Assembly: GCA_018646625.1 (NCBI GenBank)
Contig: JABGUJ010000002.1
Coordinates: forward strand, 164,843-228,842
Direction: 5' to 3'
Source of the DNA: Candidatus Woesearchaeota archaeon
Lineage (GTDB): Archaea > Nanobdellota > Nanobdellia > Woesearchaeales > JABGUJ01
DNA: 64,000 nucleotides
The position numbers and the translations under genes are program-made. Positions 1-64,000 of this stretch are shown one piece after another. The notes under the pieces are model-generated. The model saw only the letters and a program-made list of their open reading frames with translations. It was not told the origin of the DNA and made no database searches. The stretch's first letter is position 1. Each line of letters opens with the position of its first letter.

Positions 1-1
1 T

Positions 2-46
2 TGCGATTACTCCGAATGTAAAGCAACTCAAGTTTTTGCAGGATAA
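2..46 (+). CDS. C-terminal end of a gene truncated by the window edge (CDYSECKATQVFAG*)
   Basis: Open frame from the window edge to TAA at 44-46. Confidence 0.35.
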   Translation, partial: CDYSECKATQVFAG

Positions 47-96
47 ATAGAAAAGACCACACCAAGAAAGGATAAGACCGAAGAGATGATAAAATA

Positions 97-1761
97 ATGG
101 TTACGCCCGATGAGTTTGAAAATAATTTGCTCAATGAAAAGAAGGCAAGATTTCTCGCTGTTGTTAAGAAGACAGCTAATACTTTGAAAGTACCAGTACC
201 AAAAGTTAACTTTGATGGGTGTGAAGATGACAGCGGTGATGAAGAAGCACACATTCATCCTGAGATGTTACTTATTTGCGTATCAGAAAAAAAACTAAAA
301 CAAATGAGTTATGATGACATCGAGCATACTGCAAGTCATGAAGTGACCCATCTAGCAGATACTAAAGACGAGTCAAACCCGCACCATAGTAATGAATTCT
401 ATAAAAGACATCAAGAGACAGTTACATCTGGCTGGAAACCTCCCGCCGGAACTGTGCATATTAACGGTGGCGGATCAACATGCAAAGAGATTGATGACGA
501 GGAAGAAATACCTGTTGATAAAGAGCACTGCAATTATCATCTTTGTGGGAAGAAAGCCAAGCTAAGACAGTGTAAATATTGTGAGAACTATTACTGTGAT
601 GAACATCATGAGCCGTATGAACCTGAATGCGATAGGAAGTTTAAGACACCAACAAGAGAGGATGGTCATCCTTGTGCACCTTATGCAGATGTTATGATTG
701 AGAAGAAGAAGAAAGAGAAAGATAAATATGGGGACGCTCTAGCAAAATTATTAGGAAGAAAGAACCCTAAGAAAAAGCCTATCTATATTGATATTCCTGA
801 GCCAGTACCTCCGCCTAAACCACCAAAAGAACCAACTGAAGATAATTACCGTAATACCTACACATTTTTAACAAAGTTATTTCAGCCCTATATTGCATCT
901 ATTAGCAGTTTAATTAAGGAAATATGTCCCAATAACTACCGCATATCATTTTATGAGAACGGTGTTTGGAAGTCCATGACCACTTCGGCGTTCAGATATA
1001 AATTAAACACATACGGAGAAGAGTTCCAGGAATCTATGGGTGATAAGATAGAAGACAACAAATTACAAGTGTTCCTCTTATCGTTCTTCAAGATGTTAGC
1101 CTCTTTAATAAAATCAGATGTCTTGACTAAACATCAATTATTTACATTAACTAGAGAGTTTCTACAACTTACAGAAAAACGCTTAAAAATCTCAATAAAA
1201 ACAAAGCTCATATCTGAGTTTGAAGCACAAATTAAAGAAATAAAACCACCAACAATCAATCCTATTCCCGGTGGGAGAACTCCTGGTATTTCTAACCCTA
1301 ATCCAACTAAGTACAGTGGATGGGCAGGACCTATCACATTTGTCATTATGCTTGTCGGAATATTCCTATTTTTCACCCTATATCCTTCAGAAGTTAACAT
1401 ACCGGTTAATGTTAGTCCAGTAATTGAAGAAGTTGTTGAAGTGCAAAAGATTATACCAGTTGTAGAAGATGAACCAACGATAAACACATATCGCGATTAT
1501 CTAGATTATCCCAAAGTTTATCACGACCAAGAAATTGAGATGACTGGAACATACATCACACGTGAAGAAGAAAGAGAGAACAAGTTCTATGTAGACAGCT
1601 ATTTACAAGATGATGAGGGAGATACTATCAAACTTAAAGGCACAGAAGGTAGGCAGTTAGAGCAAGGTAAAACTTATAATATCTCTGGCACATTCAAAAA
1701 CTGGCCAACGGGTGCAGGGCTTGATGTGAAAAAGGTGAAAGAAAATGAAAAGGATATTTAG
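97..1761 (+). CDS. Membrane-anchored putative zinc metalloprotease (HEVTH) with AN1-type zinc finger and C-terminal OB-like domain
   Basis: HEVTHLADTKDESNPHHSNEFYKRH (HExxH plus downstream HxxxF); CNYHLCGKKAKLRQCKYCENYYCDEHHEPYEPEC (AN1-like); one TM (GPITFVIMLVGIFLFFTLYP); C-terminal YRDYLDYPKVYHDQEIEMTGTY...ISGTFKNW resembles tRNA_anti/OB. Confidence 0.7.
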   Translation: MVTPDEFENNLLNEKKARFLAVVKKTANTLKVPVPKVNFDGCEDDSGDEEAHIHPEMLLICVSEKKLKQMSYDDIEHTASHEVTHLADTKDESNPHHSNEFYKRHQETVTSGWKPPAGTVHINGGGSTCKEIDDEEEIPVDKEHCNYHLCGKKAKLRQCKYCENYYCDEHHEPYEPECDRKFKTPTREDGHPCAPYADVMIEKKKKEKDKYGDALAKLLGRKNPKKKPIYIDIPEPVPPPKPPKEPTEDNYRNTYTFLTKLFQPYIASISSLIKEICPNNYRISFYENGVWKSMTTSAFRYKLNTYGEEFQESMGDKIEDNKLQVFLLSFFKMLASLIKSDVLTKHQLFTLTREFLQLTEKRLKISIKTKLISEFEAQIKEIKPPTINPIPGGRTPGISNPNPTKYSGWAGPITFVIMLVGIFLFFTLYPSEVNIPVNVSPVIEEVVEVQKIIPVVEDEPTINTYRDYLDYPKVYHDQEIEMTGTYITREEERENKFYVDSYLQDDEGDTIKLKGTEGRQLEQGKTYNISGTFKNWPTGAGLDVKKVKENEKDI

Positions 1762-2707
1762 GCGATTAAAAAAAGCATTAACAGGAAAAGATAAAGACGA
1801 TTTAGAAAAACATCTTGATGATCCTGAATATTTGTTAGCAGCAGGACACTCATTTTTTGAAGACGGTAAACTACCAGAGGCTATTTATTGCCTTATCAAA
1901 GCCGAAAAGATAGATCCAACTAATACTGACATACTAAATCAAATTGTAGCAGTATATAGTCAGACTGAAGGAGATGACAATCTTATGTTTAAAGCTGTAG
2001 AATATGCTGACAAAGTTTTACATCTAGATCCAGACAACTTTCAAGCTCTTAATAACAAGGGTACAGCATTAGAGGCTCTTGGGAAATTTAAGGAGGCCAT
2101 ACGCTGTTATGATCAAGCATTAAAAATCAATCCTAAATATGTTAAAGCATTAAACAACAAAGGCAGGGCATTAAAAGTATTGGGGGAATATGAGGAATCT
2201 ATAAAATACTTCAATAAGGTACTGAAAATAGAACCAGGATACAAAAAGGCATTGTACAATAAGCATAAAGCTTTAGAAAATATGGGTGAACTCGCCAAAT
2301 CAACGATTGTGATGCAGAAATATGTTCAATCAGTAACAGGAGATGAAAGTATTTGTTCTGATAAAGAATTCTTAAAGAAACATAATCAAGAAGCTGCCCC
2401 ATACAAGAAAACTATAATGTTACACAATAGAGCCATGGACCTTATCGAATTACGTAAATATTCTGATGCTTTGAAAAAATTAGATCTGGCCATTAAAGAA
2501 TATAACAAACTTAAAGTTGATAAGAACGAAATTCGAGCTAAAGGGACTTATCTAAATTTAATGAATGATAAAGGAATGGCGTTAATAAAGCTTAAAAATA
2601 TCAAAGAAGCAATACATTGTTTTGATGTTGCTTTGGAGATAGATCCGACCGATGAGACTGTGTTGCGAAATAAAGAAAGCGCTCTAAATCTTCTCGAAGA
2701 AAAATAA
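1745..2707 (+). CDS. TPR-repeat protein
   Basis: Repeated TPR signatures (ALNNKGTALEALGKFKEAIRCYDQALKINPKY); overlaps the upstream gene by 17 nt. Confidence 0.85.
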   Translation: MKRIFRRLKKALTGKDKDDLEKHLDDPEYLLAAGHSFFEDGKLPEAIYCLIKAEKIDPTNTDILNQIVAVYSQTEGDDNLMFKAVEYADKVLHLDPDNFQALNNKGTALEALGKFKEAIRCYDQALKINPKYVKALNNKGRALKVLGEYEESIKYFNKVLKIEPGYKKALYNKHKALENMGELAKSTIVMQKYVQSVTGDESICSDKEFLKKHNQEAAPYKKTIMLHNRAMDLIELRKYSDALKKLDLAIKEYNKLKVDKNEIRAKGTYLNLMNDKGMALIKLKNIKEAIHCFDVALEIDPTDETVLRNKESALNLLEEK

Positions 2708-2740
2708 AAAGGCGACGACTCAGAAGTTAATCGCCACAGA

Positions 2741-3157
2741 TTACAATTTATTCGATAGCTTCTCTTCCCGTTTCATCTCATCATAGGCTTCTTGAAATTC
2801 TTCCCAAAATGGTTTTTCAACAGTAACATTAACATTCTCAGCTCTTACTCTATAGTTCGCACCATGATGTATCTTAAGAAGTTGAATAAGAATATTTGCA
2901 AGTTTAATCTTCATATCTGCGCTATAACATTTTGGTCTTATTTCTTCAATCAGCATTAAGATTTCAATAGCGAAGCAGTCTTTGTCATCTATCAAACTAA
3001 CAATTTTGTTTGAAACTTCATCAGTTAATCCTTTTTTACGTAACTCTCTAAGTCTAGCAGCCATTCGTTTATTTCGACTCCTCACTTTACCCCCCTTAGA
3101 GCCCAATTCTCTTGCTCGTTCCGTGCTTGTTATTGGTATTAAATTATTATTATTCAT
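2741..3157 (-). CDS. Small basic protein with KGG motif (GSKGGKVRSRNKRMAARLRELRKKG), element-associated
   Basis: N-terminal GSKGG-basic segment resembles small phage or terminase-like DNA-binding proteins; function uncertain. Confidence 0.4.
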   Translation of the reverse strand: MNNNNLIPITSTERARELGSKGGKVRSRNKRMAARLRELRKKGLTDEVSNKIVSLIDDKDCFAIEILMLIEEIRPKCYSADMKIKLANILIQLLKIHHGANYRVRAENVNVTVEKPFWEEFQEAYDEMKREEKLSNKL

Positions 3158-3193
3158 ATGTTCAACCTCTATTCGACCTCACACACCTCTATA

Positions 3194-3230
3194 ATAAACT
3201 ATGTAGTTGATTACTAGTTGAATAGTTTAT
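3194..3230. repeat. 9-bp inverted repeat ATAAACTAT-N19-ATAGTTTAT enclosing two TAGTTGA direct repeats
   Basis: Arms 3194-3202 and 3222-3230; TAGTTGA at 3204-3210 and 3215-3221. Confidence 0.75.
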
Positions 3231-4240
3231 ACGACACCTCGGTCTTTGTATTTAGATATTATTCTGTAGATGTAAGTGTCGGAAGTTCCTATTTCTTGCT
3301 TAATTTCTTTTACACTCTTTCCTTGAAAATATCTTGACATTACTTTGAACTCAGTATTATGAGGATCACAGAAGTATTTGAGAAACTCAGTTACTAACTT
3401 GATGTCTGATTCAATAACTCGACCTCTATTATTTAAAATGCAAAGACCACCTAATAACCCCATCATTTTATCCTGTGACCGCGATAATGAGGGAGATAAA
3501 GCAAGATTCTTATAACTCCGAGATAGTTTGATTATCTCCTCGGAAAAGTCGTTAAAATTGCTTATTTCTAGCCTATCTAGTTTTATTTTATCACCAAAGT
3601 CCATACTCTTCCTCTCAGCACTAGTACGTATTAATTCAATCTGTTTATCTTCAGGTATGTGATAAAATATTGGAACAAGTCTCTCACCAAATGTATTATC
3701 CAAGAAAGATGTACGATTTCTCAGATAACTTTCTCTAGTAATATTTGCAATAACATTAATTCTAGACTTGAACACAATTGACGGAGAGTTTCTCTCTGAG
3801 TAGACATATTTTCCTTCAGATAACACTTCGGCCAGACCATTCACTAATCTATCCTTAGTTTGTTTTTTTTTAGTTGAGAATAGAAGTGTTAGATCATTAA
3901 TCATCAATGTCTTGTTATTACATAGTTTTCCTCCTCTGAACTTTTCCATCAGAGAATGCATCGTGAAATCCGATCCAAGATCAACAAATGTGGATGGCTG
4001 AAAGATCAACATAACCTCTATGGAAATTCTGCTTTTGAATTGTCCTGATGGTGCTATAGTTATGTTGGATACAGGGATATAACTACGATTCTTAACTCTC
4101 AAGCTAGCTAAACACGCTGCTTTGATAAGTCCAACGAAGCCAAGAGAATATTTTTTTTCAAAGTATTCGTAGATCTTCTTAGAGATTCTTTGTTCAGGAC
4201 TATCTAACATTTTTATCCTCGTACTGTAAATATCCTTCAA
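3227..4240 (-). CDS. Mobile-element P-loop/AAA-like ATPase with atypical Walker A and C-terminal HTH
   Basis: APSGQFKS in Walker A position, TLMINDLTLLFS as Walker B-like, INVIANIT sensor-like, FGERLVPIFYHIP GER motif; C-terminal GKSVKEIKQEIGTSDTYIYRIISKY HTH. Confidence 0.55.
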   Translation of the reverse strand: MKDIYSTRIKMLDSPEQRISKKIYEYFEKKYSLGFVGLIKAACLASLRVKNRSYIPVSNITIAPSGQFKSRISIEVMLIFQPSTFVDLGSDFTMHSLMEKFRGGKLCNNKTLMINDLTLLFSTKKKQTKDRLVNGLAEVLSEGKYVYSERNSPSIVFKSRINVIANITRESYLRNRTSFLDNTFGERLVPIFYHIPEDKQIELIRTSAERKSMDFGDKIKLDRLEISNFNDFSEEIIKLSRSYKNLALSPSLSRSQDKMMGLLGGLCILNNRGRVIESDIKLVTEFLKYFCDPHNTEFKVMSRYFQGKSVKEIKQEIGTSDTYIYRIISKYKDRGVV

Positions 4241-4634
4241 ACAGTTTAGAGATTGCTAAAGCACCACCTTGTCTGGTACCTGTAAGAATTATAGGAATTC
4301 TGTACTTAACCTGCCATTTTAACATAGTTGAAAGAATAACATTAGGAGGAACGTTAGCATAGTAATTACCATTAATTATATCATAGTAATCTGCTTCGAT
4401 GATTATTGCAAAAAAATCGAATAATAAACCTCGTTCAATTTCCTTGACAAATCGGTCTCTGTCACGAGTTATTGAACAAATCCAATCATCTAAGTTTTTT
4501 CTTTCTACCACACAACTCTTAGGCCATAAAAGGTAATCTCCAGTCGGTAACTTCTCTCGACGGTATTTGATATTAAGTTTATCAAACTCCTCCGAGTAGT
4601 CTCTTTGTTCCCGTGTGTCAATTATTATTTCCAT
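4200..4634 (-). CDS. ERCC4/XPF-type nuclease domain protein
   Basis: MEIIIDTREQ...LPTGDYLL...CVVERKNLDDWICSITRDRDRFVKE; start chosen at the internal Met (4634). Confidence 0.8.
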   Translation of the reverse strand: MEIIIDTREQRDYSEEFDKLNIKYRREKLPTGDYLLWPKSCVVERKNLDDWICSITRDRDRFVKEIERGLLFDFFAIIIEADYYDIINGNYYANVPPNVILSTMLKWQVKYRIPIILTGTRQGGALAISKLFEGYLQYEDKNVR

Positions 4635-4651
4635 TTTTAAAGAAAAGCAGT

Positions 4652-4667
4652 AACCCCTAAAGGGGTT
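4652..4667. other. Perfect hairpin AACCCC-TAAA-GGGGTT at a gene junction
   Basis: 6-bp GC-rich arms; the stop codon of the upstream minus-strand gene (YAVKPL*) lies in the loop. Confidence 0.6.
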
Positions 4668-5121
4668 TAACTGCATAATTTGTTTTGAAGGCTTGTCCAG
4701 TCTTCGTTATCCTTGCCTTGAAACTCTTGTTTCCTAACTTCTCAGCATTCTCGACTAATGACTTAAGAGCCATTATCAATCTCTTCGAGAATGTTTGCAA
4801 AGACCTTTGCACTTCTGTTCCGTTTAGTTCAACCACATCAAACTCAATGCCTTGTTGAGTTTCACCGTTGAAATCTTTCTGTACTTGTTTCCAATTCGTT
4901 AGAACTACATCTGTTGGTTCGTTTTCTTCTAACCTTACAAACTGTCCACTGAATTCACTCCAGTTTATTTCTTCCATTTTTATACCTATTTCCATCGTCG
5001 TTCTTTCCCTCGCATGTATTTTTTTCATCGATTCAGGAACTTTACAACCGTCAGCAATTAGCTCTGACAATTTTACTGATTCCATAGATGACTCTAACCA
5101 AATTAATTCTTCAATTTCCAT
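4657..5121 (-). CDS. Putative ssDNA-binding/OB-like replication accessory protein of the element
   Basis: Upstream of the ERCC4 nuclease; pattern FVRLEENEPTDVVLTNWKQV...SLQTFSKRLIMALKSLVENAEKLGNKSFKARITKTGQAFKTNYAVKPL resembles phage-type SSB-like proteins. Confidence 0.35.
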   Translation of the reverse strand: MEIEELIWLESSMESVKLSELIADGCKVPESMKKIHARERTTMEIGIKMEEINWSEFSGQFVRLEENEPTDVVLTNWKQVQKDFNGETQQGIEFDVVELNGTEVQRSLQTFSKRLIMALKSLVENAEKLGNKSFKARITKTGQAFKTNYAVKPL

Positions 5122-5271
5122 TTTTCAAAAAAACCTAACCCGATCCGAAAATCTTTTCGCAGATAATGCTCCTAACTAATGAACTAGTAGAAACATGTCT
5201 CTTGCGAGATTCGGATAGAAGTTTTTCTCCTTCTTCATCTTTTAGTATTGTCTGAATCCTCATACTAAACT

Positions 5272-5310
5272 GTAGTAGGCATTACTACTTAGTCTTTTGC
5301 GGTCCGCAAA
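5272..5310. promoter_or_regulatory. Two palindromic candidate operators in a divergent intergenic region
   Basis: GTAGTA-GGCAT-TACTAC (5272-5288) and TTTGCGG-T-CCGCAAA (5296-5310) between divergent element genes. Confidence 0.55.
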
Positions 5311-5348
5311 TAAAAACATTTAAGTAGTCATAAGTACCATGTTTTGCC

Positions 5349-5888
5349 ATGATTAAGAAAAAGATAATCCTAAGCGCCAGAAAATACCGATTAGATATTC
5401 CTGGATTAATCATGAAAGGTATGGGTTGGAAAGATGATGTGATTTATATTGCTCCAAATCCTGAAAATAATACACTAATAATCTACAATAAACGAAGAAA
5501 ACCTGCAGGACTTACGGGTTTTCAACTGAATATTGAGAATGCACGTTGGATCAGGAATAAGAAAAAATACAGTCAAGAATTAGCTCTTAATTTATCAGAA
5601 GATGCGAGACGTGCTCTTCACGAGACAGATTGGAACGAAGAGGAAGATGGAGGATATGGGGAGATTGTTCGTTTAGATAATTTTATAGAAGATTTAAGAG
5701 ATGCCATAAAAAATTATCCCGATTCACTTAAAGAATCTCTAAGTGCAGTAGAAATAGCCTACATTAAACATCTAAAAGAATATGTCACCTACTTAGAGAA
5801 AAAAGGCGGTAAAAAACCAGATGGGATCGATGCAATTGAGCGAAAATATGAGGATAAGAATGCCAAGACCAAAGAAGCCAATAAATGA
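5349..5888 (+). CDS. SpoVT/AbrB-like DNA-binding protein with extended C-terminus
   Basis: N-terminal KKKIILSARKYRLDIPGLIMKGMGWKDDVIYIAPNPENNTLIIYNK. Confidence 0.5.
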   Translation: MIKKKIILSARKYRLDIPGLIMKGMGWKDDVIYIAPNPENNTLIIYNKRRKPAGLTGFQLNIENARWIRNKKKYSQELALNLSEDARRALHETDWNEEEDGGYGEIVRLDNFIEDLRDAIKNYPDSLKESLSAVEIAYIKHLKEYVTYLEKKGGKKPDGIDAIERKYEDKNAKTKEANK

Positions 5889-6075
5889 AAAGAAGCAAAA
5901 GGTAACCATCACTTTGAATAAAAGTATGTATAAAAACCTCAAAAAGAGAGGTCTCAACATATCTGGCACAATTGAACAATTGCTCAGAGTGGCTTTATTC
6001 AATGACTACAACCAATCTAAAGATTCAGATAGATACCGGTTGACGGGGGTTCGAATCCTCCTAGGCTCATATTAA
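5848..6075 (+). CDS. Ribbon-helix-helix (CcdA/CopG-like) protein whose C-terminus reads through the tRNA-derived att sequence
   Basis: KKQKVTITLNKSMYKNLKKRGLNISGTIEQLLRVALF; last 12 codons RLTGVRILLGSY overlap the tRNA fragment. Confidence 0.6.
   Translation: MRIRMPRPKKPINEKKQKVTITLNKSMYKNLKKRGLNISGTIEQLLRVALFNDYNQSKDSDRYRLTGVRILLGSY
6045..6069 (+). other. Partial tRNA 3' end (T-stem/loop plus acceptor 3' strand), probable att site
   Basis: GGGGG-TTCGAAT-CCTCC T-arm followed by TAGGCTC-A; no GAGCCTA-type 5' acceptor strand nearby. Confidence 0.75.
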
Positions 6076-6653
6076 TTTTCTAGAATTATACCTTCGCTAA
6101 CTTCGAAGTTTTTCATATTCGGCTTGTAATTGTCCAGATTTCCTTTGAATTTGAACTCTTGGCCTTCTCGTAACGTTAAAAGACTTTCTTTTTCATCGTC
6201 ATCAAAGAATATTACAACATCAGAACCGAGACTCATTGACTTAAAAAATTGTGATGCATCCTTGATGTTTTTCATATCGCCTTGGTGACTTAAATTAATG
6301 TTGGCCATTACGATGTATTGACCCATTACATTCTTATCAACTGTACCCACATAAGCAGTCCACTCTACCAGATTGTTTTCGTATTTAGTTCGCCAAAATT
6401 CCTTTAGTTGAAGATCCGTTCGATCTTCCTTGAAGAACATATTATGTAGTGTTTCAAGAGATTCATTGATTTTTACTTGTTGTTTAACTTCTTCTTGTTT
6501 AGGTTCCGGAAGCGAAAAATTACCTTCTAAGAATTGGTTATAATCAGTAGGCATTCTTCCTGAATCGTATAGCATAAATGCAGCTAAGAGAACTGCAAGA
6601 ATAACTGGTAGAATGATCCAAAGTAAAGTGTGAGACTGCGCTCTTGAAGCCAT
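6072..6653 (-). CDS. Membrane-anchored hypothetical protein with possible OB-like C-terminus
   Basis: N-terminal TM (LLWIILPVILAVLLAAFML); LREGQEFKFKGNLDNYKP near C-terminus. Confidence 0.55.
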   Translation of the reverse strand: MASRAQSHTLLWIILPVILAVLLAAFMLYDSGRMPTDYNQFLEGNFSLPEPKQEEVKQQVKINESLETLHNMFFKEDRTDLQLKEFWRTKYENNLVEWTAYVGTVDKNVMGQYIVMANINLSHQGDMKNIKDASQFFKSMSLGSDVVIFFDDDEKESLLTLREGQEFKFKGNLDNYKPNMKNFEVSEGIILEN

Positions 6654-6698
6654 AGTGGCCTATTGTTAAATTAAGGATTTAAATGTTTCTTTTAAGAA

Positions 6699-7271
6699 TT
6701 AAGCCAAAGTCCCATAAGATAAAGGTACAACCAAAAATAGGAATGCCACAAGTAAAAGAAAACTTACAGATAACACTATAGCTGAAAGAAATTTATGTTC
6801 CTCTTTCCAAATATACATTGTGGAAACAGCAATTATAAGCATAAGAGAAATATAGAGTATTGATATCCCGCCTGAAATCAAAAACAAGCCTACACCCATA
6901 GGAAAAATATCAATTGCCGTTAAGAATATCATTATAACAGACGCCACCCAAATATTTCCTAAAACTAGAAGTGACTTGTAACCTGCCTTCATAATAAGTA
7001 ATCCAGTAAAGAATAGAAGTCCGTAAGTGAATATGTACGATAGTATTAGTGCAGGCAATAAAAATATTAGTCCTCCCGAACCAATAAATAAAGATAATGG
7101 CGTTCCAACAGAAATAAGAATTGCGGGAAATAAAGATGCAAATAATGAAGCCTTAGCCCATACTTTGGTTTTGTTTTCCAACTCATCTGAATGTTCTATC
7201 AAAAAATAATGCCTAAAAATAAATATCATGTAAACGACAAAAATCCAAGTTAGTAAATGCCACATGAACAT
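6699..7271 (-). CDS. Multi-pass membrane protein of unknown function
   Basis: Multiple hydrophobic segments. Confidence 0.65.
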   Translation of the reverse strand: MFMWHLLTWIFVVYMIFIFRHYFLIEHSDELENKTKVWAKASLFASLFPAILISVGTPLSLFIGSGGLIFLLPALILSYIFTYGLLFFTGLLIMKAGYKSLLVLGNIWVASVIMIFLTAIDIFPMGVGLFLISGGISILYISLMLIIAVSTMYIWKEEHKFLSAIVLSVSFLLLVAFLFLVVPLSYGTLA

Positions 7272-7309
7272 ATAATAATAGTCGCAGGCGTAGTTTTTAA
7301 GTATTTCTT

Positions 7310-7714
7310 TTAAGAATTCTCAATATTTACTTCGAATCCAACTTCTTGAAATGCCTTTATTGCAAGATCTAAGTGTTCTTCCCTAATTAACGCATAATCT
7401 TTTGAGAATGTTGAAACTAATAAAATGTTTTGTCCTTTGTCTGCAATTGTTTTTGATATCTTTGCCAAGAACCCAGGCGCTAAGAAAGGTATTGAAACTT
7501 TGAATTCAAACAACTTAAACCACTTAACTTCTTTTTCATATTTGGTGTCTTTTATATTCGCTTCTTCAGTTATAATTGTTGTTTCGTCTTTGTCTTTGCT
7601 TATTAGAAAATGATTTCTTATGTTTGTGTCTTCTCCTTTAAGGTATGCGTATCTTCCTGCAAGTACAGTCACAGGGCTTGATTTGATCACTTCGTCTAGT
7701 GTTGTTTCCGTCAT
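7310..7714 (-). CDS. ACT-domain protein (CASTOR/DUF-type)
   Basis: WFKLFEFKVSIPFLAPGFLAKISKTIADKGQNILLVSTFSKDYALIREEHLDLAIKAFQEVGFEV. Confidence 0.7.
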   Translation of the reverse strand: MTETTLDEVIKSSPVTVLAGRYAYLKGEDTNIRNHFLISKDKDETTIITEEANIKDTKYEKEVKWFKLFEFKVSIPFLAPGFLAKISKTIADKGQNILLVSTFSKDYALIREEHLDLAIKAFQEVGFEVNIENS

Positions 7715-7717
7715 AAT

Positions 7718-8824
7718 CTATAACTCTATTTCTTTAACATCAATTTCGAAAGTTTCTTCAATCTTTTCAAAACGTTCTACATCTTCAGGGCAAATAAAAG
7801 TTAAAGAGTATCCTTTTGCGTCAATTCTGCCAGTTCTACCAATTCTGTGCACATAAAACTCAGTTCTGGTGGGAACGTCGTAGTTGAATACGTTATCTAT
7901 TCTCTCGATGTGCAACCCTCGAGCAGCAACATCAGTTGTAACAAGAACAGCGATCTTTCCTTCTTTAAATAATGCCAACCGACTTTGACGTTCGCTTTGT
8001 TCTAACATTCCGCTGAACGGTTTAGCATTAATTTTATGATTAGTCAAGAATTCGGAGATGCCTTCAGTCTTAGCTTTCGTATTACAAAAAAGAACCGTTC
8101 TCTTAGGTTTCTTGTCTGTAAATATTTTAAGAATTAAATCATTCTTCTCTAGTTTTTCGCAATAAATCTTTTCTTGCACAATGTTCTCAGGAATTTGATT
8201 TCCAACATTAAGTAGAACATGATCGCCAATTTCAAACTCGACAAAGTTAGATACTTTATCGGTAATGGTTGCAGAAGATAAAACAGTTTGTACATCCGCG
8301 CTTACTCGTTCTTTGATGTAAGCGCAATCTTTGTAGAAGCCATCATCAAACATTTGATCACTTTCATCATAAACTAGATATTTGACTTCACCAACTTTTA
8401 TGTGTTTCATGTTTATTTGTTGAATTATTCTACCAGGAGTGCAAACCATGATTTGATTCTTTCGTTGTATAGTTTTTTGATCGCCGTGAAGGTTTCTTCC
8501 ACCGTATAGCACACCAGTATTGATGTTTAATGGATCGCAGATTTTTTTAACTTCTTTACCAACTTGAATACAAAGTTCTCTTGTAGGTACCATGATTAAC
8601 AATTGTAAGGCATGCTTAGGATTTATTTTATTTAGAAAACCCAATAGATATGCTAACGTTTTTCCGCTGCCAGTTCTTGAGGTAAAAACAACATTTTCTC
8701 CTTTCATCACAAGAGGAACCACAAGATCTTGTACTTCGAAGGATTCTTTATATCTCAGATTAGATAAAACGTCCAAAATATCCTTTTTCAGCCCTAGTTT
8801 CTTGAATTGACCCACTCTTAACAA
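7718..8824 (-). CDS. DEAD-box RNA helicase
   Basis: TSRTGSGKT, PTRELCIQ, CTPGR, DESD (DEAD variant), SSAT, RGLHIERIDNVFNYDVPTRTEFYVHRIGRTGR. Confidence 0.95.
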   Translation of the reverse strand: MLRVGQFKKLGLKKDILDVLSNLRYKESFEVQDLVVPLVMKGENVVFTSRTGSGKTLAYLLGFLNKINPKHALQLLIMVPTRELCIQVGKEVKKICDPLNINTGVLYGGRNLHGDQKTIQRKNQIMVCTPGRIIQQINMKHIKVGEVKYLVYDESDQMFDDGFYKDCAYIKERVSADVQTVLSSATITDKVSNFVEFEIGDHVLLNVGNQIPENIVQEKIYCEKLEKNDLILKIFTDKKPKRTVLFCNTKAKTEGISEFLTNHKINAKPFSGMLEQSERQSRLALFKEGKIAVLVTTDVAARGLHIERIDNVFNYDVPTRTEFYVHRIGRTGRIDAKGYSLTFICPEDVERFEKIEETFEIDVKEIEL

Positions 8825-8898
8825 CCTAAAATATCTATATATTATAAAGTTAATGTGAACGAAAACATTATAAATTGGCGCTTTTTAGAAAATGCGAC

Positions 8899-10209
8899 AT
8901 GGGACATATTACATCAAAAAGCCATCTAGATCTACAAAAAAGACTTGAGAAATCACCACAAGGTGCACCAGCATCTGATTCCTTGTTCAAGATTCTAGAA
9001 ATTCTATTTACAGAAGATGAAGCATTATTAGTTTCCAAACTACCAATTAAATTCTTTAGCATAGCTCAGGCTGCAAAGATTTGGAAAAAGAGTGAAAAAG
9101 AAGCTCACAAAATATTAGATGAGTTGGCAGATAAAGGTTTGCTGTTAGATTTACAAAAAGGAAAACGTAAAGATTACATTCTTGCACCAACGATGGCAGG
9201 ATTTTTCGAGTTTTCTTTAATGAGAACTGATGGTAAGTTTGATAGAAAAGTTTTGTCAGAGTTGTATTATCAGTACATTAATGTTGAAGATGGTTTTGTG
9301 AAAGAAGTATTGGGACTAAAACCTGAGATTGCAAGAACTTTAGTTCATGAAGATCAAGTTAAAGAGTATAAATCAATAATTCTAGATTATGAGCGAGCCA
9401 GCAAAGTGATAGATACTGCTACTTGCATCACAGTTGGTACTTGTTATTGTCGGCATAAAATGGAACATATGAATAAAGCATGTTCACAGCCACAAGATGT
9501 TTGTTTAACGTTTAATAATGCAGCAAAGAGTTTGTCTAAGCACGGAATCGCTAAAAAGATTTCTAAAGCAGAGGCGCATAAGATTTTGGATCGATGTATT
9601 AAACTGGGTTTAGTGCAGATAGGCGATAATGTTCAAGAAGGAGTTAGTTGGATTTGTAATTGTTGCGGTTGTTGTTGTGAAGCAATTCTGGCGTATAAAC
9701 ATCTTGGTCGTAAAATGAATTTAACTAGTAATTTCTACGCATCATGTTCTGAACCAGATTGTACAGGATGTGGAGTTTGTATTAAGAAGTGTCCTGTTGA
9801 TGCAATTAAGAAGAAAGGTAAAGTTGTTGATGTAGATGATGAACAATGCATCGGATGCGGAGTTTGTGCGAGATTTTGTCCAACTAAAGCACTATCTATG
9901 GACCGTCGTTCTGAGACTGGTTTTGTTCCTAAAGATGCTTTTGAAAGATTCGTTGTTGGTGCAATTAATGAAGGCAAATTGCAGAATTTGATATTTGATA
10001 ATTATTCTTTGTGGACTCATACTATGTTGAGGCAGTTGCTAGGTGTGTTGTTCAAACTACCTCCTGCGAAGTGGATTTTAATGAATCAGCAATTGCGTTC
10101 TCGTTTTCTAGATAATGCAATCAAAGCATATTCAAAGATTAATAAAGATCTTAAGCCAATGTTGGATGAGGGTAAACTAGATTATACTCATCCTGAGTTG
10201 AAGAAATAG
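8899..10209 (+). CDS. 4Fe-4S ferredoxin-domain protein with N-terminal HTH-like region
   Basis: CTGCGVCIKKCPVDAI and CIGCGVCARFCPTKAL; CNCCGCCCE motif. Confidence 0.85.
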   Translation: MGHITSKSHLDLQKRLEKSPQGAPASDSLFKILEILFTEDEALLVSKLPIKFFSIAQAAKIWKKSEKEAHKILDELADKGLLLDLQKGKRKDYILAPTMAGFFEFSLMRTDGKFDRKVLSELYYQYINVEDGFVKEVLGLKPEIARTLVHEDQVKEYKSIILDYERASKVIDTATCITVGTCYCRHKMEHMNKACSQPQDVCLTFNNAAKSLSKHGIAKKISKAEAHKILDRCIKLGLVQIGDNVQEGVSWICNCCGCCCEAILAYKHLGRKMNLTSNFYASCSEPDCTGCGVCIKKCPVDAIKKKGKVVDVDDEQCIGCGVCARFCPTKALSMDRRSETGFVPKDAFERFVVGAINEGKLQNLIFDNYSLWTHTMLRQLLGVLFKLPPAKWILMNQQLRSRFLDNAIKAYSKINKDLKPMLDEGKLDYTHPELKK

Positions 10210-10278
10210 ATCCACCCTTTAGGTAAGGTTTATATACAGTAGTAGACATGTTCGTTCTAAGGGAGGTTGTTTGATAAA

Positions 10279-13005
10279 ATGTTTGGTAAAAAGAATCCAC
10301 TTACTTCTTTAATAATATTTATTGTATTTATATTGTTTTTTTCGCTATCTAGCGTTGTTTATATGGTGACAGACTATTATTGGTTTGGCGCACTAGGGTT
10401 TGAAAGTATTTTCTTAATAGGCCTAAAGGCCAAAATAATGTTATTTACATTATCCGCATTAGCCTTCTTTGGATTCTTGATGGTTAATTTGTGGGTATCC
10501 TCCATAAAAGGCAAGGCAAAGATTGTTAGTTTTAAATTAAAATTTCTTCTTGCACTTGTTATCTCTGTTGTTGTTGGCACTTCAACATCCCAGAAATGGT
10601 TTATACTTTTGAAATATTTAGAACAAGTTCCTTTTGGATTAAGTGATCCAATATTTATCAAAGATGTTGCATTCTATGTTTTTTCATTGCCATTCCTCTT
10701 ATTATTGTGGAAGTTTGCAATGAGTTGTGTTGTTGTAACAATAATTCTTGTCGCACTAGATTATCTACAATCAAAGCTTTCGGGTTTGTTTAAACCTCCA
10801 AAAGTTGTAAATCCAGAAGCTAAACCGCAGTTTAAGTTCGATAGCTTGATAAGCAGTTTTAAGAATAATGGAATGGGACATCTAGGTGTACTAGTGGCAT
10901 TGTTTTTTGTCTTATTATCTGTTCGACATTACCTTTCTAAATTCACTATAATGTATTCAGAAATGGGTATTGTTGTTGGTGCAGGATATACTGATGTAGC
11001 TGTGATCTTACCCGCATTTAAGATTCTAATGGTTGTTGCATTAATAGTTGCGGCTGTTATGTATTTGTGGTTTGCATTCTTTTCAGGGCAAGCAAAATTA
11101 AGAAAAAGGCATATTGTGTCTTATGCAATTGCGGTATATGTTATATTCTATGTTGTTGGAATGATGGTTGTTCCTGGTGTAGTGCAAAGTATGAAAGTTG
11201 CACCTAACGAGATTAATCTTGAAAAACCATACATAGAGAAAAACATCGAGTTCACAAAGATTGCTTATGGACTTGATAATGTCGAAGAACAAGAATTTGA
11301 TGTTGAAGCAGAGCTGAGTGCCCAAGTATTAGATAATGCATCTGAGACAATAGATAATGTAAGAATACTTGATTGGAGACCTCTTACTAAAACATACAAG
11401 CAGACTCAAGAGATTAGATTGTACTATGATCTAGAGGGAATAGACATTGATAGATACTATATTGATGGCAAGTATACTCAAGTCATGGTGGCCCCTAGAG
11501 AGCTAGATCAAAGGCAAATAGCCGCTAATGCCCAGACATGGGTTAATCTGCATATGGTATATACTCACGGATTTGGAGCTGTAATGAGCCCAGTTAACTC
11601 AGTGACTAGAGAAGGATTACCTAACTATTACATACAAGATATACCTCCTGTGCAGAATGTTGGCGGAGAAGATCTTAGAATAGATCAACCAAGAGTATAC
11701 TATGGCGAGAGAGATAATGATTATGTTCTAGTAAACTCTAAAACCGAAGAGTTTGATTATCCTAAAGGTAACACTAACGAGTACATCAGCTATGATGGCA
11801 AAGGTGGTGTTAAACTAGATACGTTTTGGAAGAAGGTTTTGATGGCAATCAGATTTAGAGATCTTAAGATATTGTTGTCTTCAGACATGACTCCTGAAAG
11901 TAGAATTATGTTTAGCAGAAATATCCAAGAAAGAATTAGCAGAATAACTCCTTTCTTGTTATTGGACATGGATCCTTATTTAGTTATTAGCGATGGGAGA
12001 ATGAAGTGGATACAAGATGCTTATACAGTTACAAGCTATTTCCCATACTCTCAGAAATACATGGGATCAATTAACTATTTACGTAATTCAGTAAAAGTTG
12101 TGATGGATGCATATGATGGAGATGTTACATATTATATCATGGATGTAAATGATCCGTTGATTGAGACATACTCTAAGATATATCCTAATCAGTTTAAGCC
12201 GTTTGCAGAAATGCCTTCGAACTTAAAATCACACACAAGATATCCTGAAGATTTGTTTAAAGTACAATCTTCAATATATAACACATATCACATGAGTGAT
12301 GCAACTGTGTTCTATAACAAAGAAGATGCTTGGCAAGTTCCTTCGGAGATTTACGGTACAAGTCAACAAGTTGATGTTGAACCTTATTATGTTATCATGA
12401 AACTTCCAGGTGAAGAAGAAGAGTTCGTTCTAATGAGCCCTTTCACACCAATAAAGAAGGATAACATGGTTGCGTGGATGGCGGCAAGATCTGATGGAGA
12501 TCATTATGGTAAGTTGTTGCTGTATAAATTCCAGAAAGATAAACTGATTTATGGTCCAATGCAGATTGAAGCTAAGTTTGATCAAGATTCAGAGATTTCT
12601 CAACAAATAACTTTGTGGTCTCAGCAAGGATCAAAAGTCACTAGAGGAAATTTGTTGGTAATACCAATTGAAAATAGCATACTCTATGTAGAACCATTGT
12701 ATATTCAATCAGAAAAGGGAGAACTTCCTCAGCTGAAGAGAATACTGGCATCTGACGGGGAAAGAGTGGTGATGGAAGAAAGTTTAGTTGAAGCATTAGA
12801 AGCATTGTTTGGTAAAAGCCAAAAGAAAACTGTTCAGGTTTCGGAAGATAATGAAACTAGCATAGTTGTTTCTGATGATTTAATTGAGCGCGCTAATCAG
12901 TATTACGAAGATGTTTTATCTTCTATGGAAGAACAAGACTGGGTAGCTATCGGAGATAACTTTGAAAAATTAGGTGACACATTAGAGGCTCTTAAATTTG
13001 AATAG
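10279..13005 (+). CDS. UPF0182 family membrane protein
   Basis: N-terminal TM bundle, VYYGERDNDYVLVNSKTEEFDYP and later motifs typical of UPF0182. Confidence 0.85.
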   Translation: MFGKKNPLTSLIIFIVFILFFSLSSVVYMVTDYYWFGALGFESIFLIGLKAKIMLFTLSALAFFGFLMVNLWVSSIKGKAKIVSFKLKFLLALVISVVVGTSTSQKWFILLKYLEQVPFGLSDPIFIKDVAFYVFSLPFLLLLWKFAMSCVVVTIILVALDYLQSKLSGLFKPPKVVNPEAKPQFKFDSLISSFKNNGMGHLGVLVALFFVLLSVRHYLSKFTIMYSEMGIVVGAGYTDVAVILPAFKILMVVALIVAAVMYLWFAFFSGQAKLRKRHIVSYAIAVYVIFYVVGMMVVPGVVQSMKVAPNEINLEKPYIEKNIEFTKIAYGLDNVEEQEFDVEAELSAQVLDNASETIDNVRILDWRPLTKTYKQTQEIRLYYDLEGIDIDRYYIDGKYTQVMVAPRELDQRQIAANAQTWVNLHMVYTHGFGAVMSPVNSVTREGLPNYYIQDIPPVQNVGGEDLRIDQPRVYYGERDNDYVLVNSKTEEFDYPKGNTNEYISYDGKGGVKLDTFWKKVLMAIRFRDLKILLSSDMTPESRIMFSRNIQERISRITPFLLLDMDPYLVISDGRMKWIQDAYTVTSYFPYSQKYMGSINYLRNSVKVVMDAYDGDVTYYIMDVNDPLIETYSKIYPNQFKPFAEMPSNLKSHTRYPEDLFKVQSSIYNTYHMSDATVFYNKEDAWQVPSEIYGTSQQVDVEPYYVIMKLPGEEEEFVLMSPFTPIKKDNMVAWMAARSDGDHYGKLLLYKFQKDKLIYGPMQIEAKFDQDSEISQQITLWSQQGSKVTRGNLLVIPIENSILYVEPLYIQSEKGELPQLKRILASDGERVVMEESLVEALEALFGKSQKKTVQVSEDNETSIVVSDDLIERANQYYEDVLSSMEEQDWVAIGDNFEKLGDTLEALKFE

Positions 13006-13227
13006 TTAACAAGAGTCTCTTAATCTATTTTTCACATAGAATAGTCGTACTCTTTTTTCAGGAGATGGATCTGTGAAATCTGGAAATCTATCGGAATGAA
13101 CGTATGCAATTAACTCTTCTGCACGCTGTTTGTTACCATTGCGAGCATACCTTCTAACATCAGCACACATAGCTCTAAAATCTTTGCTAATAGGTTCATA
13201 TATTTCTAAGAATGTTTCCAACTCCAT
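13006..13227 (-). CDS. Hypothetical protein
   Basis: 73-aa ORF filling the intergenic space with plausible composition. Confidence 0.5.
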   Translation of the reverse strand: MELETFLEIYEPISKDFRAMCADVRRYARNGNKQRAEELIAYVHSDRFPDFTDPSPEKRVRLFYVKNRLRDSC

Positions 13228-13265
13228 TTTCCCAATATCATGCCAAAAATAATCATATATAAGAG

Positions 13266-14000
13266 TTATGCAACTTCTATAGTTGATATTAGAATGAAAT
13301 GATCAGCTTTACCTTCAATTACTTTTGTTTCACTTGCGTTCATATCTTTTGATGTGAATATATGATCTACATGTTCGCCAGAAGGACATGTTGCTTGCGT
13401 ATTCTTAATTTCTATTAACGATGAAGATAATAATTTAGGCAGTATTATTCCTGAATTTTCTGAATTCATATCTACGCCAATAATACACGGATCATCTAAT
13501 GTAGATAATATTAAATCTATTTCTTCTCTTGCGTATGACAATTCATCATCTTCTATGTGTTTATCGAATATATAATATGGAAAAAGATGTCCTGAAGCTA
13601 AATTTATTGATTTGTCGTCTAGTTCCAGTTGACAAAAAATGAATCCTTTGTCATGGGAGAGATATCCTTTGTCTTTATTTTCTAGTTTTGGATTTGTAAG
13701 CTTAATCAGTCTTGAATTTGATAACTTTTGTTTTGCGATTATACTTAAATGAAACTTTTTGTTTTTTTCTAAGTGAGATGGAGATATTGTTTGCGTAATA
13801 CAGTTGTAGTTGAGCGAAATTGCAATCTCTTCAGCTTGAGAATGTATATCATCTCCGTGAACTTCTTGCAGAAATACAATGTCACAGTCTTGCTCTTTGA
13901 TCATATTAGTAAAGTAATTCAGATTTTCTTCGTCGAACTTACCAGAGGCGGACTTAATCAATCCGCCTCCAATATTCCAAGTTGCGACTTTTAGTTTCAT
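13266..14000 (-). CDS. Endonuclease/exonuclease/phosphatase family protein
   Basis: VATWNIGGG, IVFLQEVHGDD, IIGVDMNSE, HVDHIFTS, ADHFILIS. Confidence 0.85.
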   Translation of the reverse strand: MKLKVATWNIGGGLIKSASGKFDEENLNYFTNMIKEQDCDIVFLQEVHGDDIHSQAEEIAISLNYNCITQTISPSHLEKNKKFHLSIIAKQKLSNSRLIKLTNPKLENKDKGYLSHDKGFIFCQLELDDKSINLASGHLFPYYIFDKHIEDDELSYAREEIDLILSTLDDPCIIGVDMNSENSGIILPKLLSSSLIEIKNTQATCPSGEHVDHIFTSKDMNASETKVIEGKADHFILISTIEVA

Positions 14001-14290
14001 TCAACTAAACCTAGAAGTTGTTTCTTCTTTAATCTTAGTTCAGCAATCTTATTTCTGCAGAGTTCTTTTTCTTTTCTGCTTTCTTCAATCTGCGCATACA
14101 AGTCTTTGTTACGTTGTATTGCTTCTTTGTACTTTTCGTTTGCTTCTCTAAGTTCTGTTTTAACTTCATCTACTGCGTTTTGATCAATTGATCTTACAGG
14201 ATGGAGTTTTCTATGTTCTTCTATTTTACCAGGATCGAGTTTTCTCTCTTTCACTAGTTGTTTTTCTTCTTCTGTCAATACTATTCCCAT
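13997..14290 (-). CDS. Hypothetical coiled-coil protein
   Basis: Charged heptad-like sequence; overlaps the next gene by 4 nt. Confidence 0.6.
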   Translation of the reverse strand: MGIVLTEEEKQLVKERKLDPGKIEEHRKLHPVRSIDQNAVDEVKTELREANEKYKEAIQRNKDLYAQIEESRKEKELCRNKIAELRLKKKQLLGLVE

Positions 14291-14308
14291 AAAAACACCT
14301 CATAAGAA

Positions 14309-15490
14309 TTATTCGCGAAGAACGATTTTGTTAACTACTTTCTCAATCCAAGAACCTTTCCTTAACTTTCGGACTAAACCTGGAAGAGTTTGTAGAACAT
14401 AGTCAATTTCTTCTTGAGTATTAAATCTACTAAGTGATAATCTGATACTTGATGCGGCATCTTGATTGCTTAAACCAAGTGCTTTCAAAACATGACTTCC
14501 TTTTTCTTGTCCTGCAGAACAAGCTGAACCTGCAGACGATGCAATGGACTTTACATTGAGATAGTTCCCTAAAACACCTGCGTTCACTCCTTTGAACAAG
14601 AAGTTAGCGTTGTTGCATAGTCTTTGATTCCCTTCAGGACCATTAAGCTTTACACCGGGTATTGTAAGTACTCCTTTGATTAACTTATCTCTCAGTGATT
14701 TTATGTGTTTAACGTGTTTTTTGTTTGCAACTCTTACGGCTTCAGCAAACCCTACGATACCGGAGATGTTCTCAGTTCCAGATCTTTCGTTAAACTCGTG
14801 CCCACCGCCATGCATTAATGGAGTAATCCGGGTTCCTGATTTAATGTACAAAGCACCAACTCCTTTGGGACCATGGATCTTGTGAGAGTTCAAAGTTACT
14901 AAATCAAGTTTCATCTTCTTTACGTCGATATCAACTTTAGTATAACTTTGACAAGCGTCTGTATGAAAATAAACTTTGTGTTTCTTGCAGATCTTTCCTA
15001 TTGCTTCTAAATCTTGAATAGTTCCGGTTTCATTATTTCCATGAATAACACTAACAAGTAATGTTCTTTTAGTGATTGCTTTTTCTAATTCTTTTAAGTT
15101 GACGAACCCTTCTTTGTCAACACCAAGGTAAGTTACTTTAAAGCCTTGAGTTTCTAACCATTTTGCACTTTCTAGAATACAGGGATGTTCTATCTTGGTT
15201 GTAATGATGTGATTGCCTTTGCTTTTGTTTGCCCAAGCAATTCCTTTCAAAGTAAAGTTGTTTGATTCAGTTCCGCCAGAAGTAAAAACGACCTCATCAG
15301 TTTTTGCACCAATTGATTTTGCAATTGTGCTTCTAGATTTTTCTAGTGCCTCTTTTGCTTGTTGACCAAATCGGTGTAAGGAGGATGCATTACCATAGAC
15401 TTTACCAAAGTAAGGCCCCATAACCTTTAGAACTTTAGGATCAACAATGGTTGAAGCGCCGCTGTCTAAATATACTTCTTTTAATCTCAT
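14309..15490 (-). CDS. iscS: Cysteine desulfurase (NifS/IscS family)
   Basis: YLDSGASTIVDP, NSHKIHGPKGVGALYIK (PLP Lys), SAGSACSAG. Confidence 0.92.
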   Translation of the reverse strand: MRLKEVYLDSGASTIVDPKVLKVMGPYFGKVYGNASSLHRFGQQAKEALEKSRSTIAKSIGAKTDEVVFTSGGTESNNFTLKGIAWANKSKGNHIITTKIEHPCILESAKWLETQGFKVTYLGVDKEGFVNLKELEKAITKRTLLVSVIHGNNETGTIQDLEAIGKICKKHKVYFHTDACQSYTKVDIDVKKMKLDLVTLNSHKIHGPKGVGALYIKSGTRITPLMHGGGHEFNERSGTENISGIVGFAEAVRVANKKHVKHIKSLRDKLIKGVLTIPGVKLNGPEGNQRLCNNANFLFKGVNAGVLGNYLNVKSIASSAGSACSAGQEKGSHVLKALGLSNQDAASSIRLSLSRFNTQEEIDYVLQTLPGLVRKLRKGSWIEKVVNKIVLRE

Positions 15491-15637
15491 GCGAAGTAGG
15501 CTATGATTGTTATTTATAAGGTTTTCTAAGGATATAGCGCTTGAGAGTTAATAATACAGGCAGAATACTATCGTCACCACGCAGTGGTGTTTTTCGAAAG
15601 ATTTATAAAGGAATAATTGCATAGAATTAGCAAGAAA

Positions 15638-16354
15638 ATGGCTAACTGGGAAAGAACTATATGGTCTGATAAAAGATTAGAAAACAGAGTAGATGAACGT
15701 GGAAAGTTTGCCAGTCAACATCATCTTGGTGGAAGAGATCGCCCTATAGATGGCAGTGCAGGAGCAGGTGCATGGCAAAGAGAAATTATAACCGTAGATT
15801 ATAGAAATAGTCTAGTTCTTCAAGATTTATATGACAAAGTTAGTAGAAAAGCAGCAGCTTCTGGAAAGATAACAGAGAAGTCTGCAATCGATGCGGTTTA
15901 TGATATTGTTAAAGCAGTTTACACTAATAAAAGTTCTAAAGCGGTTGACGCACTCTTGAAAAGACACGATGTTGGTCCTGATGAACCAATAAGTTTAGAT
16001 GAATTTGTCAAAGAAGGAACTGGCGTTTGTAGGCATATGGCTATGACTGTTGGTGTGATTCTTGAAAAGTATGTAAGACAAGGATATCTACGAGGAGAAG
16101 TTAGTGTTGATAGGAATACAGATGTTCGTGGAGGACATGCTTGGGTAAGATATACTCATGAAGATGGCAGAGTAACAATTATTGATGTTATGCAAAACTT
16201 CAAAGGCAGTTTAGCTAAAGCAATGAGAAAAGATAATGCATGGTCTTATGCGCGCCCTAAAGAACATGTGAAAGGGGAGAAAACTCAAACTATTGATTTT
16301 ACAAGTGGTCTAAGAAAAGATTGTGGCCAGTATCCAGTTTATACTCCAAATTAG
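15638..16354 (+). CDS. Transglutaminase-like (EDR1-type papain-fold) protein
   Basis: Putative C-H-D triad: GTGVCRHMAM / GGHAWVRYTHEDG / TIIDVMQ. Confidence 0.6.
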   Translation: MANWERTIWSDKRLENRVDERGKFASQHHLGGRDRPIDGSAGAGAWQREIITVDYRNSLVLQDLYDKVSRKAAASGKITEKSAIDAVYDIVKAVYTNKSSKAVDALLKRHDVGPDEPISLDEFVKEGTGVCRHMAMTVGVILEKYVRQGYLRGEVSVDRNTDVRGGHAWVRYTHEDGRVTIIDVMQNFKGSLAKAMRKDNAWSYARPKEHVKGEKTQTIDFTSGLRKDCGQYPVYTPN

Positions 16355-16356
16355 AA

Positions 16357-16539
16357 TTAATCCATAGCTTCAATTACTTCTTTCTGTTTCTTTTTTTCAA
16401 GTTCTTCGAATTCATCTATGTCGATTATTCCATTTTTTATTAGAAGATGTTTAAGAGTTTCAAGCGTAACTGCATTTTCTATCAGCATCGAACTCAGAAG
16501 TTTGTGGTTCTTTTCAAGATGTTCAATATCTTCAGACAT
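16357..16539 (-). CDS. Hypothetical small protein
   Basis: 60-aa ORF in gap; charged helical. Confidence 0.45.
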   Translation of the reverse strand: MSEDIEHLEKNHKLLSSMLIENAVTLETLKHLLIKNGIIDIDEFEELEKKKQKEVIEAMD

Positions 16540-16626
16540 GGGTTTCCCTGTTTAGTTGAAGTATATAAAATTAATCTAACAAGATTCACCGCAATCTTTA
16601 TAAAATAGGCTTTATAAGCTCCCTAC

Positions 16627-18075
16627 ATGGCTGAGAAAGAAAAACAAATCGGAATAACTTCTAAAAAAGATGATGATTTTAGTGAGTGGTATACTCAAGT
16701 AATCACTAAAGCAGATTTAATTGATTATAGTGACGTTTCTGGTTGCTACGTTCTCAAACCGGGTGCGTACATATTATGGGAGCGCATCCAATCATTCTTA
16801 GATTCTAAGTTTAAAGAGAAAGGAGTAAAGAATGCATATTTTCCTTTACTGATTCCCGAGAATTATCTTAATAGAGAAGCAGACCATGTTGAGGGTTTCT
16901 CTCCAGAAGTTGCATGGGTAACTGAGACAGGTAATTCAAAGTTACCAGAGAGATTAGCCATAAGACCAACTTCTGAAACTATCATGTATAATCATTATGC
17001 TAAATGGATCAGATCATGGAAAGATCTTCCATTAAAAATAAATCAATGGTGTAACATTGTAAGATGGGAATTTAACAACCCAGTTCCGTTTTTAAGATCG
17101 AGAGAGTTTTTGTGGCAAGAAGGTCATAACGTTTTAGCCACTCAGAAAGAAATGGATGAAGATGTTAAAGAAATGTTAGATGTTTATGCACAATGTTTTG
17201 AAGAGCTATTGGCAATTCCAGTAATAAAAGGAATGAAATCTGACAAGGAAAAGTTTGCAGGTGCAGATTATACTACATCTATTGAAACATTTATGCCAGC
17301 AGGTAAGGCCATACAGTGTGCAACATCTCACGCACTGGGGCAGAGTTTTGCAAAGGCATTCGAAATCTCGTTTACTGATCAAAATGAAAAGGTTCAAACT
17401 CCTTGGCAAGATTCATGGGGTTTCACGACGAGAAGTATAGGTATCTTGATTATGTATCACAGCGATGATAAAGGGTTAGTTATACCTCCTAAGTTGGCCG
17501 AGAACAAAGCAGTTGTTGTACCAATTATATTTGGAGATACAAAAGACAAAGTTAATTCTGAAGCTAAGAAGTTAGCAGATGAGTTGAAAGAGTTTAATGT
17601 AATACTTGATGACAGAGAAGATAAAACTGCAGGTTGGAAATTCAATGAATGGGAAATGAAAGGAATTCCTGTTAGAATAGAGATTGGTCCAAAAGACATT
17701 GAGAAAAATCAAGTTGTTCTGGTAAGAAGAGATACTTCTGAAAAGTTATTTGTAAAGAGAGAAGAACTTAATGATAAACTATCAGAATTGTTAGAAACAA
17801 TGCAGAGTGATTTGTTGGAGAATGCACGTAAGTTCATGGGTAGCAGCACAGTTGAAGCCAATTCATGGGAAGAAGTAGAGCAAGCCATTAAAGATAAGAA
17901 AATGATTAAGATGCAATGGTGTTGTGAAAGTGAATGTGAAGACCTGATGAAAGATGAAACTGGCGGTGCGAAAACTCTGAACATGCCTTTTGGTGAAAAA
18001 GTAAAAGAAGGAGCCAAATGTACGCATTGTGGAAAAGATGCTAAAGCAGTGGTTTATCTGGCTAAATCATATTAA
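16627..18075 (+). CDS. proS: Prolyl-tRNA synthetase (archaeal/eukaryotic type)
   Basis: DFSEWYTQVITKADLIDYSDVSGCYVLKPGAY, RPTSETIMYNHYAKWI, Zn-binding C-terminal tail. Confidence 0.97.
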   Translation: MAEKEKQIGITSKKDDDFSEWYTQVITKADLIDYSDVSGCYVLKPGAYILWERIQSFLDSKFKEKGVKNAYFPLLIPENYLNREADHVEGFSPEVAWVTETGNSKLPERLAIRPTSETIMYNHYAKWIRSWKDLPLKINQWCNIVRWEFNNPVPFLRSREFLWQEGHNVLATQKEMDEDVKEMLDVYAQCFEELLAIPVIKGMKSDKEKFAGADYTTSIETFMPAGKAIQCATSHALGQSFAKAFEISFTDQNEKVQTPWQDSWGFTTRSIGILIMYHSDDKGLVIPPKLAENKAVVVPIIFGDTKDKVNSEAKKLADELKEFNVILDDREDKTAGWKFNEWEMKGIPVRIEIGPKDIEKNQVVLVRRDTSEKLFVKREELNDKLSELLETMQSDLLENARKFMGSSTVEANSWEEVEQAIKDKKMIKMQWCCESECEDLMKDETGGAKTLNMPFGEKVKEGAKCTHCGKDAKAVVYLAKSY

Positions 18076-18175
18076 TTCTTTTTATTGATTATATTTAAAA
18101 AGCAGAATAGTTGTAACTATTGTCCGATAACAAAATATTTATATAGTGTTTTAAGCTTTTAATCGCTGTTAGGGG

Positions 18176-19336
18176 GTGCTCATAATCAAGAAAATACTAA
18201 CTTTAGGACTTTTGGTACTATTACTTGTTTCTGTCTGCTACGCGGCCGGTGATTACTATTATGACATCGCTGTTGAAGAAACCGCAGATACTTATTTTGA
18301 CGGCATCAGATTTGATGATGTTAAAGTATATGTTAATGGAGATAAAGAATCCAGAGTTGATGAAGAAGGCGGTAAGATAGATGCATCTCCTGATAACGAA
18401 GTTCTAGTTCAGTATAAAGTTGAGAGCATGTTTGATTCACAATCAACAATTGAAATGAAAGATGTTGATGTCTATGTTATAATATACAAGCTGTATGCAA
18501 GAGACAAAGATGATTTTGAAGAACATAGAGATAATCCGTTTGATTTAGAAGCGGGGGAAAGAGAAAGTGATGATCTAAAGTTTAAAGTTCCAGTAGAAAT
18601 AAGAGAAGGCCAGTATGAGATGGAGATCAGAGCCAAAGGTTACGATGACAAAGATAATCTTAGAGAAGGTTATGTTAAGTTTAGGCTCGATATAGATAAG
18701 GAAAGAAATGAACTTAAGTTGGATAGAAAATCAGTTTCGTCTAGCGGATATTGTGAAGGACTGGCCTATATTGCGATTGAGTTGGTTAATACAGGAAGTA
18801 GTAAGCAGAGATTAGATTTAGATATTGAAAATTATGAATTAGACATTCATTTTGACGAACATGTTGAACTGGACGACGATCCTGTGCATGAAGATAACAA
18901 ATATTACGAAACATTCAGAATCGAACAACCAAAATTAGATGTTATACAAGGAAGTTATCCAGTTAACATAAGAATTGAGTCAGAATATTCTCTTATTGAA
19001 GAAACAGTAACATTAACTGTTCCGAACTGCGGAGAATATACTCAAGATTCTGAGGCTTTAGATGTGATGAAGGCAAGGCTAGAAGAACAAAAAAAATCTG
19101 GCGAGTATGTTGCACCTGTTGCTGCTGAGCCAACTGTTGAAGTGATTTATTCTGAAAATCCAGTTGTTACTGCGAGTGGTTTTCCTCAAAAAACTACAAC
19201 CAATGTAGTTCAAAAAGATAATTTTCTTAAGAAGAATCCAAAACTAGTTTTGTTTACAATTCTAGATATTGGATTGTTGCTGGGTTTAGTAATTGCTGTT
19301 CAGGCTGTTATTAAGAAGAGGAAGGGGAAAGTTTAA
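18176..19336 (+). CDS. Putative S-layer/CARDB-like secreted protein with C-terminal TM
   Basis: GTG start, signal peptide, DDVKVYVNGDKE repeats, C-terminal LVLFTILDIGLLLGLVIAVQAVIKKRKGKV. Confidence 0.65.
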   Translation: MLIIKKILTLGLLVLLLVSVCYAAGDYYYDIAVEETADTYFDGIRFDDVKVYVNGDKESRVDEEGGKIDASPDNEVLVQYKVESMFDSQSTIEMKDVDVYVIIYKLYARDKDDFEEHRDNPFDLEAGERESDDLKFKVPVEIREGQYEMEIRAKGYDDKDNLREGYVKFRLDIDKERNELKLDRKSVSSSGYCEGLAYIAIELVNTGSSKQRLDLDIENYELDIHFDEHVELDDDPVHEDNKYYETFRIEQPKLDVIQGSYPVNIRIESEYSLIEETVTLTVPNCGEYTQDSEALDVMKARLEEQKKSGEYVAPVAAEPTVEVIYSENPVVTASGFPQKTTTNVVQKDNFLKKNPKLVLFTILDIGLLLGLVIAVQAVIKKRKGKV

Positions 19337-19473
19337 ACTCCTTTTCCCATTAATTCTCTAGCCATCGCATCCGGCGTTCTTCTCTCATAATTTACTTTAG
19401 AATTGTGAGTTCTACAAAATTAATTATGTAGAGTATAGAAATCTTTATAATATTCCGTACTAGCGTATATGAT

Positions 19474-20235
19474 ATGAATCCCCTTGAAGATCTGAAGAAA
19501 AGTATAAGTCTCCTTTCTAGTGCTGTTAGATTCTTTAAGGAGAGCCCAGAGCTCATGAAAGCTGAGAAGCGAGACTATTCCGACTTTAGATTGAATAAAG
19601 CAGAGTACTATTTGAATATAATTAAACAAACTCCTGATAGAATAAAGAATGCTTTGTACAAAATAGATACTGACGATAGTACAACTCAAGGAGCCGTAAC
19701 GAAAGCAATTGAAAGTGCCAACATGTTAACTCGAGTTTGCATGGCTAAAAATATCGAGTTAATATCCAAATCATTAGATGATTTGGCAAGTCATATTTCT
19801 AAATTTAAACTTGATTCTCCAACCTCAAGTGAATCTCAAGTGGTTCAATTCCCAATAAATAGAATTCCTGCCGCGATTAGAGGAGAAATTAAAGCAGATA
19901 TTGATGAAATGATGAGGTGTTTTACATCGGGATGTCTACGAAGTACAGCGATATTATGTGGTCGCATTCTTGAAACTGCTTTGCATAGAAAATATTATGA
20001 TGCAACAGGGAATGATATTCTTGCAACTAATCCAGGAATTGGGTTGGGGAAATTAATTGCAAAGCTAAAAGAAATGAATGTACAATTTGATCCAGGCATA
20101 ACTGAACAGATTCATTTGATTAACCAAGTGAGAATATATTCAGTTCATAAAGCACAACAACCATTTGTTCCTTCTAAAAATCAAGCTCACGCTATGATTC
20201 TTTATACTCTAGATGTTTTGAAGAAACTATTTTAG
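19474..20235 (+). CDS. DUF4145/HEPN-like domain protein
   Basis: CLRSTAILCGRILETALHRKYY ... LINQVRIYSVHKAQ (Rx4H). Confidence 0.5.
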   Translation: MNPLEDLKKSISLLSSAVRFFKESPELMKAEKRDYSDFRLNKAEYYLNIIKQTPDRIKNALYKIDTDDSTTQGAVTKAIESANMLTRVCMAKNIELISKSLDDLASHISKFKLDSPTSSESQVVQFPINRIPAAIRGEIKADIDEMMRCFTSGCLRSTAILCGRILETALHRKYYDATGNDILATNPGIGLGKLIAKLKEMNVQFDPGITEQIHLINQVRIYSVHKAQQPFVPSKNQAHAMILYTLDVLKKLF

Positions 20236-20253
20236 AGCGTTAATAGAATTAAA

Positions 20254-21030
20254 TCAAATCTTTTTTAGGTTATTTCTGACTATCGTCCAGTTAAGATCAA
20301 AGCGCTGTAATGACTTTAGGTTCCCGCCAATAACCTGATTCTTTTGTTTTTTAATGGCATCAAGAAATTCACCAGTATTGTTTGCGTATGCTACAGTAAC
20401 TGTTGTTCCTAAAAGATTGGTGTTGTGACAATCCGATCCTCCGGTGAACGCCTTACCTGATTTTAATGCCCATTCAGTTGCCTTCCTGTTACCCCCAATA
20501 CTCTGCGATGAGTTAATTACCTCTATCGCATCTAGTTTCTTGAATAATCTTTTGTTTTCATTGAACATCTCATAACTCCTCTTAGGTCTCATAGAGAATG
20601 GATGTGGCAGAGATATCAAACAATTATAGTTGCTGGCTTCATCCATATACTCTTCAGCACTCTTAGAAGTCTTTCGTAAATCAAAATATTTGTTATTGAC
20701 CAAACTGTTCTTAATCATTTTATCATAGAACTGTTCAAGTTCTTTAGGATCATAGAAATAGAATAGAATATCTTTGCAATCTATTGTTCCAACCTCTACC
20801 GCAGGTATTGCGACCACATCTTTATGTTTACAGGCCAATATACTGCCCTTCACCGCATTATGATCCGTAACAGATATTCCAATATTGGCACGCTTGCATA
20901 ATCTCAGAGTGTCTTTTATTCCAACCAAACCATCAGAGTACGTAGAGTGGTAATGTAAGTCCACGCACAATAGTCCATCTCGTCTAAGCGAGTTAATATC
21001 TGGACTCCCGAATATGATATTTTGTCTCAT
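20254..21030 (-). CDS. PHP-domain metal-dependent phosphoesterase
   Basis: DLHYHSTYSDG, SVTDHNAVKG, LPHPF, GGSDCHN. Confidence 0.88.
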   Translation of the reverse strand: MRQNIIFGSPDINSLRRDGLLCVDLHYHSTYSDGLVGIKDTLRLCKRANIGISVTDHNAVKGSILACKHKDVVAIPAVEVGTIDCKDILFYFYDPKELEQFYDKMIKNSLVNNKYFDLRKTSKSAEEYMDEASNYNCLISLPHPFSMRPKRSYEMFNENKRLFKKLDAIEVINSSQSIGGNRKATEWALKSGKAFTGGSDCHNTNLLGTTVTVAYANNTGEFLDAIKKQKNQVIGGNLKSLQRFDLNWTIVRNNLKKI

Positions 21031-21045
21031 TGTTTAAGAAGATAG

Positions 21046-21975
21046 TTATTTTTCAAAGACTTTTCTTTCTATCTTTTTAATTCTATGCTTGATTACATGC
21101 TCAAATAATTGACCATAATAATCTAGCTCTTCTCTAGCGTCCCGATAATAATAATTAATCATCGGACCTAATGTCTTAACATGAGTCGTTGCCATCTTAG
21201 CACCCATCACTGCTTTTCTGATATTGCTTAAGTGAACTCCAGCGATCTCATTTCTTTGTTTGGATATAACTTTATAAAATGATTCAAGATCATGTGCTTT
21301 TCCATATGCGAGTGCTTTCCCCAACGTCTTGACATCGTGACTATCCGAACCAGCAGTTTTGGGTTTTTTCAAATGCGAAGCTAATCGTTTTGATAATATA
21401 TTTTCATTTACTGTTTGCATAGCATTGATAGCTTCTATCCAGTCAAACTTTCTAAGGATCGAGTGGTCTACCTTTCCTCGATGAATCTTACTCATGATCC
21501 CCCCTGAAAATGGTGAATAAGGGTGAGGAAGACACAGGATAGCATTGTACTTATCCTTAAGATCAACAAGGTCCTCCGCACTTCGAGTGGTTGCAAGAAC
21601 CGGATCTTTGTATCTAAATTTCTTAACTTCTTTTTCATAAAAAGACTTTAGTGATCCGAAATCATGAAAATAAAATAAGATGTGACATCTCTCTTTTGCA
21701 GTTACTTCTATTCCCGGAATTATCTTGTCTTTATAGTTCTTTAATTTAGAAAGCATTAATGATCCTTTTATCTCATTGTGGTCGGTAACCGCAATATTAA
21801 TTCCTAAATTATCGATTGTCTCTTTTACTTGATTTAAAGTATTAAGACCATCAGAATAAATTGTATGAGAATGCATATCTGCATAAATAAAACCATCTTC
21901 CCTATTCACAACTTTATTGCGAATTTCTTTCTTACGCTTTCTATCATCTCTGATGCGTTTGATCCTTTTTTTCAT
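21046..21975 (-). CDS. PHP-domain metal-dependent phosphoesterase (tandem paralogue)
   Basis: DMHSHTIYSDG, AVTDHNEIKG, LPHPYSPF, AGSDSHD. Confidence 0.88.
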   Translation of the reverse strand: MKKRIKRIRDDRKRKKEIRNKVVNREDGFIYADMHSHTIYSDGLNTLNQVKETIDNLGINIAVTDHNEIKGSLMLSKLKNYKDKIIPGIEVTAKERCHILFYFHDFGSLKSFYEKEVKKFRYKDPVLATTRSAEDLVDLKDKYNAILCLPHPYSPFSGGIMSKIHRGKVDHSILRKFDWIEAINAMQTVNENILSKRLASHLKKPKTAGSDSHDVKTLGKALAYGKAHDLESFYKVISKQRNEIAGVHLSNIRKAVMGAKMATTHVKTLGPMINYYYRDAREELDYYGQLFEHVIKHRIKKIERKVFEK

Positions 21976-22065
21976 CTTAAGTGGTTATAATACTTAATAA
22001 TTGATTAGCTCCAATAAAACCTGTGATTGAAAATATATATAAATACTTCTGTTATAACATCAGTA

Positions 22066-22518
22066 ATGAACGTCGTTAAACCGTTGCTGTTGCTTCTAAA
22101 AAACTATTCCCTAGTAAAGAAACTGACAAAGTTTGCAACGATTGGTTTCTTAACTTGGTTAATTGAGGTAACCTTACTTGCACTTATGGTTGAACTAGGG
22201 GATCTATATTATCTTCGTGCGGCCGCAATTGCAATTGTTTTCTCTAACACATTCAACTTCACATTTAACAAATTATGGACTTTTCAGAACAAAGAAAAGA
22301 AAGCTGTGAAAGTGCAATTACCACTATTTATTGCACAGAAAGTCGTTGGCGTGGCAGTCTATCTCTTCCTTATGTATACTCTAGTAGATATGGCAGGTTT
22401 TTGGTACATTTACTCGCAAATAATCTGCGGTTCCCTAATAGGTATATTTAATTTTACATTCTGTGGTTTGGTTGTTTTCAAGCAGAGAGCAGCTAGAAAA
22501 GCTAGAAAACGAATATAG
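22066..22518 (+). CDS. GtrA-like membrane protein
   Basis: KLTKFATIGFLTWLIEVTLL ... FNFTFNKLWTFQ ... IFNFTFCGLVVFK. Confidence 0.85.
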   Translation: MNVVKPLLLLLKNYSLVKKLTKFATIGFLTWLIEVTLLALMVELGDLYYLRAAAIAIVFSNTFNFTFNKLWTFQNKEKKAVKVQLPLFIAQKVVGVAVYLFLMYTLVDMAGFWYIYSQIICGSLIGIFNFTFCGLVVFKQRAARKARKRI

Positions 22519-22595
22519 AAGACTTGTATCTATAAATTCACCAAAAAACTTATAAAGGCGCATTTTATAAACTAAGCAAAAGAGGATGATTATAT

Positions 22596-23432
22596 ATGAA
22601 ATCTAGGTTGGCGGTGGCGGTAGTTCTTCTAGCAGCAGTAATTGCTCTTGCGTCTATGAACTATCCTTCTAAATCTATAATAATTGTATGTAACGAACCT
22701 TACATAATGTATGGCGATGGTTGCTGCTTGGATACTAATTATAATAATGTGTGTGATGATCGTGAAGCAACATCGAAGCCAAGTTCTTATGAAATACAAC
22801 ACGAAATATATGATGAAGTATTAGAAGAACCGGTAGTTGAATTTGTTGAGGTTCCTTTAGAGGAAGAACCTGAAACAATGGCACAACCTGCTGCATTTAG
22901 CACTCCTACATGTGGTGATGGGGTCTGTGATGACAGATCTTCTTTCTTTCAAGATTACAAAGTAATGTGTGATGAGATCACTTGCGCAGTTAATGATGTT
23001 ATAACAGAGAATACTTTCTCTTGTCCAAGAGATTGCGGATATAAATGCGGTGAACGTACCAACTTCTATGTTGGTGAATGCAAACGTTCTGATTCGTTGT
23101 TAGTGCTTGAATTATCAAATGTTGGAAAGAATCCAATTGTGGGATTCTCATTTGTTTACACGACTTACAATACTAAAGATGAATATACATCAACAAGTTA
23201 TAGCATACATTCTTACGCTATAGAAGATTTCAAAGAAAACGTAGGATACGAGACGATGAGTTATTTGCTTAAACCTGGAGATAAGAGGGATTTCACATTC
23301 CAAAAAGCAATGTGGGAAGCAGAACTTGGAGATCGTTTAAGTCAAATTCAAATTATTCCTCGAATACTATCTGAAGACGAGATTGTTGATTGTTCAAATC
23401 AGCGAGTGGTCTTTAAGCTTGATAAATGTTAG
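22596..23432 (+). CDS. Secreted/membrane-anchored protein with Cys plus EF-hand-loop module
   Basis: VCNEPYIMYGDGCCLDTNYNNVCDDRE after an N-terminal hydrophobic segment. Confidence 0.6.
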   Translation: MKSRLAVAVVLLAAVIALASMNYPSKSIIIVCNEPYIMYGDGCCLDTNYNNVCDDREATSKPSSYEIQHEIYDEVLEEPVVEFVEVPLEEEPETMAQPAAFSTPTCGDGVCDDRSSFFQDYKVMCDEITCAVNDVITENTFSCPRDCGYKCGERTNFYVGECKRSDSLLVLELSNVGKNPIVGFSFVYTTYNTKDEYTSTSYSIHSYAIEDFKENVGYETMSYLLKPGDKRDFTFQKAMWEAELGDRLSQIQIIPRILSEDEIVDCSNQRVVFKLDKC

Positions 23433-23485
23433 GCCAAGTAAAAGAGGAATAACCAAAAAATTACATTAATACGAGGTGGAGATAA

Positions 23486-24091
23486 ATGAATACGAAAATT
23501 TTATTCGGACTTTTTGTGATCTTGTTACTAGTATTCTCAGGATGCGGAAGTCAAGCAGAACCAGAAACTCCTGATGAACCAACAGTACCAGCGGAACCGG
23601 TTGTTACAGAACCAGAACCTGAAGTTGTTGAGGAAATCATAGAAGCGCCTGCTGAGCCGGTTATTGACGAAGATGGTGAAGAAGTTCTTGAAGGAATGAC
23701 TGAAACAATCGAAGCAGAAGAAATGGATTACATTGCTTGTGATGAATCATTCACTCTGGCAGTTGTTAACAAAGGCGGATGTACTGTTGAAGAAAGTACT
23801 ATGCATTTGAGAGTGAAGAAAGTATCTTCTGCAGAATTTGATGGACTACTATTTACTTATGTTTCCCAGTCCAAGGAAGAAGCTAGAGAGCAATCTCCTG
23901 GATCTTTTGAAGAAGGTCAAGTTAAAGAATTTAATTTGGACTTGAGCAAATACGAGAGCTTAATGCCTCTTAAATCTGTACAAGTTACACCTTTGACTAA
24001 AGACGAAGCTGGAAACACAGTTATGTGTCTAAACCAAAGAATTAACTACCCATTCAAAAATTGCGAAGCTGAAGCAATGAAGATGGTTTAA
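23486..24091 (+). CDS. Predicted lipoprotein
   Basis: Lipobox LLVFSGCGSQ, acidic/Pro-rich linker, Cys-containing C-terminal domain. Confidence 0.65.
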   Translation: MNTKILFGLFVILLLVFSGCGSQAEPETPDEPTVPAEPVVTEPEPEVVEEIIEAPAEPVIDEDGEEVLEGMTETIEAEEMDYIACDESFTLAVVNKGGCTVEESTMHLRVKKVSSAEFDGLLFTYVSQSKEEAREQSPGSFEEGQVKEFNLDLSKYESLMPLKSVQVTPLTKDEAGNTVMCLNQRINYPFKNCEAEAMKMV

Positions 24092-24130
24092 TTCTTTTTT
24101 ATTTTATTTTTTTAGTTTTTAACAAGAGGG

Positions 24131-25369
24131 GTGAAAATGAAAAGATTATTTTTAGGGATTGTGGTGGTTGCATTTATTTTGTTAATTGCCCTTGTAAAAG
24201 TAGATTTCTTTAAACCTACGCCAATTCAACCAGTTTGTAATGCTCCTTATATTCACTTTGAGACCGATTGTTGTCTGGATGTAAACGATAATGCAATTTG
24301 CGACTCACAGGAAGAGATCGCTAAGAAGATAGACGAAGCAGAAGCGAGGGTAAGTGAAGTCAAACCTTCGGAAAACATCGATCCATTTGATGCTGCAAAA
24401 GCCAGCGAAGAAATTCTAAAGCTTTCTGAAGACTTCATGACTTATTTGTTAGATGATGATTATCATTCATTGTATTATTTATTCTCGGAAGAGTTCAAAA
24501 GCGAAGTGGATATAGATAATTTCGTCTTTGTGCTTAATAATATACCATTCATGCCTGAAGTTGAATCCATGTATGTCGCATCGTTAACTGTAAGAAGAAA
24601 TGAAGCGACTCTTACTTTTGGTGGAGAAGGTTCTGCATTTATGCTAGAAACTTTTGGATCAACTTCTTTAGCATATGACGACTACTATGGTTGGAGATTT
24701 GAGGACTTTTCAAATTATTTCGAACAATCTGTAAGTGAGTTCTGCATTCAATATTCTGAAAGTTCAGAAGAATGTATGTATGACTATGCGGTATTAAGCG
24801 AATATTCCGCAATGTGTGCAACTTTGTCTTCTCTTAAACCAAAATGTTTCTACAAAGTAGCATTAAAAACAGAAGATGCATCTTTATGCCATAAATCTGG
24901 TGAGTATCAACAAAGTTGTTTAACTTCTCTTGATATTCCGCTGACTTTATCTCAAAGAGTGAGATTCTGTGAAGATGATTTCAATTGCTTGCTGTGGCTT
25001 GCAATTAATGAAAACGATCGTACTGTTTGCGATTCTTTGAGTAACATTGATGCAGTACATAGATGTTATGGTCTGATTGCATATTTAGCTGATGATTACC
25101 AGCCTTGCATAGATTTAGGCAACGGTAAAGCGTCTTATTATTGCTCTATTCCGTTTATTGCAGATTTAGATACTGCGAGTGCTAATGATAACTCTATATG
25201 CAGTAGATTTGATGCGACATATTCTGCAAAATGCCAAGGAGATGTTCTAACGCACAGATTCACTGAGCAGAACTATGTTGGCTGGGCCTACAACAGAGAA
25301 TCTTCGCCCTCTGGAACAAAGACGGGAAAAGGTAGTGGTGTTGACATCTACAAAAAACCATTGAGGTAA
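24131..25369 (+). CDS. Membrane-anchored protein: EF-hand-loop module plus Cys-paired helical repeats
   Basis: VCNAPYIHFETDCCLDVNDNAICDSQEE; C-terminal C-x9-11-C repeats. Confidence 0.6.
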   Translation: MKMKRLFLGIVVVAFILLIALVKVDFFKPTPIQPVCNAPYIHFETDCCLDVNDNAICDSQEEIAKKIDEAEARVSEVKPSENIDPFDAAKASEEILKLSEDFMTYLLDDDYHSLYYLFSEEFKSEVDIDNFVFVLNNIPFMPEVESMYVASLTVRRNEATLTFGGEGSAFMLETFGSTSLAYDDYYGWRFEDFSNYFEQSVSEFCIQYSESSEECMYDYAVLSEYSAMCATLSSLKPKCFYKVALKTEDASLCHKSGEYQQSCLTSLDIPLTLSQRVRFCEDDFNCLLWLAINENDRTVCDSLSNIDAVHRCYGLIAYLADDYQPCIDLGNGKASYYCSIPFIADLDTASANDNSICSRFDATYSAKCQGDVLTHRFTEQNYVGWAYNRESSPSGTKTGKGSGVDIYKKPLR

Positions 25370-25374
25370 CTATC

Positions 25375-26541
25375 ATGAAATTATTACATACATCAACATT
25401 GGTTGTTCTGCTTGCGGTCTTGCTTTTAGCGGGATGTAATCAGATCAGTGAGACTAATTGTGATCATCCGTATATTCTTGTAGGGACTAGCTGCTGCTTG
25501 GATGTTAATGAAAATAGTGTGTGCGATGATCATGAAGAAAATATGTTGGTGTTAGTTGAACCAGAGATGGAAATAGTGGATGAACCTGTTGTTGAAGAAA
25601 CTGAAGAGGTTGAAGAAGAAATTCCTGATTATTTTTCTCAAACATATCAAGCACCTGTAGACGAAGTGGTGGATGAGAAACAGTATGATGTTGTTGATAC
25701 TGTAATTGAGGAAACTAGTGTTCCTGCTTCAGGCATGTTGAAGATGCACATTCTTGATATAGAAAATAGCAGAGGTCAAAGTGTTGTAGTAGAAACTCCT
25801 TCTGGAGATCTTATTTTGATTGATACTGCTATGAAAACATACGGATCAGTTATTGAAAGGTTCCTGAAAGGATCACTTAATGCCAATGCAATTGATTTGT
25901 TAATTATTAGCAGCATTGATGATAACCTTATTGGTGGTTATGATATCTTAAGAACTGAGTTCCCTGTTGGTTTACTAGTAGACAATGGTGCGGTTTCAAA
26001 CACCTTCCAATACTATAAATACGATATGTATGCTAGATCGGGAAATTATGATAAGATAGACCAAGATTCAGTATTTGAGTTTGATGACGGAGTTAACGTA
26101 GAACTTCTTGTTTCTTATGATACGTTATCACAAAGCAAGATGGATTCAACTGATTCTATTGTTGTGAGAATAACATATGGAGATGTTGCTTACCTTATTA
26201 TGACTGATTGTGTTGGTATTTGTGAAACAGAGATACTTAATACTGCAGAAGTTAAAGCAGATGTTATTGTTCTGGCAGATCACGGGGATGCTGATGGAGC
26301 AAAAGCCAACTTCTTGGATACTGTCGCACCTAAATATGCGTCTGTAGCGAAGATCAAGGGGTTACCGGCCAAGACCAGATACCGGCTAGATAATGCAGGA
26401 ATAAAGTGGTACAATACTTTTGATTATGGTATTGTGACTTTCTCTACTGATGGCACTTCAGTCTCAGTAGACAATGCCAAGTTAGTAGATCCTGGTTCGC
26501 TCTATAAACCAGAGGTCAAGACTGCGGATAAATATTACTAA
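25375..26541 (+). CDS. Lipoprotein with EF-hand-loop module and ComEC-like metallo-beta-lactamase fold lacking canonical metal ligands
   Basis: LLLAGC lipobox; CDHPYILVGTSCCLDVNENSVCDDHEE; MHILDIENSRGQSVVVETPSGDLILIDTA ... LLIISSIDDNLIGGYD. Confidence 0.65.
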   Translation: MKLLHTSTLVVLLAVLLLAGCNQISETNCDHPYILVGTSCCLDVNENSVCDDHEENMLVLVEPEMEIVDEPVVEETEEVEEEIPDYFSQTYQAPVDEVVDEKQYDVVDTVIEETSVPASGMLKMHILDIENSRGQSVVVETPSGDLILIDTAMKTYGSVIERFLKGSLNANAIDLLIISSIDDNLIGGYDILRTEFPVGLLVDNGAVSNTFQYYKYDMYARSGNYDKIDQDSVFEFDDGVNVELLVSYDTLSQSKMDSTDSIVVRITYGDVAYLIMTDCVGICETEILNTAEVKADVIVLADHGDADGAKANFLDTVAPKYASVAKIKGLPAKTRYRLDNAGIKWYNTFDYGIVTFSTDGTSVSVDNAKLVDPGSLYKPEVKTADKYY

Positions 26542-26666
26542 ATGACGTAATATGAGGATAGTAGCCATTGTCTCAGCACCGAAACCTTTAAATATGACCT
26601 GGTAATGTATAGGGGTAGGCGTTCTAATGATTAAAATGAATAATTCTAGAAGAGTGTTGATTAAAC

Positions 26667-27320
26667 ATGACATCAGATAATCTAAGTAAAGAAGGAAGGA
26701 TGAAAACTGGCACTACTACGGTATGTGTTAAGTGTAAAGACGGTATTGTTTTGGCAGCAGATAAAAGAGCAACTGCAGGCCACATGATAGCAGACAAAAG
26801 AGCTAAGAAGATACATATAGTATCCGATGATATGGCCCTGACAATCGCAGGAATGGTTTCTGATGCGCAGCTTTTAACTAAGCTAATAAGAGCAGAAATC
26901 AAATTGAAATCACTGAGAGTTGACAGATCAACTACAGTAAAAGAAGCTGCTAATATTCTAGCAGGAATGAATTATAATAATATAAGGACACCAAGTATGG
27001 TTCCAGGTATTGTTGGATTTCTATTTGCAGGACATGATGAAGAAAAAGGATTCACTGCATACAACATAGGAATTGACGGTAGTATTTCTGAGATTGTTGA
27101 TTACGAAAGTGATGGATCAGGATCTCCTTTTGCATTAGGTGCTCTTGAGAATTTGTACAAAAAGGATCTTTCAATTAAAGAGGGAGTTGAGATTGCTACG
27201 AGAGCTATTAGCACAGCATTACAAAGAGATAGTGCATCAGGTAATGGCTTGAATGTGGTTACAATAACCAAAGAAGGTGCAAAACTAATACTTGAAAAAG
27301 ATATTGAAACAAAGCTTTGA
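26667..27320 (+). CDS. psmB: Proteasome beta subunit
   Basis: Short propeptide then TGTTTVCVKCKDGIVLAADKRATAGHMI. Confidence 0.93.
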   Translation: MTSDNLSKEGRMKTGTTTVCVKCKDGIVLAADKRATAGHMIADKRAKKIHIVSDDMALTIAGMVSDAQLLTKLIRAEIKLKSLRVDRSTTVKEAANILAGMNYNNIRTPSMVPGIVGFLFAGHDEEKGFTAYNIGIDGSISEIVDYESDGSGSPFALGALENLYKKDLSIKEGVEIATRAISTALQRDSASGNGLNVVTITKEGAKLILEKDIETKL

Positions 27321-27392
27321 TTTGATCGTGTTTTCTAAATTAAAGTTTATTTATTTTTATTAGGCTTTTTTGTTACGAGGTTTTTATTTAAA

Positions 27393-29285
27393 ATGGCAGA
27401 TATATTAAAAGAAATACTTAAAGAATTACCATCAGATAACATAAGTGATGCGGCTTATGAAGGCGCAAACATTGTATTGTATACAAAGAAAAAAGACTTT
27501 TTCTTTTCGCCAGGCGACATAATTAAGGGGCTAGTTGATAAATATAAGAAGAGAGTAGAACTTAGACCAGATCCTGCCATTACGCTTAAAGCAGAAGAAA
27601 CTGAAAAAATCATACTGAAATTGTTGCCAAAAGAAGCAAAGGCATCCAATATACTATTCGATCATCAAAGAAGTCAAGTTATTATTGAAGCAGAGAAGCC
27701 AGGCCTTGCAATTGGTAAACAAGGAAGTATTCTAAGAGAGATTAGAGAGAAAACACTATGGATTCCTACTATTAGAAGAATGCCTGCAATAAGAAGTCAA
27801 CTTATCGAAAGCATAAGGAATGTGTTGTATGATAATTCTAATGAAAGAAGACGATTCTTGAATAAAGTCGGACATAGAGTCTACGACGGTTGGCTGAGAG
27901 GCAAAAAAAACGAATGGGTGAGAATAACTTATCTAGGCGGTGGAAGAAGTGTTGGTAAAAGTTGCATACTACTCCAAACTCCAGAATCCAGAATTCTACT
28001 AGACTGTGGAATTGATATTGCAAATAACGATGATGCATACCCTTTCTTAGAATGTCCCGAGTTTAGGATTAATGAACTGGATGCAGTTATTGTTACGCAC
28101 TCCCACTTAGATCACTGCGGTTGTGTACCGTTGTTGTTTAAGTATGGATACAAAGGACCGATATATTGTACTTCTCCAACAAGAGATGTTATGGCTTTGC
28201 TGCAACTAGACTTTGTTAAGATACAAGTTAATTCAGGTCAAGATCCAATTTATACTAGTACTGAAGTCGAACAAATGGTTAAGCACACAATTACTTTGAA
28301 TTATGAAGAAGTTACCGATATAACTCCAGATGTGAGAATTACACTGTATGATGCAGGCCATATTCTTGGTTCATCTATGATTCATATGCACATAGGTAAT
28401 GGTTTACACAACTTATTGTATTCAGGTGATATGAAGTATGGTAAGACTTTGTTGTTAGATCAAGCACACACTAAGTTCCCCAGACTAGAGACTTTAATGA
28501 TTGAGTCGACTTATGGAGGAAGAGATAACGTTTTGCCGCCTAAGACTGAGAGTGATGAAGGACTAGGACAAATAATGGCCGAGACTGTTAAACGAGGCGG
28601 AAAAGCTTTGGTTCCAGTATTAGGTGTAGGTAGAGCTCAAGAAGTTATGTTAATCATTGACAAACTGATTAAGGATAAGAAAATTGATCGAATTCCAGTT
28701 TATATTGATGGTATGGTGTACGACGTTACTGCAATCCATACAGCATATCCAGAATTTCTAAATAAAAATTTGAGAAAACAAATATTCCATAAAGATCAGA
28801 ATCCATTCTTATCTGATGTATTTAGCAGAGTTGGATCTGCAAAAGAGAGAAGGCAAATAATCGAAGAGAAAGGCGCTTGCGTAATTGTCGCTACATCAGG
28901 TATGCTTGTTGGCGGAGCGTCTGTCGAATATCTAAAAGCTCTTGCAGATAATCCTAAGAATTCTTTAGTATTCGTAAACTATCAAGGAGCTGGTTCTTTA
29001 GGTAGAAGAATCCAAATGGGTGAAAAGGATATTAACATGGGTAATACAGCTAAACCTGACATGATGCATGTTAAAATGGAAATCCATGTTGTAGAAGGAT
29101 TTAGTGGTCACTCAGATAGAAATCAGTTAATGAACTTTGTTGCTAGATGCGAGCCAAGACCTAGAAAAGTTATAGTTAACCACGGCGAGAGTTCGAGATG
29201 TTTAGATCTTGCTAGTTCAATGCATAAACAATACAGAGTTGAGACTGTAGCACCTAGGAACTTAGAAGCAATTAGAATTAGATAG
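27393..29285 (+). CDS. aCPSF1: KH-domain plus beta-CASP ribonuclease
   Basis: KH region; VTHSHLDHCGCVP; beta-CASP motifs, FSGHSDRNQL. Confidence 0.95.
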   Translation: MADILKEILKELPSDNISDAAYEGANIVLYTKKKDFFFSPGDIIKGLVDKYKKRVELRPDPAITLKAEETEKIILKLLPKEAKASNILFDHQRSQVIIEAEKPGLAIGKQGSILREIREKTLWIPTIRRMPAIRSQLIESIRNVLYDNSNERRRFLNKVGHRVYDGWLRGKKNEWVRITYLGGGRSVGKSCILLQTPESRILLDCGIDIANNDDAYPFLECPEFRINELDAVIVTHSHLDHCGCVPLLFKYGYKGPIYCTSPTRDVMALLQLDFVKIQVNSGQDPIYTSTEVEQMVKHTITLNYEEVTDITPDVRITLYDAGHILGSSMIHMHIGNGLHNLLYSGDMKYGKTLLLDQAHTKFPRLETLMIESTYGGRDNVLPPKTESDEGLGQIMAETVKRGGKALVPVLGVGRAQEVMLIIDKLIKDKKIDRIPVYIDGMVYDVTAIHTAYPEFLNKNLRKQIFHKDQNPFLSDVFSRVGSAKERRQIIEEKGACVIVATSGMLVGGASVEYLKALADNPKNSLVFVNYQGAGSLGRRIQMGEKDINMGNTAKPDMMHVKMEIHVVEGFSGHSDRNQLMNFVARCEPRPRKVIVNHGESSRCLDLASSMHKQYRVETVAPRNLEAIRIR

Positions 29286-29286
29286 T

Positions 29287-29757
29287 TTATTTGTGAACTA
29301 TCTCGACGTATTCTGGTGTAAAGTATATTTCTATATCTTTCTTTTTTGAAAATAGTTCTATCTCTTCAGAGTGAGCATCACAAACTTCCCTTATGTCACA
29401 TTTAGAACATACTTTCTTTCGTACTAAGTCCTTCTTATACCAATACTTGCATGGAACCTGGAACAGCCAAGTTAGCTTTCTACCAATATCAGATGATTTA
29501 TCATAAACTTTAGTTTTGAAATGTTCTTCATCAATTAATCTACCAACAGTTTTACACATGTCGCACATGAATGTTTTACCTTTTTCATGGCTTTTGTATA
29601 TCTTTGCAGCTTTTTTACACTTAGGACATTCAATTTCTTCACCGTGCCACTTGTGTTCTTTCATGGTAACATAATCACAATTAGGACAAACTATTGATGC
29701 TTTATCTTCAATACAGTCAAAACCGCATTTGGGACACTTAGGTGTTTTCTCTGTCAT
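29287..29757 (-). CDS. Multi zinc-ribbon protein
   Basis: CPKCGFDC, CPNCDY, CPKCKKA, CDMCKT, CSKCDIREVC. Confidence 0.7.
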   Translation of the reverse strand: MTEKTPKCPKCGFDCIEDKASIVCPNCDYVTMKEHKWHGEEIECPKCKKAAKIYKSHEKGKTFMCDMCKTVGRLIDEEHFKTKVYDKSSDIGRKLTWLFQVPCKYWYKKDLVRKKVCSKCDIREVCDAHSEEIELFSKKKDIEIYFTPEYVEIVHK

Positions 29758-32249
29758 CTCATTAATCCCTCGTCAATTTCAGCAGCTGTTAAGTATTTAT
29801 TAAATATTCTTAACTCGTCGATTGTCCCATCTAATGGTTTGTCTTCACCATTAACTGAAAGCTTGTTTCCTATTCCTATTTTATTATTAAGAGTGAACCC
29901 CGGATTAACAATCTCTTGTTCTTTGGCAACTTGGTTGTCTACCACCAAACTCATCATGTCTGCTAGAACATCCCATCTGAATACAACCAATTTAAATTCT
30001 GTTGTCCAAGTTGAATCTAATGGATATTCAAGCAAATTGTCTTTCAGTTGTATGTGTAGCTTCGAGTCTTCTACGAATATTTTAAGATCTCCTCTGTCAG
30101 AGAAGATGTAATGTATTCCAGAAAGATCATTGAATTTTACCCAAAATGAGACCGTACCGATCATTCTGGTTAGCACATCATGCGGAAAACTGTCTTTAAC
30201 TAAATACGCATCTCCAGTTATTGTTGCCCCGTTCACAACTTTAGCAGGATTGTATGATATGGTGTTGGCACCTAAAGGCACCAGATCGATGTCGTTTCCG
30301 TCATAGATACAAACTTCATCCTGATCAAATGAACAATATAGTACTTCCCCATCTAAACTACCCATAAAGAGATCATCCCCGACGAAAAATGAAGGAAATA
30401 CTTGTCCCGTTAAGCTCACATAAGGGTTAATTGTCGGATTGGATAATTCAGCAATACTATATTTTATAACTTCAATTCCTGATGAAACTAAATCAGATTC
30501 GCTAATTTGGTTAACGTTACCCACCAAGTAAACTCTGTACAGATTGTTAGCAGGATCTAAAACAGAATCATAATTACCAGTCCACACACTTGCATCAATA
30601 TATAATACAGGAGCATTAATGAACGAACCATATAGTGCAGCCAAGAGTTGTAGCTGTTCGGTGTCTTGATCTCCGTTCGCATCTCGCTCGACAATAACAA
30701 CTTCTTCGAATGTTTCCCAATAATTCACAATATTACTATAAGTTACAGGTGTAGGAGCTATGTGTCCATAAATGGGATCATCCTGCACAACAGTTGGCAC
30801 CCCTTTAGAATGGGTGAACCAATATAAAAGATTAGAGCCATGTTTACTCATCATTTCGTCAAGATGCCAGTCGACAATATTTGCACTAAATCCAAAATAT
30901 GCATAGTAATTATATTTCCTCATTTCTGTCTGAGTATAATCATTCCAAGTTGCAATAGGAATCAGAGTTAACAAATCTGGAAGTTGTTCATTTTTGTAAA
31001 TCATAAATACAGGATCTTCGGAATATTTCGTTTCGTCTTTAATATTAGGAGATCTTACACTTACTTCGACTGTTGATTCATCTGAAACGCCCTCATCATT
31101 AGTTACTGTTAGCGTTACAGGATATAATCCAGGCATGGAGTAGCTATATGTAAATTGATCTAGGTCTTTTGTTTCGCCATCACCTAAAGTCCAGACATAG
31201 TCTAAGTCATCATCTTTCGCGTCATAACTCTGCGAACCGTTAAAAACAATAAATTCCGAATGTTTGTACAAATCTTCATTTAATGGAGAAGAAATTATTG
31301 CGGTTGGCCTTCCAGGCAAAAACACAGCATACTTACCAAATTCAGCGATAGTTGACTCCGGTGTCGCCAGATTGATCTTTTTGTCAATGTCGGTTGCCAG
31401 AGGTAACCATTTATCTTGAGAAGTATCAAAATGTTTTAGTATTAACGATTTTTCGTCAACCCCCTTAGGTACAAGAGCTTCTTTGAATTTAAGTTTAAAA
31501 TTCAGATCTCCTACTAATAACAAAGTATCTTCAGGGGTTATTCGGTGCACTTCGCTAGCCAGATCAGGAGATGATGATTTGGTGGCCTCCAGACATACGT
31601 TAGCTTTTTTAGCATTTTGTGGAAATTGCAGTCTTGTCCCCTCAGGTATTTGTAGAGAAGCAGAACCAGTCTCAAGATAAGTATAATCTTTCGTCGCACC
31701 ATTACTATCTAATTGAACATCTTTACAACTTCTGAATACTGTATTAATTTGAGTACAAGTTCCTTTACCCTCTACGTTAAGAGCAAGTTTTTTTGTCTTA
31801 GGTATTTCATAACAGTCAAAATAAGGATAGTCTTGGTAACAAAAATCACCAACAAACATTGAATTTAAGAATTCTCCATCTTCGTAAAGAAATACATTTT
31901 TTTGTACATTTGCAAGTAAACTATTCTTAATAATAGGATAACCTTCTATCACAGGGCTATCTAAAATATCTAGTCTGTGAAATAAGTCTAGAATACATAC
32001 TTCGTTAACATTCTCTTGTATAGTTAGTTCTTCGTTTCTTGCAGAAGCATAATCGTCAGTCATTGTATCAGTAATTGCCCTCATGTCGGAAGAAAACTTA
32101 ACAACATCAATTGAAATCCCACTCGTTCTAATTGATTTTAACGAAGTTAATGCAAAATAAAGAAGAATTATAATTACAAACGCAGCTATTAGAAATCTAA
32201 CTAGCTTTTTGGCCTCAACATTTGCATTTTTGTTTCTGAAAACATTCAT
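29754..32249 (-). CDS. Surface protein with N-terminal TM, PKD domain, CWB2-like region and C-terminal LamG/concanavalin-like domain
   Basis: VFNGSQSYDAKDDDLDYVWTLGDGE...YSMPGLYPVTLTVTND (PKD); INAPVLYIDA...YRVYLVGNVNQISESDL (CWB2-like); GTVSFWVKFND...DGTIDELRIFNKYLTAAEI (LamG). Confidence 0.7.
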   Translation of the reverse strand: MNVFRNKNANVEAKKLVRFLIAAFVIIILLYFALTSLKSIRTSGISIDVVKFSSDMRAITDTMTDDYASARNEELTIQENVNEVCILDLFHRLDILDSPVIEGYPIIKNSLLANVQKNVFLYEDGEFLNSMFVGDFCYQDYPYFDCYEIPKTKKLALNVEGKGTCTQINTVFRSCKDVQLDSNGATKDYTYLETGSASLQIPEGTRLQFPQNAKKANVCLEATKSSSPDLASEVHRITPEDTLLLVGDLNFKLKFKEALVPKGVDEKSLILKHFDTSQDKWLPLATDIDKKINLATPESTIAEFGKYAVFLPGRPTAIISSPLNEDLYKHSEFIVFNGSQSYDAKDDDLDYVWTLGDGETKDLDQFTYSYSMPGLYPVTLTVTNDEGVSDESTVEVSVRSPNIKDETKYSEDPVFMIYKNEQLPDLLTLIPIATWNDYTQTEMRKYNYYAYFGFSANIVDWHLDEMMSKHGSNLLYWFTHSKGVPTVVQDDPIYGHIAPTPVTYSNIVNYWETFEEVVIVERDANGDQDTEQLQLLAALYGSFINAPVLYIDASVWTGNYDSVLDPANNLYRVYLVGNVNQISESDLVSSGIEVIKYSIAELSNPTINPYVSLTGQVFPSFFVGDDLFMGSLDGEVLYCSFDQDEVCIYDGNDIDLVPLGANTISYNPAKVVNGATITGDAYLVKDSFPHDVLTRMIGTVSFWVKFNDLSGIHYIFSDRGDLKIFVEDSKLHIQLKDNLLEYPLDSTWTTEFKLVVFRWDVLADMMSLVVDNQVAKEQEIVNPGFTLNNKIGIGNKLSVNGEDKPLDGTIDELRIFNKYLTAAEIDEGLMR

Positions 32250-32256
32250 TCTACTC

Positions 32257-35200
32257 TTAATCGTCTCTTGTTAGGCTGATGTAGTTAACTAAATCATCAC
32301 CAGTATCTGCAACAAACCAATTACCTTGTACACAAGTACTTGGCATGCCTGACGTTAGAAGTGTGATTATATCAGTTTCACCATCTTGCCAAGTATCTTT
32401 GTTACCGTCATCACCACAACATTTCTTATAGTTTCCAAACGATGTGTCGTCTCTCCAACAACCAGTATCGCCCATATTATTACAAGGGTTAGCTAGCAGT
32501 ACACCACCTTCACTGATTATCCTACAAACTCCTTCAGCATAATCCGCATCGTTTATGTATTCAGCATCCACACAACCTCGCGGATTATCTTGATCTGTTA
32601 TGTACCATGTTTCGGATTCATCATCACCGCAACAAGGCGCGTTATCATGACTAGAACCGTCTATCCAGCAATATGAATCGTATAAATCTTCACAATTTCC
32701 AATATTAATTCCTTGATTAGTACAATATTCGAATGAGTTGTCTCTATCCATCCCAGTTTCATTAATTACACAAGCATACTTCCATTCAGACTTAGACTTA
32801 CCTGGATTGTCAAGCCAGATTGTCTCACCAGCACATTCTTCTTCTGATTGACAAACCTTTCCTGCGTCATCCTCAGCAATAGTCCAGTTTCCAGCAATAG
32901 AATCACAGAAATATACTATGGTTGATTCACTTTGATCTTGACATATTTGATATTCATTATTACATTCGACTTCGTGTTGTTCACAAGGGCTTGCAGCATT
33001 ACAGGTATAAATCTCCCCTTTGTTGCATAATTGTTTTTTATTTGAACTTAAAGCATTATCCCCATCAGGAGTACATTCACCCATACCACCACATGCAACT
33101 GCATTTTCGCAGATCTCATCATCGCAATCAGCAACACCATTGCAATCGTTATCAACACCATCGGTGCAGTTATTGTATTCGGTGGTGCTTAAAGTATAGA
33201 CAAGCGGTATCTTGTTATTAATAGGACAATCGTCACAAGCATCGCCCAGACCATCTTCATCTTGATCTAATTGATCAGTGTTTTGTGTGAGTAAGCAATT
33301 ATCTACATCATCCGCAATCTCATCTTCATCGGAGTCCGTAATACATTCTCCAAAGATAGTACCAACATAATTGCATTTGGAACCACAATATGAACATTCC
33401 GAATCTTCGCATTTGTTCCAAAACCCAGTACCGCATTCTTCACAAGAATTACACATATCATCACAAGCAGGATCTGCAGGGTGTTCTACACCGTCAATCA
33501 TACAGCCCGCAACATCGCAGACACCATCCGCATCGTTATCTAATCCATCGGTGCAAGAGTCTAAATCGTTCTCCACATCACAAACGTCCACAACACCATC
33601 ATTATCTTCATCGTTTAATGTAACATCAATCACAGGATTAATGCAACTATCACAATCATAAACACCATCATGACATTCTTTAACACAGTGATACTGTTCT
33701 ACAAACATTCCATAGTTAGGATCTGAAGAATCAGTCACACAGTATTCCCACAGCTCTTCAGTATTGGTAATCATATCCCAGCTGTCATCAATCTCATAAC
33801 AATATTTGTGCATATCATCTAAATCAATATAGTATGCATCTGTCGGGTCACCTAACTTATAAAAGTCATAATCTCCTTTAGTATTATCGGTTGGCCAGCA
33901 ATCAGAAACATCTGGACTTCCATCGCCATCATAATCAGTTAGAACAGTTTCATCCACTTGACCATTGCAATCGTTATCAACACCATCACCTAATCCACAA
34001 TCAGGCAATTCTTGAGAGCAAGCTAAATCTTCGTAATTAGTATAGCCCATATCAAAAGCAACAGGATCGTGTGTTTTTTGACAGTCGCAACCATCTTCAT
34101 AGTTATTATTTGAATCAAAATAACCATTAAAGCAACTACAATCTATTGTGTAATCAATATCGCAATCAATATTACAACTTGCAGAAGCTCCAGATTCAGA
34201 ACAAGTGTTTAAGCAAGCACACATCATGTTTTTCTCATTGAATGTGTAGGTAGTTTGTCCGCAAGGTGTTGTGTCGAAGTTATCATCACAAGTCGCTTCA
34301 GGCCAAGTACAATCTGCAGAACAAGTAACGACATCATCACTCACCATACTAGCAAGAGTAAAATCATCGATACAATAATTATTGCATGTTTCTGTTTTAG
34401 TATTACTCTCAGTACACTCAGCACCACACACATCTTTTAAGCAAGTGAATCCTGAGTTACATGAAGATATCGAAGTACATGTCTGTTCTGTTGCTCCAAC
34501 CCTGGATCTTAATGAGTCATCTCCTTCGCAAAGTTCGCAAACCATACAACCCGGATCGTTCGCACAATTGCCTAGCGGATTCTGACTACAGCAATCTCCG
34601 CCGCCAACAGTGAGAGTTTGTACATATATCGGGGTTCCTGGCACCTCCGTGGCCATTGTTTCATCTATATAACAAGCAACTGCAGTACTTCCAGCATCCC
34701 CTGAGTTACATTCAAATTTCTTTCTATATTCTCCAGAGTGTTCAATCCAACCAACGAAAGTACATCCAAGATCATCTGCAATCTCTATACTATCCAGGTT
34801 TGGCGCGTTTGCAGTACAGTATACTTCAATAGTTTCACCAGGGCAAGGATTCAATTTAGATACTTCAATTCCAGATAAAGATACTTCACAATCTTCATCA
34901 TTAGGCAACGTGTTTAGACCTTCATAATCTAAAGTACCATCACAATCATTATCTAAACCATCATCACATATAGTCTCGGCAGGCAGTAGTCCGGTACAGT
35001 CTTCCCAACCTTGTGCACCTAAGCAAGTCTTTTCTTCTCCTTGACATTCTCCTTGTTGATTATCACAAAGTTCCATCTCCATATTATAATCATCAGAGTC
35101 TATTCCATCCTTGCAATTATTATCAATACCATCACATACTTCTGCAGCATCAAGATTAATCTGCGCATTAGAATCATCACAATCACCTGCAATAGTAACT

Positions 35201-38200
35201 TGCCCTGCTGCGCATGCACCCGCACAAGAAGATTGAGCAGTATTTATGTTTCCAAACTCATCACCATCGGAATCAGTGTAGCAAGTCATGGTTGCAAGAT
35301 TCTCATCAACATCACCATCACAATCATTATCTAAACCATCACATATTTCAGAATCAGAAGGACTTATCTCCGCATCAGAATCATCACAATCCCCATCTTG
35401 AGTAACATATCCAACATCGCAGAAATCATAACAAACTTGAGTTAATGTGCTTCCGTAACCGTCATTATCAGAGTCTAAATAACAGTCCAGTAAAGGAAGA
35501 TTCTCGTCTTTCTCACCATCACAATCATTATCATCATCGTCACACACTTCAACAGGTTCAGGACCACACTGATCACAAGCATTCCTTAGCGCATATTCGA
35601 TCGATCCAATTTCATCAAATAAACCATCACAATCTTCATCCCCGCCGCCACAGGCTTCGACAGGCGTATCGCCACAACCGCCGCAAGCATTGGTTAATGC
35701 ATATTCGATCGATCCTATTTCATCAACTAAATCGTTACAATTATCGTCTAAAGAATTACAAGTTTCTTGTGCGCCTGGATAAACTAAATCGTTATCGTCA
35801 TTGCAATCCAGATCACCGCACTCACCACCTTGAATGCTGTAACCATCATTATCATTATCAGTACAGATCAAACAAGTTTCGTTAAGTGTTGGGTCATTAT
35901 CATCACAATCGTAAATTACAGGATCATAATTTCCATTTAAACAGTTGGCAGGATTTTGCCAAGGTTCACAAACAATACACTTTTCATAATCTTTCCCACC
36001 CATATTTTCGTTGCAGTAACCATCACCATCTAAGTCGTATGCGCAATGCGCACCAGCGTCTGTTGGTACACAACCAAGATTACAAGGTAAAACCGAAAAA
36101 GAACCTGGAGCGTATGGACCATATCCCGGGGAGCCATCAGGATAGTATATATGATTCCCGCATTTTGCTTCATTTATACTATTAGAGCTAAAACAATTAT
36201 CAGTAAATTCTTTAATAACGCCCGCAGAATTCACAAATCTGCTTATCGATGGAATCATTTTAAATGTTGTCCCATGAAGTGAATATTCATTAGCATAGTA
36301 TTCTTCTAAGTTATTTAATTCGCTACATGCGCAATATCTCACCTTATCAGTTCCAACAAATATTGTATCAACTAAGTCATCGCAATCCTCATCAACTCCA
36401 TTACACTCAGTTAACTCAGAAACTCCCGGATTCACATTAAAATTATCATCATCACAATCAATATCACCACAGTCTCCACCTTCTATACTGTAGCCATCAC
36501 CATCATTATCAGTACAAACTAGACAGTTTTCATTAACTGTTGGATCGTTATCGTCACAATCATAAACGGGCGTACCGTAGTCCTCATTAGCACAATCTGG
36601 ATCGTCATCAGGAGTACAAAGTAGACAACGTTCATAATCAGTTATTGTTGTGGATGATGATAAAAATGAATTACAGTAACCATCCCCATCTACATCATAA
36701 ACACAATGAGCGCCTTCGCTTGTTGTAACACACCCAAAAGGACAAGGTCTAGAATGTAATGTAGCTGCATCCTGAGGACCATAACCTGGAATTCCTTCAC
36801 CAAAAAACAGATTGTTATTGCAAATCGATTCATAAAAGTTTTCGTCGCTACAAAGATCCGCATATTGCTGTGGCACACCATAATGATTGTTGAACAAAGC
36901 CTTAGACGGAATATAACTTAAAGATACGCCACCATCAGAGTATTTAATCGGTGAATTTTCTTCAATAGAATTAGACTCACTACATGCGCAATATCTTACA
37001 AAGTAAGAACCAACTATGATTTCATCTATGAGGGTATCGCAATTTTCATCTACACCATTGCAGACTTCCTGCGCACCAGGATAAATGTCAGGATTATTAT
37101 CATTACAATCAATAGTACCACAGTCTCCGCCTTCGATACTGTAGCCATCATCATCAATATCCGTACAACTTAAACAATTTTCATCAACTTCCCCATTACA
37201 ATTATCATCTATATCATTAGAGCAAATCTCAGTCATTCCTTGGTTGACATTAGCATCTTCATCATTGCAATCATAAACAGGAGTTCCATATTCGCCATTC
37301 TCACAATCAGGATCTTCATCAGGCGTACAAAGCAAACATCTTTCGTAGTCTGTAGTTACTGATGAACTAGCAAGGTGTAAATTACAATAACCATCATCAT
37401 CTATATCATATTCACAATAGGCACTCTCATCTGTTGGTACACAACCAAGATAGCATGAGTTGTAAAGCCCGAGTGGCTCGCTACTAGTTGGAACCCCAGT
37501 CCCATATCCTGGAGTGCCGTCATTGAAGTAAGGCTCATTTTTACATGCTGCTTCAAGAATGGCAGTAGGGCTAGTACACACATCTTCTTTTTGTTTCGAC
37601 ACACCGAGGGCGTCTTTATACTGAGTGACAGATGGAATATGAATTAAAGAAACAGTATCGTGAGGATTAATGGTAGGGGAATTTTGTTCAATAAGATTAT
37701 CTTCAGTACAATCACAATAGTATAGTTTGAATGGACCAAAACCTACTGAGGACATTTGTTTTGCATCTATAAAACCATCACAATCATCATCGACATCATT
37801 ACAAGATTCTTGTGCACCTGGATAAACGTTAGGATTGTCATCATCGCAATCTACTTCCCCGCATTCGCCACCTTGAATACTGTATTCATCTAAATCAACA
37901 TCAGTACAAACTAAACATCCTTCATCTACTTCACCATTACAGTTATCATCTATTTCATTAGCGCAAACTTCTACCGCATCAGGATTAATATTGGAATTAG
38001 AATCATCACAATCATAAACAGGAGTTCCGTAATCTTCATTCTCGCAATCAGGATTTTCGTTCGGTGTACAAAGTAAACAACGCTCATAATCGTTCATGTT
38101 CTGTGAGGTGGAGAGTAAATTGTTGCAGAACCCATCTCCATCCTGATCATAAATACAATGTGCACCTTCACTCGTTGTATCACAACCAAGAGGACAAATC

Positions 38201-41200
38201 ATAGAAATTAATTTAGATGCACTTCCTGGGCCGTATCCAGGGATGCCAGCACCATAGAACAAAGCATTGTTACATGTTGCCTCGTAAAGAATATTAGCAT
38301 AGCATGAATCTGGACTTTCATACCAGTTTCCTGCGTGGCCTTTGTATTTGACTTTTGAAGGTATATAGTTGAGCAGGACACCGCCATCCGTAGGATCTTT
38401 TTCTGGCGAATCTTCTTCTAGAATGTTAGATTCAATGCAGGCACAGTATCTGACAATGTAGGAGCCAATAAACATTTCATCTATGAGAGTATCGCAATTT
38501 TCATCTACACCATTGCAGACTTCCTGTGCGCCTGGATAAATGTTAGGATTATTATCATCGCAATCTTTGGCACCACAGTCACCACCATATGTGCTGTAGC
38601 CATCGACATCATTATCTACACAAGGAGAACAAGCGCCATCTACGCATTGATAATCTTGCACGCAGTGATTGTCAGTAACACAAGAATTCCTGCATTCAGC
38701 GGTGTTCAATCTCACATAAGGATCACAAGATTGACATGCAATATCGTCATCGCAAATAGTATTAGAAGTCATTGTGCAACTAGCTCCGCTTTGAGCATTA
38801 TTTGGTTCACAGGTCATGTCACCATAGTAGCAGATACCTCCATCAACATATCCGTTGCCGCGAATTGATACGCCAGTAGCTGAACTTGCTTCGCCGTCAG
38901 TGCAAGTCCCTTGTCCAGAGTAACATATATCAGAGATAAATGTGTTAAGAGGAGATGCAGCGTGATAGCCATCCTGATATATATAGTGAATATCTTCATA
39001 GTAACAACGCCTAGTGCTTGTATCTTTGCACCCAGTATAAGAGTAATAGCAGTTGTTTGCTGCAAAATAATGTCCAGGACATAGTCCAGTTTTACTAATT
39101 GTTAGGACACTGTAACCAGGAGGTGTTGATGTCGAGCAGCCAGCACAGTCAGAATCAACAATGTCTATATCACCATCACAATCATTGTCAAGTCCATCAT
39201 CACAAAAAGTTTCAGAAGCAGTACAAGGACTACATTCGTTATCTATACAGTTATTGTCTGTAATACAATGACTGTCTTGAGTGCAAGAAGTTCTGCAAAT
39301 ATTACCGTTGCAATTATATGCACCGCATGATGTTGTTGTCTGAGAAGTGCACGCACCACCTGAACAAGTAGATTGAGTCTTAGCTTCATAAACATTTCCT
39401 GAAATAATTCCGCATGTAGCTGGAGGACAACTAGTTCCCCCTATTTGTGTTGAACAGTATCCTGAACCGTCACATGCTTTCCCTGTGTAAACTAATCCGT
39501 TTCTACAGAATGGTTCATCAATACAAATTGTTCCTGCAGCGACGTTATAAGAAGGAGGACTGCACTTGCCAACCGATCCCGAAGTACATGATCCAAACTT
39601 AGTTCTGCACCCTTCATTTTCAATTATTTTTTCACAAGAAACTTGCGATTGCCAAACTCCTGAAGTGCATGACTTGTAATACTCATCGTTATAACATTTC
39701 TCATAACCGTTTGAAAACTCATTACCGGATGAATCATATATACATTTATTTTGAGAGTGGCATCGTTTTGTTCCAAAAAAATCAAGATCACATTGATTAC
39801 TTTTACAATCCGAATCTGTTGTACAAACTTCTCCGTTTGTTAATTTACAGTCTATATCATTAGCATCCATATACCCATCACAATCGTTGTCCACCCCATC
39901 GGAACATAAACCAGATTCGAATTCTTTACATGAAACACATTCTCCGCTTAAACAAAAATAGCTACTATCTGCACAATCAGCATTTGATGAACAAGTTGTT
40001 TTACAAGTATAACTTGCACAAGCATATGCGCCACAATCATCATTGGAACAACAATTTGATGATGCAGAACCTACACAACCAGAACCGCAGCAAATGCCAT
40101 CTGCATTTAGTGATGATGCGGAGAGATAGTCGTTAGGATTTACATCTTTGTCACAAGAATCTCCATCAACACAAAGGGAACAATCGTTACGATAAACCCC
40201 CAAATCGTCTTCGCAAACTTCGTTAGGATCACAATTTATTTGAGTATAACTTGAAGGTAAAACTGCTCTAGATACCGTAACCGAACATATTCCTGTTGGA
40301 GAAAATCCAGGGTGTGCATCATTATCGCATAGCCTTAGTTCATCACCTGCATGATTTCGAGTATAACAATCAGCCATGTATTTACCAATGCTTCCAACCG
40401 CAACTTCTTCTTTGTCACAGTGATCAATATTAGAGTCGAGTTCCCCTATTGAACACATTCCACTGTATGGATGTGTATAAGAGTAATAATTATCACTACA
40501 TCTCGCTCCATTTGTATCAGAAGATGCCAAAACATCACAATGTTCTTTGCATAATCCTTCTACACAAAAATTTGCGTCATTACAATCATTTTTATCAGTA
40601 CAAGTTTCAGGAACACAATCATTGTTTGAGCACATTTCATTATCTTGACATTGCCAGTCAGCAGTACAATCAACCCATTTTCCATCAGTCATACATTCTT
40701 CTTTATCTCCATCACCATCAATATCATGGTGACAGTTTTCATTGTAGTTGCAACTAAATTTAAGACAGGCATTATTATTGTCATTACAATCAGTCATAAT
40801 GCCATCAAGTCCTGGATCATATATACACATTCCAAGGGTTATTGATTGCTGCTCGTTGTTATAAGTCGTTATTGGACTTTCAGCAAGACATATGTCCCGT
40901 CCTGTGGCTTCAGTACTACTACATATTGCCCCGTCATTGGTATCACATGCACCTGAGGAAACAAGATTATTCTCAAACTGAGAATCAAAAAAACAATTAC
41001 CTGGAGCAATACCATAAAACGGCTCACAATTACTATCTCCATTGCAGTCAGTATAGCCAGATTTTCGTATATACTTACATTGAAAATTATCACAATAAGT
41101 GTAGCAATTATTGCTGTTACAAGGATCCTGTCCAACCACCGCACCGGCAAGATCACACTCATCGTTTGAACAACATTCAGCTTCGTTGGAAGGTGTTGAA

Positions 41201-41751
41201 GATGCAAACTTATATCCATCAGTTGTGCAGTAGCAAGTCACGCCACCGCATTGAGAAATTGAATCTCCTAACGGAATTGTTGTGGCAGGTGAATTACTGT
41301 AAACACACAGTTTTGATTGTTCAGTCCCCGTACATCCCCATCCGTTGGCAGTACACATATCTTCAGTCCCATAATGACAATAATAACCAGATTCCAAATA
41401 CTCACCGCAGTCAGCCTCAGGAGTTGTATCTCGACCATAATATCTACATTTACAGCAATCAAAGGCACCATTTCCTGCACCAACCCAACTCAAAGTCCAC
41501 GCAGGCATACATATGTTGGTACCGGGAATACATTTAGGAGTATAGACATTGAAACAGGCATTATTACACTGTCCAGCAGGATCAGCAATGTACAAACAAT
41601 AGTTCGAATTATCCGGATCAACCATCGAAGAATCACAAGTAGTTCCTGATTGTATGCTGGTATGATACAAAGTTGCATTAACGCCAACACAAAGAATCAA
41701 AAGTACTATTGAGAACAAGAAAATACTAAGTACTTTTCGTGTTATATTCAT
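32257..41751 (-). CDS. Giant (3164 aa) secreted Cys-rich protein with MopE-type and TSP3-like Asp-rich repeats
   Basis: Signal peptide MNITRKVLSIFLFSIVLLILCVGVNA; many DCDDNNPNIYPGAQEVCNGVDENCDTLIDE repeats; DSDEDEIADDVDNCLLTQNTDQLDQDEDGLGDACDDCP. Confidence 0.85.
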   Translation of the reverse strand: MNITRKVLSIFLFSIVLLILCVGVNATLYHTSIQSGTTCDSSMVDPDNSNYCLYIADPAGQCNNACFNVYTPKCIPGTNICMPAWTLSWVGAGNGAFDCCKCRYYGRDTTPEADCGEYLESGYYCHYGTEDMCTANGWGCTGTEQSKLCVYSNSPATTIPLGDSISQCGGVTCYCTTDGYKFASSTPSNEAECCSNDECDLAGAVVGQDPCNSNNCYTYCDNFQCKYIRKSGYTDCNGDSNCEPFYGIAPGNCFFDSQFENNLVSSGACDTNDGAICSSTEATGRDICLAESPITTYNNEQQSITLGMCIYDPGLDGIMTDCNDNNNACLKFSCNYNENCHHDIDGDGDKEECMTDGKWVDCTADWQCQDNEMCSNNDCVPETCTDKNDCNDANFCVEGLCKEHCDVLASSDTNGARCSDNYYSYTHPYSGMCSIGELDSNIDHCDKEEVAVGSIGKYMADCYTRNHAGDELRLCDNDAHPGFSPTGICSVTVSRAVLPSSYTQINCDPNEVCEDDLGVYRNDCSLCVDGDSCDKDVNPNDYLSASSLNADGICCGSGCVGSASSNCCSNDDCGAYACASYTCKTTCSSNADCADSSYFCLSGECVSCKEFESGLCSDGVDNDCDGYMDANDIDCKLTNGEVCTTDSDCKSNQCDLDFFGTKRCHSQNKCIYDSSGNEFSNGYEKCYNDEYYKSCTSGVWQSQVSCEKIIENEGCRTKFGSCTSGSVGKCSPPSYNVAAGTICIDEPFCRNGLVYTGKACDGSGYCSTQIGGTSCPPATCGIISGNVYEAKTQSTCSGGACTSQTTTSCGAYNCNGNICRTSCTQDSHCITDNNCIDNECSPCTASETFCDDGLDNDCDGDIDIVDSDCAGCSTSTPPGYSVLTISKTGLCPGHYFAANNCYYSYTGCKDTSTRRCYYEDIHYIYQDGYHAASPLNTFISDICYSGQGTCTDGEASSATGVSIRGNGYVDGGICYYGDMTCEPNNAQSGASCTMTSNTICDDDIACQSCDPYVRLNTAECRNSCVTDNHCVQDYQCVDGACSPCVDNDVDGYSTYGGDCGAKDCDDNNPNIYPGAQEVCNGVDENCDTLIDEMFIGSYIVRYCACIESNILEEDSPEKDPTDGGVLLNYIPSKVKYKGHAGNWYESPDSCYANILYEATCNNALFYGAGIPGYGPGSASKLISMICPLGCDTTSEGAHCIYDQDGDGFCNNLLSTSQNMNDYERCLLCTPNENPDCENEDYGTPVYDCDDSNSNINPDAVEVCANEIDDNCNGEVDEGCLVCTDVDLDEYSIQGGECGEVDCDDDNPNVYPGAQESCNDVDDDCDGFIDAKQMSSVGFGPFKLYYCDCTEDNLIEQNSPTINPHDTVSLIHIPSVTQYKDALGVSKQKEDVCTSPTAILEAACKNEPYFNDGTPGYGTGVPTSSEPLGLYNSCYLGCVPTDESAYCEYDIDDDGYCNLHLASSSVTTDYERCLLCTPDEDPDCENGEYGTPVYDCNDEDANVNQGMTEICSNDIDDNCNGEVDENCLSCTDIDDDGYSIEGGDCGTIDCNDNNPDIYPGAQEVCNGVDENCDTLIDEIIVGSYFVRYCACSESNSIEENSPIKYSDGGVSLSYIPSKALFNNHYGVPQQYADLCSDENFYESICNNNLFFGEGIPGYGPQDAATLHSRPCPFGCVTTSEGAHCVYDVDGDGYCNSFLSSSTTITDYERCLLCTPDDDPDCANEDYGTPVYDCDDNDPTVNENCLVCTDNDGDGYSIEGGDCGDIDCDDDNFNVNPGVSELTECNGVDEDCDDLVDTIFVGTDKVRYCACSELNNLEEYYANEYSLHGTTFKMIPSISRFVNSAGVIKEFTDNCFSSNSINEAKCGNHIYYPDGSPGYGPYAPGSFSVLPCNLGCVPTDAGAHCAYDLDGDGYCNENMGGKDYEKCIVCEPWQNPANCLNGNYDPVIYDCDDNDPTLNETCLICTDNDNDGYSIQGGECGDLDCNDDNDLVYPGAQETCNSLDDNCNDLVDEIGSIEYALTNACGGCGDTPVEACGGGDEDCDGLFDEIGSIEYALRNACDQCGPEPVEVCDDDDNDCDGEKDENLPLLDCYLDSDNDGYGSTLTQVCYDFCDVGYVTQDGDCDDSDAEISPSDSEICDGLDNDCDGDVDENLATMTCYTDSDGDEFGNINTAQSSCAGACAAGQVTIAGDCDDSNAQINLDAAEVCDGIDNNCKDGIDSDDYNMEMELCDNQQGECQGEEKTCLGAQGWEDCTGLLPAETICDDGLDNDCDGTLDYEGLNTLPNDEDCEVSLSGIEVSKLNPCPGETIEVYCTANAPNLDSIEIADDLGCTFVGWIEHSGEYRKKFECNSGDAGSTAVACYIDETMATEVPGTPIYVQTLTVGGGDCCSQNPLGNCANDPGCMVCELCEGDDSLRSRVGATEQTCTSISSCNSGFTCLKDVCGAECTESNTKTETCNNYCIDDFTLASMVSDDVVTCSADCTWPEATCDDNFDTTPCGQTTYTFNEKNMMCACLNTCSESGASASCNIDCDIDYTIDCSCFNGYFDSNNNYEDGCDCQKTHDPVAFDMGYTNYEDLACSQELPDCGLGDGVDNDCNGQVDETVLTDYDGDGSPDVSDCWPTDNTKGDYDFYKLGDPTDAYYIDLDDMHKYCYEIDDSWDMITNTEELWEYCVTDSSDPNYGMFVEQYHCVKECHDGVYDCDSCINPVIDVTLNDEDNDGVVDVCDVENDLDSCTDGLDNDADGVCDVAGCMIDGVEHPADPACDDMCNSCEECGTGFWNKCEDSECSYCGSKCNYVGTIFGECITDSDEDEIADDVDNCLLTQNTDQLDQDEDGLGDACDDCPINNKIPLVYTLSTTEYNNCTDGVDNDCNGVADCDDEICENAVACGGMGECTPDGDNALSSNKKQLCNKGEIYTCNAASPCEQHEVECNNEYQICQDQSESTIVYFCDSIAGNWTIAEDDAGKVCQSEEECAGETIWLDNPGKSKSEWKYACVINETGMDRDNSFEYCTNQGINIGNCEDLYDSYCWIDGSSHDNAPCCGDDESETWYITDQDNPRGCVDAEYINDADYAEGVCRIISEGGVLLANPCNNMGDTGCWRDDTSFGNYKKCCGDDGNKDTWQDGETDIITLLTSGMPSTCVQGNWFVADTGDDLVNYISLTRDD
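35826..38636 (-). repeat. Four tandem ~650-745 bp coding modules inside the giant gene
   Basis: Module start (DxDxDGYSxxGGxCG) recurs near 38600, 37890, 37150, 36500 and again near 35850; each carries a D(Y)ERCLLCTP-like or related block and GYGP. Confidence 0.8.
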
Positions 41752-41757
41752 TAGTTA

Positions 41758-42459
41758 TTACCTATTTCTAAGAGTGATTACGCACTCTTCTTTCACTTTC
41801 TCGTTTATAATTTGTTTACAAAGATCTACGTCTTCATCAAGAGATTTTGTGAGAAAGTAATGGTCTCTACAACCCGATACTAGTTTCTTAGGAATTTGAT
41901 CACAAAGATTTGGATCTTTGTTTATTGTAGCAAGTTGTGCTTGATATTTTTGTAAACATTCATCTTTAACTTGAGACTTGGGAATCTTCTCGCAAAGCAT
42001 TCTGTCGTTACTTTCGAGAGCTTTATTCATTAATATTTCTCCTTCACAGGTCATTCTGTTAACATTAGTGCAATGACGTATCTCTCGTGCTTCCGCATCT
42101 CCAAGACCAAGAGCTTCATATTTATCTACCGTGGTTAAGGTATTAACAGTTGTCGCAGCAGTTTGTACTTGCACATCACTACCCCCAGTAAGTTGGAGTG
42201 TAGCTATAAGAATGACATTGAATACGAGAGAGATAACTAATAGAATCATAAATGCTTTTCGCGCAATGTTGTGATCTCCAGAAGATTGTTTTGCAGTCTG
42301 AGCTTCAGAATGTGCAGTTTTAAGGTATTCTTCAATCTCAGCAGGATCATAACCAGAATTGTAAAGTTGTTTTCGTATTTGATCATCAAAGAATCCGCTT
42401 TTTTCTTCTTGTTCTATGAAATCAATAATCCTTCGTTTAGTATTATCTTTAGCAGCCAT
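41758..42459 (-). CDS. Single-TM protein with cytosolic helical domain and extracytoplasmic Cys-paired helical repeats
   Basis: RRIIDFIEQEEKSGFFDDQIRKQLYNSGYDPAEIEEYLKTA, TM, then LCEKIPKSQVKDEC / LCDQIPKKLVSGC / LCKQIINEKVKEEC. Confidence 0.65.
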   Translation of the reverse strand: MAAKDNTKRRIIDFIEQEEKSGFFDDQIRKQLYNSGYDPAEIEEYLKTAHSEAQTAKQSSGDHNIARKAFMILLVISLVFNVILIATLQLTGGSDVQVQTAATTVNTLTTVDKYEALGLGDAEAREIRHCTNVNRMTCEGEILMNKALESNDRMLCEKIPKSQVKDECLQKYQAQLATINKDPNLCDQIPKKLVSGCRDHYFLTKSLDEDVDLCKQIINEKVKEECVITLRNR

Positions 42460-42619
42460 GTTAAAACCCCAGATAAAGGAAAGCAAGAGCTAGCCTAGAT
42501 TGGCCTAACTTATAGAAGCATGTACCCTCTTTTATTATGCTCTACACCCCTTTTTTAAGCTTAATTTATAAATTCAAAGAAGATTGGTTTATAAATGTTT
42601 TGATTGAATAGAATAAGAA

Positions 42620-43195
42620 TTACCTGACAAAAATATTGTGTTTCTCGAGGCCTTTTAGTTCCTGCATTACCCTCTTAATTATTGCTTTTGTTGGGTCCGG
42701 CATGAGCTTGACTCTCTTTCTCAAATCTTCAAATGATTCAAAAACAGTTTCGTCTCTTTGTTCTAGAATTTCCCACATGTGTTTCTTTCCTAATCCAGGT
42801 AAGAGCTCTAGTTGATGCATCCTCATAGTAAGAGGTTGCGCTTTATTGAAGAATTCTACAAAGAAAGGTTCATTCTTGACAACCAAATCCTTGACAACGT
42901 ATTCCAGCTCAGCTTTTGCTGTTGAAGTTAGTTTTTCGTAAGTCAACTTACCAGAAATGTGGTGAATTTGATCTCGCTTACCTTCGCCAACGTAAACTTC
43001 GGCTAAAGGTTGTAGAAAAACTTCTTTTTTAGGAACTAATTCTAGAAGTGTGAATTTTGAAGAACCGATACCTTGAACAATTGCAGTCTTTTTATGACTA
43101 GGACGCTTGTCGTAAGAATAACCATTTGGCAGAAAGTCTAGTACAACTACTATCTCCTCTCTCTTCTCGAGACTTTCCTGCGGTTGATCCATCAT
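42620..43195 (-). CDS. DUF655 family predicted RNA-binding protein
   Basis: VLDFLPNGYSYDKRPSHKKTAIVQGIGSSKFTLLELVPK; downstream of rpoF. Confidence 0.9.
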   Translation of the reverse strand: MMDQPQESLEKREEIVVVLDFLPNGYSYDKRPSHKKTAIVQGIGSSKFTLLELVPKKEVFLQPLAEVYVGEGKRDQIHHISGKLTYEKLTSTAKAELEYVVKDLVVKNEPFFVEFFNKAQPLTMRMHQLELLPGLGKKHMWEILEQRDETVFESFEDLRKRVKLMPDPTKAIIKRVMQELKGLEKHNIFVR

Positions 43196-43698
43196 TCTTC
43201 TTTTTTCTCTTCAGGTTGTTCTTCTTTAACATCTTCTTGAGGCGTCTCCTCTGTTGTTTCTTCAGCTGTTACTTCCTCAGCAACAGTTTCTTCCTCTTTT
43301 TTCTCTTCTTCCTCTTTTATGACTTTGTGCTTTTTTCTTGCTTCTTCAGCCTTTTCAGCGTAAGGTTTGATAACGTCAGCAAGCTTCTGAGCACTTTCGT
43401 TTGTAACCGAAACAGTGTATCCTTGCAATATCAATTTTACTTCCTCTGGCGTTGGAGGCAAAATGTCTACAAGTTTTGTTATGTGAATATCTTTTAATCT
43501 TGACACACCTAATCCTTCTAAACCTTTGCAAAGCTCGTCATTATCTTTCTTAGTTAACAAAGGAAATTGATTTAGGTATTCTTCCGTTTTATTTGCTCTG
43601 TAATTTAGTTCTTCATCCCTTTTCTTAATTTTGTTTAGCTCTTTCTTTAAGTGAACCATTGAAATGGGTTGTTCTGAAACTACTTCTGGTTTTGACAT
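43192..43698 (-). CDS. rpoF: RNA polymerase subunit F (Rpb4) with acidic C-terminal extension
   Basis: Position between L21e and DUF655; DILPPTPEEVKLIL motif. Confidence 0.88.
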   Translation of the reverse strand: MSKPEVVSEQPISMVHLKKELNKIKKRDEELNYRANKTEEYLNQFPLLTKKDNDELCKGLEGLGVSRLKDIHITKLVDILPPTPEEVKLILQGYTVSVTNESAQKLADVIKPYAEKAEEARKKHKVIKEEEEKKEEETVAEEVTAEETTEETPQEDVKEEQPEEKKEE

Positions 43699-43738
43699 CT
43701 TTTAAATCCTCCTCGTTATCCCCCAATAAAAAATAAAA

Positions 43739-44029
43739 TTATAATTTTCGAAGATGTACCGGGTGTACAATAAAGGTCTTCTCCTTGTTTCCGTCTCTGG
43801 CTTCAACAAGATAACAACTACCTCTTCTGCCTTTGACTAGACCACTACCACCGTGAAATCTTCTAGGATACATACCACCTTGAATCGCAGGTTCTGCTTT
43901 AAAACAAACTCTAACTCCTGGTTCGAGTTCTTGGAAAAATCTGCTTATGCTGATCTTACCTTTTTGACGCCTACTCTTCTGTAGCTTATGTCTTGTTTTC
44001 CTTCTGCTTCCGCCTACTCTATCTACCAT
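43739..44029 (-). CDS. rpl21e: Ribosomal protein L21e
   Basis: GSRRKTRHKLQKSRRQKGKISISRFFQELEPGVRVCFKAEPAIQGGMYPRRFHGGSG. Confidence 0.95.
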   Translation of the reverse strand: MVDRVGGSRRKTRHKLQKSRRQKGKISISRFFQELEPGVRVCFKAEPAIQGGMYPRRFHGGSGLVKGRRGSCYLVEARDGNKEKTFIVHPVHLRKL

Positions 44030-44270
44030 GTTTCATCACTTTTTTTCTCCTATTTGAACTATATAAATATGACTACTGCAATCGAAGTTAAATCACTATT
44101 ATAAAAACCTTGCGGTTAGCGCTCAGAAGGCAATATAAAGCGTTTTGGACTACTCTCAAATAATTAATTAATAGAAACATTTAAATAGCTGACTTATTTC
44201 TATTTTAGTTAGAACTAAGTTAGATTTAGTCTAATTAGGGGTTAAAACTCATCAAAAGGAGGGGCATAAT

Positions 44271-44720
44271 ATGAAGAACTTTTTTAATAAGGTCAAAAGT
44301 AAAATAGGGGGTGCTCCTGAGGACGATTATATGATTCCACAGGAAGAAGATGAGGGCTACGTTGAAATTTCTCCAACATCATCCGCATCAAGCGCAGGAT
44401 CTAAGGTTATTGTGAGACCATTCATGCTTACTGACTTTGCAGACACTAAACCAATTCTAGATTCATTAAGAGAAGGTTATACTATTGCTTTAGTAAACAT
44501 TAAACCTCTTAAAGATAAGGATTTAGTTGAGCTTAAAAGATCAATTAACAAGTTAAAGAAGACTTGTGACGCAATTGATGGTGATATTGCAGGTTTTGGA
44601 GAAGATTGGATAACTATTTGTCCATCATTCGCACAAATTCACAGGGAAGCTCCTGAAGAAGTTTATCAAGGTTCACCACAGCCAACTTCAAGAGATACTA
44701 ATAACTTTGAAACTTATTAA
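44271..44720 (+). CDS. sepF: SepF-like cell division protein
   Basis: VIVRPFMLTDFADTKPILDSLREGYTIALVNIKPLKDKDLVELKRSINKLK. Confidence 0.88.
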   Translation: MKNFFNKVKSKIGGAPEDDYMIPQEEDEGYVEISPTSSASSAGSKVIVRPFMLTDFADTKPILDSLREGYTIALVNIKPLKDKDLVELKRSINKLKKTCDAIDGDIAGFGEDWITICPSFAQIHREAPEEVYQGSPQPTSRDTNNFETY

Positions 44721-44789
44721 TTTTTTATTTTTTTACTTCATCTTTATTCTTTAGAAAGTTATTTAAACTTTTTTTATTTCTATAATATT

Positions 44790-45326
44790 ATGGCTGATTC
44801 AGAACCCGATATACTAACAGAACAAGATTGTCCATTTTGTCATAAAAAGACTTTGACAATGATGGAACAAGAAAGAGAAGTTCCTTATTTTGGAAAGGTG
44901 TTTGTATTTTCTATGGATTGTTCTAGTGATGGGTGTAATTATCATAAAGCAGATATTGAATGTGCAGAGACACATGAACCTTCTAAGTATGTTTTAGAAG
45001 TCACTTCTGAAGAAGACATGAAAGTAAGAGTAGTTAGATCGTCTCAAGCAACTATTAAAATCCCTAGAATCGCAACAATAACTCCAGGGCCTGCATCTAA
45101 TGGATACATTACAAATGTTGAAGGAATCTTGAATAGAATTAAAGTTCAAACAGAAAAATTAAGAGACGAAGCAGATAGTCCAGAGGAACGGAAAAAGGCC
45201 AAGAATATGGTTAAGAAATTACAGAAAATAATGTGGGGAGAAGATTCAATAAAAATAACTATTGAAGATCCTACAGGTAATAGCGCTATAATCTCTGAGA
45301 AGGCTGTAAAGTCGAAGATGAAATAA
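44790..45326 (+). CDS. ZPR1-type zinc finger protein
   Basis: CPFCHKKTLTMMEQEREVPYFGKVFVFSMDCSSDGCNYHKADIE. Confidence 0.85.
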   Translation: MADSEPDILTEQDCPFCHKKTLTMMEQEREVPYFGKVFVFSMDCSSDGCNYHKADIECAETHEPSKYVLEVTSEEDMKVRVVRSSQATIKIPRIATITPGPASNGYITNVEGILNRIKVQTEKLRDEADSPEERKKAKNMVKKLQKIMWGEDSIKITIEDPTGNSAIISEKAVKSKMK

Positions 45327-46254
45327 GGATTCCTTGTGCAGATACTTCTCCTAATTCTTTGAATTGTTTTCCGTCGGCTTGTGGTTTTCTAAACCATTTA
45401 TATTTCGTAACAGATGATGCGTCAGGTTGTGCAATTGAGATTCTATAACCGTTTCTTTGCGGTTTAATTCTATACGTAACATAATCCCCTTGTACAATTG
45501 CATCCTTTAATGTTCCTTGACCATTACACTCAAAGACATATATTCCACTCAGACCAAATGTTTTTGAAGAATGGCAATCAGATCCAGCAAAAAGTGCGAA
45601 TGGATCTAGATTTCTCGCCACATTAAGCACGGCTCGCGCATTATCAGATGTGAACGCTCTATTACCGCTAGTTAGTTCAAGATGTATCTTACCTTCTAGA
45701 CCCCAGTCTTCAAAAAGATAAGGTCTTTTTTTAGGAAGTTGATCAATGTATGCTCTGAGTTTATCTTCACGTTTAACATTAGGAACTAATCCTTCGGTTC
45801 TTGAGAATAATAAACCACCGTAAGCACAAGGGTGAGGAAGATTAACTATTGCGTTATGTTCTGAATAGAATTCTAAGACATCAATTGGGTGAGGTCTTGA
45901 CAATGGTTTCTCGAAGAAAGAGTAATCATCAAGAAAGTTTGATATATCATTAGGATCTAAGAAAAGACCAATCATGTGACCAAATAAAGATGAGATTTCA
46001 ACGCCTTGAACTGTGGGCTGGCCATTGTATCTTGGAGCCATGTTGTGCTCTGTCAAAGCCATGTAAGATAATCCTAATCGTTTTCGACATGCTCTAGCAG
46101 CGCTCATCCTGTCAGCCCATCTAACATCTTCAACATCCATAGAAGATAAATGCACATGCGGATCAAACGGAGATCCTTTTTTTCCAGTTGCAAGTCTAAG
46201 CAACATTTTAACTAATCCGTTGTTACCGTTTTTTCTATGCTTCAACCACGTCAC
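45286..46254 (-). CDS. PHP-domain metal-dependent phosphoesterase
   Basis: FDPHVHLSS, ALTEHNMAPR, LPHPCAYGG, AGSDCHSSKTFG. Confidence 0.8.
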   Translation of the reverse strand: MTWLKHRKNGNNGLVKMLLRLATGKKGSPFDPHVHLSSMDVEDVRWADRMSAARACRKRLGLSYMALTEHNMAPRYNGQPTVQGVEISSLFGHMIGLFLDPNDISNFLDDYSFFEKPLSRPHPIDVLEFYSEHNAIVNLPHPCAYGGLLFSRTEGLVPNVKREDKLRAYIDQLPKKRPYLFEDWGLEGKIHLELTSGNRAFTSDNARAVLNVARNLDPFALFAGSDCHSSKTFGLSGIYVFECNGQGTLKDAIVQGDYVTYRIKPQRNGYRISIAQPDASSVTKYKWFRKPQADGKQFKELGEVSAQGILISSSTLQPSQRL

Positions 46255-46413
46255 CCAAGTATCTCTAATAAGAAGAATCGAGCTAATAATATCCCAACCA
46301 ATGCCCTCCTATCAAAAATTAAGTAAATAGTTAATATATAAACGTTTATAGTCTGTGTAAGTAGTGACTTATCTTCGATAATTTTATTAAGATTGTAACT
46401 TAGTTCTGCAAGT

Positions 46414-47169
46414 ATGGTTAAAATTGGAATAATTGGTGGTTCTGGATTAGATGATCCTAAGTTGATAGAGGATCCTAAAGATGTTGAAGTTGATACGCCT
46501 TATGGAAAACCTTCTTCTCCGTTAAAGTGTGGAAAAATAAAGGGAGTAGATGTTGTTATTCTTGCAAGACATGGAAGAAAACATACAATACCTCCAACTC
46601 AAGTTAACAATCGTGCAAACATTCATGCGTTAAAGGAAACAGGATGTACACATATTATTGTTACGACAGCATGCGGAAGTTTGAGAGAAAAAATTGGTCG
46701 AGGAGACTTTGTTGTGCTAGATCAGTTTATTGATTTTACAAAGAAAAGAGAATATACGTTCCATGATGAATTTAAGGATGGAGAAATGGCGCACTGTCCA
46801 ATGGCAGAACCGTTTTCTAAAGAACTTAGAACAACATTAATTGATTGTTGTAAAGAGTTAGAATTAAAATTTCACGAGAAAGGAACTGTGATTACAATTG
46901 AAGGTCCAAGGTTTTCTACAAAAGCAGAGAGCCACATGTTTAGAGCGTGGGGTGCAGACGTTATTAACATGAGTATTGCGCCGGAGTGCGTGTTGGCAAA
47001 CGAGATTGGCTTACCTTATGCCGCTGTAGCGATGTCAACAGATTATGATTGTTGGAAAGAAAACGAAGCACCAGTTACGTGGGAAGCAGTATTAGAAATC
47101 TTCAAAGAGAATGTTAGTAAAGTTACTAAGCTGTTAGTGGCAACTATTGAAAAAGTAGGTGATAAGTAA
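46414..47169 (+). CDS. S-methyl-5'-thioadenosine phosphorylase/purine nucleoside phosphorylase family
   Basis: IGIIGGSGLDDP, LARHGRKHTIPPTQVNNRANIHALKE, EGPRFSTKAES. Confidence 0.92.
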   Translation: MVKIGIIGGSGLDDPKLIEDPKDVEVDTPYGKPSSPLKCGKIKGVDVVILARHGRKHTIPPTQVNNRANIHALKETGCTHIIVTTACGSLREKIGRGDFVVLDQFIDFTKKREYTFHDEFKDGEMAHCPMAEPFSKELRTTLIDCCKELELKFHEKGTVITIEGPRFSTKAESHMFRAWGADVINMSIAPECVLANEIGLPYAAVAMSTDYDCWKENEAPVTWEAVLEIFKENVSKVTKLLVATIEKVGDK

Positions 47170-47700
47170 ATGTCAGATATAAAATCAAAAATTAGGACAG
47201 TACCTAACTGGCCAAAAGAAGGAATAATGTTTAGAGATATTACAACTTTGATAAAAGATCCTGAAGGATTAAAGTTGAGCGTTGATGATTTTGTTGCAAG
47301 ATATAAAGAAATGAATATCGATGTTGTTGTCGGCATAGATTCTCGAGGTTTTATTATGGGTGGCGCGATTGCTTATTTGCTTAACAAAGGTTTTGTACCT
47401 GTGAGAAAGAAAGGTAAATTGCCTGCAGAAACTGAGAGCGTAGAGTATGAACTGGAGTATGGTACAGATTGTGTGGAAATTCATAAAGATGCAATCTCAC
47501 AAGGGCAGAGAGTGGTTATTGTTGATGATTTAATTGCAACAGGTGGAACGGCATTAGCGGCTGCAGAGTTAGTTAAGAAACTTGGTGGCGAGATTGTTGA
47601 GTTTGCATTTGTAGTTGACTTGCCAGATGTTGGCGGAAGTAAGAAGTTAAAGAATGCAGGATTACCTTATTATGCACAAACTGTTTTTGAGGGCGATTAG
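47170..47700 (+). CDS. apt: Adenine phosphoribosyltransferase
   Basis: RTVPNWPKEGIMFRDITTLIKDP, VVIVDDLIATGGTALAA. Confidence 0.95.
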   Translation: MSDIKSKIRTVPNWPKEGIMFRDITTLIKDPEGLKLSVDDFVARYKEMNIDVVVGIDSRGFIMGGAIAYLLNKGFVPVRKKGKLPAETESVEYELEYGTDCVEIHKDAISQGQRVVIVDDLIATGGTALAAAELVKKLGGEIVEFAFVVDLPDVGGSKKLKNAGLPYYAQTVFEGD

Positions 47701-48105
47701 ATGGAAGATCATCCTTGGATTGGTATAGATGCAATCATTCTTAGTGAAGACAAAAGTAAAGTTTTGTTGATTAAACGAGGCTCTAAAGCGTACAATGGTT
47801 ATTGGGGTTTTATTTCTGGGAAAGTTGAATGGGGAGAAGAGATTAAAGAGACAGTGATTAGAGAAGTTAAAGAAGAGACAAATCTGGATGTTATTGATGT
47901 TAAGTTTATTGGTAGATATTATGATAAAAAAGGAAGACATCCTACTAAGACCATGATTTGCCTACCACATTTTTGTACAGTTAAGGGCGAGTTGAAGGCT
48001 GGCGACGATGCAGTAGATGCTAAATGGGTTAGTTTAGAAGAAATTAAAAATATGGATTTAGCTTTTGATCATAAACAAATGTTAATAGATGAGAAATTAC
48101 TTTGA
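47701..48105 (+). CDS. NUDIX hydrolase
   Basis: GKVEWGEEIKETVIREVKEETNLDV Nudix box. Confidence 0.95.
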   Translation: MEDHPWIGIDAIILSEDKSKVLLIKRGSKAYNGYWGFISGKVEWGEEIKETVIREVKEETNLDVIDVKFIGRYYDKKGRHPTKTMICLPHFCTVKGELKAGDDAVDAKWVSLEEIKNMDLAFDHKQMLIDEKLL

Positions 48106-48879
48106 CTTTTTCTTCTTTTTTGGTTGTTTCTTAGCGTTTAGTTTTCTTCTTGTAACCAACCAAATGCCTAATGCACCAATAATGATTATAGGAAGACTCA
48201 GATATTGTCCAATAGTTAATCCATTGTATAATGGAAAGTCTTTCCAGAATTCTACTATAAATCTAAATATACCGTATATGAAAAAGAAACTCCAGAATAC
48301 AAAACCATGCGGAAGTTTTTTCATCAGATTAAATTTATACATTATTAGAAATATTACAAAATTTTTGAACGCTTCATAGAGCTGGCTAGGGTGTCTTAAT
48401 CCCTCGTAACCATCAAACTCCACACCAATCCAGGAGGGAGTGACTCTACCTACAAGTTCTCCGTTAGTAAAGTTACCAAGTCTAACAAACATCGCACCTA
48501 GTGCAACAGGGACCATAGTTATGTCAGCTAATCTGTAAAATTTAATCTTCTTTATTCTTGCAAAAATTAGTGCAGCAATAGTCCCGCCAATCATACCGCC
48601 ATGACTTGCTAATCCACCTTTCCAGATGTACAGTATCTCTAGAGGGTATGTTAAGTAAAAGTCTGGTTCGTAAACTAAACAATGTAATAGTCTTGCGCCA
48701 ACTAAAATTCCAATCGCCATCCAAAAAACGTAGTCGGCAACTTGATCAAGGTCTTTGAAGACCTTCTTTTCTTTGGCTAATTTCCTTAGTATGAAGAAAC
48801 CGATTAAGAAAGCTAATGCCATTAGTACACCATAGTATCGTACCTGAAAAGGACCTAATTCTAGCAGTATTGGATTCAT
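48097..48879 (-). CDS. lgt: Prolipoprotein diacylglyceryl transferase
   Basis: RYYGVLMALAFLIGF, HGGMIGG, RLGNFTNGELVGRVT, RHPSQLYEA. Confidence 0.93.
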   Translation of the reverse strand: MNPILLELGPFQVRYYGVLMALAFLIGFFILRKLAKEKKVFKDLDQVADYVFWMAIGILVGARLLHCLVYEPDFYLTYPLEILYIWKGGLASHGGMIGGTIAALIFARIKKIKFYRLADITMVPVALGAMFVRLGNFTNGELVGRVTPSWIGVEFDGYEGLRHPSQLYEAFKNFVIFLIMYKFNLMKKLPHGFVFWSFFFIYGIFRFIVEFWKDFPLYNGLTIGQYLSLPIIIIGALGIWLVTRRKLNAKKQPKKKKKSK

Positions 48880-48931
48880 AGAGTGAGAGTTATTGGAAGG
48901 GTTTATAAATTTTGTTTAATGGATTTATATT

Positions 48932-50365
48932 ATGAAGTGGTTGATGAAACATAAAAGAGAGATCATACGAGTTGTTGTTGTTGCTTTGCTCTTGTTTGCG
49001 ATGTTTCCAGTACTAGCTAAAATTCTATTTTCTAATACCCCATATTTGTATAAAGCTCTTGAGCAAAATTTTTGGTTATTGGGCGTTACCGTGCTAGCAT
49101 TTTTAGTTATATCTCATTCAAAAATTAAATCTAACAAGTATGGTCTTGATTGTGTGTTAGTTATTGTTGGTCTAATTTTTATTATAGGGAGTGCATATTC
49201 GTTGGTTAGCATCGATTCTTTACCACACTCGTCTCTTAAGGTTAAAGGAGATTATGGTTTTGGTGAAGATAGACAATTGAACAAAGGCTGGATTGACTTA
49301 GAATCTGCGAGAGTACTTAGCTTTGCACCTCTTAATGTTCGTGTTCCAGTTTATGGAATCTATCTTATGGATTCAGATTCAGTTGTTCGTAAAGAGATTA
49401 TTCTTAACGAAGTCTCCGAGGATCTTACAGTCGCAATCCATTTATCTTGGCAAAATAGCTCTGTAGTCGTTTCATCTTTTGGTGAGAAGGATAATAATTA
49501 TGTTGGTTTGGTTATTAATGGTAATGAGTTTGACGTTTCTGATAGTGTTTTTAAGAGTGAAGAGTACGAAGGATTATGGATTTATGTTAGTGTTCCTGCA
49601 AGTTATTTTGTCGAAGGTGATAATATAATCTCTGTTAAATCTCGGCCGGGCGATAAAGTAGTAAAGGTTTCTGAGATTGTTTCAGGGAATGTTTCTTCGA
49701 TTATTGGCTCTTCAGGATTAGTGCATGAAAATGATAATTTGCTTATTTTTATCTCTGGAGATCGTTCTTTTTTCTATGAAGTTGGAAGTTTGCTTAAAAT
49801 ACTCGGGTTGCTGTTAATTTTCGTAGGTTGTGCAGGAATTCGATGGAAAGATGTTGTTAAAACTAAAAAAGAATTGTTATTCTCTATTGTTTTGTTGAAT
49901 GCTTTCTTTTATTTATCCTCTATTGCTAAAGAATATTGGTTTGTTTTGTCTAAAGCAGTTAGCTGGATTAATCAAACGTTGTTTGTTCTATTAGGAGTTC
50001 CGTCCACTCTTGAATTGGATAATCTCAGTGCCCCAGTGTTTCACATCAAAAATTTCTTTGTTAGCATCTCCACACCATGTTCAGGGATTGCTTCTTTGAA
50101 TTATTTTATGATTGCAATTGTTGTCATGTTAATTGTTAACTGGAAAGAAATAGATTTTAGGAAAGCCCTGTTTGTTGTTCCTCTAGGGATAGTTGGAATG
50201 TTCTTGATTAATACGTTAAGAGTATTTCTTTTGTTAATTATTGGTGCTTATTGGTCTCAAGAAATTGCTATAGGGATATTTCACACGTCTGCTGGGATGA
50301 TTTTGTTTATAATTTATTTTGGATTGTTTTGGTTCTTTGGTTGGAAGTACATGAGAAAAAGTTAA
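48932..50365 (+). CDS. Archaeosortase/exosortase family protein with large extracytoplasmic beta-rich insertion
   Basis: STPCSGIASLNYF (Cys), FLINTLRVFLLL (Arg), IGIFHTSAGMILF (His) in a TM bundle. Confidence 0.85.
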   Translation: MKWLMKHKREIIRVVVVALLLFAMFPVLAKILFSNTPYLYKALEQNFWLLGVTVLAFLVISHSKIKSNKYGLDCVLVIVGLIFIIGSAYSLVSIDSLPHSSLKVKGDYGFGEDRQLNKGWIDLESARVLSFAPLNVRVPVYGIYLMDSDSVVRKEIILNEVSEDLTVAIHLSWQNSSVVVSSFGEKDNNYVGLVINGNEFDVSDSVFKSEEYEGLWIYVSVPASYFVEGDNIISVKSRPGDKVVKVSEIVSGNVSSIIGSSGLVHENDNLLIFISGDRSFFYEVGSLLKILGLLLIFVGCAGIRWKDVVKTKKELLFSIVLLNAFFYLSSIAKEYWFVLSKAVSWINQTLFVLLGVPSTLELDNLSAPVFHIKNFFVSISTPCSGIASLNYFMIAIVVMLIVNWKEIDFRKALFVVPLGIVGMFLINTLRVFLLLIIGAYWSQEIAIGIFHTSAGMILFIIYFGLFWFFGWKYMRKS

Positions 50366-50826
50366 TGTTTTCTTTTTGAAATAAATATTGCTAATGTTAT
50401 TGCAACTACTAACGCTATTAGTCCAAAGTATAATGGGAATTCTGGTGCATCTTGTGCCATGTTGTGTATTACACACTGGTCATCAACTACGCAGATTTGA
50501 TTTACACAATCAGTACATTGATCAGGAGCTACCAAAAAATCACAATTTGAGTTGATAGCACATTCTGGAAGAAAATGTCTTTGGCATTCATATGTTTCAC
50601 AATGTACTACGACATCACACTCATGATTACCTGGAATTTTCCAGAAATAATTAATCGAACCATCATCAAAATAGCAACAAGTTGAACCTATTGAAACCCC
50701 ACAACAGTTTTGAGAAGAAGGCTCGTCTTGAATATAGCAGGTACCAAACACAGCCCCAGGAGGCGCAGCAAAGACAAAACTGCTAATCAAAAGCAGCCAC
50801 ACAACCATGAGGATTAACGTTTTCAT
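50362..50826 (-). CDS. Cys-rich secreted protein with PEF-CTERM-like sorting signal
   Basis: Signal peptide; many Cys; C-terminus DAPEFPLYFGLIALVVAITLAIFISKRKH. Confidence 0.75.
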   Translation of the reverse strand: MKTLILMVVWLLLISSFVFAAPPGAVFGTCYIQDEPSSQNCCGVSIGSTCCYFDDGSINYFWKIPGNHECDVVVHCETYECQRHFLPECAINSNCDFLVAPDQCTDCVNQICVVDDQCVIHNMAQDAPEFPLYFGLIALVVAITLAIFISKRKH

Positions 50827-50902
50827 GTGTTAATTTTCCTGTCTTAATGTATTTAAATCTAATTAATAAAAATCCTAAATAACTGAGTTGTCTACGCAAC
50901 TA

Positions 50903-50925
50903 CAACACATATTTATATATTGTTG
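50903..50925. promoter_or_regulatory. TATA box flanked by CAACA-N13-TGTTG inverted repeat
   Basis: caaca 50903-50907, tgttg 50921-50925 bracket atttatatat. Confidence 0.4.
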
Positions 50926-50994
50926 CCACTTCTTAGTACTAATTCGCAAGAATAGGGGTTTTCTAGGCAATTTAGAGCTAAACAGGCGTCTACC

Positions 50995-51213
50995 ATGAAA
51001 CACATCAAAATTGACACAGACTGTGAGGACTATCTTATGGCTAGATACAAGATCCTCGATGAATGGCATAGGGCGTTCATCAAGACAATGCTTGAAAAAT
51101 ATGAATGGAATATAAGAGAAGCAGCACTGCGTACAGGCCTTACACAGATCGAATTTATAGATAAGATCAACCATTATGGAATAAAGCTTACGGCAAGAGA
51201 TAGACTAAGATAG
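50995..51213 (+). CDS. Fis/HTH_8-type DNA-binding protein
   Basis: FIKTMLEKYEWNIREAALRTGLTQIEFIDKINHYGIK matches the NtrC/Fis C-terminal HTH pattern. Confidence 0.65.
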   Translation: MKHIKIDTDCEDYLMARYKILDEWHRAFIKTMLEKYEWNIREAALRTGLTQIEFIDKINHYGIKLTARDRLR

Positions 51214-51256
51214 ATATTCCAAAAGGCATAAATAAGAGTGTAAAATATTCTCAGCC

Positions 51257-51808
51257 ATGAGTTTTGATCTATCTAGACTAAAAGAAGTTAGGCAACGATT
51301 AGGTATAACGCAGAATGAGTTGTCTAATTTAGCAGGAGTTTCTCAATCATTAATAGCCAAAGTAGAAAGTGGAAGATTAGATCCAACGTATTCTAACGCA
51401 GGTAAGATAATTAATGCAATTGAGCAAGCCAGTAAAAAAAGTTGCATTAAAGCAAAAGAAATGATGAATAGCAAGATTGTGAGTTGTTCTCCTGAAGAGA
51501 ATATTAATTCTGTAGTTGTCAAGATGAACAAGAATGATATTTCACAGATTCCAGTAATTGATAATACAGTTGTAGGACTAGTATCAGAAAGATCTATATT
51601 GGATTCAATATCTAATCCACGTAAAACTGTTAGTAAAGCAAAAGAAATTATGGAAGGTGCACCACCAATAGTTTCGTCCGAGACACCTTCTGAAGCAGTA
51701 GTAGATCTGTTGAAGCATTTCCCTATTGCACTGGTTAGCGAAAATGGAAAATTGAAAGGCATAATCACCAAATCAGATATAATTACTAAGTTGTATGGTA
51801 AAAGATGA
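51257..51808 (+). CDS. XRE-type HTH plus tandem CBS-domain protein
   Basis: LKEVRQRLGITQNELSNLAGVSQSLIAKVESGRLDPTYS; two CBS repeats. Confidence 0.92.
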   Translation: MSFDLSRLKEVRQRLGITQNELSNLAGVSQSLIAKVESGRLDPTYSNAGKIINAIEQASKKSCIKAKEMMNSKIVSCSPEENINSVVVKMNKNDISQIPVIDNTVVGLVSERSILDSISNPRKTVSKAKEIMEGAPPIVSSETPSEAVVDLLKHFPIALVSENGKLKGIITKSDIITKLYGKR

Positions 51809-52740
51809 ATAAACTATTTGTTGGTAAGGTGTTTCTAGCACCAATGGCAGAGGTCACAGATTTAGCATTTAGAATTCTATGTAGAAAATATGGCGCAGAT
51901 GTTGCGGTGAGTGAAATGGTTAGCGCGAATGCCTTGTCTAGAGATAGTCAAAATTCTTTGAAAATAATTCAAACGTGTGAAGAAGATAAACCACTAGGAA
52001 TTCAGATATTCGGTCAGAATACTGAGTGTATTGAGAAAGCAGTTAAGATCGTAGAAGACAAATGTGATTTTATTGACTTCAATCTAGGATGTCCTGCACC
52101 AAAGATAATTGACCAAGGAGCAGGTTCTGCACTCTTGAAAAGACCAAATAGAATTAAAGAAATTCTTGAAACAATGGTCAGTAATTCTAAAGTTCCAGTT
52201 ACTGTGAAGATTAGAAGCGGCATCAATAAAGGAGATAATGTTGCAGTTAAAATCGCGAAAATTGCTGAAGAGGCTGGTGTGGAAGCTATTGCAGTGCATG
52301 CAAGAAGTCAACAACAAAAATATTCAGGAGAAGCAGATTGGAATATAATTAAAGAAGTTAAAGAAAATGTAGGTATTGCAGTTATTGGAAATGGCGATAT
52401 TGAAGATGCCATAGATGCTAAACTTATGAGAGAGAAAACAGGATGCGATTCGGTGATGATTGGAAGAGCATCAATGGGTAATCCTCATATATTCAAGCAA
52501 GTAAAAGAGTTGCTCGATAATGAAAATCTGATTGATCCTGTTTCCTCACATGAAAAACTAGAAATGTTTAAAGAATATTATAAACTGTGTACGCAGTATG
52601 ATCTTGACTCTGTTCCAAGAGCTAAAATGCATTTGATGTGGTTCACAAAAGGATTAAAGGGAAGCACAAAGATGAGAAATGCAATATCTAGAATTAAAAC
52701 TTTTGAAGAAGTTGAAGAATGGGTACAAAAAATAGTTTAA
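51805..52740 (+). CDS. dus: tRNA-dihydrouridine synthase
   Basis: LAPMAEVTDLAFRILCRKYGAD, FNLGCPAPKI, VHARSQQQKYSGEADW, GNGDIED. Confidence 0.95.
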   Translation: MNKLFVGKVFLAPMAEVTDLAFRILCRKYGADVAVSEMVSANALSRDSQNSLKIIQTCEEDKPLGIQIFGQNTECIEKAVKIVEDKCDFIDFNLGCPAPKIIDQGAGSALLKRPNRIKEILETMVSNSKVPVTVKIRSGINKGDNVAVKIAKIAEEAGVEAIAVHARSQQQKYSGEADWNIIKEVKENVGIAVIGNGDIEDAIDAKLMREKTGCDSVMIGRASMGNPHIFKQVKELLDNENLIDPVSSHEKLEMFKEYYKLCTQYDLDSVPRAKMHLMWFTKGLKGSTKMRNAISRIKTFEEVEEWVQKIV

Positions 52741-52757
52741 AGGATGTTAATCTTTGC

Positions 52758-53192
52758 ATGGTGGATGACAAACACTTTTGCTTTGGATGTTGCGGTCATG
52801 ATTATACTACAAAAGAATCTATTATGTGGGGTATAAAGAAAAATACCCTAGAGATGCAAGATTTTAAAGATAAAATTGAGTTCGCAAATAGAGCTAAATT
52901 GTTACGTTGTTCAGGAATATGTAAAAACCTCACAGTTTTACCAGATGGAAGGGTTGGTTGTCCTTTGCATCCTGTATGGAATGAAGGTAAGGACTTAAGG
53001 TTGAAGCATAAAGATTGTAATACTAAATATTTGTGTAAGGTGTTTTTTAAATATGTCAATGACTGGGATGATGCAAAACGTCAAAGATTCCTTGATTTTG
53101 TTGATAGTTTGAAACTGGATTGGTTTGATTATTCCATAAAAATGGATGATGATAGTTTGTTAAAAGAGTTTGAGAAAAAAGAAGGAGAATAA
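52758..53192 (+). CDS. Cys-rich putative metal- or FeS-binding protein
   Basis: CFGCCGHD, CSGICKN, GCPLHP, CNTKYLCK. Confidence 0.6.
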   Translation: MVDDKHFCFGCCGHDYTTKESIMWGIKKNTLEMQDFKDKIEFANRAKLLRCSGICKNLTVLPDGRVGCPLHPVWNEGKDLRLKHKDCNTKYLCKVFFKYVNDWDDAKRQRFLDFVDSLKLDWFDYSIKMDDDSLLKEFEKKEGE

Positions 53193-53195
53193 TAA

Positions 53196-55312
<2,117 letters not shown>

Positions 55313-55412
55313 TTATTGTGTGTTGATTTAAATATGTTTTCTTTTCAGATGGCGGTAGAAGGCCCTTACAGTAATAATTGGGCGGTTTAAGCTATTTTAG
55401 TAACATTTATAT

Positions 55413-55435
55413 AATACAATGCAATACAATGTATT
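55413..55435. promoter_or_regulatory. Candidate RHH operator overlapping promoter
   Basis: AATACAATG direct repeat (55413, 55423) and inverted repeat AATACA-A-TGTATT (55423-55435) just after TTTATATA and before the ATG at 55439. Confidence 0.55.
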
Positions 55436-55438
55436 ATT

Positions 55439-55666
55439 ATGAAAACTGTTAGTTTACGCATAGATACAGATCTGTTGGCAGATGTTGATAGATTAGTCAA
55501 ACCGTTTAGATATAGTAACAGAACCGAGTTAATTAGACAAGCAGTTAGAGAATTTGTTGAAAAGTTAGAGAACGATAGAGAGAGAAAAAGTTCTAAAAAA
55601 AATATATTAGTTAACGATGAAATTATTGCAGAGTTGGAAAAAAGATTTGGAGAACTTAAACAATAA
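55439..55666 (+). CDS. Ribbon-helix-helix (CopG/MetJ type) regulator
   Basis: KTVSLRIDTDLLADVDRLVKPFRYSNRTELIRQAVREFVE. Confidence 0.9.
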   Translation: MKTVSLRIDTDLLADVDRLVKPFRYSNRTELIRQAVREFVEKLENDRERKSSKKNILVNDEIIAELEKRFGELKQ

Positions 55667-55762
55667 GTTTTTAGACGGAGATACATAGAAACCTTTATAA
55701 AGGACGTTTAGTTGAAGTTTATCATTACAATTACTAGTAATATAAAAAAGAGGTGTAGACAT

Positions 55763-56302
55763 ATGAAGATTTTTTCGGGTCGGATTTCTAGAAGAAAAAT
55801 GCTTAAGATTGGAAGTTTGAGTCTTTCCGTTAATGCAATTGTTGTTTTAGTTCTAGCGATTACTATGCTTGGATTAGGATTAGCATTTACTAAAGGAATG
55901 TTTGGTAAATTGGCAGGTAAAATAGAGATACCTCCTCCAAATATTCCAGCTACAAAAGGTGAACCTATTGTTCTCCCAGCTGAAGAAGTTAGATGGGAAA
56001 AACCAACTAAAGATTTAGCAATCTCAGTTAATATTTACAATGATGATGATGATGGATATGTTATGGCAGGTTTTGAGTGTCCAAACCTTGCAGGAATGAG
56101 TACCGCCATCACGGCAAGCAATTGGGTTAAAGCCGATGAATTTTCCCCATTCAAGATTTTACTACCCAAGTTTGCATCTGCACCTACCGCAAGTACAACT
56201 GTTTGTACGATATACAAGTGTTATGATGCTAATACAGCACCAACTAGCTGTACATCTGCTAGCGCATATGTAGATCAAAAGCAAATTACATTGAAAGTTT
56301 AA
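55763..56302 (+). CDS. Pilin-like secreted protein (paralogue A)
   Basis: KIGSLSLSVNAIVVLVLAITMLGLGLAFTKGMFGKLAGKIEIPPPNIPATKGEPIVLP. Confidence 0.65.
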   Translation: MKIFSGRISRRKMLKIGSLSLSVNAIVVLVLAITMLGLGLAFTKGMFGKLAGKIEIPPPNIPATKGEPIVLPAEEVRWEKPTKDLAISVNIYNDDDDGYVMAGFECPNLAGMSTAITASNWVKADEFSPFKILLPKFASAPTASTTVCTIYKCYDANTAPTSCTSASAYVDQKQITLKV

Positions 56303-56317
56303 GAGAGGTTATTCAAG

Positions 56318-56836
56318 ATGAGAAAGTATTACAAAATAGGAAGCTTAAGTCTTTCAGTGAATGCGATTGTTGTTCTAGTTCTGGGAATAACAATGCTAGG
56401 TCTTGGACTAGCTTTTACTAAGGGAATGTTCGGTAAGTTGGCAGGTAAAATAGAAATACCCCCGCCAAATATTCCAGCAACTGCGTCGGAGCCAATTGTT
56501 TTGCCAGGTGATGATATAGCAATAAATGGAAATGATGGAAAATCATCCATATTTTCTGTCAATGCATACCATGACGGTACTTGTTCGGCCGATGACAATA
56601 AAGTGAAACTAACGTTTAGCGCAGCGTCAGGGTGCGTAGGATTTGCTGCAACTCCAACCGCAGCAGAGTTAGCTGTAACTACACAAAAGATTCCTGAAGA
56701 CCAATTTAGAACGTACAAAATAGTCGCAACACCTACTGTAGCTATGGCCGGATCATGTTTAATCAGCATAACTTCCGAATGTGATGGTGCAGGCGGTAAA
56801 CTATCATCAAAGCAGATAACGCTTAAACCGGAATAA
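56318..56836 (+). CDS. Pilin-like secreted protein (paralogue B, tandem duplicate)
   Basis: Nearly identical N-terminal ~60 aa to paralogue A, divergent C-terminal domain. Confidence 0.65.
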   Translation: MRKYYKIGSLSLSVNAIVVLVLGITMLGLGLAFTKGMFGKLAGKIEIPPPNIPATASEPIVLPGDDIAINGNDGKSSIFSVNAYHDGTCSADDNKVKLTFSAASGCVGFAATPTAAELAVTTQKIPEDQFRTYKIVATPTVAMAGSCLISITSECDGAGGKLSSKQITLKPE

Positions 56837-56850
56837 AGAGGTAAATTACA

Positions 56851-57084
56851 ATGGCAAGAGATATCAAAAAAAGATTAACTCAACAACAAGAGTTTGATAT
56901 CATGAAGCTTGTTTTGGACAAGTTCTTATGGTTAGGTACAGCAGTCATGGCTTTTGGCCTTCTTAATATGTGGGTTGAAGGAGTTGCAGGCATTAGAAGT
57001 GGCTTGCTAATTATGGTCGCAGGTGCAGTTGTCTTCGTACTATTCTTGATAATGGTTGTCAAAGAATACGAGATAATCAAATAA
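56851..57084 (+). CDS. Small two-TM membrane protein in the pilin-like cluster
   Basis: 77 aa, hydrophobic, co-oriented, 14 nt after the upstream gene. Confidence 0.55.
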   Translation: MARDIKKRLTQQQEFDIMKLVLDKFLWLGTAVMAFGLLNMWVEGVAGIRSGLLIMVAGAVVFVLFLIMVVKEYEIIK

Positions 57085-57116
57085 TTTTATATACTTCTTT
57101 CTTTTTCTTTTATTTT

Positions 57117-57704
57117 ATGTTTAATGATAAAAGAGGTTTTCAGATTGTTGCTTTAATTCTTATATTGGCGATTTTATTGTTTGTCGGACTAGGCGCGTTA
57201 GTTATGTTTTCACCAGATGAAATGGAAGAAGTTCCTGCTTCAGAAGAAGGTGTTTTTGAGAAATCTGAAATCCCTTTAGAGGAAATGACATCGGAGGAAG
57301 TAAAAGCTGCTTTGAAGGAGATGACAATAGAAGAGATAAAAGCCGAGATGGATAAATTGGGCGAGATACTTGAAACGCCCCCTCCAACAATACCTGCCAC
57401 TTCTGATGAACCCATTGTTGTTTCTGACGAGTTCGTCGATATTAGTAATGATGCCGCAATCATTCTAGTTAATGTATATAATTATGATACGGCTCAGGAG
57501 CTGACTTTGACGGTGGATTCCTCCAGCTGTAAGGAAAGCGTAGATTTTCACTCAGATCCTCAAGTAGTTCCTGAAAAAACGTATAAAGAATTTGAGCTGC
57601 TACTTAGCACATCTCAGTTATCAGAGTCATGTGCAGTCAACATTGAAGTAAGAAATAGTGATGGGATTTATGATATGAAACAAATAAGCCTGGTGACGCA
57701 TTAA
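57117..57704 (+). CDS. Pilin-like secreted protein (paralogue C)
   Basis: KRGFQIVALILILAILLFVGLGAL; ETPPPTIPATSDEPIVVS; AIILVNVYNYD. Confidence 0.6.
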   Translation: MFNDKRGFQIVALILILAILLFVGLGALVMFSPDEMEEVPASEEGVFEKSEIPLEEMTSEEVKAALKEMTIEEIKAEMDKLGEILETPPPTIPATSDEPIVVSDEFVDISNDAAIILVNVYNYDTAQELTLTVDSSSCKESVDFHSDPQVVPEKTYKEFELLLSTSQLSESCAVNIEVRNSDGIYDMKQISLVTH

Positions 57705-57708
57705 TAAA

Positions 57709-58275
57709 ATGACAAATATCTGTAATAATAAGAAAGGTTTTCAGTTAACTGCCACGTTTATGGTTAGTTTAGTTCTTGCAATTGTTGTTTTTGGTATGGG
57801 GATGATGTTCTTTGCAGATATATTTCAGGAAGCTTCAGATGTGAAAACAAGATTAGATTCTCAAACAGATCAGCAAATAAGAAATATACTTCTAAGTACA
57901 GGAGAAAAAGTTGCAATACCTTTTGATAAAAAAGAAATTAATGGCGGTGATACCGCAACGTTCGGCGTGGGCATATTTAATGTTCCCGGACCAAATGCAC
58001 CCACAAATTTTAAAATAGAAAAGTCAGGCACGGATTTTTGTAAGTGCTTTAAGAAAGATAATACCGCTTGTCCAACATCTCCTACAGCAGTTGTTGGTGA
58101 CCAAGGTCTTGGACAGATTCTCAAGATCAAACCAAATCAACAAAGAGTTGCCGTTGTTGGAATAGAAGTAGGAGATGTAGATATTGGTAGCAACATAATT
58201 TGCACCATAAAAGTTACAGATGTAGATCATAATAAACAATATGGAAGTACACAACAGGTCTATATACAAGTTTAA
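57709..58275 (+). CDS. Pilin-like secreted protein (paralogue D)
   Basis: KKGFQLTATFMVSLVLAIVVFGMGMMFF; TFGVGIFNV. Confidence 0.6.
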   Translation: MTNICNNKKGFQLTATFMVSLVLAIVVFGMGMMFFADIFQEASDVKTRLDSQTDQQIRNILLSTGEKVAIPFDKKEINGGDTATFGVGIFNVPGPNAPTNFKIEKSGTDFCKCFKKDNTACPTSPTAVVGDQGLGQILKIKPNQQRVAVVGIEVGDVDIGSNIICTIKVTDVDHNKQYGSTQQVYIQV

Positions 58276-58919
58276 AGAAATCCTTTAACTAATTCTCTTA
58301 TTACTTTCTCAGGGTTGTTAGCTTTTGTTACACCAGAAGCGATAAGAATACCTTTTGAGCCTAGTTCTTTGGACTTACTAACATCGTCTTTACTCTTAAC
58401 ACCTGCACCGCAAAGTACTGGCACGTTGTTTACCACAGCCACAGTATCGGATATGATCTCAGGTTTAGCAGTTGAGACGGATATGTCTCCTCCAATCAAC
58501 TCAGGAGGTTCAATAGCAATATAATCAGGAGAAAACTTAGAGACTTGTGATGCTTTCTTTGGCGTATCAACGCAAACAATTGTAAGTAGACCAACAGACT
58601 TTGCCCGGTCTATTGATTGTTTAATATTGTCAAGTGAAACACGATCTTCTGAGTGATCAATCAAAACTCCATAAGCACCATTTTCTAATATAGCTTCAGC
58701 CAAATCATGGCCGGTGTGAGATCCGTACACTACCGGATCAATATGTTGTGCAAGGACGGGAATAGAAACTTGTCTTGCAACTCTGAATAAATCAACATTT
58801 TGTACTGCAATAAGAATAGGAACTTTGACTTCATGAGCAACTTTATCACAAATTCTAGCAAGGTCAACTGCCTTTTGCCCAGTCGCCGAGGCATATGTTT
58901 TGAAGTTAATGACGAGCAT
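58272..58919 (-). CDS. tpiA: Triosephosphate isomerase (archaeal type)
   Basis: LVINFKTYASATGQKAVDLARICDKV, AYGVLIDHSEDRV, AIEPPELIG, LCGAGVKSKDDV. Confidence 0.95.
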   Translation of the reverse strand: MLVINFKTYASATGQKAVDLARICDKVAHEVKVPILIAVQNVDLFRVARQVSIPVLAQHIDPVVYGSHTGHDLAEAILENGAYGVLIDHSEDRVSLDNIKQSIDRAKSVGLLTIVCVDTPKKASQVSKFSPDYIAIEPPELIGGDISVSTAKPEIISDTVAVVNNVPVLCGAGVKSKDDVSKSKELGSKGILIASGVTKANNPEKVIRELVKGFL

Positions 58920-59478
58920 GTTTATTTCTACCTCTTTGCATTGCAGCCATGAGTTTTTCCAATGAGTCAATCTTCTTCATTAACTCGAGTTTTTCTTTGT
59001 CGTTTTTTTCGAGCATCTTACCAAATTTGACTAACTCAAAGTCTTTCTCACTGATGGTCTTCGATATTGATTGGAATTTCTTTAATTCTTCAGTTAATTT
59101 CGAGACGTTGCTTGAAACAGTTTTGATCTCAGATTCAAGTGCTTTATAATTACTAATGTGTTTTTTCATCTCAGTTACAACAACCTTAACTTGAGCTTCC
59201 ACATCCGCACTAATGGTTTTTTGCATGTGCTTTTTCTGATCTTTGAATGCTTTGATTTCTTGATCAAAGAGTTGTTGTGAAGAATCAATCTTTTTTGTAT
59301 TTTTCTCGAAATCTTTTTTTACGTCTTTATGAACAGTAGTTAATGAAGAAATCTCTTTCTTTAATGATTTTATATCCGCAGAGAGATTATTTACTTCTGA
59401 CGCAGTATTCTGTACTTCTGCGTTCACGGAGTCTATCATCTCTTTCGTATTTACAATATCTTTTATCTTGCCAAGCAT
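58906..59478 (-). CDS. Long coiled-coil protein
   Basis: Heptad-rich sequence; overlaps the tpiA start. Confidence 0.7.
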   Translation of the reverse strand: MLGKIKDIVNTKEMIDSVNAEVQNTASEVNNLSADIKSLKKEISSLTTVHKDVKKDFEKNTKKIDSSQQLFDQEIKAFKDQKKHMQKTISADVEAQVKVVVTEMKKHISNYKALESEIKTVSSNVSKLTEELKKFQSISKTISEKDFELVKFGKMLEKNDKEKLELMKKIDSLEKLMAAMQRGRNKHARH

Positions 59479-59576
59479 ATAGTAAAACTTTGTTTATTGA
59501 TTTATAAAAGTTATCAATAAAAAACATAGAACAAAGAATAAAGGGTAAACAAAAAGAAAAAAGAAATTAGATCGAG

Positions 59577-59891
59577 TTACTTAATTGCACCATCAATCTT
59601 TTCTTTAAGACTATCTTTTGGGAATGCACCCACAAATCTGTCTACTTCTTCGCCATCCTTGAACATGATCAAGCAAGGAATACCAGAAATGTCATGTTCT
59701 CCCGCAACATCTGAGTTATCTTCAGTGTTTACCTTAGCAAATTTGACTTTGCCACTGTATTCCTCTGAAAGTTCCTCAAAAACAGGACCCATTCTCTTAC
59801 AAGGACCACACCATGGTGCCCAAAAGTCTACCAGTACCCAGCCTTCGCTAGTCTCTTTTTCAAAATTATCAGCATTTAATTCTAATACCAT
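59577..59891 (-). CDS. trxA: Thioredoxin
   Basis: VLVDFWAPWCGPCKRMGPVFEEL; start at MVLELNADNF. Confidence 0.96.
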   Translation of the reverse strand: MVLELNADNFEKETSEGWVLVDFWAPWCGPCKRMGPVFEELSEEYSGKVKFAKVNTEDNSDVAGEHDISGIPCLIMFKDGEEVDRFVGAFPKDSLKEKIDGAIK

Positions 59892-59907
59892 TTCTTCCAC
59901 CTCATGT

Positions 59908-60834
59908 TTAATAATTAAAACTCTCATGACCAAGATGCTCGTTTGCGCTGAATGCAGCTTTAACACCATCAGCAGCAGCAGTTATGGCCTGATCGTAATC
60001 TTGATTTGTTATGTCGCCGGCTGCAAAAATCCCTTTCACGTTTGTTCTGCAACCTGAATCAACGTTAACTCTTCCGTTTTTTGCAAGCTCTACACCCAGT
60101 TCTATAGGTAGATAATTGTTAGGAATGTGACCTATGGCAATGAAAATACCATCAAGAGGTAATTCGTTTGAGTTGTTGTATTCTTTGTCAAGCACTACGC
60201 TTCCAACTTTCTTGCCTTCTTCGTTAGCTTTAACTTCAGTTATGTTTGTATTGTAAATCAACTCAATCTTTTCGTGTTTCTCTACACGCTGTCTATTAAT
60301 CGGTTCTGCCCTTAATTTATCTTTTCTGTAGATTATGTAAACTTTCTTAGCATATTTTGCTAGCAAAAGTGCCTCTGTTGCTGCACTGTCAGATCCGCCG
60401 ATGATTGCCACAGTTTTTTCCTTGAAAAAAGCAGCATCACAAGTTGCACAATAGCTAACTCCTTTACTGTAAAACTCTTTCTCTCCAGGGATACCTAACT
60501 TTCTAACATCTGAACCAGTAGCAATGATTACAGTTTTTGTTTCAATCTCCCCACCATCAGCAGTTAGTTTGAATCCGCCATCAATTTTTTTTATTTCTTT
60601 AACTTGTTCGTATTTTAGTTCTCCATTGAAAGATTTGTAATGTTCTTCTAGTTGAACTCCCAAGTCATAACCAGATATTGCTTTTATGCCTGGCCAGTTT
60701 TCGACTAAATGTGATTTGGCAATGAGTCCGCCAATTTCTGCTGCGAACACTAATGTTTTTAGGTTAAACCTAATTGAATAAATAGCTGCGCTAAGTCCTG
60801 CTGGACCGCCCCCGATAATTACAACGTCATACAT
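59908..60834 (-). CDS. trxB: Thioredoxin-disulfide reductase
   Basis: VVIIGGGPAGLSAAIYS, CATCDAAFF, GIFAAGDITNQ. Confidence 0.96.
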   Translation of the reverse strand: MYDVVIIGGGPAGLSAAIYSIRFNLKTLVFAAEIGGLIAKSHLVENWPGIKAISGYDLGVQLEEHYKSFNGELKYEQVKEIKKIDGGFKLTADGGEIETKTVIIATGSDVRKLGIPGEKEFYSKGVSYCATCDAAFFKEKTVAIIGGSDSAATEALLLAKYAKKVYIIYRKDKLRAEPINRQRVEKHEKIELIYNTNITEVKANEEGKKVGSVVLDKEYNNSNELPLDGIFIAIGHIPNNYLPIELGVELAKNGRVNVDSGCRTNVKGIFAAGDITNQDYDQAITAAADGVKAAFSANEHLGHESFNY

Positions 60835-60972
60835 TTTAGAGTATATTTTCCTAAAGATAGTATATAAAGCTTATCATAAAGGGTTGCATACATTGTTTAA
60901 TATGTTGTTTAGAGTGTTTAAGGTGTTGTTCGGTACAAAATCTTTAAATATCTATATTGCTACTGCATAAGT

Positions 60973-63432
60973 ATGACAAAATTAATGTTATATCCTTTGG
61001 AAGTGGACTATAAGGTAGTAGGTGGCAGGCCAAGGTTCTATATTTTTGGAAGAACGCAAAAAGGAGAGCAAATTTGTCTAATAGATGAAACATTTAGACC
61101 TTATTTCTATATTTTAATCAACCATGCAAACTTCGATAGTTTTGTTAAAAAGATAAAATCAATAAAAGCAAGACGTCGTGACAGAGAGTTTGGTGTGGTG
61201 GATGTTGAGATTGTAAGAAAAAAGTACAAAGGTGCAGAACAAAAGGCAATAAAAGTATATACAAAACTTCCAAAAGATATTGATGCGTTGGTGGATAAAA
61301 TTAAGGATCTGCCAGATGTGGCAGAGATTCTTGAAACCGATATATTGTTGATACGGCGATATCTAATAGAGAATCATATAACTCCTTGGGTATTGAGTGA
61401 AGCAGACGGAGAGGAAATTAATATAGGTCTTAGCATTAAGACATATAGAGTTTCATCCATATCTCAGAATTCTACAGATGTTTATGAGAATCCTAAGATT
61501 CTGGCATTTGATATTGAGACATATAATCCTACAGGGAAAGAATTTGATATGAGCAAGAACCCCATACTCATGATTTCTTTTTACTCTGATGGTTTTAAGA
61601 AAGTTATAACTCATAAGCGCATTAAGACAGATAAAGAATATATTACATTTGTTGATGGAGAAATGGAGTTGCTTGAGCAGGCTAAGAAAGTAATACAAGA
61701 TTTTCAGCCAGACATTCTTGCAGGATACTATAGCGACAATTTCGATCTTCCTTATTTAATGTATAGAGCAAAGAAATATCGTATTGATTTTGATATCGGA
61801 TTAGATAAATCCGAGCCAATGGTTAGAAGTGGATCTGAAACATCTATCAAAATAAGAGGTATAAGTCATGTTGATTTGTACAAAGTTTTTATAGGAATAA
61901 TGGAGCGACGTCTCAATCTTACATCTTATTCTCTAGATTCTGTTTCGGAAGCGTTGTTAGGAGAACATAAGGATGTTGTAGATATTGAGAATCTATGGAC
62001 AAGTTGGAACAATGAGAATGATGAAGAATTAGAAAAGTTTGCAGTTTATAATCTGAAAGATTCAGAGCTAACATATAGGTTATGTTTAGAAGCAAAAGAT
62101 GTTCTTCAAGAACTTGTTAGAATGGTAGGTGTGCCAATGTTTAACTCGGCGAGAATGGCTTTTTCTCAGTTAGTTGAATGGTATTTAATACGTCGTTCTG
62201 CAGATTTTGATGAAATAGTACCAAATAAACCTAACCATAAAGAGTTGGTTGAAAGAATGACGGCAGATTCCATTAAAGGGGGATTTGTGTTTACTCCTGA
62301 GCCTGGCGTGTATGAAAATCTTGCAGTGCTTGATTTTCGAAGTTTATATCCTAGTATAATTGTCACTCATAATCTTTCTCCTTCAACACTCAATTGTAAA
62401 TGTTGTAAATATAGTCCAAAGTATGTTCCAGGTCAGGATAAAAATTGGTTTTGTTCAAAGAAAGATGGTTTTATCCCTAAAGTGATTAGAGATATCTTGG
62501 ATCGTCGTACACGTATAAAGGATATGATATGGGATAAGAAAGAAGATGAAAGTGGTGTTTTGCATTCTAGAGAGTTGGTGTTGAAAACATTAGCAAATGC
62601 ATTCTACGGGTATCTTAGTTTTTTTCTATCTCGGTGGTATTCTAGAGAGTGTGCGTCCGCAGTGACTGCTTATGGTCGTAAATATATTACCGAAGTAATT
62701 AATTGGTCAAGTTCAGAAGGTTTTGAGTTGGTGTATTCGGATACGGACTCTGTATTTCTAATATTGCATGATAAAGAAGTTAGTGATATTATCAAATTTA
62801 GGGATAAGGTTAATGATTTTCTTCCTGGTTTGATTGAGTTAGAGTATGAAGGGCATTACAATAAAGCATTGTTTGTCCCAACAAAAGATGGTACCGGAGC
62901 AAAGAAGAAGTATGCTTTGATGGATTCACGGAAACATATAACTGTGAAAGGATTTGAATTTATTCGACGTAACATTCCTAAGATTGCTCGTGAAGTACAG
63001 TTTGAGATCATTCGCTTAATATTGCGCGATGAGAAAGATAAGATTAAGGATTTCCTGGATAAAATGATTAACAGAGTTGAAGATCATAAAATTCCAAAAG
63101 ATAAACTGATTATTAGTACTCAATTGTCAAAGAAGATAGAAGATTATGAAATGATAATGCCGCATGTTGCAGTTGCCAAAAGAATGATTGAGCAAGGTCA
63201 AGATGTGTCGGAAGGAGATATTATTGACTATGTTATTTGTAAAGGCGAAGGGAAGTTGAAAGATAAAGCTCGCGTACCTACAGAATGTGATTCTAGTGAA
63301 TATGATGCAGAGTATTATATTAATAACCAGATTATCCCAGCAGTAGACGGATTACTATCTCTAGTTAATATGGATCCAGCTAGATTTAACTATGATGGAA
63401 AAGATCAAGAAAAGTTAGATAAATTTATCTAA
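60973..63432 (+). CDS. polB: Family B DNA polymerase
   Basis: FDIETYNPTG (ExoI), DFRSLYPSIIVTHN, KTLANAFYGYL, YSDTDSVFL. Confidence 0.97.
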   Translation: MTKLMLYPLEVDYKVVGGRPRFYIFGRTQKGEQICLIDETFRPYFYILINHANFDSFVKKIKSIKARRRDREFGVVDVEIVRKKYKGAEQKAIKVYTKLPKDIDALVDKIKDLPDVAEILETDILLIRRYLIENHITPWVLSEADGEEINIGLSIKTYRVSSISQNSTDVYENPKILAFDIETYNPTGKEFDMSKNPILMISFYSDGFKKVITHKRIKTDKEYITFVDGEMELLEQAKKVIQDFQPDILAGYYSDNFDLPYLMYRAKKYRIDFDIGLDKSEPMVRSGSETSIKIRGISHVDLYKVFIGIMERRLNLTSYSLDSVSEALLGEHKDVVDIENLWTSWNNENDEELEKFAVYNLKDSELTYRLCLEAKDVLQELVRMVGVPMFNSARMAFSQLVEWYLIRRSADFDEIVPNKPNHKELVERMTADSIKGGFVFTPEPGVYENLAVLDFRSLYPSIIVTHNLSPSTLNCKCCKYSPKYVPGQDKNWFCSKKDGFIPKVIRDILDRRTRIKDMIWDKKEDESGVLHSRELVLKTLANAFYGYLSFFLSRWYSRECASAVTAYGRKYITEVINWSSSEGFELVYSDTDSVFLILHDKEVSDIIKFRDKVNDFLPGLIELEYEGHYNKALFVPTKDGTGAKKKYALMDSRKHITVKGFEFIRRNIPKIAREVQFEIIRLILRDEKDKIKDFLDKMINRVEDHKIPKDKLIISTQLSKKIEDYEMIMPHVAVAKRMIEQGQDVSEGDIIDYVICKGEGKLKDKARVPTECDSSEYDAEYYINNQIIPAVDGLLSLVNMDPARFNYDGKDQEKLDKFI

Positions 63433-64000
63433 CCTTTAATGTTGTAAACAGTTCTTGTAGGGTATGGAATTCCTATCTTATTCTTATTCAATATGTCGTA
63501 GATTCCACTTACAGCTTTTTCTTTTGATGAAACTCTGTCACCTACATCTCCAACCCAGAAATAAACTTTAAAGTTTAGAGAAGAATCTCCCATTTCTAAG
63601 AATCTTACAACTGGTTCAGGATCATCTAGAACGCCGTCTATTTTGTTAATCACAGATAGAGCTAGCTTTCGCACTTTTTTGTGATCAGAACCATATTCTA
63701 CTCCAAATGGTACTACAACTCTTGCCTTAAGTGTAGGTAGTTTCCAGTTAGTTATCCTGCTGTTAGCAAGACCTCCATTTGGAAAAATCATTAATTCGTG
63801 ATCCCATGTTTCTATCTTTGTGGATCTTAATCCAACATCTAACACTTTACCGCTAACTCCGTCAATCTCAACAGAATCTCCTACTTTGAGTGCTTTGTCC
63901 AGAATTAATTGTATTCCGCCAAAGATATTTGAAAGACTGTCTTTAATAGCAAAACCAATAGCGAGACCAGCAATACCTAAACTTGCAATAAATGGACCTA
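63429..64000 (-). CDS. mscS: MscS-family mechanosensitive channel, truncated by the window edge
   Basis: Frame open past 63845 to the edge: GPFIASLGIAGLAIGFAIKDSLSNIFGGIQLILDKALKVGDSVEIDGVSGKVLDVGLRSTKIETWDHELMIFPNG. Confidence 0.92.
   Translation of the reverse strand, partial: GPFIASLGIAGLAIGFAIKDSLSNIFGGIQLILDKALKVGDSVEIDGVSGKVLDVGLRSTKIETWDHELMIFPNGGLANSRITNWKLPTLKARVVVPFGVEYGSDHKKVRKLALSVINKIDGVLDDPEPVVRFLEMGDSSLNFKVYFWVGDVGDRVSSKEKAVSGIYDILNKNKIGIPYPTRTVYNIKG

Follow-up and report, generated by a model that had tools for sequence, protein, structure and literature searches.

A predicted zincin–AN1 membrane protein and its relatives, with one member on an SSV-type integrated element of Woesearchaeota

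The integrated element and its genes

The window analysed here, a stretch of 64,000 nucleotides from a contig of a Candidatus Woesearchaeota archaeon, begins inside an integrated element of 15.4 kb (C1:155458-170912) that covers window positions 1-6070. A 41-bp direct repeat pairs the 3' end of tRNA-Glu (C1:155458) with a copy at the right end of the element (the att repeat, 6030-6070, +). At this repeat an SSV-type integrase is split within one reading frame. Its N-terminal fragment IntN, with a ribbon-helix-helix, lies at 5821-6075 (+), and IntC matches PF16795 with an E-value of 1e-37. Judged from these sequence features, we are dealing with an SSV-type integrative element whose integrase was split by tRNA integration, which bears out the suggestion of a mobile element in the preliminary description of the locus.

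The first complete gene of the window (97-1761, +) is a real open reading frame and encodes the 554-residue zincin-AN1-TM-OB protein P0001 within the element. It is preceded by the 3' end (1-46, +) of a TM-OB-CAP gene (L016 17543-18889), which shares the OB-like family of P0001, and its stop is overlapped by the gene of a TPR protein (1745-2707, +); the three likely form one operon. On the reverse strand follow a gene for a 138-residue protein with no assigned function (2741-3157), a gene for a 337-residue protein with a weak C-terminal HTH, possibly a replication protein (3227-4240), an ERCC4-type nuclease gene (4200-4676) and a gene for a 154-residue protein with no assigned function (4657-5121). 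A further gene without assigned function (179 residues, 5349-5888, +) precedes the integrase fragment.

Two genomes encode a LigT-type 2H phosphoesterase close to the zincin-AN1 gene (L016 16260-17543 and L018 10263-10943; 45% identity), and in the element of P0001 it is fused to a metallophosphatase. Two loci being too few, we discarded this neighbour as a functional clue.

Members of the family and conserved residues

On its own, P0001 gives matches to the Pfam families SprT-like (PF10263; 15.5-17.3 bits for a cut-off of 25.6), AN1 and DUF3795 that are all sub-threshold, and homologues were therefore needed. Members were defined as proteins that combine the zincin domain with the finger, and were gathered by searches for relatives and from GTDB contigs. 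There are nine, eight of them Woesearchaeota-like (P0001, G005, G071, G088, G072, G183, G428 and G426) and one from Micrarchaeota (contig L030); those records that carry a name belong to Woesearchaeota and Micrarchaeota assemblies. The finger module was found in 12/353 genomes of the order and 12/378 of the class sample, and is therefore rare and patchy. Because relatives occur in two archaeal phyla, the zincin-AN1-TM family is, on sequence grounds, a real one, and uncharacterised as a protease family.

The identity of the homologues to P0001 is only 26-36%. The motif HEVTH (residues 81-85; 337-351, +) and the following HHSNEF (residues 96-101) had been read as a zincin signature, and the alignment upholds this reading. 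H52, H54, the catalytic H81, E82 and H85, as well as H97 and F101 (the H-x3-F at 385-399, +), are invariant in the nine homologues, and so are the finger residues C145, C159, C162, C167, H170, H191 and C193. At such low identity, this invariance of catalytic and finger residues in the alignment is far beyond chance. H97 is the candidate third zinc ligand; in classical gluzincins the third metal ligand is Glu. From the conserved residues and the models we infer zinc binding and peptidase activity.

The loss of HExxH in homologues, named beforehand as an argument against a protease, is confined to two degenerate relatives, L042, which lacks the motif, and L031, which lacks the catalytic core and retains the finger. 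In the latter, a Micrarchaeota protein (840-1625), the core is absent in frame. Since both have lost the protease, the module is, from their sequences, not always enzymatic.

Fold, finger and membrane topology

The zincin domain (residues 1-118; 97-450, +) was approached by profile, fold and hhalign comparisons. The full-length AlphaFold model of P0001 is poor except for residues 1-110, the AN1 core and the short helix following it, the middle region (225-400) being weakly resolved. A model of the homologue G005 has a pLDDT of about 80-94 over residues 11-100, and its best 15 Foldseek matches in the PDB are selecase, jannalysin, abylysin and Wss1 (prob 1.00, TMt 0.51-0.62). Selecase and jannalysin also rank first with the P0001 model, and a PDB profile search with the zincin domain led to HtpX, Wss1 and selecase. 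The helix, the three-strand sheet and the active-site helix bearing HExxH, all elements of minigluzincins, are present in the model, so that structure prediction agrees with the zincin fold proposed at the outset.

The assignment to a family is less simple. Over the nine members, Pfam returns YgjP, SprT, WLM and AN1, every match lying below the curated cut-offs. YgjP-like (PF01863) matches 6/9 members (best E 1e-4) and WLM (PF08325) 5/9 (best E 7e-5), with no WLM match listed for P0001; a search of the genome of P0001 for YgjP-like proteins (PF01863) gave no match. By hhalign, the domain aligns with archaeal YgjP/SprT-like proteins at E 4e-6, via the third His and the Phe, and more strongly with HtpX, at E 8e-9, over the N-terminal part and HExxH. 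The spacing HExxH-x5-H-x3-F, known for WLM from the Wss1 alignment and for YgjP from the proteins L131 and L140, is kept in 8/9 members, the exception being P0001, with six extra residues in the loop before H97. Given the fold matches together with profile and hhalign ties to several families, the domain is best described, from sequence and model, as a minigluzincin-like zincin to which no single Pfam family can be assigned. Minigluzincins provide the best structural matches and share its size and fold, but they are small stand-alone archaeal proteins, whereas the domain of P0001 is fused to an AN1 finger and a TM helix. A likeness to SprT/SPRTN is limited to the sub-threshold Pfam match; unlike these enzymes, P0001 is predicted to be membrane anchored and has its finger downstream of the protease.

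The Cys/His cluster that follows (C145 to C193; 529-675, +), initially described as AN1-like, is a variant AN1 finger by homology. Its Pfam match alone is sub-threshold, and hhalign against canonical archaeal AN1 fingers reaches prob 97.2 and E 4e-11, the alignment covering the first six ligands. The full CC-CC-CH-HC set is present (C145 C150 / C159 C162 / C167 H170 / H191 C193), and an aromatic residue precedes C5 in the family, in agreement with the ligand order and aromatic of the Cuz1 structure (PMC5035049) and with ZFAND proteins. Unlike the latter two, P0001 is an archaeal membrane protein, and its finger has an expanded loop before the last H-x-C, of 20 residues instead of the usual 5; about 20-30 residues are found there in all members. 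The ligands are kept in the nine members apart from the second Cys of G426, replaced by Ser. Sub-threshold matches to DUF3795 in 8/9 members probably reflect the AN1 cysteine cluster.

A single TM helix, as noted earlier, spans residues 410-428 (1324-1380, +). In P0001, K/R residues gather on its N-terminal side, and they are mainly N-terminal of the TM in the other zincin members that have one. By the positive-inside rule, the helix is therefore oriented N-in and the protease and AN1 finger should face the cytosol, in line with the cytosolic catalytic domain that had been proposed. The extracytosolic C-terminal domain (residues 465-554; 1489-1758, +) is also found in the upstream TM-OB-CAP gene (41% identity) and in other archaeal AN1-TM proteins. 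The presence of a domain, as previously described, stands, and its OB-like nature is plausible but weakly backed, with OB folds among weak structural matches of a low-confidence model. A similar domain follows the TM in G071 and probably in G428; the helix is absent from G426, and the contig of G183 stops before this region.

AN1 associations and the role of P0001

Several AN1 proteins of these archaea point towards proteostasis. Among about 48 AN1 loci, four have Cdc48 beside the AN1 gene (G426, G407 and G118, with G114 one gene away across an Hsp20-like gene), the AN1-Cdc48 (p97/VAT) loci being L068 7177-10387, L072 8922-12540, L021 4697-8378 and L085 9-1686. With about 0.2 adjacencies expected, a figure that is our own estimate and not a simulation, the Poisson probability is near 6e-5 for four adjacencies, and near 1e-3 for three if G407 and G426 share ancestry. 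The sole zincin-bearing member beside Cdc48 is G426, which is without TM and one AN1 Cys, and the neighbour genes of members are not conserved. AN1 is fused to an M50 site-2 protease in G518 (L117) and to DnaJ in a DnaJ-AN1-TM-OB protein of G219, and CAP domains occur in some other AN1 proteins. The DnaJ fusion, at L109 1-1836 (-), adds a DnaJ domain to an AN1-TM-OB protein.

The prokaryotic AN1 finger was reportedly associated with a membrane peptidase by Burroughs, Iyer and Aravind in 2011. Like those associations, P0001 combines an AN1 finger with a membrane-associated peptidase, but its peptidase is of the soluble minigluzincin type on a separate TM and not an intramembrane protease. This suggests a recurring archaeal theme, which in our analysis is backed only by the AN1-M50 fusion. 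The claim of novelty holds in this narrower sense: a literature search did not find the zincin-AN1-TM-OB architecture described, and in its exact form it seems undescribed, while AN1 with membrane peptidases recurs. A ubiquitin link of the finger, also raised in the preliminary description, was not supported. The genome of P0001 encodes one Cdc48 and one ThiF-like protein, which does not by itself show a ubiquitin system; an E2 search gave no match but is uninformative, its control being likewise silent.

Sequence and models give good support to the gene and its conservation, to the predicted fold and the finger, and to the topology signal and the element; the substrate and cellular role we infer from them. 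We give about an even chance to P0001 being a membrane-tethered cytosolic zinc metalloprotease, carried as cargo of the SSV-type element. Its minigluzincin-like domain and finger would be held at the membrane by the one TM helix, the finger most likely bringing substrates or partner proteins to the active site. There the enzyme may cleave proteins that are misfolded or regulatory, probably in quality control or regulated proteolysis.

A switch of the BlaR1/MecR1 kind, in which the external OB-like domain senses a ligand and the cytosolic gluzincin cleaves a repressor or regulator, appears unlikely. P0001 and G071 do have the required order of outside domain, TM and cytosolic gluzincin, and the neighbouring TM-OB-CAP gene carries a related OB-like domain; however, G005 and G088 are tail-anchored without an outside domain, and BlaR1 is only a weak fold match (E 4.8). 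We attach an equally low probability to a competitive cargo, a protease sited at the membrane against invading viruses, other elements or host surface proteins. The element, the patchy distribution and the tyrosine integrases that adjoin two members (G088 and L030) and an AN1-TM protein in G209 would fit, but P0001 has no PHROG match, and relatives sought in viral contigs, phages and plasmids gave none. Somewhat less probable is a mainly structural AN1 membrane adaptor with proteolysis incidental or lost: many AN1-TM proteins are without protease, as are L042 and L031, yet every catalytic residue is kept in 9/9 full members. An SPRTN/Wss1-like protease of DNA-protein crosslinks is the least probable, for although Wss1 is among the nearest folds and repair genes were read near two members (a Hef-like helicase/nuclease in G072, an EndoIII-like gene in G005), the membrane anchor, the failure to find a DNA-binding module and the unconserved neighbours speak against it, and nothing ties P0001 to such crosslinks, contrary to the link first suggested.

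P0001 unites in one predicted archaeal membrane protein two features that eukaryotes link to Cdc48/p97, the AN1 finger and a protease fold like that of Wss1. By analogy with eukaryotic Wss1-Cdc48 and AN1-Cdc48, one could speculate, with little confidence, on a Cdc48-linked pathway of membrane proteolysis in DPANN archaea, in which AN1 would dock the heads of proteases (zincin, M50) or of a chaperone (DnaJ) at the membrane, with versions on mobile elements. If functional, P0001 could serve to test whether the AN1-Cdc48 link is older than the eukaryotic ubiquitin system.

Genes for a UPF0182 protein and for a family B DNA polymerase lie outside the element. Further along the window (29754-41751, -), large putative surface proteins are encoded, one of 831 residues with PKD and laminin-G domains and one of 3164 residues with MopE-type metal-binding motifs.
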